A DNA stretch of 40,885 bases from a virus. Under the pieces are notes generated by a model. The model did no database searches, had not been told where the DNA came from, and saw only the letters and a program-made list of their open reading frames with translations. Shown here one piece after another: positions 1-40,885 of the stretch. A program made the translations under genes and the position numbers. How positions within the stretch are numbered: the first letter of the stretch is position 1; each line of letters opens with the position of its first letter. The DNA is taken from the IMG/VR virus record IMGVR_UViG_3300010396_000030, positions 1 to 40,885 of that record, one strand, 5' to 3'.

Positions 1-123
1 AGCTCTTCAAGCGACGCGATTTTTATTGCTTTCAGGAATGCTGCCGCGGCGTGTCCGGGATCATCGTGTCGCGGAAATGCCGCGTACCATTTTTCGAAAC
101 CTTGCTCGGCCGCACTCGCGCGC
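1..123. repeat. Terminal direct repeat, left copy
   Basis: These 123 bases are identical to the last 123 bases of the window. The replication gene running leftward through base 1 continues in frame when the two copies are collapsed, which shows that the molecule was assembled as a circle of about 40,762 bp. The length suits an assembler overlap, but a genuine short terminal redundancy cannot be excluded from sequence alone. Confidence 0.95.
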
Positions 124-599
124 CGCGCGCGCTGAGAGTGAGAGTTCGAAGAACTCGAACTAGGTGAAGGTGAAGGTGAAGGTCTACCGGACTGCTTATC
201 GCTGAGCGGTAGCTCAGCTACTTGCTCGGCATCGTTTGAGCTATTCGGTTGAGAGTTGCTCCAGCGCTTTTCAGCGGTGCGCTTGCCGCCTGCTGAGCGC
301 GCGCTGTAGTTCGCTTCGGCCTTGGCCAGTTCCTCACTGACGCGATCGCTCCTCCATCCGTCCTCGGCAATCTCGAAGAACGCGGCGATCGTCGGCTTGA
401 TGGCGAGCCAGCGCTTGATCGGCAGTTTGGTAATCGCCGCCATCTCTTTGTCGGTCGCGAGCAGGACGCCGCCACGCACCCAGGTCGCATCGATTAGGCG
501 CCGATAGGCGCCGTCCTCTTCGGCATCGAGGTGCATCGTCTTGCGCAGATAGTCGCCGATGTACCACGGCATCCAGGTGTCGGGCCGCGCGCCGCTCAT
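1..599 (-). CDS. DUF1376-type replication protein, N-terminal part (gene crosses the window junction)
   Basis: This starts at the ATG of 599, overlapping the stop of the upstream gene (ATGA). The N-terminus has the DUF1376 pattern MPWYIGDYLRKTMHLDAEEDG, followed by a two-turn motif around KLPIKRW and AAFFE. Such proteins occupy the initiator (lambda O-like) place in many proteobacterial phages, so I infer a role in replication initiation. A Ser/Pro linker is encoded by a hexanucleotide repeat at 162-184. The frame remains open at base 1 and continues from 40762 down to the stop at 40525, giving 278 residues in all, with a second domain containing FEKWYAAFPR and ATWLNGQRW. It is intact only in the circular molecule. 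Assignment to DUF1376 is firm; biochemical function is inferred. Confidence 0.8.
   Translation of the reverse strand, partial: MSGARPDTWMPWYIGDYLRKTMHLDAEEDGAYRRLIDATWVRGGVLLATDKEMAAITKLPIKRWLAIKPTIAAFFEIAEDGWRSDRVSEELAKAEANYSARSAGGKRTAEKRWSNSQPNSSNDAEQVAELPLSDKQSGRPSPSPSPSSSSSNSHSQRARRASAAEQGFEKWYAAFPRHDDPGHAAAAFLKAIKIASLEE
162..184. repeat. Short tandem hexanucleotide repeat inside the replication gene
   Basis: AGGTGA is repeated almost four times. Read on the minus strand it encodes alternating Ser-Pro in the linker of the DUF1376 protein. It is an in-frame unit (6 bp), so slippage would change linker length without breaking the gene. Confidence 0.8.
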
Positions 600-835
600 G
601 CTGCCTCCCGCTGTGCGAGGCGATGCGCCACAATCACGGCGATATTTTTGAGCCTGACGCTGGCCCTCTCGAAATCTTCCGCGTCTGCGCGCAGCAGGGC
701 CGCGACAACCCCATAGGCTGCGTCGCCGAATGTGCGCTTGTCCGTATCGTCGACGAGCTTCCAGTGTCGGCCGCAGAATGTCGCGAGCGGATGCAGCCGC
801 TGCTCGGTGCAGCCTTCGACGGGACAGCCTTTCAT
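596..835 (-). CDS. Small Cys/His-rich protein, putative zinc binding
   Basis: A 79-residue protein beginning at 835, with the stop overlapping the start of the DUF1376 gene (ATGA) and the start overlapping the end of the methyltransferase gene. The N-terminus has a CPVEGC pair followed by H and then FCGRHW, a Cys2-His/Cys-His set that could hold one zinc. The rest is helical (ADAEDFERASVRLKNIAV). It is part of a leftward early operon with replication genes. No family name is recognised; a DNA- or protein-binding accessory role is only a guess. Confidence 0.7.
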   Translation of the reverse strand: MKGCPVEGCTEQRLHPLATFCGRHWKLVDDTDKRTFGDAAYGVVAALLRADAEDFERASVRLKNIAVIVAHRLAQREAA

Positions 836-1455
836 GCTGGCCTCCTCAACCGATGGAATGTCGGCGGTCCCTTGTGATCTTTGCACCACACGAACCAGCC
901 GAAGGCGACGGCGCCGCCCTTGGCTTCGAGCGCGGAATCGCCCGGCGGCATAGAGACGCGATTGGCGAAGCAATAGACGCGCGCGAGCGGCGCCACATCG
1001 AGGCACCAGGCGCGCAGCTTCGCCTTCGCGGTGCGGCCGGTGCCTCCCTCGGCGAAGGACCAGCGCAGCAGCATCGCTACCTTGTGCTGGGCGAGGCCGA
1101 GCGCTCTCTCGATGAAGCGTTCTGCCAAAGAGAACGGCGGATTGCAGATGATCGACATAGGGACAAGCGTGCGGGTATCAAGAAAATCGCCGCGAGAGAA
1201 TCGGCCCCTTGATCTATCGGCGATATCGAAACCCCGCGCTTCCAGGCCGCGATCCCAGCAGGTGTCGACGATATTGCCCTTGCCGCAGGCCGGATCGAGA
1301 ATCGGTCCGAAGAAATGCTCGGCATCGAGCAGCGCATCGACCGCCCAACGAGGCTCGCAGTAAAAATCGAAGCCGGTGCGATCGTAGCCGCTGACAGGAC
1401 GAGAGCCCTGCCGATGGCTGGAGTTGATGCCGACAGAGGCCTGAAGAGCCGTCAT
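832..1455 (-). CDS. SAM-dependent DNA methyltransferase, NPPF type (N6-adenine/N4-cytosine class)
   Basis: A 207-residue protein with motif I ILDPACGKGN (about residues 52-61, SAM binding) and motif IV NPPF (105-108, catalytic loop), in the order motif I then IV expected of the gamma or N4/N6 classes. Dam-type target-recognition sequence is not obvious and the protein is short, so it is a minimal orphan enzyme. Both ends overlap neighbours by 4 bp (RuvC-like gene upstream, Cys/His protein downstream), indicating translational coupling. A likely role is protection of phage DNA from host restriction or marking of replicated DNA; this is inferred from its place in the replication operon. Confidence 0.8.
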   Translation of the reverse strand: MTALQASVGINSSHRQGSRPVSGYDRTGFDFYCEPRWAVDALLDAEHFFGPILDPACGKGNIVDTCWDRGLEARGFDIADRSRGRFSRGDFLDTRTLVPMSIICNPPFSLAERFIERALGLAQHKVAMLLRWSFAEGGTGRTAKAKLRAWCLDVAPLARVYCFANRVSMPPGDSALEAKGGAVAFGWFVWCKDHKGPPTFHRLRRPA

Positions 1456-1940
1456 GCCGCCTCCGCTTGCGGCTCGCGCAGCAGCAGCAGAGCCAGCGCG
1501 TCCGCTTCGTTATCGTCCTTCGGGTCGAAGCCGCGCGCGCGCATGGCGGCGATCATCTCGGGCTTCTTGGCGTTGCCGCGGCCGGTGGTGGCTTTCTTCA
1601 AGGTCATCGGGTTGACGCCTCGGCCATAGGCGATGCCGTGATGCTCGGCCCAGGCGAGCAGCGTCGCGCGCAGCCCGATCGCCACCTCGCCGGCCGCCGC
1701 GTTCTTCCATTGGAGGCCCGCCGCGCGCTCGAAGATCACTTCCTCGAGCTCGGTGCCGTTGCGCTCGATGCGGAATTTGACGCTGTGCAGCCAGGCGCGG
1801 AATTTGAGGTAGCGCGCGCCTTCTCCTTCATGCGGCTCGCAGGGGAAGGAGATCGCGCCGCTCTCGATCTTGCCGCTCGGCCATTTCAGCGCCCAGCCCA
1901 TATGCGTGCCGAGATCGAGGGCGAGGGTCGCGTAGGTCAC
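1452..1940 (-). CDS. RuvC-like Holliday junction resolvase / RNase H-fold nuclease
   Basis: A 162-residue protein. The GTG at 1940 is chosen because it overlaps the preceding stop as GTGA. The RNase H fold signature is complete: LALDLGTHMGWAL with the first Asp at residue 9, VIFERAAG with Glu 71, and a C-terminal DDNEADALALL with acidic residues at 142-147. A GRGNAKK stretch precedes the last motif, as in phage and poxvirus RuvC-type resolvases. It would cut branched replication or recombination intermediates before packaging. It sits between the RMF-like gene and a methyltransferase in the leftward early operon. Confidence 0.85.
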   Translation of the reverse strand: MTYATLALDLGTHMGWALKWPSGKIESGAISFPCEPHEGEGARYLKFRAWLHSVKFRIERNGTELEEVIFERAAGLQWKNAAAGEVAIGLRATLLAWAEHHGIAYGRGVNPMTLKKATTGRGNAKKPEMIAAMRARGFDPKDDNEADALALLLLREPQAEAA

Positions 1941-2551
1941 GCTGACGCGCTCGCGTGCGCGCTGTTGGCGGCATCGACGCGCCTCATCGCGCCGGCGCGC
2001 CAGCCGCGGTGCCAGGTGTCCGCGTCGTCTGTCTCGACGAATTGCGGACAAGAGGTGCGCGCGGCGCCATCCTCGCCCGCTTGGAAACCCTGCGCGTAAA
2101 TCGCCTCATCGCGACCCCCGCTTTTCGGGTCGCCTCCATTGGGGGCTGATTTCTTAACATCGCTCTCGGCGCGCGCGATCGACGCGCCATTCGCCTCGTG
2201 CTGCTCCGCCTGCTTCCACTCGTCGATGCGGTCGAAGAGGCCGAGCTGCGTTGCGTAGGTCTGCACCGAGCGCAGCACCGCATCGGCGGTCGCGGGATCG
2301 TCCTTGAACAGCTTGAACACCAGCTTGGCCGGCTTCTTCGCGATGCCGTCGCTCTCAGCGGCCTTCCAGGCGGTCGACAGCGCTTGGTTCGCGGCCTTCT
2401 GCGCGGTCTCGAGCCGGCCGATCTCGGCGAAGTGCTTTTTCAGCACCTCGGGCGGGACATTGCCGCCGATCATGCCGCGCACCTTGGCGCGCGCGGCGTC
2501 GCCCTTCTCGGTTTCGGTGGTTGCGGGCTGCTGCTTCTTGCGACGGGCCAT
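1937..2551 (-). CDS. Early protein with C-terminal ribosome-modulation-factor-like domain
   Basis: A 204-residue protein starting at 2551 behind an AAAGGA ribosome-binding site. The N-terminus is basic (MARRKKQQ). The middle is helical and contains PPEVLKKHFAEIGRLETAQ. The C-terminal 45 residues (AIYAQGFQAGEDG, then CPQF, then WHRGWRAG) fit the RMF pattern of Gly-x2-Ala-Gly then Cys-Pro then Trp-x2-Gly-Trp. RMF-like tails occur on assorted alphaproteobacterial phage proteins. Whether this one touches ribosomes is not known. It is coupled to the RuvC-like gene by GTGA. Confidence 0.7.
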   Translation of the reverse strand: MARRKKQQPATTETEKGDAARAKVRGMIGGNVPPEVLKKHFAEIGRLETAQKAANQALSTAWKAAESDGIAKKPAKLVFKLFKDDPATADAVLRSVQTYATQLGLFDRIDEWKQAEQHEANGASIARAESDVKKSAPNGGDPKSGGRDEAIYAQGFQAGEDGAARTSCPQFVETDDADTWHRGWRAGAMRRVDAANSAHASASA

Positions 2552-2565
2552 GGCGATCCTTTCGG

Positions 2566-2763
2566 TTAGGTGCGCAGATAGAGATCGTTGAGGGAGACTT
2601 CGCCTTCGGTGTAGGCGACGATTTTTCGTGCCAATTCGGGCGAGGCGTCGAATTCGTCGGGATGCTCGCAAAGCCGGGTGATGTGGGCACCCGAGATGCC
2701 GAGATCATTGGCCACCGCCGAGCGGGTCTTTTTGGTCTTTTCGATCCAGTCGCGCAGATGCAT
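2566..2763 (-). CDS. Cro-like helix-turn-helix regulator
   Basis: A 65-residue protein, first gene of the leftward operon. Residues 13-32 (RSAVANDLGISGAHITRLCE) read as a helix-turn-helix with the usual Gly-Ile-Ser turn. The remainder is a short helical tail. It faces the CI-like gene across a 128-bp region holding two operators. Size, position and divergence match Cro of temperate phages; I infer that it represses the rightward repressor gene and opens the lytic programme. The family (YdaS/Cro-like) is not certain. Confidence 0.8.
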   Translation of the reverse strand: MHLRDWIEKTKKTRSAVANDLGISGAHITRLCEHPDEFDASPELARKIVAYTEGEVSLNDLYLRT

Positions 2764-2790
2764 CTCAACCCCTCGTGGCCCCCGACCGCC

Positions 2791-2824
2791 TTGACACTAG
2801 ATGTAGATTTACACCCAGTGTCAA
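2791..2824 (-). promoter_or_regulatory. Operator pair and leftward early promoter (OR/PR-like)
   Basis: Two 17-bp sites lie side by side: TTGACACTAGATGTAGA at 2791-2807 and TTTACACCCAGTGTCAA at 2808-2824. They share the palindromic plan TTKACAC-N3-GTGTMAA with the pair at 3702-3753; the first is degenerate. On the minus strand a promoter overlaps both: -35 TTGACA at 2819-2824, a 17-bp spacer, and -10 TCTAGT at 2796-2801. Transcription would enter the Cro-like and replication genes. I see no equally good promoter for the rightward repressor gene. Confidence 0.7.
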
Positions 2825-2891
2825 TTGTAATGCAACCGTTTTTGACATGGGCTAAAGTGGACGTGCGCGCGGCATCCCCCATGCTCGTTAC

Positions 2892-3230
2892 ATGGCGCGT
2901 AAGACCGGCAAGGAACTTGAATTGGGGCCGAACTCCATTCGGAGATGGCGCGAGTACCGGAATCTGACGCTGGAACGCTTGGCGGATCGCGTGCGCGAGC
3001 TCGGCGAGCCGATCACCGCCACCTCATTGTCGCGAATCGAGCGGCGAAAACAGCCCTATTCGCAGCGCATCCTCGAGCGCTTGGCAGACGCCTTGCGGTG
3101 CGATCCCGCGGATCTGGTCATGCGAAATCCGCCGTCGGCCGATCAGGTCGAAATGTGGGCGGTGATCAAGGGTATGCCGGAGGAAACCCAAAAGAGAGCG
3201 CTTCAGGTGCTGAAGGCGCTCGTCGCTTAA
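2892..3230 (+). CDS. CI-like XRE-family repressor
   Basis: A 112-residue HTH protein with the XRE fold near residues 14-70: IRRWREYRNLTLERLADRV, then ITATSLSRIERRKQP, then LADALRCDPADLVM. No LexA/S24 peptidase domain follows, so induction would not work by RecA-stimulated self-cleavage as in lambda CI. The tail (QVEMWAVIKGMPEETQKRALQVL) is probably a dimerisation helix. It is divergent from the Cro-like gene and followed by the lipoprotein gene. There is hardly any Shine-Dalgarno sequence before the ATG, so weak or leaderless initiation is possible. It is the best candidate for the lysogeny repressor. Confidence 0.8.
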   Translation: MARKTGKELELGPNSIRRWREYRNLTLERLADRVRELGEPITATSLSRIERRKQPYSQRILERLADALRCDPADLVMRNPPSADQVEMWAVIKGMPEETQKRALQVLKALVA

Positions 3231-3239
3231 GGTGACGCG

Positions 3240-3473
3240 ATGAGAATATTTTTGATGATGGTCTCCGCGCTGATATTGGCCGGCTGCCAGCCTTCGCTGG
3301 AATCCTTCAACGAGCGCGGCGGCGTGATCCGCCACACGCAAGCCGGCTCGAACATGGCCGGCGTCCAAGCCATGGCCGACAAATATTGCGCCATCTACGG
3401 GCGCGTCGCGAAGATCACCAGCACCGACATCTTGTTGAGCGATACCGTCACTTTCGACTGCATCGACAAGTGA
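3240..3473 (+). CDS. Small lipoprotein, possible superinfection-exclusion factor
   Basis: A 77-residue protein with a typical lipoprotein signal, MRIFLMMVSALILAGC, where LAGC is the lipobox and Cys 16 the lipidated residue. The mature part (about 61 residues) has two more cysteines (KYCAIYG and FDCIDK) that may form a disulphide. It lies directly after the repressor gene, where temperate phages keep genes expressed from the prophage, so a lysogenic-conversion or exclusion role is likely but unproven. An o-spanin is the alternative, less likely because the late lysis genes lie elsewhere. Confidence 0.75.
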   Translation: MRIFLMMVSALILAGCQPSLESFNERGGVIRHTQAGSNMAGVQAMADKYCAIYGRVAKITSTDILLSDTVTFDCIDK

Positions 3474-3694
3474 GCGATTGGGAGGCGACGGCGGGCGGTA
3501 TCTGCATCGCGCTGTTTCTTCTCGTCCTCGCTGGGCTCTATCTGATCCCCGATCGACCGCACAGACCCGCTCCGCAGCCGGTCTTCGCGCGCGTCGCGAC
3601 AAGCAATGGCGGCTCGGTCGTTGGGCGGCTCCTTCCGATGCAAAATTGCCCCGCCGCCGTCATCTGCGCTGATCCCTTGGATTACCGTCCCTAA
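3470..3694 (+). CDS. Small inner-membrane protein
   Basis: A 74-residue protein from GTG at 3470, overlapping the lipoprotein stop as GTGA. One hydrophobic segment, ICIALFLLVLAGLYLIP (about residues 11-27), is followed by a Pro/Arg-rich tail with two cysteines. The coupling to the lipoprotein suggests that the two act together at the envelope. No family recognised. The operators at 3702 begin eight bases after its stop. Confidence 0.6.
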   Translation: MSDWEATAGGICIALFLLVLAGLYLIPDRPHRPAPQPVFARVATSNGGSVVGRLLPMQNCPAAVICADPLDYRP

Positions 3695-3701
3695 ATTAAA
3701 A

Positions 3702-3753
3702 TTGACACCGAGTGTCATTTTTCGCTTGCCTCGAAATTGACACCGGGTGTAAA
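3702..3753 (+). promoter_or_regulatory. Second operator pair (OL-like) before the recombination operon
   Basis: TTGACACCGAGTGTCAT (3702-3718) and TTGACACCGGGTGTAAA (3737-3753) are near-perfect palindromes with a 3-bp centre, 35 bp apart, and match the sites at 2791-2824. A modest rightward promoter can be drawn with -35 TTGCCT (3726-3731), 16 bp, and -10 TGTAAA (3748-3753), so that the second site covers the -10. This would let the repressor shut off the rightward operon, as OL does in lambda. The sites are clear; the promoter is tentative. Confidence 0.65.
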
Positions 3754-3784
3754 AGCGACGCCATCACCTCAACGCGACGGGTGA

Positions 3785-3895
3785 TCGGCGCGCCGACGAT
3801 CGGCGTAGTGGGGGAATGGGCAACGTCTCGTTTGGTTTGAGCGAGACCGCCTCTCTCGACGCGACGACCCGCCATCGCAACCCCGGTGGCGGGTC
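3785..3895 (+). other. Structured leader of the rightward operon: three hairpins
   Basis: The 160 bases between the operators and the first well-supported start (3915) hold successive inverted repeats: CGCCGA/TCGGCG (3791-3796 with 3800-3805; an overlapping perfect 12-bp palindrome lies at 3785-3796), GTCTCG/CGAGAC (3825-3830 with 3842-3847), and GACCCGCCA/TGGCGGGTC (3866-3874 with 3887-3895). A reading frame from 3816 runs through but its early residues look non-protein-like. The region may be an antitermination or leader RNA; no known class is recognised. Confidence 0.45.
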
Positions 3896-3914
3896 CAAGA
3901 AAGGGTACGGGGTT

Positions 3915-4169
3915 ATGCTTCAGGCAGCGAACAGCAATTTCGCAGCCTCGCTCGATCAAGCGGTTATCGGGCAGGCGATCACGATCCGGCAACCTCATCG
4001 CAAACACGGCCGATGCTATGCGGCCTTCGCCGGTCACGTCGGCGACGGCAAGCACATCCTGGCGCGCAAGCTGATCGCCAGCATGTGGCGCTCGCGCTGG
4101 ACGAAGCCGCTGCCGGTGGCGCGCGCCGATGTTCTGGGTGTGCATTTGCACGAGGCGGGGGCCCGGTAA
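3915..4169 (+). CDS. Hypothetical early protein, first gene of the rightward operon
   Basis: An 84-residue protein from ATG 3915, with AAGGG nine bases upstream. The frame stays open back to an ATG at 3816 (117 residues), but that extension spans the hairpin leader and is Gly/Arg/Thr-rich without clear structure, so I prefer the shorter form. The sequence (QAITIRQPHRKHGRCYAAF, then ILARKLIASMWRSRW) is basic and could bind nucleic acid. The stop overlaps the next start (TAATG). Function unknown. Confidence 0.5.
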   Translation: MLQAANSNFAASLDQAVIGQAITIRQPHRKHGRCYAAFAGHVGDGKHILARKLIASMWRSRWTKPLPVARADVLGVHLHEAGAR

Positions 4170-4366
4170 TGAACGGAATCGACCTTCCCTCGATCACCGC
4201 GGCGCTCACCGACGCGCACCTATCGATCTGGCGCGAGGCGCAGCAGGACATGGCGCGCCGCATCGCCCGCGCTCTCCAGCCGCTGACAAACCCGAACCAT
4301 AGCGAGGCCGAGCGGTTCGAGGCCCTCAGCAAAATCATCTCGATCTGCAAGCAGGCGATCCTGTGA
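4169..4366 (+). CDS. Hypothetical small protein
   Basis: A 65-residue, mostly helical protein (SIWREAQQDMARRIARAL then EAERFEALSKIISICKQAIL) with no recognisable domain. The ATG at 4169 shares its A with the preceding TAA, and the TGA overlaps the next GTG. It belongs to a chain of short genes translated by coupling at the front of the recombination operon. Confidence 0.65.
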   Translation: MNGIDLPSITAALTDAHLSIWREAQQDMARRIARALQPLTNPNHSEAERFEALSKIISICKQAIL

Positions 4367-4440
4367 GCCCGCTGCTCTATTGGGTCCTGCTCGTCGCGAT
4401 GGGTATCAACCTGCTCCTCTCGATCGGCTGGCCGTCATGA
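4363..4440 (+). CDS. 25-residue single-span membrane microprotein
   Basis: A tiny frame starting at GTG 4363, overlapping the previous stop (GTGA) and ending in a TGA that overlaps the following ATG (ATGA). The product, VSPLLYWVLLVAMGINLLLS then IGWPS, is almost entirely one hydrophobic segment. Exact overlap on both sides is the main reason to accept it. Function unknown; it could be a membrane peptide modulating a host protein. Confidence 0.5.
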   Translation: MSPLLYWVLLVAMGINLLLSIGWPS

Positions 4441-4622
4441 GCGCGTGGGACTTTCCGCGCCCGACGACCGGCATCTATGCGCGCACGCTGCTGCCATCGC
4501 CGACCTACGATCATTGTTTCGAGCTCGAGCGGCGCGGCGATCAATTCTTCTGCCGGTTCAAGCGAGACGGAAGTGTTGATCGCATCATCGCCGATTATTG
4601 GGAAGAGGTGCCGCCGCCATGA
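4437..4622 (+). CDS. Hypothetical small protein
   Basis: A 61-residue protein starting at the ATG within the preceding ATGA. The core, CFELERRGDQFFCRFKRDG, suggests a small beta-hairpin; two Cys and several aromatic residues are present. It is coupled at both ends. No homologue family recognised. Confidence 0.6.
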   Translation: MSAWDFPRPTTGIYARTLLPSPTYDHCFELERRGDQFFCRFKRDGSVDRIIADYWEEVPPP

Positions 4623-4813
4623 AGCGCGCCGTGATTCTACGCTACTACACGCTCGAAAGCGCCGAGGGCGCGCGCGTCACCCTCGCCGAGGCCCTCGATG
4701 CGTCGAGCCAAGAGCCGGTCGCCGCGTATTCGCTGCAGATGATGGAGGCGTGGTTGAAACGCAACGGGTTCCGCTGGCTGCAAGGATCGAGCGGCGTGTG
4801 GGTGCCGGCGTGA
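4619..4813 (+). CDS. Hypothetical small protein
   Basis: A 64-residue protein starting in the ATGA overlap with the preceding gene. It contains RAVILRYYTLESAEGARVTL, then a helix around SLQMMEAWLKRNGFRWLQG. Composition looks like a folded alpha/beta protein. No name can be given. A 57-bp gap with a strong AGAGAGGAG ribosome-binding site follows before the next gene. Confidence 0.6.
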   Translation: MKRAVILRYYTLESAEGARVTLAEALDASSQEPVAAYSLQMMEAWLKRNGFRWLQGSSGVWVPA

Positions 4814-4870
4814 CGATTCTGGCGCGGCCTTGAAGGGAGCGCTCTTCGGAGGACCGACAAGAGAGAGGAG

Positions 4871-5110
4871 ATGACGATGGCGAGATATCACGAGGGACGC
4901 ACGGTCGAATGGGGTCACTGGGCCATCACCTTCATGGAGCCCCAGCCAGATCCCACGAAGAACTACGGCGTGATCATCGGCCATGTGAGTTTCCCGGTCG
5001 GCACGCGCGGTCCTGTCGATGGGCTGAAGCGCGACTACTACCGCGAGATATGCCGAGCCTGGGTTGAGCAAGGCATCCGTCCGCTTGGTCTGGAGGCGTA
5101 TCCGTCATGA
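4871..5110 (+). CDS. Hypothetical protein
   Basis: A 79-residue protein whose ATG lies behind GAGAGAGGAG. The sequence (WGHWAITFMEPQPDP, KNYGVIIGHVSFPVGTRGP, YYREICRAWVEQG) looks globular, with a Trp-rich beta start and a helical end. The stop overlaps the next ATG. Function unknown; its place just upstream of the annealing protein suggests an accessory early gene. Confidence 0.6.
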   Translation: MTMARYHEGRTVEWGHWAITFMEPQPDPTKNYGVIIGHVSFPVGTRGPVDGLKRDYYREICRAWVEQGIRPLGLEAYPS

Positions 5111-5295
5111 AGCTCGCCAAGGCGTCCCGCCTCGCTCGCCGTCATACGGAGAATTGCCCCGATCCGCGCGATCCCGATTCTTCCCGTGAAGGCATGTTCC
5201 GCGATCACAACTGCTGGAAATGCCGGTCAGGAGAATTGCCCTGTGTCGTCGGCAATCCGAGGCAATGCGAATGCCCGCACGCGAGGAACGATTGA
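5107..5295 (+). CDS. Small Cys-rich protein, putative zinc ribbon
   Basis: A 62-residue basic protein with cysteines at NCPDP, CWKC, LPCVV and QCECPH. The CxxC pair followed by CxC suggests one zinc-binding knuckle. The ATG is inside the preceding ATGA and the stop precedes the ERF start by two bases. A nucleic-acid-binding accessory role is possible; no family recognised. Confidence 0.55.
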   Translation: MKLAKASRLARRHTENCPDPRDPDSSREGMFRDHNCWKCRSGELPCVVGNPRQCECPHARND

Positions 5296-5297
5296 GC

Positions 5298-6044
5298 ATG
5301 AACACGGAAATCGTCACCGCCGAAAAACCCGCTCTTCCGGCCGTCTCCGATCAGGAGCCGGGCAATCTGCTGCACGCCATCGTCACCCTCGCGAAAGATT
5401 CGGCGGTCGACGTCGCCAAGCTCGACGCGCTGCTCAAAATGCAGGAGCGGCTTGAGGGCCGCGACGCCGAGCGCGAGTTCACCGCAGCTTTCGTCCGGCT
5501 CTCGGCCAAGATGCCGCGCGTCAAGAAGAATGGCACGATCAGCCTCGGCACGAACAAGGGCTCGATCCCCTTCGCCAAATGGGAGGATATGGACAAGATC
5601 ATTCGGCCGCTGCTCAACGAAGAGGGCTTCGCGCTTTCCTTCGACAGCGCGCCGCGGCCCGGCGATGGCGGCGGCCTCGTCGTCACCGGCAGGCTGGAGC
5701 GGGGCGGTCACGCGCGGACGGCCTCGATCCCACTGCCGCTCGATACCGGGCCCGGCCGCAACAACCTTCAAGCGATGGGCTCGACCCTCAGCTACGGCAA
5801 GCGCTACTGCGCCGAAATGCTGCTGAACATCGTCCGCGAGGGCGACGACGACGACGGCAAGCGCGGCGGGGCACAGTTCATCACTCAGGACGATATCGGC
5901 AAGCTGCGCAAGCTGATCGCCGACACCGGGACGGACGAAGATCGGTTCTTGCAATTCTTCCAGGTCACCGACCTCGCGAGCCTCACCGTCGAGAACCTCG
6001 CGCCGGCGCGCAACATGCTGCTCGCGAAGAGAAAGCCCGCATGA
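5298..6044 (+). CDS. erf: ERF-family single-strand annealing protein
   Basis: A 248-residue protein from ATG 5298, with AGGAA nine bases upstream. The ERF signature is visible: the AFVRLSAKMPRVKKNG block, then KGSIPFAKWEDMDKIIRPLL, then GFALSFDS and the conserved ALQ/AMGSTLSYGKRY helix, followed by an acidic EGDDDDG stretch and a helical C-terminal part. ERF proteins anneal complementary single strands at phage DNA ends and replace Red-beta. The exonuclease two genes downstream is its expected partner; together they form a lambda-Red-like pair for circularisation and repair. Confidence 0.9.
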   Translation: MNTEIVTAEKPALPAVSDQEPGNLLHAIVTLAKDSAVDVAKLDALLKMQERLEGRDAEREFTAAFVRLSAKMPRVKKNGTISLGTNKGSIPFAKWEDMDKIIRPLLNEEGFALSFDSAPRPGDGGGLVVTGRLERGGHARTASIPLPLDTGPGRNNLQAMGSTLSYGKRYCAEMLLNIVREGDDDDGKRGGAQFITQDDIGKLRKLIADTGTDEDRFLQFFQVTDLASLTVENLAPARNMLLAKRKPA

Positions 6045-6442
6045 AAAGCGCCGGCCTCTGCTGGAAGTGCAAATGCGAGGTCTGGCTCCCGAACGAGCTG
6101 CACGATGCCGCCCACCGCAGCCCGGAGATTTCGTTTTTCTGCTCTTACGGCCACGCGGCGCATTTTGCCGCCGGAGAGACCGAAGAGCAGAAGCTCCGTC
6201 GCGATCGCGACCGCCTCCAGCAGAGGCTCGCCGAGAAAGACGACGAAATCAGCCGGCAGCGCGGGTTGCGCGAGGCGACCGAGCGACAGCTTTCGGCAAC
6301 AAAAGTCGTCGTCACGCGGATCAAGAACCGCGTCGGCCGCGGCGTCTGCCCTTGCTGCAACCGAAGCTTCGGCGATCTCCACCGCCACATGACGACGAAG
6401 CACCCCGATTTCATCGAGCAACCCGCCGAGGCCGCGGAATGA
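6041..6442 (+). CDS. Two-zinc-module coiled-coil protein
   Basis: A 133-residue protein between the annealing protein and the exonuclease, overlapping both by 4 bp. The N-terminus has CWKCKCEVW, C-terminal half of a knuckle; residues 50-95 form an Arg/Glu-rich coiled coil (LRRDRDRLQQRLAEKDDE). The C-terminus has CPCCNRSFGDLHRHMTTKH, a C2H2-like finger. Such zinc-finger plus coiled-coil proteins recur near phage recombination genes and probably bind DNA. Function not established. Confidence 0.7.
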   Translation: MKSAGLCWKCKCEVWLPNELHDAAHRSPEISFFCSYGHAAHFAAGETEEQKLRRDRDRLQQRLAEKDDEISRQRGLREATERQLSATKVVVTRIKNRVGRGVCPCCNRSFGDLHRHMTTKHPDFIEQPAEAAE

Positions 6443-7152
6443 AGATCATCAATTGTGAGCAAGGCTCCGCCGACTGGTACTTCGCGCGCCTCGGCATCCC
6501 GACCGCTTCGTGCTTCGACCAGATCGTCACGCCGGCCAAAGGGCAGCTGTCGAAATCCTCGATCAAATACGCCTATCGCCTCATCTGCGAACGGCTGCTG
6601 AAAAGCCCCACCGAGACCATCGAGGGCCAGCGCTGGATGGAGCGCGGCCAGGAGCTCGAGCCGCTCGCGGTGCGGCAATACCAGTTCGTGCAAGAGGTCG
6701 AGACCTATCCCGTCGGCTTCATCACCACCGATGACGGCTCGATCGGCGCGAGCCCCGACCGGCTCGTTAAGGGCAAGGCGATCTGCCTGGAAATCAAATG
6801 CCCGGCGCCGCACACGCATCTCGCCTATCTGCTCGACGGGCGTGGGGATGCCTATCGTCCCCAGGTCCAGGGCCAGCTTTACGTCGCTGAGCTGGAGCGC
6901 GCGGATTTCTATTCGTTCCATCCGCGGATGCCGCAATGCCTTGTGCAGACGCACCGCGACGAGCCCTACATCAAGCTGCTCTCTGCCGCGCTGGACGCCT
7001 TCAACGAGCAACTGCTCGACCTGACCGAGCGCGCGCGGCGCCTCGGCGTGTTCCAGGCCTATGAGCGGATCGAGACCCCGGCCGAGCGCGAGCATGCCGA
7101 CGAGCTGCGCCAAGAGCTTGAAAACCGAATTCTCGAAAACGGGATGAACTGA
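6439..7152 (+). CDS. YqaJ/lambda-exonuclease-like PD-(D/E)XK nuclease
   Basis: A 237-residue nuclease. Motifs in order: QGSADWYFARLG near residue 8 (the usual QGSxxW-RxG entry), a WMERGQELEPLA helix, IGASPDRLV with the catalytic Asp, and LEIKCP with the E-x-K pair, then a Gln-containing helix QVQGQLYVAE. This is the complete fold of 5'-3' exonucleases of the lambda Exo family, which make the single strands used by ERF. It is coupled to both neighbours by ATGA-type overlaps. Confidence 0.9.
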   Translation: MKIINCEQGSADWYFARLGIPTASCFDQIVTPAKGQLSKSSIKYAYRLICERLLKSPTETIEGQRWMERGQELEPLAVRQYQFVQEVETYPVGFITTDDGSIGASPDRLVKGKAICLEIKCPAPHTHLAYLLDGRGDAYRPQVQGQLYVAELERADFYSFHPRMPQCLVQTHRDEPYIKLLSAALDAFNEQLLDLTERARRLGVFQAYERIETPAEREHADELRQELENRILENGMN

Positions 7153-7343
7153 TGGCCGACATGAGCTTCACCCTCGGAATGCAGATCGACATCGTGCTGC
7201 GCGAGATACATTTCCGCGAGCAGGTCTACCCGCGGCTTGTCGGCACCGGAAAGATGAAGCAGCACCAGGCCGATCTGCAACTCGCCGGCATGAAGGCCGT
7301 GCTCGAGACACTCCAAGGCCTCAAAGCGAAAGAGGCGCCGTGA
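7152..7343 (+). CDS. Hypothetical small helical protein
   Basis: A 63-residue protein starting on the last base of the exonuclease stop and ending in a GTGA overlap with the methyltransferase gene. Mostly helical (GMQIDIVLREIHFREQVYPRL then LAGMKAVLETLQGLK). Its setting suggests a recombination accessory protein; there is no sequence motif to confirm it. Confidence 0.6.
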   Translation: MADMSFTLGMQIDIVLREIHFREQVYPRLVGTGKMKQHQADLQLAGMKAVLETLQGLKAKEAP

Positions 7344-8077
7344 TCCGTCCGCTGGCAATCGATCTCTTCTGCGGCTTAGGCGGATGGTCTGACGGCCTGC
7401 TCGCAGAGGGCTGGGACGTGATCGGCTTCGATATCGAACAGCATGTCTATGGCGAGCATCGCTATCCGGCGAAACTTGTCGTGCAGAACGTTCTGACGTT
7501 GCACGGCTCTCAATTCAAGACTGCTGATCTGATCGTCGCGTCGCCTCCATGCCAGGAATATTCCTACATGGCGATGCCCGTCGAGAACGTCCGCGGCGCC
7601 CAGGAATGGGTGGGGCGAGCTCGCTGGAACTTCGGATCATTTTATCTTTGGGGCGACGTGCCGGCGCTGATGCCGATGACGTTCCGCTCGCAGAAATTTA
7701 ATCCTGACGGCACGGCGCACGGACCCGGAAGCTGGTTTGCAATAGCCGACAGCAAAAATCGCGGCGCACGCGCGATCAAGAACAACGGCGGCTCGTGGTT
7801 CAACATCGCCCACAACACGACAAGCGGGAAGGGGCAGAATCCTGATGGGCGAAAAGGCGTCCCGCACCGCACCGCTGGCCATTGGACGAATCCCGCCGAG
7901 CATGAGGGAATGAAGCATCGTGGATCGGGTGAAGTTTGGTTCGACACGGGCCCGGCATCTCTACCGAGCAAATCCCCCGCCCGCAAGATGGCCAGCGCCA
8001 TGATCGCCAAGATACCACTTCCGCTCGCGCGGCATATCGCCTGCGTGTTCAAGCCCGCAAAAGCGGAGGCCGCATGA
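7340..8077 (+). CDS. DNA (cytosine-5) methyltransferase with an internal in-frame deletion
   Basis: A 245-residue protein from GTG 7340. Motif I DLFCGLGGWSDG (residues 8-19), motif IV SPPCQEYS (68-75, Cys 71 catalytic) and motif X-like ASAMIAKIPLPLARHIAC near the end are clear. After QEYSYMAMP the sequence jumps to VENVRGAQ, motif VI. Cys 71 and Glu 82 are separated by only 10 residues, against about 37 in HhaI methylase, so strand 4/helix material between motifs IV and VI is missing, near base 7580. The frame is open, so it is a deletion, not a frameshift. The product is probably inactive or altered. Otherwise it resembles phage-borne orphan C5 enzymes. Confidence 0.8.
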   Translation: MIRPLAIDLFCGLGGWSDGLLAEGWDVIGFDIEQHVYGEHRYPAKLVVQNVLTLHGSQFKTADLIVASPPCQEYSYMAMPVENVRGAQEWVGRARWNFGSFYLWGDVPALMPMTFRSQKFNPDGTAHGPGSWFAIADSKNRGARAIKNNGGSWFNIAHNTTSGKGQNPDGRKGVPHRTAGHWTNPAEHEGMKHRGSGEVWFDTGPASLPSKSPARKMASAMIAKIPLPLARHIACVFKPAKAEAA

Positions 8078-8442
8078 CCTGGCCGATCACGCTTGAGGAG
8101 GCGGGAGAGCGGCTGCATTGGAAGCGCGGGCTGCGCGCGCTCAAGGCGCACGCCAAGCGCCACGGCATCGGACGTTGCGTCGGCCGCGGGCCCGGCGGCA
8201 TCATCCTCGACGAAGCCGACTATCAAGCCCTTTACCGGAGCCTCCCATGCCCCTCAAACTCGTCAAGCGCGGCGCCGTCTGGTATGTCCGCGGGACCGTC
8301 CGCGGCCGCTATTGCTTCGAAACTGCGGGCACATCTGAGCGATCGCAAGCCGAGGCGTACCGCGCGAAGCGGGAAGCGCAGCTTTATGAAGCAAGCATCT
8401 TCGGCGAGCGTGCTGCCATTTCCTTCGGCCGGGCGGCGCTGA
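8074..8442 (+). CDS. Putative excisionase / small DNA-binding protein overlapping the integrase gene
   Basis: A 122-residue frame from ATG 8074. The first 57 residues (ITLEEAGERLHWKRGLRALKAHAKRHG then GGIILDEADYQALYRSL) look like a winged-helix excisionase: helix-turn-helix followed by a beta-wing ending in DEADY. From base 8247 the frame overlaps the integrase gene and becomes Ser/Ala/Arg-rich, as expected of a frame sharing DNA with another gene. Position directly before the integrase supports an Xis role. Directionality function is inferred. Confidence 0.65.
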   Translation: MTWPITLEEAGERLHWKRGLRALKAHAKRHGIGRCVGRGPGGIILDEADYQALYRSLPCPSNSSSAAPSGMSAGPSAAAIASKLRAHLSDRKPRRTARSGKRSFMKQASSASVLPFPSAGRR

Positions 8443-9371
8443 ACTATCTCGACTTCGAGACGCGCAGCGAGCGGACCAAGGATTACGTCGCGCAGCTGAT
8501 CGCGCATTTCGGCGAGCGAATCGTCGGGGCGATCGACCAGGCCGCCGCGGATGAGGCGGTCGAGAGCATCACAGGGCTGGATGCCGCGGCATCGACCAAG
8601 GTCAGGATCGTCTACACGCCGCTCACCGCGATTCTGACGCATGCGGCAAAGCGCGGCTGGTGCGCCTACCCGCATTTCGACAAGCCGGAGCCGCCGCCGG
8701 GCTCGACCCGCTGGCTCGCCCCGCTCGAGGCCTTGGCGCTGATCGAGGGCGCGGCGCCGCATTTGCGGCCGATGCTGTCGTTCTTTTTCGGCGCCGGCGC
8801 GCGCGTGGCGGAAGCGCTCGATCTCGAATGGACGGACCTTCACCTCGTCGACGCCAAGGCCAGACTGCGCAACACGAAGAACGGCTTCGACCGGATCGCA
8901 CATCTCCCGCCGGTCACGGTCGCGGCGCTCGCCGAGCTGCCGCATCGCGAGGGCAAGGTGTTCCGCCGCGACGATGGCGAGTCCTACGCCGATCGCGAGC
9001 GTCTCGAAGGCGGCCAGATCAAGACGGCCTTCGCGACCGCGTGCCGCAATGCGGGCCTCCTCCGTCCGGTGCTCAATGAGAAGGGCGAGCCGATGTTGGG
9101 CGACGATGGCGAGCCGCTGCTTATACCCAGCGTCACCCCGCACGATTGCCGCCACACCTGGGCGACGTGGTTTTACGGCGTCACCAAAGACCTGTTGCTA
9201 CTGAAGGATGAGGGCGGCTGGCGCACGCTGGCGATGGTCGAGCGCTACGCGCACCTGATGCCGTCCGAGCTCGTGCCGCAGATCGGGCGGGTGTGGGGGC
9301 CGAGCCATCCGCGCATCGGCCCGCTGCCGGTTGAAGCGCCGCAAGAGAGAAAGGGCGCCGCCCGTGCCTAA
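8247..9371 (+). CDS. int: Tyrosine integrase
   Basis: A 374-residue tyrosine recombinase starting at ATG 8247. The N-terminus is a short AP2-like arm-binding region (KRGAVWYVRGTVRGRYCFETAG), then a SAM-like core-binding domain around residues 55-130, and the catalytic domain. Catalytic residues visible are Arg 186 (GARVAEAL), His 299 and Arg 302 (HDCRHTW), a GGW box near 325, and Tyr 334 (MVERYAHL). It would integrate the phage at the tRNA-Val site matched by 11790-11839. The gene is about 2.4 kb from attP rather than beside it, which is slightly unusual. Confidence 0.92.
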   Translation: MPLKLVKRGAVWYVRGTVRGRYCFETAGTSERSQAEAYRAKREAQLYEASIFGERAAISFGRAALNYLDFETRSERTKDYVAQLIAHFGERIVGAIDQAAADEAVESITGLDAAASTKVRIVYTPLTAILTHAAKRGWCAYPHFDKPEPPPGSTRWLAPLEALALIEGAAPHLRPMLSFFFGAGARVAEALDLEWTDLHLVDAKARLRNTKNGFDRIAHLPPVTVAALAELPHREGKVFRRDDGESYADRERLEGGQIKTAFATACRNAGLLRPVLNEKGEPMLGDDGEPLLIPSVTPHDCRHTWATWFYGVTKDLLLLKDEGGWRTLAMVERYAHLMPSELVPQIGRVWGPSHPRIGPLPVEAPQERKGAARA

Positions 9372-9861
9372 TACCAGCCCCACCGAAGCCGAGCGCGAGA
9401 AAGGCCAGCGCATACGGGCGCATATTGCTTCGCGCGGCTATGATCCAACTTTCGCGGAGCGAACGATAACCGCAGCCCTCGCCGCCGCTCGCGAGCAGGC
9501 GCAGGCCGAGGCCGATGCGCGCGTGATCGATATGCGGGAGGCGTGTGCGAAGCTGTGCCGAACAGGCTTTGCGAGAAGCGATGCTCACATGGGGCGCGTT
9601 CTGGAAAATGTGGCTGATGCAATAGCCGCCCTTCCCCTCCCCGGCGCCGAGCGCTGGGTGAAGCTGATGAAGTTGCCAAGCAACCTCAATGAACTCCAGG
9701 TCGCGTCCATGAGGCGGCTGCGGGAGGCGCTGAAATGGAGCCATCACACGGACATAATCGTTCGAAAGGACGGCCAAGACCTCCATTTTGAAGCCGATTA
9801 CCTGCGCGAAATGCTTGATGCAGTAGCCCTCGCCCCCTTCGGCGAGCGGGAGGGGAAATGA
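9364..9861 (+). CDS. Hypothetical protein
   Basis: A 165-residue protein. I take the GTG at 9364, which overlaps the integrase stop; an ATG at 9331 would add 11 basic residues. The sequence is helical with an Ala/Arg-rich early segment (ERTITAALAAAREQAQAEADARV) and a later part LKWSHHTDIIVRKDGQDLHFEADYLREML. No domain recognised. A 4-bp overlap couples it to the next gene. Confidence 0.6.
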   Translation: MPNTSPTEAEREKGQRIRAHIASRGYDPTFAERTITAALAAAREQAQAEADARVIDMREACAKLCRTGFARSDAHMGRVLENVADAIAALPLPGAERWVKLMKLPSNLNELQVASMRRLREALKWSHHTDIIVRKDGQDLHFEADYLREMLDAVALAPFGEREGK

Positions 9862-10211
9862 GCGCACTTTTCTTCGTCGTGTTTGCAGCCCTCGCGATTA
9901 TTGCAGTGCTTGGCTGGCTCAAAGGATACGACCAAGGCGTATCCGATACCGAAAAGCGCTGGTCGGCCGCAGTTGAGAGAGCCGAATGGGATCGGAAAGC
10001 CATGAAGCTCCTCCCCGAAGCGATGATCGAGGCGGAGCGGAGGGTGATCGAAGCAGCAACAGCATGGGTGCTCAACAGCAAGACGTGCAGCGACGAGACC
10101 GGCGAGCGCTGGCGCGAATATCGTGAGGACGACGAACAGGCGATCCACGACGCGATCAGCGATCTCATAGCCCTCGCCGCAGCGCGGGGCGCGCCAGGAG
10201 GCGGGGAATGA
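9858..10211 (+). CDS. Small membrane-anchored protein
   Basis: A 117-residue protein with one N-terminal hydrophobic segment, ALFFVVFAALAIIAVLGWL, followed by KGYDQGVSDTEKRW and an acidic helical cytoplasmic or periplasmic tail. Topology resembles i-spanin-like or anchor proteins, but it is in the early operon, not with the lysozyme gene, so a spanin role is doubtful. Coupled to both neighbours by ATGA. Confidence 0.6.
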   Translation: MSALFFVVFAALAIIAVLGWLKGYDQGVSDTEKRWSAAVERAEWDRKAMKLLPEAMIEAERRVIEAATAWVLNSKTCSDETGERWREYREDDEQAIHDAISDLIALAAARGAPGGGE

Positions 10212-10354
10212 GCGACGAGTGCAAAATCGCCGAACCGTGTTTTTTCGAGAAAAATGCACTTGATCTAAAAAGGAAAAGTCCCATAAGTGAGCCAAAATTG
10301 GGCACTTCTGCGATTTCTGAAAATCGAGCGTGCTATAATAGGGCGTCCAACTGA
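10208..10354 (+). CDS. Possible 48-residue protein in an AT-rich patch
   Basis: An open frame from the ATG overlapping the previous stop, encoding MSDECKIAEPCFFEKN and ending in CYNRASN. The start overlap favours translation, but its DNA is visibly more AT-rich than its surroundings and contains inverted repeats and a promoter, so it may be non-coding regulatory DNA. Confidence 0.35.
   Translation: MSDECKIAEPCFFEKNALDLKRKSPISEPKLGTSAISENRACYNRASN
10311..10339 (+). promoter_or_regulatory. Extended -10 promoter with overlapping inverted repeat
   Basis: TGCTATAAT at 10331-10339 is a perfect extended -10 (TGn-TATAAT), rare in this GC-rich genome. No good -35 box is present. The expected -35 area is occupied by an inverted repeat, CGATTT-CTGA-AAATCG (10311-10326), which could be an operator. 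It would drive the gene starting at 10365 and those after it. Confidence 0.6.
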
Positions 10355-10364
10355 GGAGGATGCG

Positions 10365-10991
10365 ATGTTCGTTGCGACCTATCAAGACATAAAGAAGGGC
10401 GAAGAGCTGGCGCGGAAAGCTGGCTGGGACGGAGTGGAAGGCTTCTTGGATTTCGTCCATGACGATATGCGCATGGATGTATCAAAGCGGTTCGACAAAC
10501 TCGACGATGCGGTGCGCTGGCTTCAAGAAATCGTCGCTAAGAAGAGCGTCTTTGGTTGTGGCGATATAATCGAGCTTGAGGCCGTTCCCATCGAGCGGCG
10601 CTGTGACTACTGCACGTGCCGCGGGATGCGGCCAGTGCGAGAAATCCTGGTCACTACTGACGAGATCGAACGCGAAGAGCCTCGCGACGACTGCGCCTAC
10701 GAAGAGGACATGACAACCCCTCCCGACACCAGCACAGAGGGCGTGAAGGCGCTTGCCGCGAAGCTCCATGATCTTGCACCAGTGCTTCCGGCGCCGTTCG
10801 ATACGCTTGATCCGCCCAAATGGGAGGACGTGCTTGACGCTGGAATGCGCCACAAGTCAGGCGCGAAGCCCACAGACTATCTCGGCGCGTGGTTGAAGAT
10901 TGCCCGGCTGTTTGCCTACGCAACGCATATAGTCGAGACGGTCGAACAACGCCACCGCGCCCGCGAGGCCAAGGAGACGAAGGGTGACTAA
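10365..10991 (+). CDS. Hypothetical protein with central Cys cluster
   Basis: A 208-residue protein. ATG 10365 is chosen because GAGGAGG lies just upstream and because the promoter at 10331-10339 would not transcribe any earlier start. The N-terminal half is helical (QDIKKGEELARKAGWDGVEG); the centre has CDYCTC, possibly metal binding; the C-terminal half has a Pro-rich hinge and two helices. No family recognised. Its own promoter suggests expression independent of the operon, perhaps from the prophage. Confidence 0.65.
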   Translation: MFVATYQDIKKGEELARKAGWDGVEGFLDFVHDDMRMDVSKRFDKLDDAVRWLQEIVAKKSVFGCGDIIELEAVPIERRCDYCTCRGMRPVREILVTTDEIEREEPRDDCAYEEDMTTPPDTSTEGVKALAAKLHDLAPVLPAPFDTLDPPKWEDVLDAGMRHKSGAKPTDYLGAWLKIARLFAYATHIVETVEQRHRAREAKETKGD

Positions 10992-11217
10992 CCCGACCGA
11001 TGCAGAGATCGAAGCAGTCGCGCGTGCCATGTGGGATGCTTATCGGAATCATCCAGAGAGTGGCAAGGACCATCCGACGCTTAGGGGGACGAGCTGGGAC
11101 GATCTTGCTTACCTCGCCGCAAGACATCCGCGCGCCAAAGAGATCATGGAGCTTGGGGTTATCGAGGCCCGCGCCGCGATCCTCGAGCTCGATAAGGTGA
11201 GGACGGAGGGAAAATAG
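10984..11217 (+). CDS. Hypothetical small protein
   Basis: A 77-residue protein from GTG 10984 inside the end of the preceding gene. The pattern AEIEAVARAMWDAYRNHP with DDLAYLAARHPRAKEIM resembles short helical proteins very frequent in Rhizobiales phages, in which the AxAMxxA segment is conserved; no function is known for them. Directly followed by the next small gene. Confidence 0.65.
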   Translation: MTNPTDAEIEAVARAMWDAYRNHPESGKDHPTLRGTSWDDLAYLAARHPRAKEIMELGVIEARAAILELDKVRTEGK

Positions 11218-11364
11218 ATGGCGCGCCCCAAGGGCTCCACGGGAAGGTGGCCGAGAAATCGGCTTGTTGTCAGTTCTCCCGAGCAGCGCAAGCAGGCAGT
11301 ACAAGACGCAATTTCGTTGAACCAAGCAATTGACGAGCAAAAGGAGAGCCGGCGTGAAGCGTGA
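11218..11364 (+). CDS. Hypothetical 48-residue basic protein
   Basis: A short frame starting immediately after the preceding stop (TAG then ATG). It begins MARPKGSTGRWPRNRL and ends in a helical segment QAVQDAISLNQAIDEQ. Its downstream end overlaps the next gene start and carries that gene's AAGGAG site. Coding is supported by spacing only. Confidence 0.45.
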   Translation: MARPKGSTGRWPRNRLVVSSPEQRKQAVQDAISLNQAIDEQKESRREA

Positions 11365-11596
11365 ATATGTGGTGATCGACGAAGAAGGGCATGTCTCATT
11401 CAGCGCCGCGAAAGATGCGCCCGAAAAATTCGGCACATGGAAAGCCGCCAAGAAGCGCGCCGAAGAATTGGCAGCGTGCTCGCCGGGATGCACGATCAAA
11501 ATCTACGAGCTGACAGCCGAAACAAAATGCGCCGTCGCCCCGTCAGAAACCTACCGCAAGCATCCCATTGAGCATTATACCGAACCGAAGCCATGA
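11354..11596 (+). CDS. Hypothetical small protein
   Basis: An 80-residue protein from GTG 11354 with AGGAG seven to eight bases upstream. It contains REYVVIDEEGHVSFSAAKDAPEKFG then a helix WKAAKKRAEELAACSPG, a compact beta-alpha plan. Overlaps both neighbours. No name can be given. Confidence 0.6.
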   Translation: MKREYVVIDEEGHVSFSAAKDAPEKFGTWKAAKKRAEELAACSPGCTIKIYELTAETKCAVAPSETYRKHPIEHYTEPKP

Positions 11597-11700
11597 CCGC
11601 CGACCAGGACCGCCGCGCGGCGGAGGAGTGCGCCGAGACAGTCGCCCGCAATATTCTCGGCTGCGCTTGGTCGCAAGAGCGATGGGTAGAGGATGCTTGA
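11593..11700 (+). CDS. Hypothetical 35-residue protein
   Basis: Starts at ATG 11593 in an ATGA overlap. The product is one helix (RRAAEECAETVARNILGCAW). It is the last frame before the attachment region. Marginal, supported only by overlap and composition. Confidence 0.4.
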   Translation: MTADQDRRAAEECAETVARNILGCAWSQERWVEDA

Positions 11701-11711
11701 AGGGCTATTGA

Positions 11712-11962
11712 ATCCGTGCAAAATCCGCGCAGAGGATCAAGGACATTGCGAATTTCCAAGCGTCATCAGGACGTTGGCGATGACAAGCACACCCTTCACA
11801 CGGGTGGGGTCGTAGGTTCAATCCCTACAGCGCCCACCATCTTTTCCCGCAGAAATCCGCCAGATTTCGATGGTCTTCGCCTCAAGTCAGAAATGCTATC
11901 CTGCATGAACGAAGCACGAATCTGCACGGATTTGTTCCCAAGATCGGTGCAAAATCCGCGCA
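11712..11962. repeat. ATCCGYGCA repeats flanking the attP core
   Basis: Copies at 11712-11720 and 11723-11731 (11 bp apart, one helical turn) lie left of the core; a copy at 11954-11962 and an inverted one (TGCACGGAT, 11923-11931) lie right. A longer 17-bp identity, GTGCAAAATCCGCGCAG, is shared by 11716-11732 and 11947-11963. These fit arm-type integrase sites. The same phased pair recurs at 38978-38997, away from attP. Confidence 0.6.
11790..11839 (+). other. attP: attP core: 3' half of tRNA-Val(CAC)
   Basis: The 50 bases fold as the 3' half of a tRNA: anticodon stem CACCC/GGGTG (11790-11794 with 11802-11806) around the loop TTCACAC with anticodon CAC, variable loop GGGTC, T-arm GTAGG-TTCAATC-CCTAC (11812-11828), then the acceptor strand AGCGCCC, A73 and encoded CCA (11837-11839). 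The 5' half (a GGGCGCT start and D-arm) is absent upstream. Phages integrating into a tRNA carry exactly this piece so that the host gene is rebuilt at the prophage junction. With the integrase present, this is very probably the crossover region. Confidence 0.85.
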
Positions 11963-12000
11963 GTGAACGTTCCGCCGATGTTCGCTGAAAGGAGAGCCTG

Positions 12001-12213
12001 ATGGCACGGTCGAAGGCAAAGACGAAGGCGGGAAAGCAGAAGAAGGTCCGCAAGGTCATGGACGAGTTCAAATCGGGCACGCTGCGCAGCGGCTCCAGCA
12101 AAGGCCCGCGGGTCAAGAGCCGCAAGCAGGCCGTCGCGATCGCGCTCAGCGAATCGGGGCAAGCGAAGAAGCGCGGCGCCGCGAAGAAGCGCCTCGAAGG
12201 AGTCAGCTTTTGA
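12001..12213 (+). CDS. Small basic DUF6496-like protein
   Basis: A 70-residue, very Lys/Arg-rich protein starting at 12001 behind AAAGGAG. The core VRKVMDEFKSGTLRSGSSKGP and VKSRKQAVAIALSESG follows the DUF6496 pattern (KVMHEFKxGxLxSG and SRKQAIAIALSEAG), a family of short proteins in bacteria and phages with unknown role, perhaps nucleic-acid binding. It ends in KKRLEGVSF, similar to the C-termini of the scaffold protein and of the basic protein at 20918. Confidence 0.75.
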   Translation: MARSKAKTKAGKQKKVRKVMDEFKSGTLRSGSSKGPRVKSRKQAVAIALSESGQAKKRGAAKKRLEGVSF

Positions 12214-12410
12214 CCATCCTTCAGTCCTGCGGCAATTGCCGCTACTGGATGCGCGGCGAAGATCAGTCGCAGCAGAACATTGGCATCTGTCGCCGCTGGC
12301 CGCCGACACCGTTCATCCTTGAAGCGCGCGGTGATCAGGTAAAGGTCCGATCCGAATTCCCGCCCATGAAAGACGTGGGCTGGTGCGGCGAGTGGGACGA
12401 AAGCCGATGA
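12210..12410 (+). CDS. Small zinc-ribbon-like protein
   Basis: A 66-residue protein from TTG 12210, which overlaps the preceding stop (TTGA) and has GGAG upstream. Cysteines are arranged CGNCRYW, then ICRRWPP, then WCGEW, the pattern of a widespread small phage protein with a Cys4 site and conserved Trp residues. Role unknown. The gene at 39751-40047 opens with a similar CxxCxWY unit. Confidence 0.7.
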   Translation: MTILQSCGNCRYWMRGEDQSQQNIGICRRWPPTPFILEARGDQVKVRSEFPPMKDVGWCGEWDESR

Positions 12411-12730
12411 CCGACGAGGCACCGAAGCCGAAGACCGTGCGGATCTTCACCAGCATCGTGAAGATCGACGCGGCCGGCCAGCCTCACAAACAGTTCTTCG
12501 ACATGCCGCTGCTCGATCCCGGGCGCGTTCCGCCGGTCATGACGCCGCAGGGCTGGCAGCCGCAGACGCCCTGGATGTTCTTCATGGGCAATTTCCTCCA
12601 GCACCGCGGTGTGCTGGTCGAGAATGCCTGGATCCCGGAGCGCATGGTCGAGCTGATCATCGTCGAGCCCGACGTCAACGCGCTCGATCCGAGCAGCATC
12701 GATATGTCGAACGTGGTGAAGCTGCGATAG
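12407..12730 (+). CDS. Hypothetical protein, last rightward gene
   Basis: A 107-residue protein from ATG 12407, overlapping the previous stop. The sequence (VRIFTSIVKIDAAGQPHKQFFDMPLLD, WMFFMGNFLQHRG) looks globular. The 3' part, from 12484, is antisense to a leftward gene whose frame runs through it. I consider the rightward reading the more protein-like in the overlap. Confidence 0.6.
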   Translation: MTDEAPKPKTVRIFTSIVKIDAAGQPHKQFFDMPLLDPGRVPPVMTPQGWQPQTPWMFFMGNFLQHRGVLVENAWIPERMVELIIVEPDVNALDPSSIDMSNVVKLR

Positions 12731-13137
12731 TCGGCAGCGTCGTCTTCGGGCTCGGCATCCACCGTTTCGCGATAGCGCGGCGCCGGCAGCACATCGACCG
12801 CGCCGACCTCTTTGAGCTTGCGAATCCCCACCTCGTCGAGCAGCGGGTGATTGTTGAGGTCGGAATCGTGCCGCTTGATGCGCTCCAGGATTTCCCGCAG
12901 CTTGTCGGCGTTCTCGTTCTGAATGCCGAGCTGCTTCAGCCCGATATAGGTGTTGACCACCGAGGTCGCGGCCGCGCGCTGGATGGTCAGAGAGCGCACC
13001 CATTGCCGATGATGGCGCGGCACTCGCGTTTTTATGATGTCGTGAAACGCGATCAGCGCCTTCGGCACCAACACCTGCTCGTAGAAGCCGAGCGGGTCCT
13101 TGAACGGATCGACCTTGTAGACCTTCTTGCGGGGCAT
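12484..13137 (-). CDS. Hypothetical late protein, 3' end antisense to the rightward operon
   Basis: A 217-residue frame from ATG 13137, coupled by ATGA to the ATP-grasp gene. The first 135 or so residues are convincing: VDPFKDPLGFYEQVLVPKALIAFHD, WVRSLTIQRAAATSVVNTYIG and a charged helical region. After DDAADYRSF (about base 12730) the frame enters DNA coding for the opposite gene and becomes Ser/Thr/Arg-rich. The natural gene probably ended near 12.73 kb and lost its stop when the two units were joined. Function unknown; position suggests a virion or ejection protein. Confidence 0.55.
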   Translation of the reverse strand: MPRKKVYKVDPFKDPLGFYEQVLVPKALIAFHDIIKTRVPRHHRQWVRSLTIQRAAATSVVNTYIGLKQLGIQNENADKLREILERIKRHDSDLNNHPLLDEVGIRKLKEVGAVDVLPAPRYRETVDAEPEDDAADYRSFTTFDISMLLGSSALTSGSTMISSTMRSGIQAFSTSTPRCWRKLPMKNIQGVCGCQPCGVMTGGTRPGSSSGMSKNCL

Positions 13138-14456
13138 CAAAACTCCATGTTGGTTGCGTAGCCGTTGGCCTGCAGCAGCGGCAATTCCTTCTTGAGCCGC
13201 ATGCCGATATCGGTGCGCCACATCACCGAGTTGGGGGTTTGCTTCAGATTGCCCAGCACGCGATAGGCGCCGGCGCGGGCCTCGCGCACGGTCTTGCCGG
13301 TCCCGGTTGCGACCAGCACGTAATCGCCCGCCGTCACCCAGCACGGCCGCGTGATCACCTCGCCGCCGACCATCTGCGGCGCCTCGCCCATCATCACCTT
13401 GCAGGGATGGATGCTCGGCATGATCGAGGGCTTCATGCCGTAGATCGGGATGCCGCACACGTCGCGCTGCGTCGCGTGGCTATAGGGATAATCGGGGATC
13501 GACATCACAACGCCGATCGCCACCTGGTTCATCTTGAAGGCACGCGCGTCGCGGCCCTCGGCGAGATCGAGCAGCCATTCGGCATGATCGCCCTTGTGCA
13601 GCGCCTGCTGAATGTTGAAGGCTGGCCAGCCGGGCCGCATGGTGAATTCGAGTGGCCAGGGCTTGCCCTTCTCGTCGATAATGCAGTTGACATCGATGCA
13701 GCCGAGATAGGCCATCCGGTCGAGCGTCTCGGCGAGCGGCGCCAGGACCTTGCGCGCGAGCTTCGACGATGAAACGAAGCGCATCGCCGTCCCCTGCTCG
13801 CCGGTCGCGACGCCGAGATCGCCGTTCATCAGCTTCTTGTGCTCCCAATTCTCCTCCCAGCCTTCGTTGAAGCCGCCGGGGCCGAACCAGCCGCCGACGC
13901 CCATCTCGACGCCCGAGACCTTCTCCTGGAGGATGAACTTTCCCTTGAGCTTTTGCGCCTTCTTCCAGCGCTCCAGCATGTAGACGAGATCGGCCGGAGA
14001 CTTCGCGACATAGGAGAGCGCCTTGTCGGTCTCGTCGCCGCAGGGCTTGGAGACGAACGGCCGGTCCTCCTTCTTCACATAGGCGATCGCCTTGTCGTAA
14101 TCGCTGAACTCGCGATAGGGCGGTACTTCGATGCCGTGATGCTCGAGCACCTTCATGCCGAGCGTGCGATCGGTTTCCCAGGCCGCGGCCTCGACCGACG
14201 GCCCGATGATCTTCGCGCCGCGCTCGCGCCACGCATCGAGCTCGCGCAGATATTTGAGATTGTCGGTAAGGAACACGATATCGGCCCAGCGCATCCACTC
14301 GCGCCAGTCCGCGACCTTCTCGACCATGCCCTTGCCGATGACGTCGCCGCGCTTGGTGTCGCCGATGAACCATTTGACTTGATGCCCATCGTCCTGGCAG
14401 CGCAGCAGCCAGTCGAGCACGCTTTCGCCCCAGGTATCGACGCAGAGAATTCTCAT
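13137..14456 (-). CDS. ATP-grasp ligase, GARS (PurD)-like
   Basis: A 439-residue protein from ATG 14456. The N-terminal Rossmann-like part starts MRILCVDTWGESVLDWLL; the ATP-grasp region includes RPFVSKPCGDETDKALSYVAKS (Lys of the first ATP contact), FILQEKVSGVEMGVGGWFG (hinge and metal strand) and GCIDVNCIIDEKGKPWPLEFTMRPGWP, where the Glu and Arg-Pro-Gly match the phosphoribosylglycinamide synthetase pattern. Such ligases join a carboxylate to an amine with ATP. A purine role is possible, but it is encoded between ejection-type protein genes with no other purine gene, so modification of a virion or host protein is as likely. Coupled at both ends by 4-bp overlaps. Confidence 0.75.
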   Translation of the reverse strand: MRILCVDTWGESVLDWLLRCQDDGHQVKWFIGDTKRGDVIGKGMVEKVADWREWMRWADIVFLTDNLKYLRELDAWRERGAKIIGPSVEAAAWETDRTLGMKVLEHHGIEVPPYREFSDYDKAIAYVKKEDRPFVSKPCGDETDKALSYVAKSPADLVYMLERWKKAQKLKGKFILQEKVSGVEMGVGGWFGPGGFNEGWEENWEHKKLMNGDLGVATGEQGTAMRFVSSSKLARKVLAPLAETLDRMAYLGCIDVNCIIDEKGKPWPLEFTMRPGWPAFNIQQALHKGDHAEWLLDLAEGRDARAFKMNQVAIGVVMSIPDYPYSHATQRDVCGIPIYGMKPSIMPSIHPCKVMMGEAPQMVGGEVITRPCWVTAGDYVLVATGTGKTVREARAGAYRVLGNLKQTPNSVMWRTDIGMRLKKELPLLQANGYATNMEF

Positions 14457-17131
14457 TGCGGGCTCGCTCGCTGAAGCTCCAGCCGGTTCGCCCGGCGCGC
14501 CGCGGATCGCGCGTCGCGCTGCTTGAAATATTCCTTGCCCTGCGCCTGCTGCTCCGTCGGGGTCGAGACGCCCAGCTGCTGCAAGAGGAACTGCGATGGC
14601 GAGATGCTGTTCTCGATGAGCCGCTGCGCCTGCCCGACCGGCTGGAGCGCCGAGCCGACCCATGCCAGGAGGTCGCGAAGGAACTGATCGGCGTGGCCGT
14701 CGGTCAGGTTCTCGGGATAGGCGATCGGCTGGCCGTTCCAGAAATAGCGGCCATAGACCAGCTCGAGAGGCTTCGTCACCATGCCCGGCGAGAACACCGA
14801 CTGGATCGCCTGCGAGGCGGCGCGCTGGCCCTCGAACACGTCCTTGATCGCTTGCGGCACAGAGGTTGCGCCCGGCCGCGAGACCTTGGCGTTCGCGTTG
14901 CCGGTGATCTTCTGCCAGCCCTTGTCGAGCATCGGATAGTAGATCGTCAGCAGCACGCCGAGCATGGCGAGCTTGTCGAGGGCCGCGGCGCGTTCCTTCA
15001 GCGGCACGTTCCGGCCGGCGAGCTCGCGCGCCATGTTCATGTAAGAGGCGAGGCGGTTGTACTGATAGCGGCCGAACATGGTAGCGAGCGGCTGGCTCAG
15101 GATCTGCGACAGCCAGCGCTGGCCGAGCACCTGGCCGGGGATGCGGTAATTCGGCATGTGGCGCTCGGTCTCGCGGATCGCCGCCTCGAGGCTGCGGCCT
15201 TTGCCTTCGAGCTCCATGACGCGCGCCACTTCGAGGATGTCGCCGAACTCCCACAGCGCTTTGTTCGAGGTGGTGTAAAGCGCGCGGATGAGCTCGACGG
15301 GATTGGCCTTGCCGGCGAGCGAGGCGATGCGCGACCACTCGGCCGGATGCTCCGCCACGTCCTCGCCGAGCTTTGCGATCAGCGCCTTGTGCACGTCGCG
15401 GGTGATGAAGCGGGCATAAGGGAGCGAGGCGCCCGAGCGCAGGATGCGGGTGTAATCCTGATCCTGGGTTGCGACCGACCGCGCGGCCTTCAGCAGCGAG
15501 CGGAAGGTCGAGGGGACCGAGGTGAGCGTCCCGGCGAGGCCCTTTTCGACGAAGTAGTGATTGGCGACGTTGCGCATGTGCGGCAGCGGGTTCCAGAAGA
15601 TCGAGCCCTTGATAAGATTGCCCGCCTTGTCGAGCGCCCCTTCGAGGCCCTCGATGTCCCGTTGCCGGCCGAGCGCATCGTCGAGCGCATCGGCAAGGTG
15701 CGGCTCCATGTAGAACTGCCGGAATTGCGGCATCTTGGGGATGCGCCACGCGCGGCCGTTGGTCTTAGGCGGTGTCGCCGTGTCTGAGACCTTCACCGCG
15801 ATCTTGTCCCAATCGGGCGAGGCCTTCATGTCGTCGATGAATTTGGCGTTGCGCACGGCCGAGCGCAGCTTGGCGAGATTGTCGAGCCGGTTCGCCAGCA
15901 CGTTCTTCTGATAGCGGGTCTGCGCGACGCTCTCGATCTCCTTGGTGGTCGCGGGCTCGAGCCGCCAGGTATCGCCGCCGACCCTGATCTTCGCGCCGTC
16001 GCCGAGCTTCTGCCCTTTGCCGAAGCGGCCGAGCTCGACCGGATCGGTGCTGCCATCGAAGCCGAGGACGGTCCCATCGGTCCCGACATGCACAACTGTG
16101 CGATCGCCGGTCTCGGGATTGACGGCGTTCCAGAAGCGTCGCGACTTCTGCGCATCGACGGTCTTGCGCATCGACCGTCCGGGGGCGCCGCCGAACCGGG
16201 CCTCGACCCCCTGCTTCCACTGGTCCAGCACCTCGCCGAAGCTTCGGGTGCGGCCGGCGACATAGCGCGGCGTGTATCCCTCGGCATTCATCGCCGACAG
16301 GTGCTCGCGCTCCTCGACCGGATAGCCGAGCCGGTCCAGTTCCTGCGCCAGCTGGTCGCCCTCGGCCTTCAATGGGGCAACATGCTTGTCGTAAATCGCC
16401 TGCTCTTCGGGGGTGAGCGCGACGCCCTTGGGGTCTTCCTCGTGGTGATAGAGCTTCTCCCAGGTCTCGGGCTTGATCCCCGCGGGCACCTGGTCGAGTG
16501 CCTTCATCACGTCGAGCCGGTCGGCTACCTTGTTGCCCTCAAGCTGGAAAAGCTGATCCTCGAAGGTGCGGGGCTTGGTCAGTGCTGGTGCGCGCGTGAG
16601 CGGTCCCGCGGGCGGTTGCGCGGCGGTAGCGGCCGGAGTTGGCGAGGGCTGCGGCGGTGTTGCGGCGGCGGGAGGCTCTTCGACCGACGGTTTCGGCGGC
16701 TCGGCCGCCAGGGGCTTGGGCGCCTCGGCGGGGATGGCCGCAGCCGCAGCCCGTGGCCGCGGCACGACCGACCGGCCGGCGCCCGCCAATTCCAGGTTGA
16801 TCGCCTCGTTGCGCGCCGCCTCTTCGAGGCTCTTGCTGCCCGCCGGGCCGTATTTGCCCTTCAGCACATCGCCCGGCATCTTCACCGTCTCGACCGCGGG
16901 ATCGATGATCATGTGCTTGATGTCAGCCCCGACCGCTTCGGCACCCTCTTTCAGGACCTCGCCGAAGCTGCGGTGCTTGACCGGCTCGCCGGTGGGGCTC
17001 TCCAGACGGTACTTGGGAGCGCCAGAGACAGCCGCTGGTGGGGTATCTTCGTCCGGGCTACCAGTGCTGGAGGGCGGGACGAGTTGGTAGAGACTGGCGG
17101 CGGGCTGCGGCGCGACGAGCGTATAAGCCAT
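14453..17131 (-). CDS. Large internal virion / ejection protein (LPD-type)
   Basis: An 892-residue protein. Residues 1-30 are variable, 100-190 form an Ala/Pro linker (PKPLAAEPPKPSVEEPP), and the rest is a large helical polypeptide with a Lys/Glu-rich part and a segment KGSIFWNPLPHMRNVANHYFV typical of large polyvalent or internal virion proteins. A hydrophobic stretch (LDKLAMLGVLLTIYYPML) near residue 735 could insert into the envelope. Size and position after the lysozyme and tail genes match T7 gp16- or P22 gp16/20-like ejection proteins that are released into the cell with the DNA. No catalytic motif is visible. Confidence 0.65.
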   Translation of the reverse strand: MAYTLVAPQPAASLYQLVPPSSTGSPDEDTPPAAVSGAPKYRLESPTGEPVKHRSFGEVLKEGAEAVGADIKHMIIDPAVETVKMPGDVLKGKYGPAGSKSLEEAARNEAINLELAGAGRSVVPRPRAAAAAIPAEAPKPLAAEPPKPSVEEPPAAATPPQPSPTPAATAAQPPAGPLTRAPALTKPRTFEDQLFQLEGNKVADRLDVMKALDQVPAGIKPETWEKLYHHEEDPKGVALTPEEQAIYDKHVAPLKAEGDQLAQELDRLGYPVEEREHLSAMNAEGYTPRYVAGRTRSFGEVLDQWKQGVEARFGGAPGRSMRKTVDAQKSRRFWNAVNPETGDRTVVHVGTDGTVLGFDGSTDPVELGRFGKGQKLGDGAKIRVGGDTWRLEPATTKEIESVAQTRYQKNVLANRLDNLAKLRSAVRNAKFIDDMKASPDWDKIAVKVSDTATPPKTNGRAWRIPKMPQFRQFYMEPHLADALDDALGRQRDIEGLEGALDKAGNLIKGSIFWNPLPHMRNVANHYFVEKGLAGTLTSVPSTFRSLLKAARSVATQDQDYTRILRSGASLPYARFITRDVHKALIAKLGEDVAEHPAEWSRIASLAGKANPVELIRALYTTSNKALWEFGDILEVARVMELEGKGRSLEAAIRETERHMPNYRIPGQVLGQRWLSQILSQPLATMFGRYQYNRLASYMNMARELAGRNVPLKERAAALDKLAMLGVLLTIYYPMLDKGWQKITGNANAKVSRPGATSVPQAIKDVFEGQRAASQAIQSVFSPGMVTKPLELVYGRYFWNGQPIAYPENLTDGHADQFLRDLLAWVGSALQPVGQAQRLIENSISPSQFLLQQLGVSTPTEQQAQGKEYFKQRDARSAARRANRLELQRASPQ

Positions 17132-17134
17132 GCC

Positions 17135-18190
17135 TCATTGCCCCGGCCCCGGAGCCGCCCATTGGCCGCCCTTGATCACCGCGACCACCTTGCCCGAATC
17201 GTCCTTGGCCTGGGTGCCTTCGGGGATGCCCTTCGGGTCGGGCAGGTCGCTTGGTAGGGCCGAGGCGCCGGCCGCCGGCTCGTCGAGCGTATTCTTGGCG
17301 GCGTTGAAGCCGGGCAGCTTCGGATTGGCCTTGCGCGCCGCCTCCATCTTCTTCGCCGCGGCGTCCCGCTCCTTCACCAGCGTGTCGTATTTGCCCCGGC
17401 CTGGCGTTCCCGGCGCCGGCAGGATGCCGCCATTCTCGCGGATGATATCGTTGATCTTGGTGTTGGCTTCCTGCCTCTGGGTAGACGCGAGCCTGTATTC
17501 GGCATCGGACCCGGCCGCACCGGCTTTGTTCGTCAGCTTGATCAATAGCGTGTTCAGCTGCTGCTGAAGCCGCTGCGTCGCGCGATCGTTCACCCCCTGC
17601 TGCTGCATCTGTGCGATCTGCATGCGGATGTTGAGCGCGTCCTGCTGCAGCGCCATGCGATCGGCGCCCTGCTGCAACCGATTGTTGGCCTCGCGGATGC
17701 GCTCCTCGAGGGTCTGCTGCTGCATCTGCATGCGCAGGGTCAGCATGTCCTCGCGGTATTGCGACTGCGCCATCGGCCCCATCTGGGTGATGGTGGCGCC
17801 AACGGCGCGAAAGAGCGCATCGGGCTTGATCCCCGGATTCGCGGCTTTGATCCGCGCGGCGATCGAATAGGGGCTCAGCGGGTTGTCGGTGCTCGCGCGC
17901 GAGCCGGTTCCGGTGCCGGTGCTGCTGCCGCCGGATGACGACGCGCCGCCGCTGCCGGGCTGGCTGCTGCCGGTGATCGCAGCTGGCACCGCGCTATGGC
18001 TGCCGTCAATCAGGCCAAGGCCCGCCGCCACATTGGCCGAATCCTCTTGCTGCTGGGCGGTGATCAGCTGCTGACGGCGGACGTTCTCGAGCTGCGCGGC
18101 CTTGATGCGCTGCTGCGCCTGCTGACCGGCAAGGAAGCCGCCAGGGATGCTCGACGAGAGCGCCGCCAAGCCGGTGAGGTCGATCGCCAT
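17135..18190 (-). CDS. Ejection-type internal virion protein, coiled coil
   Basis: A 351-residue protein. A short hydrophobic N-terminus (LTGLAALSSSIPGGFLAG) is followed by Gln-rich helices, a low-complexity Gly/Ser/Thr linker near residues 75-100, and a long coiled coil with QMQQQTLEERIREANNRLQ and similar Gln heptads to about residue 220. Such Gln/Ala-rich helical proteins occur in the ejection clusters of podoviruses. It lies between two similar genes, four bases from the large one. Confidence 0.6.
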   Translation of the reverse strand: MAIDLTGLAALSSSIPGGFLAGQQAQQRIKAAQLENVRRQQLITAQQQEDSANVAAGLGLIDGSHSAVPAAITGSSQPGSGGASSSGGSSTGTGTGSRASTDNPLSPYSIAARIKAANPGIKPDALFRAVGATITQMGPMAQSQYREDMLTLRMQMQQQTLEERIREANNRLQQGADRMALQQDALNIRMQIAQMQQQGVNDRATQRLQQQLNTLLIKLTNKAGAAGSDAEYRLASTQRQEANTKINDIIRENGGILPAPGTPGRGKYDTLVKERDAAAKKMEAARKANPKLPGFNAAKNTLDEPAAGASALPSDLPDPKGIPEGTQAKDDSGKVVAVIKGGQWAAPGPGQ

Positions 18191-19228
18191 CTAGAACAGC
18201 GCCCCGGCGCTGGCATTGTCCAAGCCGCCGGCGCCGAAGTTCGAGAAGCTGCCGTAATCGGTGCCTTGCGCGGCATTGAAGTCGAAGCCGCTGTAATTCG
18301 GCGTCGGGGCGAAAAGCTGCGACAAGCCCGGGTTGCTCGAAAGCTGGCTGAGCGCCGTGCCGATGCCCTGGCCGATCGACTGGTTGTTGCCGAAATTCTG
18401 CGCCGCGCCCGCCTGGCCCACCGAGGTCGCCGATTGCCCGAGCTTCAGATAGGCCGCCAGCGCGTTGAGGGTGTTTTGATCGAGGCCCAGGGCGTTGTTG
18501 TAGCCGCCCGACACCGAATTCATCGCGTTGACGATGTCGTTTTGCTGGCCGAGATAGGTCGAATAGGGCAGCGCGCCGGTGGTCGCGAGCGTATTGATTG
18601 CCGAGCCGCCGAGATCGGACGCACCGGCAAAGCCGCGGCCCGCGCCCTGAAGCGCCTGAAGCTGACGCTGCAGCTGCGCGTTCTGCCAGTCGATGTTGAA
18701 ATTGCCGAGGCCCTGACCGACCAGACCGGCGCCATAGGGAGTCCCGAAGACGCCGTTTTGCGCATTGACCGAATTGAGCTGATCCTGCAGCTGCTGGACC
18801 GAGCGGTTGTAGAGCGCCGACTGCGGGTCGAAGCCCGTCTGCAAAATCTGATTGCCCGCGCCATAGAGGCTCGACGCCGCGCCCTGTTGCGCCGGGGCGA
18901 CGGTGCCCATGCCATAGGCCGAGGCCTGCTGCGCCGCATTGAGCGCGCCGGCGCCGTAAGGGTTGGCGGCAGCGTTCTCGCCCGCAGTCAGCAGCGGGTT
19001 GATCGTCATCAGCGGCAGCGACGTGCCGTATTGCTGCAGCTGTTGGAGGATTTGCTGGTAGTTCTGATCGGCGCCCGGCTGGTTCTGTGGGATGTAGGCC
19101 GGGGGCGGTGCCGAGCCGTTATAGAAGCCGCCCGCGCCGCTCCCGCTCGGAGCATTGACGTCGTTGTAGATCGTGCTGCCGACAGAAGCCGCCACGCCGG
19201 CGGCGGCAATGCCCGCGATGACGCCCAT
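18191..19228 (-). CDS. Ejection-type internal virion protein, Gln/Asn/Gly-rich
   Basis: A 345-residue protein from ATG 19228 (ATGA overlap with the acetyltransferase gene). It begins with a hydrophobic helix, MGVIAGIAAAGVAASVGSTI, then a Pro/Gln-rich segment and repeated Gln/Ala/Asn/Gly-rich units (YGAGALNAAQQASAYGMG, LYGAGNQILQTGFDPQ). The membrane-prone start and flexible repeats fit a P22 gp7-like protein ejected into the periplasm. No enzymatic motif. Confidence 0.6.
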   Translation of the reverse strand: MGVIAGIAAAGVAASVGSTIYNDVNAPSGSGAGGFYNGSAPPPAYIPQNQPGADQNYQQILQQLQQYGTSLPLMTINPLLTAGENAAANPYGAGALNAAQQASAYGMGTVAPAQQGAASSLYGAGNQILQTGFDPQSALYNRSVQQLQDQLNSVNAQNGVFGTPYGAGLVGQGLGNFNIDWQNAQLQRQLQALQGAGRGFAGASDLGGSAINTLATTGALPYSTYLGQQNDIVNAMNSVSGGYNNALGLDQNTLNALAAYLKLGQSATSVGQAGAAQNFGNNQSIGQGIGTALSQLSSNPGLSQLFAPTPNYSGFDFNAAQGTDYGSFSNFGAGGLDNASAGALF

Positions 19229-19725
19229 CAGCCCCTCACCATCTTGTCCCAGCAGTTCTCGACATGCGAGTAGCCGCGCTTTTTCAGGACCGGCCCGAGA
19301 TATTCGAGAAACGCCTTGTCGTGATACCAGATGCGCACCCACCGTCCGGCGAACTCGGCGGGGATGTCGCGCTCGGCTTTGTCGATCATGCTGACGCCCG
19401 CGCCGCTCGCGCGGTGATCCTTCGTGACGAAGATGCCGTCGCCCATGATGTGCATCGTCGCGGAATAGTGGATATGCGGCATCACCATGTAGCTGGCGTA
19501 CCCGATGAGATCGCCGCGCAGCCGCGCGCCTACCACGCGCAAGATTCCTTTATCGGCCAGCGCCAAATACTGATCCCAATCGACCGAGAGCGGCATCAGG
19601 TCGCGGTAAACCCCGACCTCCTGCCAATGGCGCTCGACGAGATCGGGGAGCCCGTCATCCATCAAGGTCTCAAGCGGCTCCCACGCCAGCTCGCAGCTAA
19701 GCGTTCGCGTCCGCATCGCCCGCAT
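19228..19725 (-). CDS. GNAT-like acetyltransferase
   Basis: A 165-residue protein; ATG 19725 or 19716 are both possible, and it overlaps the hydroxylase gene by 29 bp. The GNAT plan is visible: an N-terminal helix (DLVERHWQEVGVYRD), strand VVGARLRGDLIGYASYMV, strand TMHIMGDGIFVTKDHRASGAG with the Arg/Gly-x-Gly/Ala acetyl-CoA loop, and a C-terminal strand WYHDKAFLEYLGPVLKKRGY. It would transfer an acyl group to an amine. The target is unknown. It sits in a block of modifying enzymes and ejection proteins. Confidence 0.75.
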   Translation of the reverse strand: MRAMRTRTLSCELAWEPLETLMDDGLPDLVERHWQEVGVYRDLMPLSVDWDQYLALADKGILRVVGARLRGDLIGYASYMVMPHIHYSATMHIMGDGIFVTKDHRASGAGVSMIDKAERDIPAEFAGRWVRIWYHDKAFLEYLGPVLKKRGYSHVENCWDKMVRG

Positions 19726-20290
19726 CCAGCTTGCGCATCTCGAAGATCAGATGAAGCCGCGCCTGCTGCCCCCAATTGGCAGCGCAATGGCGCACGCGGT
19801 TGTTGAAGTAGCAGAGGGTCCCGGCTTCGAGGTGCAGCATCTCCGATTGCGAATAGAGGAAGCAGCCCGGGTTGGTGACGAGCGGCAGGTGAAAGCGGAT
19901 ATGCTTCTCGTGATAGGGCCCGTCATCGACATGCCAGAAGATCGACGAGCCGGGATCGAGGCGCGACACCATCGCCCGGCCCATCTCGCCGTCGAGGTAT
20001 TGCCGCGCCAGGCTTTCAGCCATGATCGCGCGCCGCGCCTTCTCGAGCAGCTGCTGCATCGTCTTCCACTGCTCGAGGTCGCGGGTCGAGCGGACCGGCA
20101 AATCCTCGAGCCAGTTCTCTTTCGTGATCGGAGAATGCGCGCGCAGCAGCAGCGACGCGCCGAGCCCGAAGCTCGAGTTGTTGAGCTCGCCGCGCGCCTC
20201 GACCGGCTTCCACTCTTTCGGCCGAAGCTTGAACAGCTGCGCCGTCACCGCGAAGGTGTCGAGCTGCGCGATGGCGCGGAAATTAATCAT
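19697..20290 (-). CDS. Aspartyl/asparaginyl beta-hydroxylase-like 2-oxoglutarate oxygenase
   Basis: A 197-residue protein. The 2OG-Fe(II) site is visible: His 120 and Asp 122 in FWHVDDGP, the strand IRFHLPLVTNPG, distal His 168 in RVRHCAANWG, and Arg 178 in QARLHLIFEM for 2-oxoglutarate. This is the Asp/Asn beta-hydroxylase (cupin-like) layout, as in LpxO/AspH relatives. Possible substrates are a virion protein, host lipid A or another host protein. It follows the 53-residue gene by a 4-bp overlap and precedes the acetyltransferase. Family assignment is good; substrate is not known. Confidence 0.8.
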   Translation of the reverse strand: MINFRAIAQLDTFAVTAQLFKLRPKEWKPVEARGELNNSSFGLGASLLLRAHSPITKENWLEDLPVRSTRDLEQWKTMQQLLEKARRAIMAESLARQYLDGEMGRAMVSRLDPGSSIFWHVDDGPYHEKHIRFHLPLVTNPGCFLYSQSEMLHLEAGTLCYFNNRVRHCAANWGQQARLHLIFEMRKLDAGDADANA

Positions 20291-20448
20291 GCGGCCGGCT
20301 TCATCAGGAGTTGGCGCGCGGCGTCGGTGGTCGGACGCTCGACGAATCGCGGCAGCGGATCGAGGGTGATGTCCGCGGCAAGCGGGTCGATCATCTCGTC
20401 GGTTGAAAGCGCCTCGACGGGGCCGATATCGATGGGATCGAGCATCAT
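20287..20448 (-). CDS. 53-residue acidic protein between lysozyme and hydroxylase
   Basis: Starts at ATG 20448 overlapping the lysozyme stop and ends in ATGA with the hydroxylase start, so coding is well supported. The peptide is Asp/Pro/Leu-rich with three related units: MLDPIDIGP, MIDPLAAD and TLDPLPRF. It resembles no family that I recognise. Being directly upstream of an Asp hydroxylase, it could be its substrate or a chaperone for it; that is speculation. Confidence 0.6.
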   Translation of the reverse strand: MMLDPIDIGPVEALSTDEMIDPLAADITLDPLPRFVERPTTDAARQLLMKPAA

Positions 20449-20918
20449 GCCGCGGCGGGCCAGTTCCCGGTCAACAGCATGTCGGCGATCCGGCGCGCGC
20501 GGGCCGGCGCTTCATCGATCGCCCATTTGCTGTCGAGCACCGCAGCCTTGGCGCCGGGCCAATCCGAGGAGCGGATCGCCGCCAGCAGGTCGGTGAATTC
20601 TGACAGACGCTCGCGGCCCATCGTATAAGCCATGTTGGTGAGCGCGGCGCGACGCGGGCTGCCCAGCAGGCTCCACGCGCCGATGCCAAGCAGCTGAGAC
20701 GCATCGCCCCGCGCCAGCGCGAGCCGGCTATCGATCAGCGCCTGGGCTTCGGGGACCGTGAGCCCCGAGCCATCGAGCCGGATGCCCCAGCCGATGGTCG
20801 GATGCCCGATCACCGTCGATCCCGGACCGATGGGCTTTCCGGTCGCATCGTCATAGACGGTCGCGCGATAGCCCTCGTCGCTCTTGATCAGGTCCGCGTC
20901 GGTGTCGAGCCGAAGCAT
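20445..20918 (-). CDS. GH24 phage lysozyme (endolysin)
   Basis: A 157-residue muramidase. The GH24 site appears as Glu 15 (IKSDEGYR), Asp 24 (VYDDATG) and Thr 41 (TIGWGIRL), followed by helices (RRAALTNMAYTMG) typical of the family. No signal or anchor segment, so it would need a holin. The spacing between Asp and Thr is longer than in T4 lysozyme. It is embedded between the basic protein and the hydroxylase gene rather than beside an obvious holin; candidates are at 22216 and 38496. It could alternatively be virion-associated. Confidence 0.85.
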   Translation of the reverse strand: MLRLDTDADLIKSDEGYRATVYDDATGKPIGPGSTVIGHPTIGWGIRLDGSGLTVPEAQALIDSRLALARGDASQLLGIGAWSLLGSPRRAALTNMAYTMGRERLSEFTDLLAAIRSSDWPGAKAAVLDSKWAIDEAPARARRIADMLLTGNWPAAA

Positions 20919-21163
20919 CAGAACGTCACGTCCTTGAGGCGGTCTTTCGAGGATTTCTTCTTGCGCTTCCCAAGCTTGCGGTTGGCGCGAGCGTCGATCT
21001 TCCCTTCCTCGCCCTTCGACATGCGGCCTTTCTTAACCGCCTGCTTTGCGCGGCCTTTGGCGGCAACAGCGCGGCCGCGCGTGTCGGTCGGGTAGCCGCC
21101 GTCCTTGTTGGCTTTGCCTTCGCGAGCGAGCCGGCGCCGCTTGGCAGCGTTCGGCGGGACCAT
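20918..21163 (-). CDS. Small highly basic protein
   Basis: An 81-residue protein from ATG 21163, one base after the stop of the upstream small gene; a longer frame to 21271 is possible but overlaps that gene. Nearly half is Lys/Arg (RRRLAREGKANKDG, KLGKRKKKSSKDR). It ends in KDRLKDVTF, matching the scaffold (RDRLADATF) and the gene at 12001 (KKRLEGVSF). Likely nucleic-acid binding or packaged in the virion. Its last codon overlaps the lysozyme start. Confidence 0.6.
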   Translation of the reverse strand: MVPPNAAKRRRLAREGKANKDGGYPTDTRGRAVAAKGRAKQAVKKGRMSKGEEGKIDARANRKLGKRKKKSSKDRLKDVTF

Positions 21164-21164
21164 T

Positions 21165-21341
21165 TCAGGCCGTCCGGGGACCGAGCGTTCGCGGCGTCGG
21201 CGCGGTGCCCGAGCGGGTCGCGCCCTTGTCGATCGAGCCGCCTTTCGAGGTGGCGAAGCCGCTCTTGTCATGGCCGGCCGGGCGCGAACGCGTCAGCCCC
21301 TTGAGGATATTCCCGCCGCTGCGGGTCGCTTTCGCAACCAT
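21165..21341 (-). CDS. 58-residue basic, Gly/Ser/Thr-rich protein
   Basis: A short frame from ATG 21341 to the TGA at 21165. It contains MVAKATRSGGNILKGLTRSRP and SGFATSKGGSIDKGATRSG, two related basic TRSG units. The neat fit between the upstream signal-peptide gene (stop 21351) and the next start (21163) supports it. Function unknown; composition suggests a disordered nucleic-acid-binding peptide. Confidence 0.55.
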   Translation of the reverse strand: MVAKATRSGGNILKGLTRSRPAGHDKSGFATSKGGSIDKGATRSGTAPTPRTLGPRTA

Positions 21342-21350
21342 CGTCGTCTC

Positions 21351-21800
21351 CTATTGCGTGTTGGCGAAACCGGTGAAGCCCTGCTGCACGAAGTCGCCTT
21401 GCGCGTTGACATTCTCTTGCGTGCTGGCACCGCCACCGGCGGTGAATTCGACGGTCAGCGCATTGCCAGGAGTCGCCCGCAGATCGAGACCGCAAAGATC
21501 GATCGAGGCGAGCCCGTTGGCGGCGCTGTTGAGGTCCTTGGACCAGATCACCGTGCCGCTGCCGCTCGCGCCGTCGCGCACCACGAGCTCACCCGCGCCG
21601 GCGCTGGTGCCGGAGAGCGACGCGCTGATGCAGCGCAGGCGGGTTTGGGTGCCGGTCGTGGCGGCATTCGTCGGCGCCGCAACCGAGGCGGTGGCCTGAG
21701 CCGCGCCCGCTGGACGGTTCGTGATTTGCCAAGGCGCCGACGCCCAGGCAAGCGACGGGAGCAGAACCAGCCAGAAGGCGATGAGCCAGGCGCGCAGCAT
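21351..21800 (-). CDS. Exported tail-region protein
   Basis: A 149-residue protein from ATG 21800, overlapping the upstream stop. It has a clear Sec signal peptide, LRAWLIAFWLVLLPSLAWA, with cleavage after AWA near residue 21. The mature part is a beta-rich Gly/Ala/Thr sandwich (ISASLSGTSAGAGELVVRD, GNALTVEFTAGGGA) with two cysteines. It is one of five successive products with signal peptides. Role unknown; receptor or surface binding is plausible. Confidence 0.65.
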   Translation of the reverse strand: MLRAWLIAFWLVLLPSLAWASAPWQITNRPAGAAQATASVAAPTNAATTGTQTRLRCISASLSGTSAGAGELVVRDGASGSGTVIWSKDLNSAANGLASIDLCGLDLRATPGNALTVEFTAGGGASTQENVNAQGDFVQQGFTGFANTQ

Positions 21801-22144
21801 TAGAAGCCCGGCACGTACCGGATGTTGCCGCTGGCGTCGATCACCGTCAGCCACTCCTGCACCGCCGTGTGCGACCCGGTCGGGCCGAGCGAGCCCAGCA
21901 CCGTCGCAACCGATCCATTCGCGGCAAAGCCGAGGCTGGTCGCCGGCTGCATGTTGGTGTTGACCGACTGGATGAGCGCATTCAAATCCGGCATCGCGAT
22001 CGGGAAATTCGCCGGATTGGTGCCCGTCGGTCCGGTGAAGAGCGGAAGCGTCGCGGAGACCGCCGACCCGATCAGCATCGCCGAGACCGTGAGGCCCAGC
22101 CCGAACACGGCGCCGGACAGGAATTTCTTGAGCAACCCCTTCAT
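21800..22144 (-). CDS. Exported or membrane-anchored tail-region protein
   Basis: A 114-residue protein from ATG 22144 behind GGAGGGAAAG. N-terminus KGLLKKFLSGAVFGLGLTVSAM then LIGSAVSA is a signal peptide or anchor with a VSA cleavage site. The mature part contains LPLFTGPTGTNPANFPIAMPDLNALIQSVNTN, a motif common at the start of phage fibre proteins, and ends in a short beta region. A palindrome at 22185-22202 lies 40 bp upstream. Confidence 0.65.
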   Translation of the reverse strand: MKGLLKKFLSGAVFGLGLTVSAMLIGSAVSATLPLFTGPTGTNPANFPIAMPDLNALIQSVNTNMQPATSLGFAANGSVATVLGSLGPTGSHTAVQEWLTVIDASGNIRYVPGF

Positions 22145-22184
22145 CTTTCCCTCCTGGCGCATCGGCGCCGCTGCTGGACAATAT

Positions 22185-22202
22185 CACACTAAAACAGGTG
22201 TT
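22185..22202 (-). promoter_or_regulatory. Late-type palindrome, site 3
   Basis: CACACTAAAACAGGTGTT matches the ACACY-N6-GGTGT palindrome also seen at 32419, 38764 and 39805, and is followed on the plus strand by GAAT. It lies 40 bp before the gene starting at 22144, in a 71-bp gap. A minus-strand -10-like TGATAT follows it. Regulatory function is inferred from recurrence. Confidence 0.5.
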
Positions 22203-22215
22203 GAATAGAGGCGCG

Positions 22216-22392
22216 CTAATGCCCGTGCGTCAGCAGGGTGATGATCATCCCTCCCATGCCGAGGATCACCACGATAAGGTTGGCGATCACCGCGGTCATC
22301 ACCGCCCACCACCGCTTCGAGCACTCGCCTTGATGCTCCTCGAGCTTCTTCAGCACGTAGAGCGGCGTGATGACGACTCCCTCATCGCTCAT
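22216..22392 (-). CDS. Small membrane protein, holin candidate
   Basis: A 58-residue protein from ATG 22392 to TAG 22216. A charged N-terminal helix (YVLKKLEEHQGECSKRWW) is followed by one membrane segment, AVMTAVIANLIVVILGMGGMIITLL, and a short HGH tail. Size, single span and position near the lysozyme gene make it a holin or antiholin candidate, but there is no family signature. Confidence 0.6.
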   Translation of the reverse strand: MSDEGVVITPLYVLKKLEEHQGECSKRWWAVMTAVIANLIVVILGMGGMIITLLTHGH

Positions 22393-22408
22393 CGTTAAAA
22401 TTCTCGCT

Positions 22409-23575
22409 TCAGAAGTAAGCGGTGACGACGATCACGGCTGACGCGCCCGCAAAGCCGGCAGTTCCGCTGGTCCCCGCCCCGCCCGCCGATCCCCCGGCGC
22501 CGACCGCAAAGGAATAGGTCGCTGCCGGATTGTTGATTTGCAGCTCGACATACTCGCCCGCCCCCCCGCCGCCGCCGGCAGCGAGCGAGGCCGAAGCGAC
22601 TCCCGGCGCGCCCGCGCCGCCGCTGCCCGTGCTGCCCGGCGCCAAGCCGGAGATACCGCCGCCGCCGAAGGGGCTGGAAGCGCCGATACCGCTAATCGGG
22701 ACTGGGTATTGGGCATTGGATTGAGCGCCGGTCCCGCCCGTCGCGCCGGGAAGACGCAGGTACGCAGCGCCAGTGCCGCCCGATCCGCCGGCGCCGCCCG
22801 CGCCAGGCGCGGTCCCGGCATTGGACAAGCCCCCGCCCGAACCGCCCTTCGCGACGATGCCGTTGAAGGAGGTGTCGCCGCCGACCCCGCCCGCAGTGAC
22901 CGCGCCCCCGGTCCCCGACCCGCCGCCGCCGCCGCCGCCGCCGATCATGCGGACGATCAGATAAGCCGCGCCGGCCGGCGTCGCGTAAGTCCCGCTGCCG
23001 CTGTTCTCGACGGTGATCGAGGGCGGCTGGGATTTAGGCGCCGAGGTCAGCAGGACATATTCGGTGCCGTCATAGATCGCCATCGCGCTCTGGCCCGAGA
23101 CGATCTCGCCACCGGTCAGGACGGCAAGGCCCGAGGCGGTGATCTTGTCGATGATCGTTGCCGGCTGGCCGCCGACGCTGAGCGTCACCGACGCCGTGTT
23201 GGTGAAGCCGGGAATCCAGGTGACGATGTTGCCGGCGTTCAGCGCGAAGCTGTTCGGAGCCGTGGTCGAGATCACCTGCGCGTTCGCCGTCCCGGTGGAG
23301 GTGCCGCCGGTAAAAACCACCGTGCCGCCCTGCGCATTCGAGAGCGGCGTCGTCAGACCCGAGAGCGAGCTGATATCCGAATTCGCACCGTTCTTCGCGA
23401 GGTTCGTATTCGCGCAGCCCATGATGGTGTTGAAATTCGACATCACCTGATTGGCGTCGGCCGTCGAGCCGTTCGTCAGGGTGAAGGTGTAGGGCGTGCA
23501 GTTCGAGGCGAGCGCTGGCGCGGCCGCGGCCAGCAGCAGGAGGAGAGCAGCGATCAATTTGCGCATGGCGTGCAT
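22409..23575 (-). CDS. Tail fibre/adhesin-like protein with Gly-rich C-terminal domain and signal peptide
   Basis: A 388-residue protein; ATG 23575 follows AAAGG, and ATG 23566 is an alternative. N-terminal signal MRKLIAALLLLLAAAAPALA with an ALA cleavage site. The middle has the usual fibre motif (ANQVMSNFNTIMGCAN, NGANSDISSLSGLTTPLSNAQGG in separate blocks). From about residue 225 come poly-Gly runs (VRMIGGGGGGGGSGTGG, GGAGGSGGTGAAYL, GAGGSAGGAGTSG), like the polyglycine-II sandwich of T-even-type gp38 adhesins. It would be the receptor-binding tip. Confidence 0.75.
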   Translation of the reverse strand: MHAMRKLIAALLLLLAAAAPALASNCTPYTFTLTNGSTADANQVMSNFNTIMGCANTNLAKNGANSDISSLSGLTTPLSNAQGGTVVFTGGTSTGTANAQVISTTAPNSFALNAGNIVTWIPGFTNTASVTLSVGGQPATIIDKITASGLAVLTGGEIVSGQSAMAIYDGTEYVLLTSAPKSQPPSITVENSGSGTYATPAGAAYLIVRMIGGGGGGGGSGTGGAVTAGGVGGDTSFNGIVAKGGSGGGLSNAGTAPGAGGAGGSGGTGAAYLRLPGATGGTGAQSNAQYPVPISGIGASSPFGGGGISGLAPGSTGSGGAGAPGVASASLAAGGGGGAGEYVELQINNPAATYSFAVGAGGSAGGAGTSGTAGFAGASAVIVVTAYF

Positions 23576-23586
23576 GGCGTCGCCTT

Positions 23587-24354
23587 TCAGGGCATGTGCG
23601 TGAAGAAGAAGGGAACGGAAGACGCTGGTGTGGCACCCGGAGCTATCGCAATCGCAATCGTGCCCCAAAAATTATTGGCCGCGGTGGCACTGTTGGTGAT
23701 CGTAATAGTCGAGACCGTCAGCGCACCATGCGTCGATTGCGTGTTACTGAATCCCTCGGTTGCCGAAGAAAAGCTATCGGCACCGAGTGCCGATTGATCG
23801 CCACCTTGATCGGTGAAGCCCGTCGGCGTCGAAAAGGTGGTCGAGCTCGCTTTATAACTGACACCGACGAAAGCGAGGATCATGCAGCCGTCTACCGTCG
23901 TGGTGACGCTGTTGAAGCTGGCGGATTTGCTATTGCCACCTTTCGGCGTGGAATGGGCATTGATCGGTGTAGCGCCGTCTTGTCCTGAAAGCTCAATGAT
24001 GATTGCGCTTTCCGTGTCCGAGGTTCCGCCAGAGGTGCCGAAGATGTAGCTTGCCGGCTCGCTTCCGCCGGCTACATGCCAGCCGCTATTGGTCTCACCA
24101 TCGGGTGAGCCATCTGAGCCGAATGCAGTGAACGCGGCCGGCGGCGTCGGAAATCCGCTGACGGGCATGTCGGCCGAGACGAAGGCGATGAGGATATCGC
24201 CACTTACCCAACCAGGATTGTTGACCACGGCGCTCGACGTGCCGTGACCCGTCGCGATCGAGACGACGGAGAGTGCGGCACGCGCATCGAACGGCGCGAC
24301 AACAAGCGCGACGAGCAGAAGCAGCGAAAGGGAGATACGCCGTAAGATCGTCAT
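23587..24354 (-). CDS. Exported beta-sandwich protein of the tail-fibre cluster
   Basis: A 255-residue protein with signal peptide [20 protein letters not shown] to DARA (cleavage after ARA). The mature region ([46 protein letters not shown]) follows a beta-sandwich plan seen in many phage-encoded proteins next to fibres, with GDxLI and CxILxF strands. Carbohydrate or receptor binding is likely. ATGA overlap with the upstream fibre gene. Confidence 0.65.
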
Positions 24355-25736
24355 GCGCCGTCACCCACCAGCACGGCTGTCGCCGTCGAGCTGATCGTCG
24401 TCAGTTGCAGCCCGATCACCGCGTGCTGACCGAAGGTCTTGGTGAAGCTATGCGCGGAAACGAGGGTCGCCGCCGAGACCGCCGAGCCGTTGACCGCCAC
24501 CTGCCCCGCCCCGTCCTGCCGGATGTTGATGTTGCAGACCGTACCCGCAGAGGGAACGATGCTCGCCGGGATCGTCACCGTGACCGCCGAGGCATTCGAG
24601 AAGGCGACGGTCTTGCCGCAATCGTTCGAGACCAGCGTGTAAGTCGTGCCGCTTTGATCGTCTTCCTGATTGAGGACCGAGCCGAAAGTCTGCTGCGCGC
24701 CGGAGAAATCGTTTGCGCCATCGAGAAAGGGCAGATTGTGCCCGCTCGTCCCGGTGTTGGCGATGCAGGCCGTGCCATCGTTCGAGAGATCGGCGCACGC
24801 GATCGTCGCGACAGTGAGCGCGCCACCGGCGCTGTTTTGCTTGACGAACTGGTTGGCGCCGCCGGTCGCCGAGAAATCCGTTGTTCCGGCCGGCAGGGTC
24901 AGCGTGTTCGCCCCAGCGACCGCGGCCGGTTTCACGGTCAGCGTGCCGCTGGTGCTGCCTTTGAGGATCAGATCGCCGGAATTGAAGCTTTGCGGCCCGG
25001 ACCAGGTATTCGTGCCGTTCAGCAGCGGGATCGTCGCGCCGCTCGTGCCCGTCGCGGTCGAGCATCCACTCGCACCGTTCGAGAGGTCCGCGCAAGCGGC
25101 TTGGGAAACGACACCGCTCCCATTCCCCTTGAGCGCGCCGCTCACCGTGCCGGCGCCCCCATTCGAGGAGCCGAGTACGCCACTCACGTCGCCGCCGAGC
25201 GCGACCGGACCGAAGCTTGGGGCGCCCGCCGCGTTGCCGTGCAGCAAAGTCGTGGTGGTGCCGAGCGATCCGAGCGTCGCGATGTTCTGCGTGCCCTGGC
25301 CGATCACCAGCTGATTAAGCGTGAGGGTCGATCCGGCATTGACATTGCCGCCCGATCCCGCCGGCGTCGCCCAAGTCCCATCGCCTCGCCAGAAGGTCGA
25401 GCTCGACGCGCCGGTCCCGCTGTTGAGATTGCCGACCGGGAGATTGCCGCTGACCTGCGTCGCAAGACTGACGCTGCCCGAGATTTGGCTGAACGAATAA
25501 TCGCCGGACTGCGGCACCACGGCGCCCATGCGCGAATTCCAGGACGTGACCGCCGCGGCTGCGGCAAGGTCGGCGATCGATTGCGCGGTGTAATTGACGT
25601 TCGTGCCGCCTTGAAGGCCCGTCACCAACCCGGTCGGCTGTGGCGCAACCGTCGGGAACGAGCTGATCTTCACCTGTGCATAGGCAACGGCGGCGAGAAG
25701 GCAGAGACCGAGCGCGGCGAAGAGAGATTTGCGCAT
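24351..25736 (-). CDS. Tail fibre protein with signal peptide
   Basis: A 461-residue protein. Signal peptide [20 protein letters not shown] (cleavage after AYA), then VKISSFPTV and the standard fibre modules: [41 protein letters not shown], and repeats of [11 protein letters not shown] type. The C-terminal part ([20 protein letters not shown] to VLVGDGA) is a terminal beta domain common in phage fibres. It directly follows the nozzle gene, the expected fibre position. The signal peptide is unusual for a virion protein assembled in the cytoplasm. Confidence 0.8.
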
Positions 25737-27773
25737 CTATCCCTCCGTCGCGATCGGCTGGCCGGCTTCGGTGTCGATCGGCACCCCGCCTTCGGTGACG
25801 ATCACATTCGGCGCCGGCGGCGCGGGTTGGAGGATCGGGAACGCAACCGGCGCGTAGCCGAGCTCCTGATAGCGCACATAGAGATTGCCGATCGCGAGAT
25901 TGGCCGCCGAGATGCCGGTCGCCTGAATGAAGCTTTGGGTGAAGATCAGCGGCTGATCCCAAGGCAACCGGCGCTGGCGATAGAAGGGATAGCTCGCACC
26001 CCAGGTGGCAGCACCCCAGTTGAACCCGCCCCAAATCTGGCCCGCCTCGCCTTCGCCTTGCAGGATTACGGTCCCGAGCAGGTTGTTTTCCTCGTCAGAG
26101 ACACTGATCTGCGCGAGCTGCTGCGGCGGCAGCGCCATCGCGATGATGCTCTCGATGATGGCGCTGCGGCTCATGCTTCCGTCGGCGGCCCAGAGGCACG
26201 GCGCCCACACCCATTGCATTGGCTGATTGTTCTCGACGAAGGACGATTCCGCGGTAGGCGTCACGGTGCTCGAGTAGAGCGTCGCGTTGATGTTCCAAGC
26301 GGCCATGACGAAGCCGTGGCCCGACAGCGCACCGGGCGGCGCCTGAAGCGGTTCGATCAGCGCGGCGGGGAAGGTGTGCGGGCCCGACCAAACCTTGTCA
26401 GAGAAGTGATACCAAAACTCCTGCGCCGGTTGGTTTGGCAGGCTGCCATTAAGCGTCGAGATGCGAAGAACGTCTTGGTTATAGGCCGCGCACATGCGCG
26501 ACGGGAAAACCGAATTGATGAAGGGCTGGATGACGCCCTGACCGCGCCGGCCGATCGGCTCTGTCACCTGCCCCGAAAAGGTGATGATGCGAAGTCCGTC
26601 CGGCGCGACGAAGGCGACGCCTAAGGGCGTCGAGCAGATCGTGTTCGGCGCGTTGGTGCCGACGCCGATGCCTAGATTATTTTGCGCGAGATTGCTCGTC
26701 GCTGCATCGCCCGTGACCTGGACCATGTTGGCGTCGCCCTGGAAAGCGATCAACGATTGCAGCACGCCGCCGACATATTGCGACAGTGGAAGACCCGCTA
26801 GCGCGGAGAAGGTCAATCCGTTCTGGGCGGCCAGCGCCTGGCTGGCGTTCGTCACCTGACAGGGGCTTCCCGCGTCGGAAAACACAAGCGCCGTCCCGAC
26901 CGCGAAATAGGCGCGCGCATTGAATTGACAGATCGATACCGGGACCGCCGCGAGCGGATTGCCGTTGGTGTTGCCGCTGTCATAAAGCGGCGCCGCGAGC
27001 GTGCCGCCCGCGACCTGGAGCGCATCGCCCGCGGAGGAGCCGGTCGCCGATTGCGAGAGCGTGAGCGAGAGGCCGTCCGCGGCAATCGCTTTGATCGTCG
27101 TGCCCGGCGGAATGTTGCCGTTCGTGTCGGCGATCGTCATCCCGACTTGCCATCCGGCCAGAAGCACATTCGCCGAGAGCGTGTCGACGAGCGCGCTGGT
27201 ATGCGTCGACCCGGTCTTGCTGTCGTCGCTGAAGCCCGAAAGGTCGAGCCAACCGAAATACGACCCGTTCCCGCCCGGATAACCCGGATGCGAGATCATG
27301 ATTCGGTTGCCGACCTGTTGCATCGTCGGCGGCGTCCAATCGCCCAACCCTGCCGGCGTGTTCGGCAGCGACGTTGGCCCGCGCGGGATCGAGATGTTCG
27401 CGAAAACCTGGGTCAGAAAATTAAACGCGAAGGGCACGTCCATGCCGGCGTTCGCGCCCGCGGTCGATGCGGCCATGCCGTAGATCCACGGGCCCACGGC
27501 CAAAAGACCGTTGATTTGCGCCGCGCCGTCGACCGCGCCAAATCCGCCCCAGTTTGCGCTACCCCAGTTGAACGACCCCCACTTAACTTCCGCGCCCGCG
27601 CCGCCGGCGATGCCCACCGCTGCCGGCCGCGGCACCCATACGCCTTCGCAGCCCGGAAATGGCACGAGGTTTTGCAGCGACGCCATCGCGCCGGGAAACG
27701 CATTGGTCCCGTCGATCGCGTCGCTCAGACCGCGCGCGCGAAAGGTAAAGGGCTTGGAGCGCCGGATGGCCAT
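25737..27773 (-). CDS. Tail nozzle / stabilisation protein (P22 gp10- or T7 gp12-like)
   Basis: A 678-residue protein without signal peptide. N-terminal segment AIDGTNAFPGAMASLQNLVPFPG and WVPRPAAV corresponds to the conserved entry of podovirus nozzle proteins. Two WG-F/NWG clusters occur (KWGSFNWGSANWGGF near 65 and WGGFNWGAATWGASYPF near 590), a beta-propeller-like core lies between, and a module with NGNIPPGTTIKAIAADGLSL is inserted near 210-255. Located between the adaptor and fibre genes, it should form the tube end that closes the packaged DNA. Confidence 0.8.
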   Translation of the reverse strand: MAIRRSKPFTFRARGLSDAIDGTNAFPGAMASLQNLVPFPGCEGVWVPRPAAVGIAGGAGAEVKWGSFNWGSANWGGFGAVDGAAQINGLLAVGPWIYGMAASTAGANAGMDVPFAFNFLTQVFANISIPRGPTSLPNTPAGLGDWTPPTMQQVGNRIMISHPGYPGGNGSYFGWLDLSGFSDDSKTGSTHTSALVDTLSANVLLAGWQVGMTIADTNGNIPPGTTIKAIAADGLSLTLSQSATGSSAGDALQVAGGTLAAPLYDSGNTNGNPLAAVPVSICQFNARAYFAVGTALVFSDAGSPCQVTNASQALAAQNGLTFSALAGLPLSQYVGGVLQSLIAFQGDANMVQVTGDAATSNLAQNNLGIGVGTNAPNTICSTPLGVAFVAPDGLRIITFSGQVTEPIGRRGQGVIQPFINSVFPSRMCAAYNQDVLRISTLNGSLPNQPAQEFWYHFSDKVWSGPHTFPAALIEPLQAPPGALSGHGFVMAAWNINATLYSSTVTPTAESSFVENNQPMQWVWAPCLWAADGSMSRSAIIESIIAMALPPQQLAQISVSDEENNLLGTVILQGEGEAGQIWGGFNWGAATWGASYPFYRQRRLPWDQPLIFTQSFIQATGISAANLAIGNLYVRYQELGYAPVAFPILQPAPPAPNVIVTEGGVPIDTEAGQPIATEG

Positions 27774-27775
27774 CG

Positions 27776-28525
27776 CTACCAGCCCGTCGCTTTCGTGATC
27801 TTGAGATTGGCCGTCGGATTGCGGAAGCGGCGCCGGTCGAGCGTCACACGCTTGGCACGCGTGTTCGGGTCGTTCATCTCCTTGAGGTATTTCCGCAGGA
27901 TCGCCTGCGAACCGGGGTTGTCGGGATCACCGTCGCCCAGGAAGGTTTGCGAGCGATCATCGTCCGTCAGCTCCATCAGCATGCCCGAGAGCTGCTTCAT
28001 CAGATAACGCTGGTTCGGGAACCACGGCACGACCGCCGAGGTCTCGGGCGTGTCGATGTCGGGCATCTGGCTCTGGTAGCGGAACTGGAACGGATAGGCG
28101 CCCGAGGCCGCCGGCCACACCACGAAGAGCGGCGGCGACGCGCTGAGATCGGTCGCCATCACATAGGGATAGGACTGGTTGCCGGCTTGCTGGACGTACC
28201 AATCGTATTCCGCGAGATCGACGGCGATCATCGGATAGGGCACGCCTTGCAGGAACCACATCTGATCGTCGCGGATGCAGCGCAGGAAATCGGCCGGTAA
28301 CGCATAGGGCCCGGCGCCAGGCTGGAGGTTCGTATAATTGGCGTTGGCGGGCGCCCCGACCGGGTTGAAGACGCTGGTGAAGGTCTTGCGCGCCGCCGGG
28401 ATATCGTAGGTCTGGCAGAGGTCAGAGAGGATCGAATTCAGCAGCTGACCGGCCTGGGCAACATATCCGGGCGCCCGAGCGGTTTGCGTCGCGATCGTGA
28501 CAATCTGCGCAGCGGTCAGCGGCAC
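27776..28525 (-). CDS. Head-tail adaptor (P22 gp4 / T7 gp11-like)
   Basis: A 249-residue protein from GTG 28525. Helical start (TAAQIVTIATQTARAPGYVAQAG, QLLNSILSDLCQTYDI) followed by ALPADFLRCIRDDQMWFL and FVVWPAASGAYPFQFRYQSQ, and a helical end with MLMELTDDDRSQ. This order is that of the tail-accessory factors between portal and nozzle. It has the conserved Pro-Asp-Phe entry. Neighbour order capsid - small proteins - adaptor - nozzle supports the call. Confidence 0.75.
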   Translation of the reverse strand: MPLTAAQIVTIATQTARAPGYVAQAGQLLNSILSDLCQTYDIPAARKTFTSVFNPVGAPANANYTNLQPGAGPYALPADFLRCIRDDQMWFLQGVPYPMIAVDLAEYDWYVQQAGNQSYPYVMATDLSASPPLFVVWPAASGAYPFQFRYQSQMPDIDTPETSAVVPWFPNQRYLMKQLSGMLMELTDDDRSQTFLGDGDPDNPGSQAILRKYLKEMNDPNTRAKRVTLDRRRFRNPTANLKITKATGW

Positions 28526-29131
28526 CTAGCACCCCGGATAGTCCTGGCGCTTCTTCTCGATCTTCGCCTTGATGCGCTGAACGCGCTTCTCTGCGCCCTT
28601 GAGATTGACCTTGAGCACGTTGAGCGCCTGGTCGCGCTCGGCCGCCATCTTCTCCTTGTCGGCCACGTAGTGCGCGATGCTGCGGATGTGCGCAGCCTGC
28701 TGCTGCTTCACCTGATGAGGCTTCTTGCCGTCGGTGCTGCGTCCGCTGCGCGCGCGCTCTTGCGCGTCGCTCTGATCGAACTCGGCCGACAGACGCTTGA
28801 CCTCGCCGATCTTCACGTCGATGGCTGCGATCTTCTTCTTGTAATCGGCCTCGGCCTCGTCGTGATCGTGCTGCCAGATCGCCGACTGATCCTCGATCGT
28901 CTCGATTTCGGCGGACATCTCGGCAATCTCGTGCCGCGCCTTCTGGCGCGACATGGCGCGATCCATCATGTCGAGGGCCTTGTTGAAAGACTCCTCGTCG
29001 CCGTTCTGCGGGAAATCGGTGAGGATTCGAGCCTGCCGGTCCTTGCCGATGTTCACCGTCCACTCGACGTTGAACACCTTTTCCTCGCGGCCCGGCATCT
29101 GCACCACTTTGCGCTCGGTCGCCTCGCTCAT
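28526..29131 (-). CDS. Coiled-coil protein of the head-tail region
   Basis: A 201-residue protein, nearly all helical and highly charged after residue 50 (EIAEMSAEIETIEDQ, DYKKKIAAIDVKIGEVKRL, QRIKAKIEKKRQDYPGC). The N-terminal 45 residues include FNVEWTVNIGKDRQARIL. It overlaps the upstream gene by 4 bp. No family recognised. It could be a minor virion protein, an assembly factor or a second ejection protein. Confidence 0.6.
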   Translation of the reverse strand: MSEATERKVVQMPGREEKVFNVEWTVNIGKDRQARILTDFPQNGDEESFNKALDMMDRAMSRQKARHEIAEMSAEIETIEDQSAIWQHDHDEAEADYKKKIAAIDVKIGEVKRLSAEFDQSDAQERARSGRSTDGKKPHQVKQQQAAHIRSIAHYVADKEKMAAERDQALNVLKVNLKGAEKRVQRIKAKIEKKRQDYPGC

Positions 29132-29712
29132 GCTGCGGCTCCCGCGTTGATGGCTTGAGCGTTGTCGCGCGTCGCGCTACGGCGCCCCGTGACCACATCG
29201 ACGAACGTGCCGTCCGGCAGCTGGCGGTTTCGCTTCTTGCCGTCGATCTCGTTCTGGTGCCGGCGCATCATCTGCATGCTCTCGCGCAGCTGATTGCCGA
29301 TATGGCGCTTCACCACATAGGTCTGGCCGTGGATGTAGCAGGGTCCCGTCGGCTGGTTGATCTGGATCCACGGCGCATTCGAGAACTCGGGAATGTCGAT
29401 CGTGATGCGCACCAGATCGGAATTGTGGCCGTTGAGGTTCGCATTGTCGGCCATCGACAGCTGATCGCGCTGCTTGTCCTTCTCCTCGGCAAGCAGCTTG
29501 GCCTTCAGCTTTCGCTTGTATTCCTGCTCGACCTCTTTGCGGGCCTGCTTCTTCAGCTGCTCGATTTCCTTCGCCGAGAGCGTCGGCGTCTCGACCGCAT
29601 CGGCGGAAGTCTCGGTCTCGAGCGCAGGCACGTCTTCTAGCGCGCCGTCCTCGGCCTCGGCCGGCATCTCCTCGATCGGCTCTTCGGGAAGCTCGTCGTC
29701 GTCTCGGGCCAT
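29128..29712 (-). CDS. Head-region protein with acidic N-terminus
   Basis: A 194-residue protein from ATG 29712. The first 50 residues are acidic (DDDELPEEPIEEMPAEAED), then a coiled coil (KEIEQLKKQARKEVEQEYK), then a folded part with LVRITIDIPEFSNAPWIQI and YIHGQTYVVKRHIGNQLRESM, ending RNRQLPDGTFVDV. The last part looks like a short binding domain common in phages with N4-gp56 capsids. Function unknown. Near the capsid gene. Confidence 0.6.
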   Translation of the reverse strand: MARDDDELPEEPIEEMPAEAEDGALEDVPALETETSADAVETPTLSAKEIEQLKKQARKEVEQEYKRKLKAKLLAEEKDKQRDQLSMADNANLNGHNSDLVRITIDIPEFSNAPWIQINQPTGPCYIHGQTYVVKRHIGNQLRESMQMMRRHQNEIDGKKRNRQLPDGTFVDVVTGRRSATRDNAQAINAGAAA

Positions 29713-29722
29713 GAATTTCCTC

Positions 29723-30028
29723 TCAGGTGTGGGTGTAGGGTCCGTTCGCCGCCGCATAGCCGGAGACCAGGATCGGCCATCCGGTCGCCACATCGACGGC
29801 GATATAGTCGCCGACCAGCGGCGTCAGGTATCCTCGGTTCGGGATGTAGAGCTGTCCTTGCTTCACGAAGGCGCCGGGATAGATGCGCTGAACGCCCGAC
29901 CGGCTCTCCACCTGATCGTCGAAGATCATCTGCTGGAGCGTCGCAATATCGGCGTCGAGATTCGCGGGGCTATAGGGCAGCGCCACGAGGCTGTTGTTCG
30001 CGTTCGTCCCAAGCGTCTTGGTCGCCAT
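29723..30028 (-). CDS. Putative capsid decoration or head-completion protein
   Basis: A 101-residue protein from ATG 30028 (AAGGA nine bases upstream; a TTG at 30037 would add three residues). The sequence (NANNSLVALPYSPANLDADIATLQQMI, GAFVKQGQLYIPNRGYLTPLVGDYIAVD) looks like a compact beta protein. Being next to the major capsid gene, decoration or stabilisation is a reasonable inference. Confidence 0.55.
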   Translation of the reverse strand: MATKTLGTNANNSLVALPYSPANLDADIATLQQMIFDDQVESRSGVQRIYPGAFVKQGQLYIPNRGYLTPLVGDYIAVDVATGWPILVSGYAAANGPYTHT

Positions 30029-30051
30029 CCGCGTCAATCCTTCGATGTGGA

Positions 30052-30073
30052 CGCGAGGCCCGAAGGCCCCGCG
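30052..30073 (-). terminator. UUCG-capped hairpin after the major capsid gene
   Basis: Read on the minus strand, CGCGGGGCC-TTCG-GGCCTCGCG forms a 9-bp stem (one G-U pair) with a C(UUCG)G loop, 12 bp after the capsid stop. There is no U-tract after it on this strand, so a full intrinsic terminator is unlikely. It could stabilise the capsid mRNA 3' end or cause partial termination. Confidence 0.45.
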
Positions 30074-30085
30074 TTTATGCCGCTA

Positions 30086-31537
30086 TCAGCCGAAATTCGC
30101 GCTGAACGCCGAGGAGCTCTCGATGCGCGCGAAGAACAGCTGATTTTCGATCAGGGTCCCGTACATCACTTTCCAGCCGACGATGCGCAGCTGGTTGAGC
30201 GGGTCGCTCTTGTCGGCCTTGTCGAGCCAGGTGATCTTCACCTCGTCGAGCGAGACCTGACCGTAGGCGCCGCGGCCGATAACGAAGGTCGGATAGACCG
30301 TCACGCCGGTGGCCGGCGCGGCGGGCGGAACCTGCGCCTGGCCAACGCCGGTCAGGGTGATCAGCGTATTGGGCGGCAGTTGCACCGCCTGACCCGCCAT
30401 GGGGCCGATGGTCGGGCCTTGCGGGCTTAGCGCGAGATTGCCCGGCGAATTGGTGGTCCCGACATAGACGTTGAAGGTGAAGCCCTGGATGTTCGGCGTC
30501 TGGATCGTCGCCGATCCGTTGGCCGCGATGGCGATCGCTCCCGCCATCACCTGATAGACCCGGCTCTCGTACTGGTTCTGCGTGTCCGAGGCGGTCAGCT
30601 GGAAGAAATAATTTCCGGCAGCGAAGGTGCCGCCCGCGGGGACCGCGACGGCATTGACCACCGCCACGCCGGTCCATGAGGGCAGCATGTTCGAGGAGAT
30701 CATGCGCGTGCCGCGCCACGCCCCGAACTCGTAATTGTAGAGCTTGGTGATGTCGGAATAGGTCCAGGCCAAGACCACCGTGTTGTTCTCGGCAAAATCC
30801 GAGAGCACGAAGTCATTGCCGATGAGGCAGTAATGCGGCGTCGCCCGCTTGTCGCCCGACATCTTCGCGCCGTCGCGGTTGGCGTCGAGCTTGGTGTCGG
30901 TCTCCATCTGCCCGTCGTACATCGGCGCGCCGATGTTCTGCAGCGCAGCCACGGTGCGATTGATGGTGTGCGGATCGAGCACGTCGCCGGCTTGCAGCGC
31001 GGCACGCGAGCCTCGCGCGTTCACATAGTTGATCTGCGTTCCCGCGAGCAGGCTGTTCCAGGTGTTGCGATCGAGCGTTTCCGCAATCTGCAAGCCGAGC
31101 ACGAAATTCGCCTGGTTCATCACCGGATGCTTGATGGTGAGCTCGGCGACGTCGGTCAGTTTGATGAGGTCGCCCCATTGCTGGGCGGTCGCGGTGACTT
31201 GGCTGATGGTCAGATTTTGGCCGACCGGCGGCACGCCTTCGGAGAGCGGCGCGAAGGGGAGCGGGATGCGGTTGAAGCGGGTGCCGGTATAGGTGATGCC
31301 GCGGCCCTTCGGCAGGGTCAGCGGATCGCCGAGCTGGAAGCCGATGAGGCGCCGCTGCGCGAGGGGGAGAACCTCGTCCTGGATGAAGTTTTCGATATCG
31401 GCCGTGTACTGGCCGCTGGTGTTGGTGGCGAAAGCGACATTCGGCGAGTGATATTCGCCGAATTCATCGACGCCGCTCGCGGGGAACGCCGTCTCGCCGA
31501 GTGCGAATGACTTCATGCCAAGATCGAAACTGCGCAT
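30086..31537 (-). CDS. Major capsid protein, N4-gp56 family, with Ig/FN3-like insertion
   Basis: A 483-residue protein. The N-terminal and central parts carry the N4-gp56 pattern: VLPLAQRRLIGFQLGDPLTL, LSEGVPPVGQNLTISQVTATAQ, QWGDLIKLTDVAELTIKHPV and AETLDRNTWNSLLAGTQ, a HK97-like fold. Between about 300 and 410 a beta-rich segment with AGNYFFQLTASDTQNQYESRV and QGFTFNVYVGTTNSPG resembles an FN3/Ig decoration domain, after which the capsid sequence resumes (FVIGRGAYGQVSLDEVKI). It is translated from an AAGGAG site lying in a hairpin (31545-31562). Confidence 0.85.
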   Translation of the reverse strand: MRSFDLGMKSFALGETAFPASGVDEFGEYHSPNVAFATNTSGQYTADIENFIQDEVLPLAQRRLIGFQLGDPLTLPKGRGITYTGTRFNRIPLPFAPLSEGVPPVGQNLTISQVTATAQQWGDLIKLTDVAELTIKHPVMNQANFVLGLQIAETLDRNTWNSLLAGTQINYVNARGSRAALQAGDVLDPHTINRTVAALQNIGAPMYDGQMETDTKLDANRDGAKMSGDKRATPHYCLIGNDFVLSDFAENNTVVLAWTYSDITKLYNYEFGAWRGTRMISSNMLPSWTGVAVVNAVAVPAGGTFAAGNYFFQLTASDTQNQYESRVYQVMAGAIAIAANGSATIQTPNIQGFTFNVYVGTTNSPGNLALSPQGPTIGPMAGQAVQLPPNTLITLTGVGQAQVPPAAPATGVTVYPTFVIGRGAYGQVSLDEVKITWLDKADKSDPLNQLRIVGWKVMYGTLIENQLFFARIESSSAFSANFG

Positions 31538-31543
31538 CCTTGC

Positions 31544-31582
31544 TCTCCTTCAGTTGAAGGAGGCCAGGCGGCTCTCCTTCAG
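31544..31582 (-). promoter_or_regulatory. Ribosome-binding-site hairpins at the scaffold/capsid junction
   Basis: On the minus strand the 12-mer CTGAAGGAGAGC occurs twice (31571-31582 and 31542-31553), and CTCCTTCA (31555-31562) lies between. The segment can pair with either copy: upstream with an 11-nt loop, or downstream as CTCCTTC-AACT-GAAGGAG. The second pairing masks the capsid Shine-Dalgarno. The scaffold stop codon is inside the first copy, so terminating ribosomes would interfere. A translational switch is inferred. Confidence 0.5.
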
Positions 31583-32343
31583 AATGTCGCATCCGCGAGG
31601 CGATCCCGCGCGGTCTTGCCCTTCTTGCCGCGCTCGGATCGCACATCGCTGCGCGCCGTTCCCGGCCGTGTCCTTTGCTGCTGCCGACGCCCATCGGCGG
31701 CGCGGCGCTGCTGCTCGGCGGCTCGGCCCTCTTTCTTGATGAGCTCGTCGCCGATCAAATGCCGGAGGATCGTGCCGCGCTCGACGAACCCGCCCTTGGC
31801 GAAGAGCTCGTTGAAGCGCTTCTCGACCTCGCCCTCGAACCGCGTGAGCTTCGGCTTCTCGGCCATCAGCGCGCGGAATTCCGAGCGGTCCATGCGCGCC
31901 GCGACGCGACGCTCTGCCTCATTGATGCGCTGGTCGGTCTCGCGCTTGTTCTTGTCGATCGTGTGAGCGGCGCGCTCCTCGGGCGTCATCGTCTCGAGGC
32001 GGGCTCTCTCCTCCGCTTCCTGGCGGGCGCGATCCTGCTGGCTGGTGTTGCCGCGGATCGCCTGCATCTCGCCTTCGAGCCGGGCTAGGCGCTCGCGGGC
32101 TTCGCGGGCTTCTGTCTCGGCTTCCTGGGCGCGGTGACGGAGATTGGCCCCTCGGGATGGTCGGCGCGGCGGATCCTCTTCCTCGTCCCCGTCCGATTCG
32201 CCTTCGGCTTCGGCCTCTTGCTCGGCCTCTTCCTCGGGTTCATCGCCGTCGCCTTCGGGCTCGTCGCCCTCGGCTTCGGTCTCGTTCGGGTCGGAATCGG
32301 TGTCTTCGTCGAGGTCTTCGACCTCGCGATCCTCGTCGGCCAT
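31579..32343 (-). CDS. Scaffolding protein
   Basis: A 254-residue protein from ATG 32343 behind GGAGGATGTG. Residues 1-75 are strongly acidic (EDLDEDTDSDPNETEAEGD), followed by a long coiled coil (AQEAETEAREARERLARLE and EEERAR-type helices), a middle part with SEFRALMAEKPKLTRF and a Lys/Arg-rich C-terminus ending RDRLADATF. Acidic, helical, directly upstream of the capsid gene: the profile of podovirus scaffolds. The basic tail would contact the coat protein. Confidence 0.8.
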   Translation of the reverse strand: MADEDREVEDLDEDTDSDPNETEAEGDEPEGDGDEPEEEAEQEAEAEGESDGDEEEDPPRRPSRGANLRHRAQEAETEAREARERLARLEGEMQAIRGNTSQQDRARQEAEERARLETMTPEERAAHTIDKNKRETDQRINEAERRVAARMDRSEFRALMAEKPKLTRFEGEVEKRFNELFAKGGFVERGTILRHLIGDELIKKEGRAAEQQRRAADGRRQQQRTRPGTARSDVRSERGKKGKTARDRLADATF

Positions 32344-32414
32344 CACATCCTCCAGCCGCATTACGGGCGGCGAGCTCGGGGCCCCATTACGTGGGGCGAG
32401 ATCGATGGGGCGGG

Positions 32415-32444
32415 ATTTCACACCAGATTTGGTGTGGTAGTCAA
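32415..32444 (-). promoter_or_regulatory. Leftward promoter with palindrome in the spacer, site 1
   Basis: On the minus strand, -35 TTGACT (32439-32444), an 18-bp spacer and -10 TGAAAT (32415-32420) precede the scaffold gene by about 70 bp. The spacer region contains a perfect 7-bp inverted repeat, CACACCA-AATC-TGGTGTG (32419-32436), matching the ACACY-N6-GGTGT sites elsewhere. Located in a 111-bp gap between portal and scaffold genes. It may start the capsid transcript under control of a phage regulator. Confidence 0.55.
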
Positions 32445-32454
32445 GTACCCTCTG

Positions 32455-34566
32455 CTACATCTTGCGCGGCATGGGGGTCGCGCCAGCCTGCGGCATGGCA
32501 TCGGGCCGGATTGCCCCCGGCGCCGCGCGCAACATCCGCGGCCCCGCCGGCTGCGCGCCAGGTCGTGGCTGTCCGGGCAGGCCGGGATTGCCCCCGCCTC
32601 CCGGCGAGCCGGGCTGGCCCTGCTGTTGCTGCTGGGCTTGGCCCGCCTTCTGCGCCATCTGCATCTGATGGTTCAGGATATGCACGCGGAACACGCCCTT
32701 GGGATCGCCCTGCTCCTTCATCGCGGCAAGGTGCGCCTGAATGTGCTTCACGTCGTTGTCGAAGGGCGAGGTCGGCACCTCGAAGCCCTCGGCGAGCATG
32801 TCGTTCTCCGCATCCGGCGGGTGCGAAAGCTCGTCGCGCACGTCCTTGAAGACCAGCGGGGCGTCCCGAGGACCGAAAGCCGACATGATGAGGCGCTCGA
32901 CCGGCACCACGAGATCGAGCCGGCGACCGGGCAGCAGCTGCGGCGGGATCCCGCGCACTACGTTGATGGCGGCGATCTGCTGCTGGATTTGCGCGGCGTT
33001 GCGAGCCTGCTCGACGCCGAACCAGCGGAACTCGTAGCGGCGACCCATCTGGAGCGGCGGGATGCTCTCCATCTTCGCGCGCACGCCCATCTGCCCGAAA
33101 GCTCGGATCGTCACGTCGTTGGTGCGAAACTGCGCGTCGTATTCCATGAACCGCTCGATCAGCGGCGTCCAGACACCCTCCTCCTGCACGGTCACCACGT
33201 CGCTGGTGGTGAGGATATCGACCTGCTGCTCGAGCGCGACCTCTGCCTGATTGCGCTTGGCGCCCGGCCGTCCGGTCTGCTGCGGCACCATCGACGGATT
33301 GACGCCGAGGGTCTCGTAAATCTCCGACTTCGAGGCGGCGACGATCTGGAAAGCGTCTTTCCACAGGGCCGGGAATTGCGCGAATTTCGTGTCGTTCGGG
33401 CTGGTCTCCCACACTGCGGCAAGATCGAGGATCATCGAGCCGACCTTCGGGTTTTTGACCGGGTCCGTCATAATGATGGGCAGCAGCGCATAGGTGGCGC
33501 TGTCCATGCCCTCGTTCACCGCATCGTTCGCCGCGTACTGCATCTCCTTGGCCGGCTCGATGAGGCTCGCGCCTTTCGAGACGCCGAGATTTTCAACCGG
33601 GCACGAGATGAGCGGCTGACGATCGCACCAGTATTTGCAGCGCTTGGCGCCAAGAACGATGGTCGGGCCGCCGCCGAAATAAGCGCAGCAGAGCCGCATC
33701 GCGCCGTCGATCTTCAGCTTCGTCCACGTCTCGTAGCCGAGATAGTATTTTCCCTTGTCTTTGATACCCGCAGCGTCGACGAGCTCCTTGCGCGTGTTGG
33801 ACCGTCCGGCGCTCTCAACGCGGCGCATCTCCTTGATGATCCGGTCGCCCTCGTCCTTGACGATCTCGCCCTCGGCGATCATCTCGCGCAGCCGTGCCTT
33901 GGTCCATCGGCGCAAGATCGTCACATGGCCGCCGAGCTCGATCGCTTCGTCGGCGGTGCTGGCCGTCGCGGGATGGATGAGCACATCGCTGTCGGGGATA
34001 AGCTCGACCTCGGGATGCTCGTCGAAGATGGTCTCCTCGTGAATGTCCTCGATTTCCTCGTTTGGAGAATCGAAGCCATCAACATCGGCCGGCTTCGTCT
34101 CGACCCAGCACACGTCGCGGCGATGCGAAGCCCAGGACACGTAGAGGTTATATTGGCCCTCAATGTCGCCGTATTTGTTCATCGCCGGAGCGATCTTCGT
34201 GCGCAGCTTCGCGCGGCGGACATAGTGCTCGGCCAGCGCCATCAGCGCGGCGGGCTGCTCGCCGTTCTCGTCGATGACATCGACGCAGCGCCCGGAGCGC
34301 GGGAAAATCTGGTTGGTGAAGCGGGTCTTGCGCGCATTGATCGCGTTGTGGACGATCGGAACGAAAATCTTCGAATTGCCGTCGTAGTACTGATTGCCGC
34401 CGAGCTTGCAGTTGTAGATGTCCCAAAAGTCGACTTGATCATCGGCGCGATCACGCTGCGCGATGAAGCCCTGGTCGACCTCGCTGTGAATTTCGAGAAG
34501 CCGGTCGCGGATGCGCTTGCGACCGCTCAATTCCTCGTCGCGTGGGGTTTGCTTTTTGCTCGCCAT
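32455..34566 (-). CDS. Portal protein
   Basis: A 703-residue protein from ATG 34566, which overlaps the terminase stop (TAATG on the coding strand). It has IRDRLLEIHSEVDQGFIAQRD, FWDIYNCKLGGNQYY, SKIFVPIVHNAINARKTRFT, IFPRSGRCVDVIDEN early, and later YLGYETWTKLKIDGAMRLCCA and QQTGRPGAKRNQAEVALEQQ, consistent with large podovirus portals (P22/N4-like size class). The C-terminus is Gln/Pro/Gly-rich (AGQAQQQQQGQPGSPGGGGN), probably a flexible tail or barrel extension inside the capsid. Position right after the terminase gene supports the call. Confidence 0.85.
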   Translation of the reverse strand: MASKKQTPRDEELSGRKRIRDRLLEIHSEVDQGFIAQRDRADDQVDFWDIYNCKLGGNQYYDGNSKIFVPIVHNAINARKTRFTNQIFPRSGRCVDVIDENGEQPAALMALAEHYVRRAKLRTKIAPAMNKYGDIEGQYNLYVSWASHRRDVCWVETKPADVDGFDSPNEEIEDIHEETIFDEHPEVELIPDSDVLIHPATASTADEAIELGGHVTILRRWTKARLREMIAEGEIVKDEGDRIIKEMRRVESAGRSNTRKELVDAAGIKDKGKYYLGYETWTKLKIDGAMRLCCAYFGGGPTIVLGAKRCKYWCDRQPLISCPVENLGVSKGASLIEPAKEMQYAANDAVNEGMDSATYALLPIIMTDPVKNPKVGSMILDLAAVWETSPNDTKFAQFPALWKDAFQIVAASKSEIYETLGVNPSMVPQQTGRPGAKRNQAEVALEQQVDILTTSDVVTVQEEGVWTPLIERFMEYDAQFRTNDVTIRAFGQMGVRAKMESIPPLQMGRRYEFRWFGVEQARNAAQIQQQIAAINVVRGIPPQLLPGRRLDLVVPVERLIMSAFGPRDAPLVFKDVRDELSHPPDAENDMLAEGFEVPTSPFDNDVKHIQAHLAAMKEQGDPKGVFRVHILNHQMQMAQKAGQAQQQQQGQPGSPGGGGNPGLPGQPRPGAQPAGPRMLRAAPGAIRPDAMPQAGATPMPRKM

Positions 34567-36554
34567 TACCGTCTCCCAGGCATCGCGCAGACATAGCGCG
34601 AACCGTCGCGCGCCGTCGCATAGTGGACTTCCCGGCCCTCGCTCTCGCCCGCAATGACGCGCAGGAGCCCAGCGAAGCTCTCGATACCTTCCATCAGCGT
34701 CCGATAGATATTTTCCTCGGCGCGCTCCGCGATCTCTCCGCGCTTGCCGACCGCCAAGGCGTAGCCGCCGGCGAGCGCGCTCAGCGTCCACCGGGCGCGC
34801 GACGAGACCTGAAGCCCTGCGGCGCCGCGCACGTCATGCCGGAAATATTCGCGCAGCTCTTCGCGCCCGATCTTCCAATCGACGCCCTGCCGCAGATCGA
34901 TCTGGCGAGCCCGCAGCGCTTGCTTCAGCCCGAGATTGTTCCAGGTGTCGAAATGCAGCGGCGGCGCGCACCAGCTGGGAACCTCTCCCGGCGCGGCAAT
35001 ATTGGCGGCCTTGATGATCCGCGGCACAACCTGGCCCGGCTCTCCTTCCTCGATCCAGTCTGCCAGGACGCGAAGCGCGCCCCCGGCGAATTGGAGCATG
35101 GCGGCAGCGACGTGCCCGCGCGCCGCGTTGATCGCCATCCAGACGCCCTCGTTCCTGACCAGCCGAAGGCCCTTGACGATGTTGGCTTCGCCGAAGGTGT
35201 CATAGATCGGCACGCCCGGCCTCATGCGCGGCGCATAGGCAAGAGCGTTGGGCGCGTCGATCTTGCCCGTCGGGAAATTCAGCAGCTGCTGCTTCAGCTC
35301 GGGCAGATCCTTGGCGAAGGTGACGTCGCCGCCAGCAAAGAACGGTTGCAGCGCAGCGATGAAGTCGAGTTTCGAGCGCGGCGCGCGCATCGCCTTCACC
35401 GGGATCAACCGGCCGCGCTTCAGCTGCTCCTGGCGCAGCGGCTGCATCAGGAACTCGTTGAGCCCGTCTTCCTCGACGCCGATCTGCACCGGCTGAAATT
35501 CGTCATCGATGCGGAAGGCCAGATCGATGACCTGATCGGGCATCAGCAGCTGCGCGCCGGCATCCCAAATGACGATGCGGTTGCCTATCCAGGAAAACAC
35601 GACCCATCCCGTGGTCGCGCTCGTCTTGTGCGCGGTGCGCGCCGGATCGATGAAAGCGTAGGTCGGCTCCCAGGTCCGCAGCCGCGGCTTCACGACATTT
35701 GTCAGCATCTCGGGCTTGAATTTGCGGCTTTCGGCCGAGACCGCCCGGCACATGTATTCCCGCTCCCAGATCGCCGACTGGCCGCGGTGCTCGTAGCCGG
35801 CGCGCTCCTTGGTGATCCACTCCATCGGGAATTTCGCCGGCCAGGTTGCCGCCTCCTTGCCGGCTTCGTCGAGATAGACGATGGGGAAGATCAGTGAGCG
35901 GAAGGTCGGGTCGTTCGCGACCTTGGCGATAACGGCATCTTCGTCGAGCCGGTTTCCCGTCATCCGAACGCGCGCGTCCTTGGCGAGCGCCGGCAGCAGC
36001 GTGCCGAAGAGCCAGTCGTAGCGCTCCTTTCGCGCTTCGGGGGTCCTGACCGATTCTTCGTCCTCGATATCGTCGATCCAGCAGAAGTCCGGCCGCCACT
36101 GGTGATGCTTGACTCCGCGCAGCGACTGTCCGATGCCGACGGCCTGGATCAGCGGCCCGCTCGCGAGCTCCATCTTGTGCCCGGTCCAGATCCCGCCCTG
36201 CTGATGCCCGAACACCTCGAGCAGGTCTTCGTTGGTCTGCACCTCGTGCTTGATTGCCTCGACGCGCTCCATCGCGCGCGCCTCGCTCGAGCCGACGATG
36301 AGGCAGTTGCGAAACTCGCGCAGCGAGCCGCGCAGCGTTACCGCTTCCTCGCCGGTGGTGGATTTTGCCGCGTCGCGGAAGGCCTCGATCGACACCCGCG
36401 GCGCCGCCGCGTGCCAGGCCTCGATCATCTCGGCGTGCATCGGCGCGCTCGGGTCGGTATGCCGATGCGCGAACAGAACGGCGTGCGCCATGCGGCGGTC
36501 CCGGGCAAACCGGGCGATCACCGTCTCCAGCGCGTCACTCGTCCTCGTCGTCAT
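34566..36554 (-). CDS. terL: Large terminase subunit
   Basis: A 662-residue packaging motor. ATPase: the deviant Walker A FRDAAKST at residues 59-66, Walker B WIDDIE at 159-164 with the catalytic Glu, and a coupling region MTGNRLDEDAV near 198-208. Nuclease: Asp 303 (FIDPARTAHKTSATTG), Glu 361/362 (VGVEEDGLNEF) and Asp 433 (GKIDAPNALAYA), the RNase H-fold set. The C-terminal 200 residues are extra and contain PGEVPSWCAPPLHFDTW; they may contact the portal. It follows a very short acidic gene and precedes the portal gene. Confidence 0.92.
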   Translation of the reverse strand: MTTRTSDALETVIARFARDRRMAHAVLFAHRHTDPSAPMHAEMIEAWHAAAPRVSIEAFRDAAKSTTGEEAVTLRGSLREFRNCLIVGSSEARAMERVEAIKHEVQTNEDLLEVFGHQQGGIWTGHKMELASGPLIQAVGIGQSLRGVKHHQWRPDFCWIDDIEDEESVRTPEARKERYDWLFGTLLPALAKDARVRMTGNRLDEDAVIAKVANDPTFRSLIFPIVYLDEAGKEAATWPAKFPMEWITKERAGYEHRGQSAIWEREYMCRAVSAESRKFKPEMLTNVVKPRLRTWEPTYAFIDPARTAHKTSATTGWVVFSWIGNRIVIWDAGAQLLMPDQVIDLAFRIDDEFQPVQIGVEEDGLNEFLMQPLRQEQLKRGRLIPVKAMRAPRSKLDFIAALQPFFAGGDVTFAKDLPELKQQLLNFPTGKIDAPNALAYAPRMRPGVPIYDTFGEANIVKGLRLVRNEGVWMAINAARGHVAAAMLQFAGGALRVLADWIEEGEPGQVVPRIIKAANIAAPGEVPSWCAPPLHFDTWNNLGLKQALRARQIDLRQGVDWKIGREELREYFRHDVRGAAGLQVSSRARWTLSALAGGYALAVGKRGEIAERAEENIYRTLMEGIESFAGLLRVIAGESEGREVHYATARDGSRYVCAMPGRR

Positions 36555-36693
36555 CGTCGCTTTCTTCGGGAAGGCTCGCGTCGCAATCCCAAGGCGGGCC
36601 CTCCTCGTCCTCGCGCTCGGGCTCGACGATCGCGCCGTTCACGCTGGTGTCGTCGTAGCCCGGATCGATGAAGGGATCGGCGTAGGTGATCAT
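36535..36693 (-). CDS. 52-residue acidic protein upstream of the terminase
   Basis: From ATG 36693 (overlap with the previous stop) to 36535, overlapping the terminase start by 20 bp. The sequence ends in a run of Glu/Asp (EESDDDDEDE). Location suggests a packaging accessory, but it is too small and lacks the HTH of a small terminase. Confidence 0.55.
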   Translation of the reverse strand: MITYADPFIDPGYDDTSVNGAIVEPEREDEEGPPWDCDASLPEESDDDDEDE

Positions 36694-36899
36694 TTCTTCA
36701 CGAGCGAGAATCTCGAACCGTCGAAGCGGATCAAATCGCCGACGGCAGGCTTGCTGTCGGTCTGCAATTCCGCGAGCAGGACCCGTGGCTGAAGCGCCGA
36801 ATGCGTGCCCTTCCCGTCGCCAGTCGGAAACGAGCCGCCGACGATTACGTATCCGTCCTCGACCTTGATAATCGGGTTTTCCCATGTCAGCGTCGTCAT
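36690..36899 (-). CDS. Hypothetical small protein
   Basis: A 69-residue protein starting at 36899. Its sequence (PIIKVEDGYVIVGGSFPTG, VGDLIRFDGSRFSLVKK) looks like a small beta barrel. Coupled to the next gene by ATGA. Function unknown. A 127-bp stretch upstream (36900-37026) shows no gene or clear signal. Confidence 0.6.
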   Translation of the reverse strand: MTTLTWENPIIKVEDGYVIVGGSFPTGDGKGTHSALQPRVLLAELQTDSKPAVGDLIRFDGSRFSLVKK

Positions 36900-37026
36900 G
36901 GTCGGCGCGCGCCCTTTCTCCCTTCGTCCACCCCAGCCGCAGCGCAGGAGCCTCGGTTCTGCCCCGGTCGCAAGGTGCGCTCGCAGCCGCGCCGCCGGCT
37001 GTCGGAATCAGCGCTGCGGCATCTCG

Positions 37027-37188
37027 CTATTCGGCCGGAGCGCCAATCGTCCGGGCGGCTTCGGTCGGGCGCGTCGAGACCGGCTGCAGCCGCATCGATC
37101 CGTCGCTCATCACCAGCACCTTGTCGCCCGGCTGCGCATCAGCGGCGCCGGCGACGTTCGCGCGCTTGACCGTCTCGCTGATGCACAT
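37027..37188 (-). CDS. Hypothetical 53-residue protein
   Basis: Starts at ATG 37188 within the end of the preceding gene and stops at TAG 37027. It contains AQPGDKVLVMSDGSMRL, a short beta-hairpin pattern common in small late phage proteins, then a disordered Pro/Thr/Ala tail. Support is composition and overlap only. Confidence 0.45.
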   Translation of the reverse strand: MCISETVKRANVAGAADAQPGDKVLVMSDGSMRLQPVSTRPTEAARTIGAPAE

Positions 37189-37354
37189 GCCATTCGCAAA
37201 TCAGCACGTCATCGCGGACCTCGGCGATCGGCATGGCCTTGACGACATCAAGAGCCGGCTCGGGCTCTCCCGATGACGCTGCCGCGTCGCCGTTCTCGCC
37301 CTGGTCAGGCTGCGGTGTCGGGTCCTGCGCTGTCGGCTCCTGATCCTCGTCCAT
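37139..37354 (-). CDS. Small acidic protein
   Basis: A 71-residue protein from ATG 37354 behind AAGGAGAGG. The first 35 residues are Glu/Asp/Gln/Pro-rich and probably disordered; the rest (ALDVVKAMPIAEVRDDVLICEW) is a short folded part, with an Arg-rich end that lies in DNA shared with the next gene. Function unknown. Confidence 0.5.
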   Translation of the reverse strand: MDEDQEPTAQDPTPQPDQGENGDAAASSGEPEPALDVVKAMPIAEVRDDVLICEWHVHQRDGQARERRRRR

Positions 37355-37574
37355 TGGTCCTCTCCTTGAGGGGGTTTCCCGTGTAGTGGGGTCTGACGTG
37401 TCGGTGGATGAAGTTGCCCGGCGACGGCGACGCAACGAGGCCATCGAAAACCTCCTTCGGGGCCTGATAGCCGTATTCGAGGCCGCCCTTGAACCGGATC
37501 TGCAGCTCGCCCGCCGCGTCGTCATAGCGCGCGGCCTCGACATGCGAGGATTTCAGCGAGGTCCAATCGCTCAC
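37305..37574 (-). CDS. KTSC-domain protein
   Basis: An 89-residue protein from GTG 37574 (GTGA overlap with the preceding membrane peptide). The first 60 residues follow the KTSC pattern: LKSSHVEAARYDDAAGELQI, RFKGGLEYGYQAPKEVFDG, then NFIHRHVRPHY. KTSC domains are common in phages and bacteria; a nucleic-acid or ribosome-related role has been suggested but is not established. The C-terminal tail overlaps the following gene. Confidence 0.7.
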   Translation of the reverse strand: MSDWTSLKSSHVEAARYDDAAGELQIRFKGGLEYGYQAPKEVFDGLVASPSPGNFIHRHVRPHYTGNPLKERTNGRGSGADSAGPDTAA

Positions 37575-37681
37575 CGGAGAGCCCTCGCCATCCAAATCCT
37601 GAGACGCACCAAGGCCCCGACCACGACTGCGATCGCAATCATCACGGCCAGCAACACGACATAGAGGATCTCGGCGACCAT
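37571..37681 (-). CDS. 36-residue single-span membrane peptide
   Basis: Starts at 37681 in an ATGA overlap with the amidase gene and ends in GTGA with the KTSC gene. One hydrophobic segment, ILYVVLLAVMIAIAVVVGAL, is followed by a basic tail (RLRIW, RALR). Overlap on both sides makes coding likely. It could be a membrane partner of the amidase or a lysis regulator. Confidence 0.5.
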   Translation of the reverse strand: MVAEILYVVLLAVMIAIAVVVGALVRLRIWMARALR

Positions 37682-38151
37682 CAGCCGCTCGCTTTGGTGA
37701 CAATCTCCAGCCGGCCGAGCTGCTCGCACATGCGGAGCAAGTCCACCGGCGACGTCTCTTCCGGGGCGAAGATCGAGGGCCGAACCACGCCCGCCGACCG
37801 CAACACCCGATCGACGAACTCGGAGCAGAAATCGCGGCCGGTGCTCGCCACGTTCTGACCCAGGACGAAATTCGCAAGACCAGCCCAGTCGTAGGCCGTG
37901 CCGATGTAGCCTTCGCCGAGGGCATAGACCGAATCGGCGAAGGGACAGTCGATCGTCACCCGAGCCTCGTAGCTGAAGGCCGCATAGTCGAGTGCCCGCT
38001 TCTGCACCCCGCCTTCGAAGCGGGAGCCGAGCCGGAACCCGTCCGGGGTGATGAACTCGGCGTGGCTGACCGGCCCGCGCGACACCTTCCGGATCAGCGC
38101 CGAGAGCGCATCATGGGAGGAGACGAACGAGACGACAACCGCGCCGGGCAC
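37681..38151 (-). CDS. Permuted papain-like (YiiX/NlpC-P60 class) peptidase or amidase
   Basis: A 156-residue protein. His 30 in VSHAEFITPDG comes before Cys 109 in GRDFCSEFVDRVL, the permuted order of YiiX/YaeF-type enzymes; supporting features are GSRFEGGVQKRALDY, the AYDWAGLANFVLGQ helix and a Gly-Tyr-Ile-Gly turn. Substrates of this class include murein peptides and acylated or amidated groups. It could open peptidoglycan during entry or lysis. No signal peptide; encoded with small membrane proteins just before the terminase block. Confidence 0.75.
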   Translation of the reverse strand: MPGAVVVSFVSSHDALSALIRKVSRGPVSHAEFITPDGFRLGSRFEGGVQKRALDYAAFSYEARVTIDCPFADSVYALGEGYIGTAYDWAGLANFVLGQNVASTGRDFCSEFVDRVLRSAGVVRPSIFAPEETSPVDLLRMCEQLGRLEIVTKASG

Positions 38152-38155
38152 GGGA

Positions 38156-38476
38156 TCAAGCGGCGGCAGGAGCCGCAGCGGCGGGCTGCAACTTCGCCTG
38201 AAGAGCGGCGAGCTTTGCCGGCAGCCACATCGAGAAGAAGGTCGCGATCTGCTTCGAGAGATCGTTTCCGGCCTTCATGCCGTCCGCCTGGAGCTTCGGC
38301 AGCAGGGCCATCAGTTGCATCTGACCGCTCGGCAGAAGCAGGGCCTCGAAGCCTCCCTGCTGAACCAGCGTCAGCAAGCCCTGCACATCCGGCAGGATGT
38401 CGGCGTTCACGTCGGCCAGCAGATTGGTGAGCAGATACGTGCCGAAATCGGGAACCGCGGTCGCGGACTGAGCCAT
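38156..38476 (-). CDS. Hypothetical helical protein
   Basis: A 106-residue protein from ATG 38476 behind AGGAGAT. The sequence (DFGTYLLTNLLADVNADILPD, QGLLTLVQQGGFEALL, KQIATFFSMWLPAKLAALQ) is an amphipathic helical bundle with an Ala/Pro tail. No family recognised. In the small-gene block between the amidase and a membrane protein. Confidence 0.6.
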   Translation of the reverse strand: MAQSATAVPDFGTYLLTNLLADVNADILPDVQGLLTLVQQGGFEALLLPSGQMQLMALLPKLQADGMKAGNDLSKQIATFFSMWLPAKLAALQAKLQPAAAAPAAA

Positions 38477-38495
38477 GATGATCTCCTGGTTTCGA

Positions 38496-38735
38496 TTACT
38501 GGGCCGGTGTGCTCGAGGGCGCCGACGTGCTTGGAGCGAGAGTGGCCGGAGCCACCATTTGCCGCAGCGACGCTTCCTGCTGACCAAGCCCCACGGCATA
38601 CCGCGCAGCCCAGTCCGCAACCTCCTGCTTCGTGAAAACCCCGGTCTCCAGCCCCACCGCAATCGCGATGATCGCGATCCACCGCAGCGCCGGCTCGGCC
38701 GACTTGATCGAGGCCAAAATCTTCGTCAGGTCCAT
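38496..38735 (-). CDS. Small membrane protein, holin candidate
   Basis: A 79-residue protein from ATG 38735. A helical start (MDLTKILASIKSAEPAL) leads into one membrane segment, RWIAIIAIAVGLETGVF, then a helix WAARYAVGLGQQEASL and a Pro/Ser/Thr tail. Similar short one-span proteins are often labelled holins. It is the first gene after the 378-bp intergenic region, with a palindrome only 28 bp upstream. Confidence 0.55.
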   Translation of the reverse strand: MDLTKILASIKSAEPALRWIAIIAIAVGLETGVFTKQEVADWAARYAVGLGQQEASLRQMVAPATLAPSTSAPSSTPAQ

Positions 38736-38763
38736 GGCAGCCCCGGAATGTTTCACGTGAAGC

Positions 38764-38781
38764 ACACTGAAAACGGTGTGA
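38764..38781 (-). promoter_or_regulatory. Late-type palindrome, site 2
   Basis: CACACTGAAAACGGTGTG follows the ACACY-N6-GGTGT plan, and with its flank GAAATC it shares the 11-mer GGTGTGAAATC with the minus-strand reading of the site at 32419. It lies 28 bp before the small membrane protein gene at 38735, next to the palindrome TTTCACGTGAA. Confidence 0.55.
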
Positions 38782-38977
38782 AATCTACGCGCCGACACCA
38801 GCCATTGTCCACACCTTTCGCCCGACCACCTAAATCTTGCGACCACCCCCAAAAGCGATTTCTGCGCGCGGTTCTCGGATGAGGGATCAAAATTCGCGGA
38901 TGGGCCGTCGGTGGGGGCCGTTTTCCCCGAACACCTGAGCTCGCGCGCCGACCCCGAATTGCGCCGAATCACCCGTA

Positions 38978-38997
38978 ATCCGCGCACCATCCGTGCA
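38978..38997 (+). repeat. Phased ATCCGYGCA pair outside attP
   Basis: ATCCGCGCA (38978-38986) and ATCCGTGCA (38989-38997) start 11 bp apart, the same phasing as the pair at 11712-11731 left of the attP core. The recurrence in a distant intergenic region suggests a shared DNA-binding protein. Confidence 0.5.
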
Positions 38998-39037
38998 GCG
39001 GTCGATCGATCGCAGACAAGTCATTGACGAATATGGA

Positions 39038-39110
39038 GGTTTATGGTCCGACCACACCCTTGACGAGGGCGCGGGCTGTAAATCTGCGGTATCGAATTAC
39101 CGCATAAACC
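39038..39110. other. 73-nt multibranched inverted-repeat element
   Basis: An 8-bp outer stem GGTTTATG/CATAAACC (39038-39045 with 39103-39110) encloses CCCT-TGACG-AGGG (39057-39060 with 39066-39069) and GCGGTA-TCGAAT-TACCGC (39086-39091 with 39098-39103; one base is shared with the outer stem). The length is tRNA-like and CTGTAAA occurs in it, but it does not satisfy tRNA geometry. It could be a structured RNA or a DNA recognition element. Confidence 0.45.
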
Positions 39111-39113
39111 CGG

Positions 39114-39332
39114 TCACGGCTCAACCTGCGGGTCGATCTGCTCGAGGGTCGCGATGGCGTTCTGAGGGCAGCCCGTCTGAGAGAGAATGGCGGAAAGTTG
39201 GGCGAATTGCGCGTCTTGGCATCCGAGCGATGGAAGGATCGCGGACTGAGCGGCGAGCGTCATGGTGATGCGCTCCTGCTCGAGCAGCGCTTGTGTGGCG
39301 ATCTGTGCGGAGAGCAAGCCATCGAAGATCAT
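39114..39332 (-). CDS. Hypothetical small helical protein
   Basis: A 72-residue protein from ATG 39332 (a longer frame reaches 39464 but its start is Arg-rich and unconvincing). Helical: FDGLLSAQIATQALLEQERI, LAAQSAILPSLGCQDAQF. Two cysteines are present (GCQD, GCPQN). No family recognised. The 167 bp between it and the next gene upstream show nothing certain. Confidence 0.5.
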   Translation of the reverse strand: MIFDGLLSAQIATQALLEQERITMTLAAQSAILPSLGCQDAQFAQLSAILSQTGCPQNAIATLEQIDPQVEP

Positions 39333-39499
39333 GGCATCGGCTCGAAGGTGTCGCTGCGGGCTGTCCGGGGTCTTTCGACCCCTGCCCTTGCGAAAGGCTG
39401 CCCCATAGTAACCGCACCGATCGCGCGAGGCCACTGCCAAGCACGGGGCGCGGAACTGCGGCACATTGGCCGCCGATGCGGATTGCCGGCTGTCGAGCG

Positions 39500-39718
39500 C
39501 TATGAGCGCCGTCGCGTCGGGCCGCTGTCTCCGGGCCGGCGCGCGTCGACCGCGCCAGCGTCGAGCTGTCCTCCGGGAACACCCGCCCGGCCGAGATTGG
39601 GTTGCCAGCGCGACGCACCAAGCCCGCGCGGGACCGCTGCCGGGCAGCGGCTGACGCCGCGCTCGGCCAGGAAGCGCTGGATTTCTTGATCTTCGCGTGA
39701 AATTCGATTATCGGTCAT
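39500..39718 (-). CDS. Hypothetical small protein
   Basis: A 72-residue protein from ATG 39718 (AGAGG five bases upstream). The start EDQEIQRFLAERGVSRCPAA fits a class of very short phage proteins with a helix followed by Gly-x-x-x-Cys-Pro; the later part is Gly/Arg/Pro-rich and may be a non-conserved tail. Palindrome site 4 lies 86 bp upstream. Confidence 0.5.
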   Translation of the reverse strand: MTDNRISREDQEIQRFLAERGVSRCPAAVPRGLGASRWQPNLGRAGVPGGQLDAGAVDARRPGDSGPTRRRS

Positions 39719-39750
39719 CGAAACCTCTTGCCGGCGCTGCGGCTTGCGGT

Positions 39751-40047
39751 TCAGAAGGCCGGTCGAGCGTTCGAGCGCTCCCGGCCTTCGTCATTCCCGA
39801 GACCTACACCATCGGCGGTGTGAATTTCAAGTGGCATCCGCCGCGGCTCGAAGAACCGCGCAGCGGCGCCGCACACCGCGGCCCGCATCGCCCAGCAGCG
39901 ACCGAGCTGCGCGGCATCGCTGCGGCCGTCGACCGGATCGCGCGCGCCGGACTGCAGCTGCGCCGCCAGCGCGACCGGATTGGTGCAGCGGCTCGCAATC
40001 AGGTCGACGTGATCGTACCAGCGGCAGTCGCGGCAAAGCTTGGTCAT
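39751..40047 (-). CDS. Small Cys-rich protein
   Basis: A 98-residue protein from ATG 40047 in an ATGA overlap. It opens TKLCRDCRWYDHVD and continues SRCTNP and GRCWAM, a Cys4 set close to that of the 12210 protein and of many small phage proteins. The rest is Ala/Arg-rich, and the C-terminus carries the DNA of palindrome site 4. Probably zinc binding; function unknown. Confidence 0.65.
   Translation of the reverse strand: MTKLCRDCRWYDHVDLIASRCTNPVALAAQLQSGARDPVDGRSDAAQLGRCWAMRAAVCGAAARFFEPRRMPLEIHTADGVGLGNDEGRERSNARPAF
39805..39822 (-). promoter_or_regulatory. Late-type palindrome, site 4
   Basis: TACACCATCGGCGGTGTG, followed by AATTTC, matches ACACY-N6-GGTGT. Unlike the other three it lies inside a coding region (end of the Cys-rich gene), 86 bp before the gene starting at 39718. 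The weakest member of the set. Confidence 0.35.
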
Positions 40048-40742
40048 CGTGCGTCCTCCGTCGTCTTCACGCGCCGGCCAAGATCGTCGTTGAGCTCGCG
40101 CAGCCGGTCGGGCGTTGCCGGGCGCTGCACGCGCGGATCGGCCGCGGCGGGCTCGAGCGGGGCTTCGAAATGCGTGTGCCGCGGCGCGCGAAAGGCTCTG
40201 CGAGATCGCGCGACTATGCCTTCGATGCCGGCGCGCATCTTGGCGAACATCGCATCCATGCGCGGCTGAAGAAACTCGCGCTCGTTGTCGGTGAGACGGC
40301 TCCAGGGGATTCGCTCGCAGCCCTCCCGAATCTCCTCGGGATGCGCCGGCGGTGCGATCGGCTGAACCTTGGGTTTGCGGTATTTCGCGCGAAAGAACGC
40401 CTCGGCGCGCTCGACAAGGCCGCTGTTGAACCATGCGCCATCGGGATCGAGCGGCGAGTGGGTGTCGTCATTGGCGAGCACGACGCGGCGCCAGGCGTAG
40501 TCGTAAGCGTGCCAGTACCAGGTCTCAAGATCCGTGAATTCCCGCAGCGATCCTGACGCTTTCCTCATCGACTGGCGGAGGCGATTGAGGTCGGCGGCGC
40601 TGGGAAACTCCGTTGCCGGTGCAGGTTGAGCCGTCGCTTGGGCCGCTGCCGGCGCCTTGGTCGCGCCAGCGTTGGCCGTTGAGCCAAGTGGCAGGGAGAG
40701 CGATAAATCGGCCGTTTTCGCGGCGGTCGACGGTTTCGGCAT
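40044..40742 (-). CDS. Early protein following the replication gene
   Basis: A 232-residue protein. ATG 40742 has AGGAG nine bases upstream; its first 70 residues (Ala/Pro/Thr-rich linker) share DNA with the end of the DUF1376 gene in another frame. A shorter start at 40568 would reduce the overlap to about 44 bp but lacks a ribosome-binding site. The folded part includes FTDLETWYWHAYDYAWRRV, GLVERAEAFFRAKYRKP and RLTDNEREFLQPRMDAMF. It lies where lambda has P (helicase loader), yet no ATPase motif is visible. Function unknown. Confidence 0.6.
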   Translation of the reverse strand: MPKPSTAAKTADLSLSLPLGSTANAGATKAPAAAQATAQPAPATEFPSAADLNRLRQSMRKASGSLREFTDLETWYWHAYDYAWRRVVLANDDTHSPLDPDGAWFNSGLVERAEAFFRAKYRKPKVQPIAPPAHPEEIREGCERIPWSRLTDNEREFLQPRMDAMFAKMRAGIEGIVARSRRAFRAPRHTHFEAPLEPAAADPRVQRPATPDRLRELNDDLGRRVKTTEDAR

Positions 40743-40885
40743 AACGCTGCGCTCCTGCGATAAGCTCTTCAAGCGACGCGATTTTTATTGCTTTCAGGAA
40801 TGCTGCCGCGGCGTGTCCGGGATCATCGTGTCGCGGAAATGCCGCGTACCATTTTTCGAAACCTTGCTCGGCCGCACTCGCGCGC
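40525..40885 (-). CDS. DUF1376-type replication protein, C-terminal part
   Basis: Continuation of the gene that reaches base 1 of the window; bases 40763-40885 duplicate 1-123. The segment contains AAFLKAIKIASLEELIAGAQRY and FIALPATWLNGQRWRDQ, the usual end domain of these phage replication proteins, then a variable tail GSGPSDGSTCTGNG. The stop TGA is at 40525-40527. In the circle the gene is 837 bp. Confidence 0.75.
   Translation of the reverse strand, partial: RASAAEQGFEKWYAAFPRHDDPGHAAAAFLKAIKIASLEELIAGAQRYAETVDRRENGRFIALPATWLNGQRWRDQGAGSGPSDGSTCTGNGVSQRRRPQSPPPVDEESVRIAAGIHGS
40763..40885. repeat. Terminal direct repeat, right copy
   Basis: Exact copy of bases 1-123. Base 40762 is followed by the sequence that begins the window, so the unique circle ends there. 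Confidence 0.95.

Follow-up and report, generated by a model that had tools for sequence, protein, structure and literature searches.

We analysed 40,885 nucleotides of viral DNA (IMG/VR record IMGVR_UViG_3300010396_000030), and by the window we mean this whole stretch. Its first and last 123 bases (1-123 and 40763-40885) are an exact direct terminal repeat, so the record is probably a complete genome. The late operon lies on the minus strand and contains, in order, a terminase-position gene, the portal, the capsid protein, an SU10-type adaptor, a nozzle-position protein, five genes that we call F1 to F5, and a lysozyme. The terminase-position gene and the portal are named by position, and neither matches Pfam. 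The head-tail adaptor (27776..28525, minus strand) matches SU10_adaptor PF24175 with an E-value of 4.5e-11. The nozzle-position protein (25737..27773, minus strand), which adjoins F1 upstream, is placed by synteny only; it has no family, no relative among phage records and none in IMG/VR by pattern search. Directly after it come F1 to F5, and downstream of those lies the phage lysozyme, or endolysin (20445..20918, minus strand), which has no signal peptide. A small ORF with a single transmembrane segment sits between F3 and F4 (22216..22392, minus strand; signal score -19.3) and has no convincing family. It is holin-like by position only, and we leave it unassigned. The two closest capsid relatives that we found, at about 26% identity, are on contigs L085 and L086. 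The late operon also holds a phosphoribosylglycinamide-synthetase-like ATP-grasp protein (PF01071; 13137-14447, minus strand) and an aspartyl/asparaginyl beta-hydroxylase domain (PF05118; 19697-20290, minus strand), and there is a GNAT-like gene at 19228-19725.

The window encodes an integrase (8256-9371) and a tRNA-Val(cac) (11769-11842), and 57 bases of the latter (11786-11842) match a stretch of an alphaproteobacterial genome at 100% identity. The tRNA-Val region and the integrase may mark an attachment site. Together they suggest, but do not prove, a temperate phage of an alphaproteobacterial host. We assume throughout that the host is diderm.

The first-pass annotation had claimed that the five consecutive tail-region products start with Sec signal peptides ending in AYA, ARA, ALA, VSA and AWA, and that the adaptor and nozzle have none. 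Signal-peptide prediction bore this out in full. We scored N-termini with a home-made n-h-c model whose parameters came from general knowledge and on which fifteen known E. coli signals score 11-26 bits. All five proteins were positive and of the typical Sec/signal-peptidase-I type (15.9-26.2 bits; F1 23.5, F2 18.5, F3 26.2, F4 15.9 and F5 17.3), each with a positively charged n-region, a hydrophobic core and an AxA cleavage site, the motifs being as claimed from F1 to F5. The adaptor scored -0.4 bits, the nozzle-position protein 1.4 bits, and every other listed gene of the window 10.6 bits or less. None of the five has a lipobox, that is, a Cys at position +1 of the cleavage site, unlike lipoproteins of the T5 Llp type. 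A gene-caller pass added one further N-terminus, outside the tail region, at 3240-3473 on the plus strand; this is a short lipoprotein-like product (13.1 bits) that starts MRIFLMMVSALILAGC|QPSLES.

F1 (25736-24351, minus strand) has its signal at residues 1-20, a KISxLP fibre N-terminal domain at 21-78, fibre modules, and six mature Cys in the pairs 215/225, 314/324 and 373/401. Its WRGDGTW-type fibre module is present in more than 590 IMG/VR stretches, and its C-terminal part matches phrog_21978. F2 (24354-23587, minus strand) has a signal at 1-26 and a mature domain of no known fold with one Cys; it has no family match and no relative in phage records, and its AlphaFold model (pLDDT 33.7) is unusable. 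F3 (23575-22409, minus strand) starts at the ATG at 23575 and not at the start of the longer ORF, reading MHAMRKLIAALLLLLAAAAPALA|SNCTPY, where the bar marks the predicted cleavage. Behind its signal (1-23) come a fibre module, GANSDISSLSGLTTPLSNAQGGT, and a glycine-rich C-terminal tip, with two mature Cys at 26 and 54. This module, of the form GANSDISSLSGLTTPLSxAQGGT, recurs in two virion fibres of solved structure, 8vbx gp47 (E 7.7e-6) and 7z47, a 'putative tail fiber' (E 3.6e-4). It differs in position, following soon after the signal peptide in F3 but lying hundreds of residues into the chain in the two virion fibres. Across 289 alphaproteobacterial genomes, F3 gave one weak partial match only.

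F4 (22144-21800, minus strand) starts MKGLLKKFLSGAVFGLGLTVSAMLIGSAVSA|TLPLFT and has a signal at 1-31 and a mature chain of 83 aa with no Cys. F5 (21800-21351, minus strand) starts MLRAWLIAFWLVLLPSLAWA|SAPWQI, with a signal at 1-20 and a mature domain that has two Cys, at 57 and 103, and is probably beta-rich according to a low-confidence AlphaFold model (61.5), the PDB matches of which all have E above 0.001. Neither F4 nor F5 has an assigned family or an IMG/VR relative by pattern search. We found no signal-less homologues of the F3 and F4 N-termini, the F3 query having used the wrong start. Two of the products had been called fibre-like, and this holds for F1 and F3, which match known fibre modules; homology is limited to these two of the five. 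On these matches we take F1 and F3, at the least, to be proteins of the tail fibres or tip.

In F1 the signal stands in front of a fibre domain. We built a profile without F1 from twelve signal-less fibre N-termini; some seeds were picked by eye, and several of the matches were non-seed. The KISxLP domain that it describes opens all 21 of 21 signal-less homologues, always at residue 0-5, and the same profile matches F1 exactly from the predicted cleavage site (E 9.7e-5). Compared pairwise, F1 and the homologue L065 align with an E-value of 9e-15. Mature F1 would thus start where ordinary fibres start, and on this sequence evidence F1 is a fibre to which a signal was added. The position of the domain suggests that it attaches to virions.

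A survey of proteins with the F1 module recovered 72 non-redundant IMG/VR fibres, 14 with a signal peptide and 58 without. On the surveyed contigs the genes next to the fibres include those for portal, terminase, internal virion proteins and head closure or nozzle, which identifies the contigs as phages, of more than one kind. Signal peptides cluster near the signal-bearing fibres of this survey: 16 of 47 close neighbours also carry one, compared with 8 of 187 beside signal-less fibres (Fisher p 1.5e-7). Unrelated phage genes in the survey carry a signal in 7 of 290 cases, so a run of five is not chance (about 1e-8 if the genes are independent). L085 and L086 each have a signal-bearing protein with four Cys directly after the nozzle, one of which matches a tail-fibre PHROG. 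It had been proposed that related phages might expose the starts as misassigned; the signal-bearing pattern recurs in the relatives, which speaks against misassigned starts. No signal-bearing fibres were found in Cellulophaga phi38:1 (first 50 kb), FCL-2, SIO1 or Bradyrhizobium phage ppBjS10J-1.

The mature proteins carry a further signature. Disulphides form in the periplasm, and disulphide pairing predicts even Cys counts. Among the F1-module fibres, Cys makes up 1.40% of the mature signal-bearing proteins and 0.28% of the signal-less ones (p 1.4e-7), and the count is even in 13 of the 14 with a signal. Taking all signal-bearing proteins of these contigs, 35 counts are even and 6 odd. After the hypothesis was fixed we ran a second survey with a query unrelated to F1, Burkholderia phage BcepC6B gp19. 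Here again Cys was higher with a signal than without (0.97% against 0.44%, p 2e-4) and counts were more often even (13/15 against 14/27), although the signal-bearing genes were mostly single and not in runs. With one protein kept per sequence cluster, the tallies are 34 even and 6 odd for signal-bearing proteins (p ~8e-6) and 208 and 238 for signal-less ones; signal-less proteins on the same contigs give 123 even and 180 odd. The parity of Trp, His and Met, used as a control, showed no significant bias. When we rechecked the high-Cys signal-less fibres for hidden signals, L015 alone resembled a missed one.

Over these two independent IMG/VR surveys, Cys is enriched 2-5 times in signal-bearing fibres relative to the signal-less fibres that share their modules. 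Even and enriched Cys point to disulphide bonding in an oxidising compartment, and hence the class probably makes use of its signals, and its export is probably real. For F1 to F5 themselves, these class statistics and their own sequences suggest export and disulphides. Their mature Cys counts (F1 six, F3 two, F5 two, F2 one, F4 none) fit the parity pattern in part, and the Cys argument does not reach F2, with a single Cys, or F4, with none.

Two cultured podophages encode something similar. Burkholderia phage BcepC6B gp19 and Xanthomonas phage PBR31 orf035, annotated as 'tail fiber protein' and 'putative structural protein', have a signal peptide followed by a fibre-type mature protein, as here. 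A Cys pair is common to the two (83/100 in gp19, 80/97 in orf035), and at the C-terminus both have the domain of the KpV74 and Peat1 tail fibres, which are without a signal. In contrast to the window, each of these phages has a single signal-bearing gene beside a signal-less fibre or spike, with other modules and no run of five. The gene sits between that fibre or spike and the holin. With a signal-less candidate at hand, receptor binding by the virion need not fall to the signal-bearing protein in these phages. The passages of the PBR31 paper available to us record a signal peptide for the esterase gp40 and do not mention orf035 (PMC10975493).

Our preferred reading, to which we give roughly an even chance, is that F1 to F5 are fibres that leave the cytoplasm through Sec, acquire disulphide bonds in the periplasm and join the particles at lysis. 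Each would carry a cleavable Sec signal when synthesised, be translocated and then be trimmed by signal peptidase I, and the proteins with Cys pairs (F1, F3 and F5) would form their disulphides in the periplasm of the host, taken to be diderm. Particles would meanwhile fill in the cytoplasm, fibre-less. When holin and endolysin opened the cell, the periplasmic fibres would meet these particles and dock through their N-terminal domain. Of the options listed in the first-pass annotation, export with pick-up at lysis fits best with the even and enriched Cys, the position of the F1 signal and the lack of a recognised signal-less fibre. The sequence shows the signals and where they stand relative to the fibre domain; incorporation into virions we infer from domain identity, from operon position and from that same lack, and docking and its timing would follow only on this reading. 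No signal-less fibre family was recognised among the window proteins tested, in a genome with repeated ends, although several large proteins of the window match no family and a cryptic signal-less fibre could be among them. More tentatively still, and with slightly less confidence than we have in the five proteins, some tailed phages may assemble in two compartments, with head and tail tube made in the cytoplasm, disulphide-stabilised host-binding fibres made in the periplasm by host Sec and Dsb, and the two joined when the cell opens.

The main competitor, which we consider possible but clearly the less probable, is that F1 to F5 are exported yet are not virion proteins. They would be fibre-like adhesins, either soluble and set free at lysis or attached to the surface, that mask receptors on host debris, block superinfection or alter the surface of a lysogen. 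Coating or masking of the host surface, another option in the first-pass annotation, falls under this reading. The location of gp19 and orf035 between a signal-less fibre or spike and the holin speaks for such a role, and the integrase of the window would suit a lysogen-surface function. The many cellular genomes with signal-bearing proteins of the same module, which we found frequently in Bacteroidetes, Patescibacteria and Alphaproteobacteria, also speak for a non-virion role. Like F1, these tail-fibre-like proteins have a WRGDGTW-type module behind the signal peptide, but unlike F1, those whose context we examined do not belong to the late operon of a phage. Against a non-virion role, F1 keeps a domain that in signal-less phage fibres stands at the very N-terminus, F3 shares its module with virion fibres, and the five genes directly follow the nozzle with no other fibre gene recognised. 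In addition, delivery to the periplasm would not by itself bring a protein through the outer membrane to the cell surface.

It had also been suggested that the N-terminal helices anchor the proteins to the membrane or the particle, in which case they would stay uncleaved. The N-termini are indeed hydrophobic helices, but we consider this unlikely. All five show the n-h-c layout and an AxA site, which together with Cys-paired mature domains would not be expected of an uncleaved cytoplasmic anchor; the even and enriched Cys of the signal-bearing relatives point to an oxidising compartment, and the homologous domain of F1 begins at the cleavage site. No more plausible, and to our minds a shade less so, is that the genes were captured from host surface adhesins and that the signals are evolutionary leftovers without present use. 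The frequency of the signal-bearing module in the cellular genomes above would agree with such an origin, but five different mature domains all retain intact signals, the pattern recurs across several kinds of phage contig, and a useless Sec signal would mislocalise a cytoplasmic fibre and hence should be lost. Misassigned starts or chance hydrophobic stretches are very improbable: there is an in-frame GTG at codon 22 of F1, but no Shine-Dalgarno sequence precedes it, whereas the assigned starts are made credible by such sequences before F1 (GGAGGG, strong), F4 (AGGAGGG, strong) and F3 (weaker) and by the overlap of the F2 and F5 starts with the stops of F1 and F4, and residue shuffling of the N-termini matched the observed score in only 0, 7, 0, 10 and 19 of 2000 trials (F1 to F5), with the signals recurring in relatives.

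Virion proteins with Sec signals are already known from filamentous phages, where the coat proteins pIII and pVIII carry them and pIII has disulphides. Filamentous particles leave the cell by extrusion through the membrane, whereas the phage described here is a tailed one that lyses its host and encodes an adaptor, a lysozyme and a major capsid protein of the tailed-phage kind. T5 Llp is a phage-encoded exported lipoprotein that blocks the receptor by acting on it; it is not fibre-like, and F1 to F5 have signal peptidase I sites. A Klebsiella screen found partial effects of dsbA on phages and explained them via receptors (PMC13412088), so these effects are not evidence for exported fibres here. 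We found no report of signal-bearing or Sec-exported tailed-phage fibres in the literature searched, where most subscription papers were out of reach, and relative to that literature such fibres would be new.

Tail fibres are usually taken to be cytoplasmic, and an exported, disulphide-type class would let host Sec, signal peptidase and Dsb shape infectivity. If the preferred reading is true, progeny would be fibre-less until lysis, so no particle would bind inside the dying cell, and recombinant fibres of the signal-bearing class would need oxidising expression.

Some arrangements in the survey contigs are worth recording separately. In L008 (7098-7553), L009 (7105-7560) and L110 (7048-7512), a short signal-less gene of about 150 aa lies directly before the signal-bearing fibre. 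At least the one in L110 has a fibre-type N-terminal domain, as if adaptor and exported fibre had been split. In L026, a signal-less protein with a tail-protein N-terminus (2879-4408) precedes the signal-bearing genes. Among the Patescibacteria, L095, L112, L120, L126, L130, L132 and L133 have signal-bearing fibre-module proteins with a common N-terminus of the PNPGHDFT...GDLLYGSA type.
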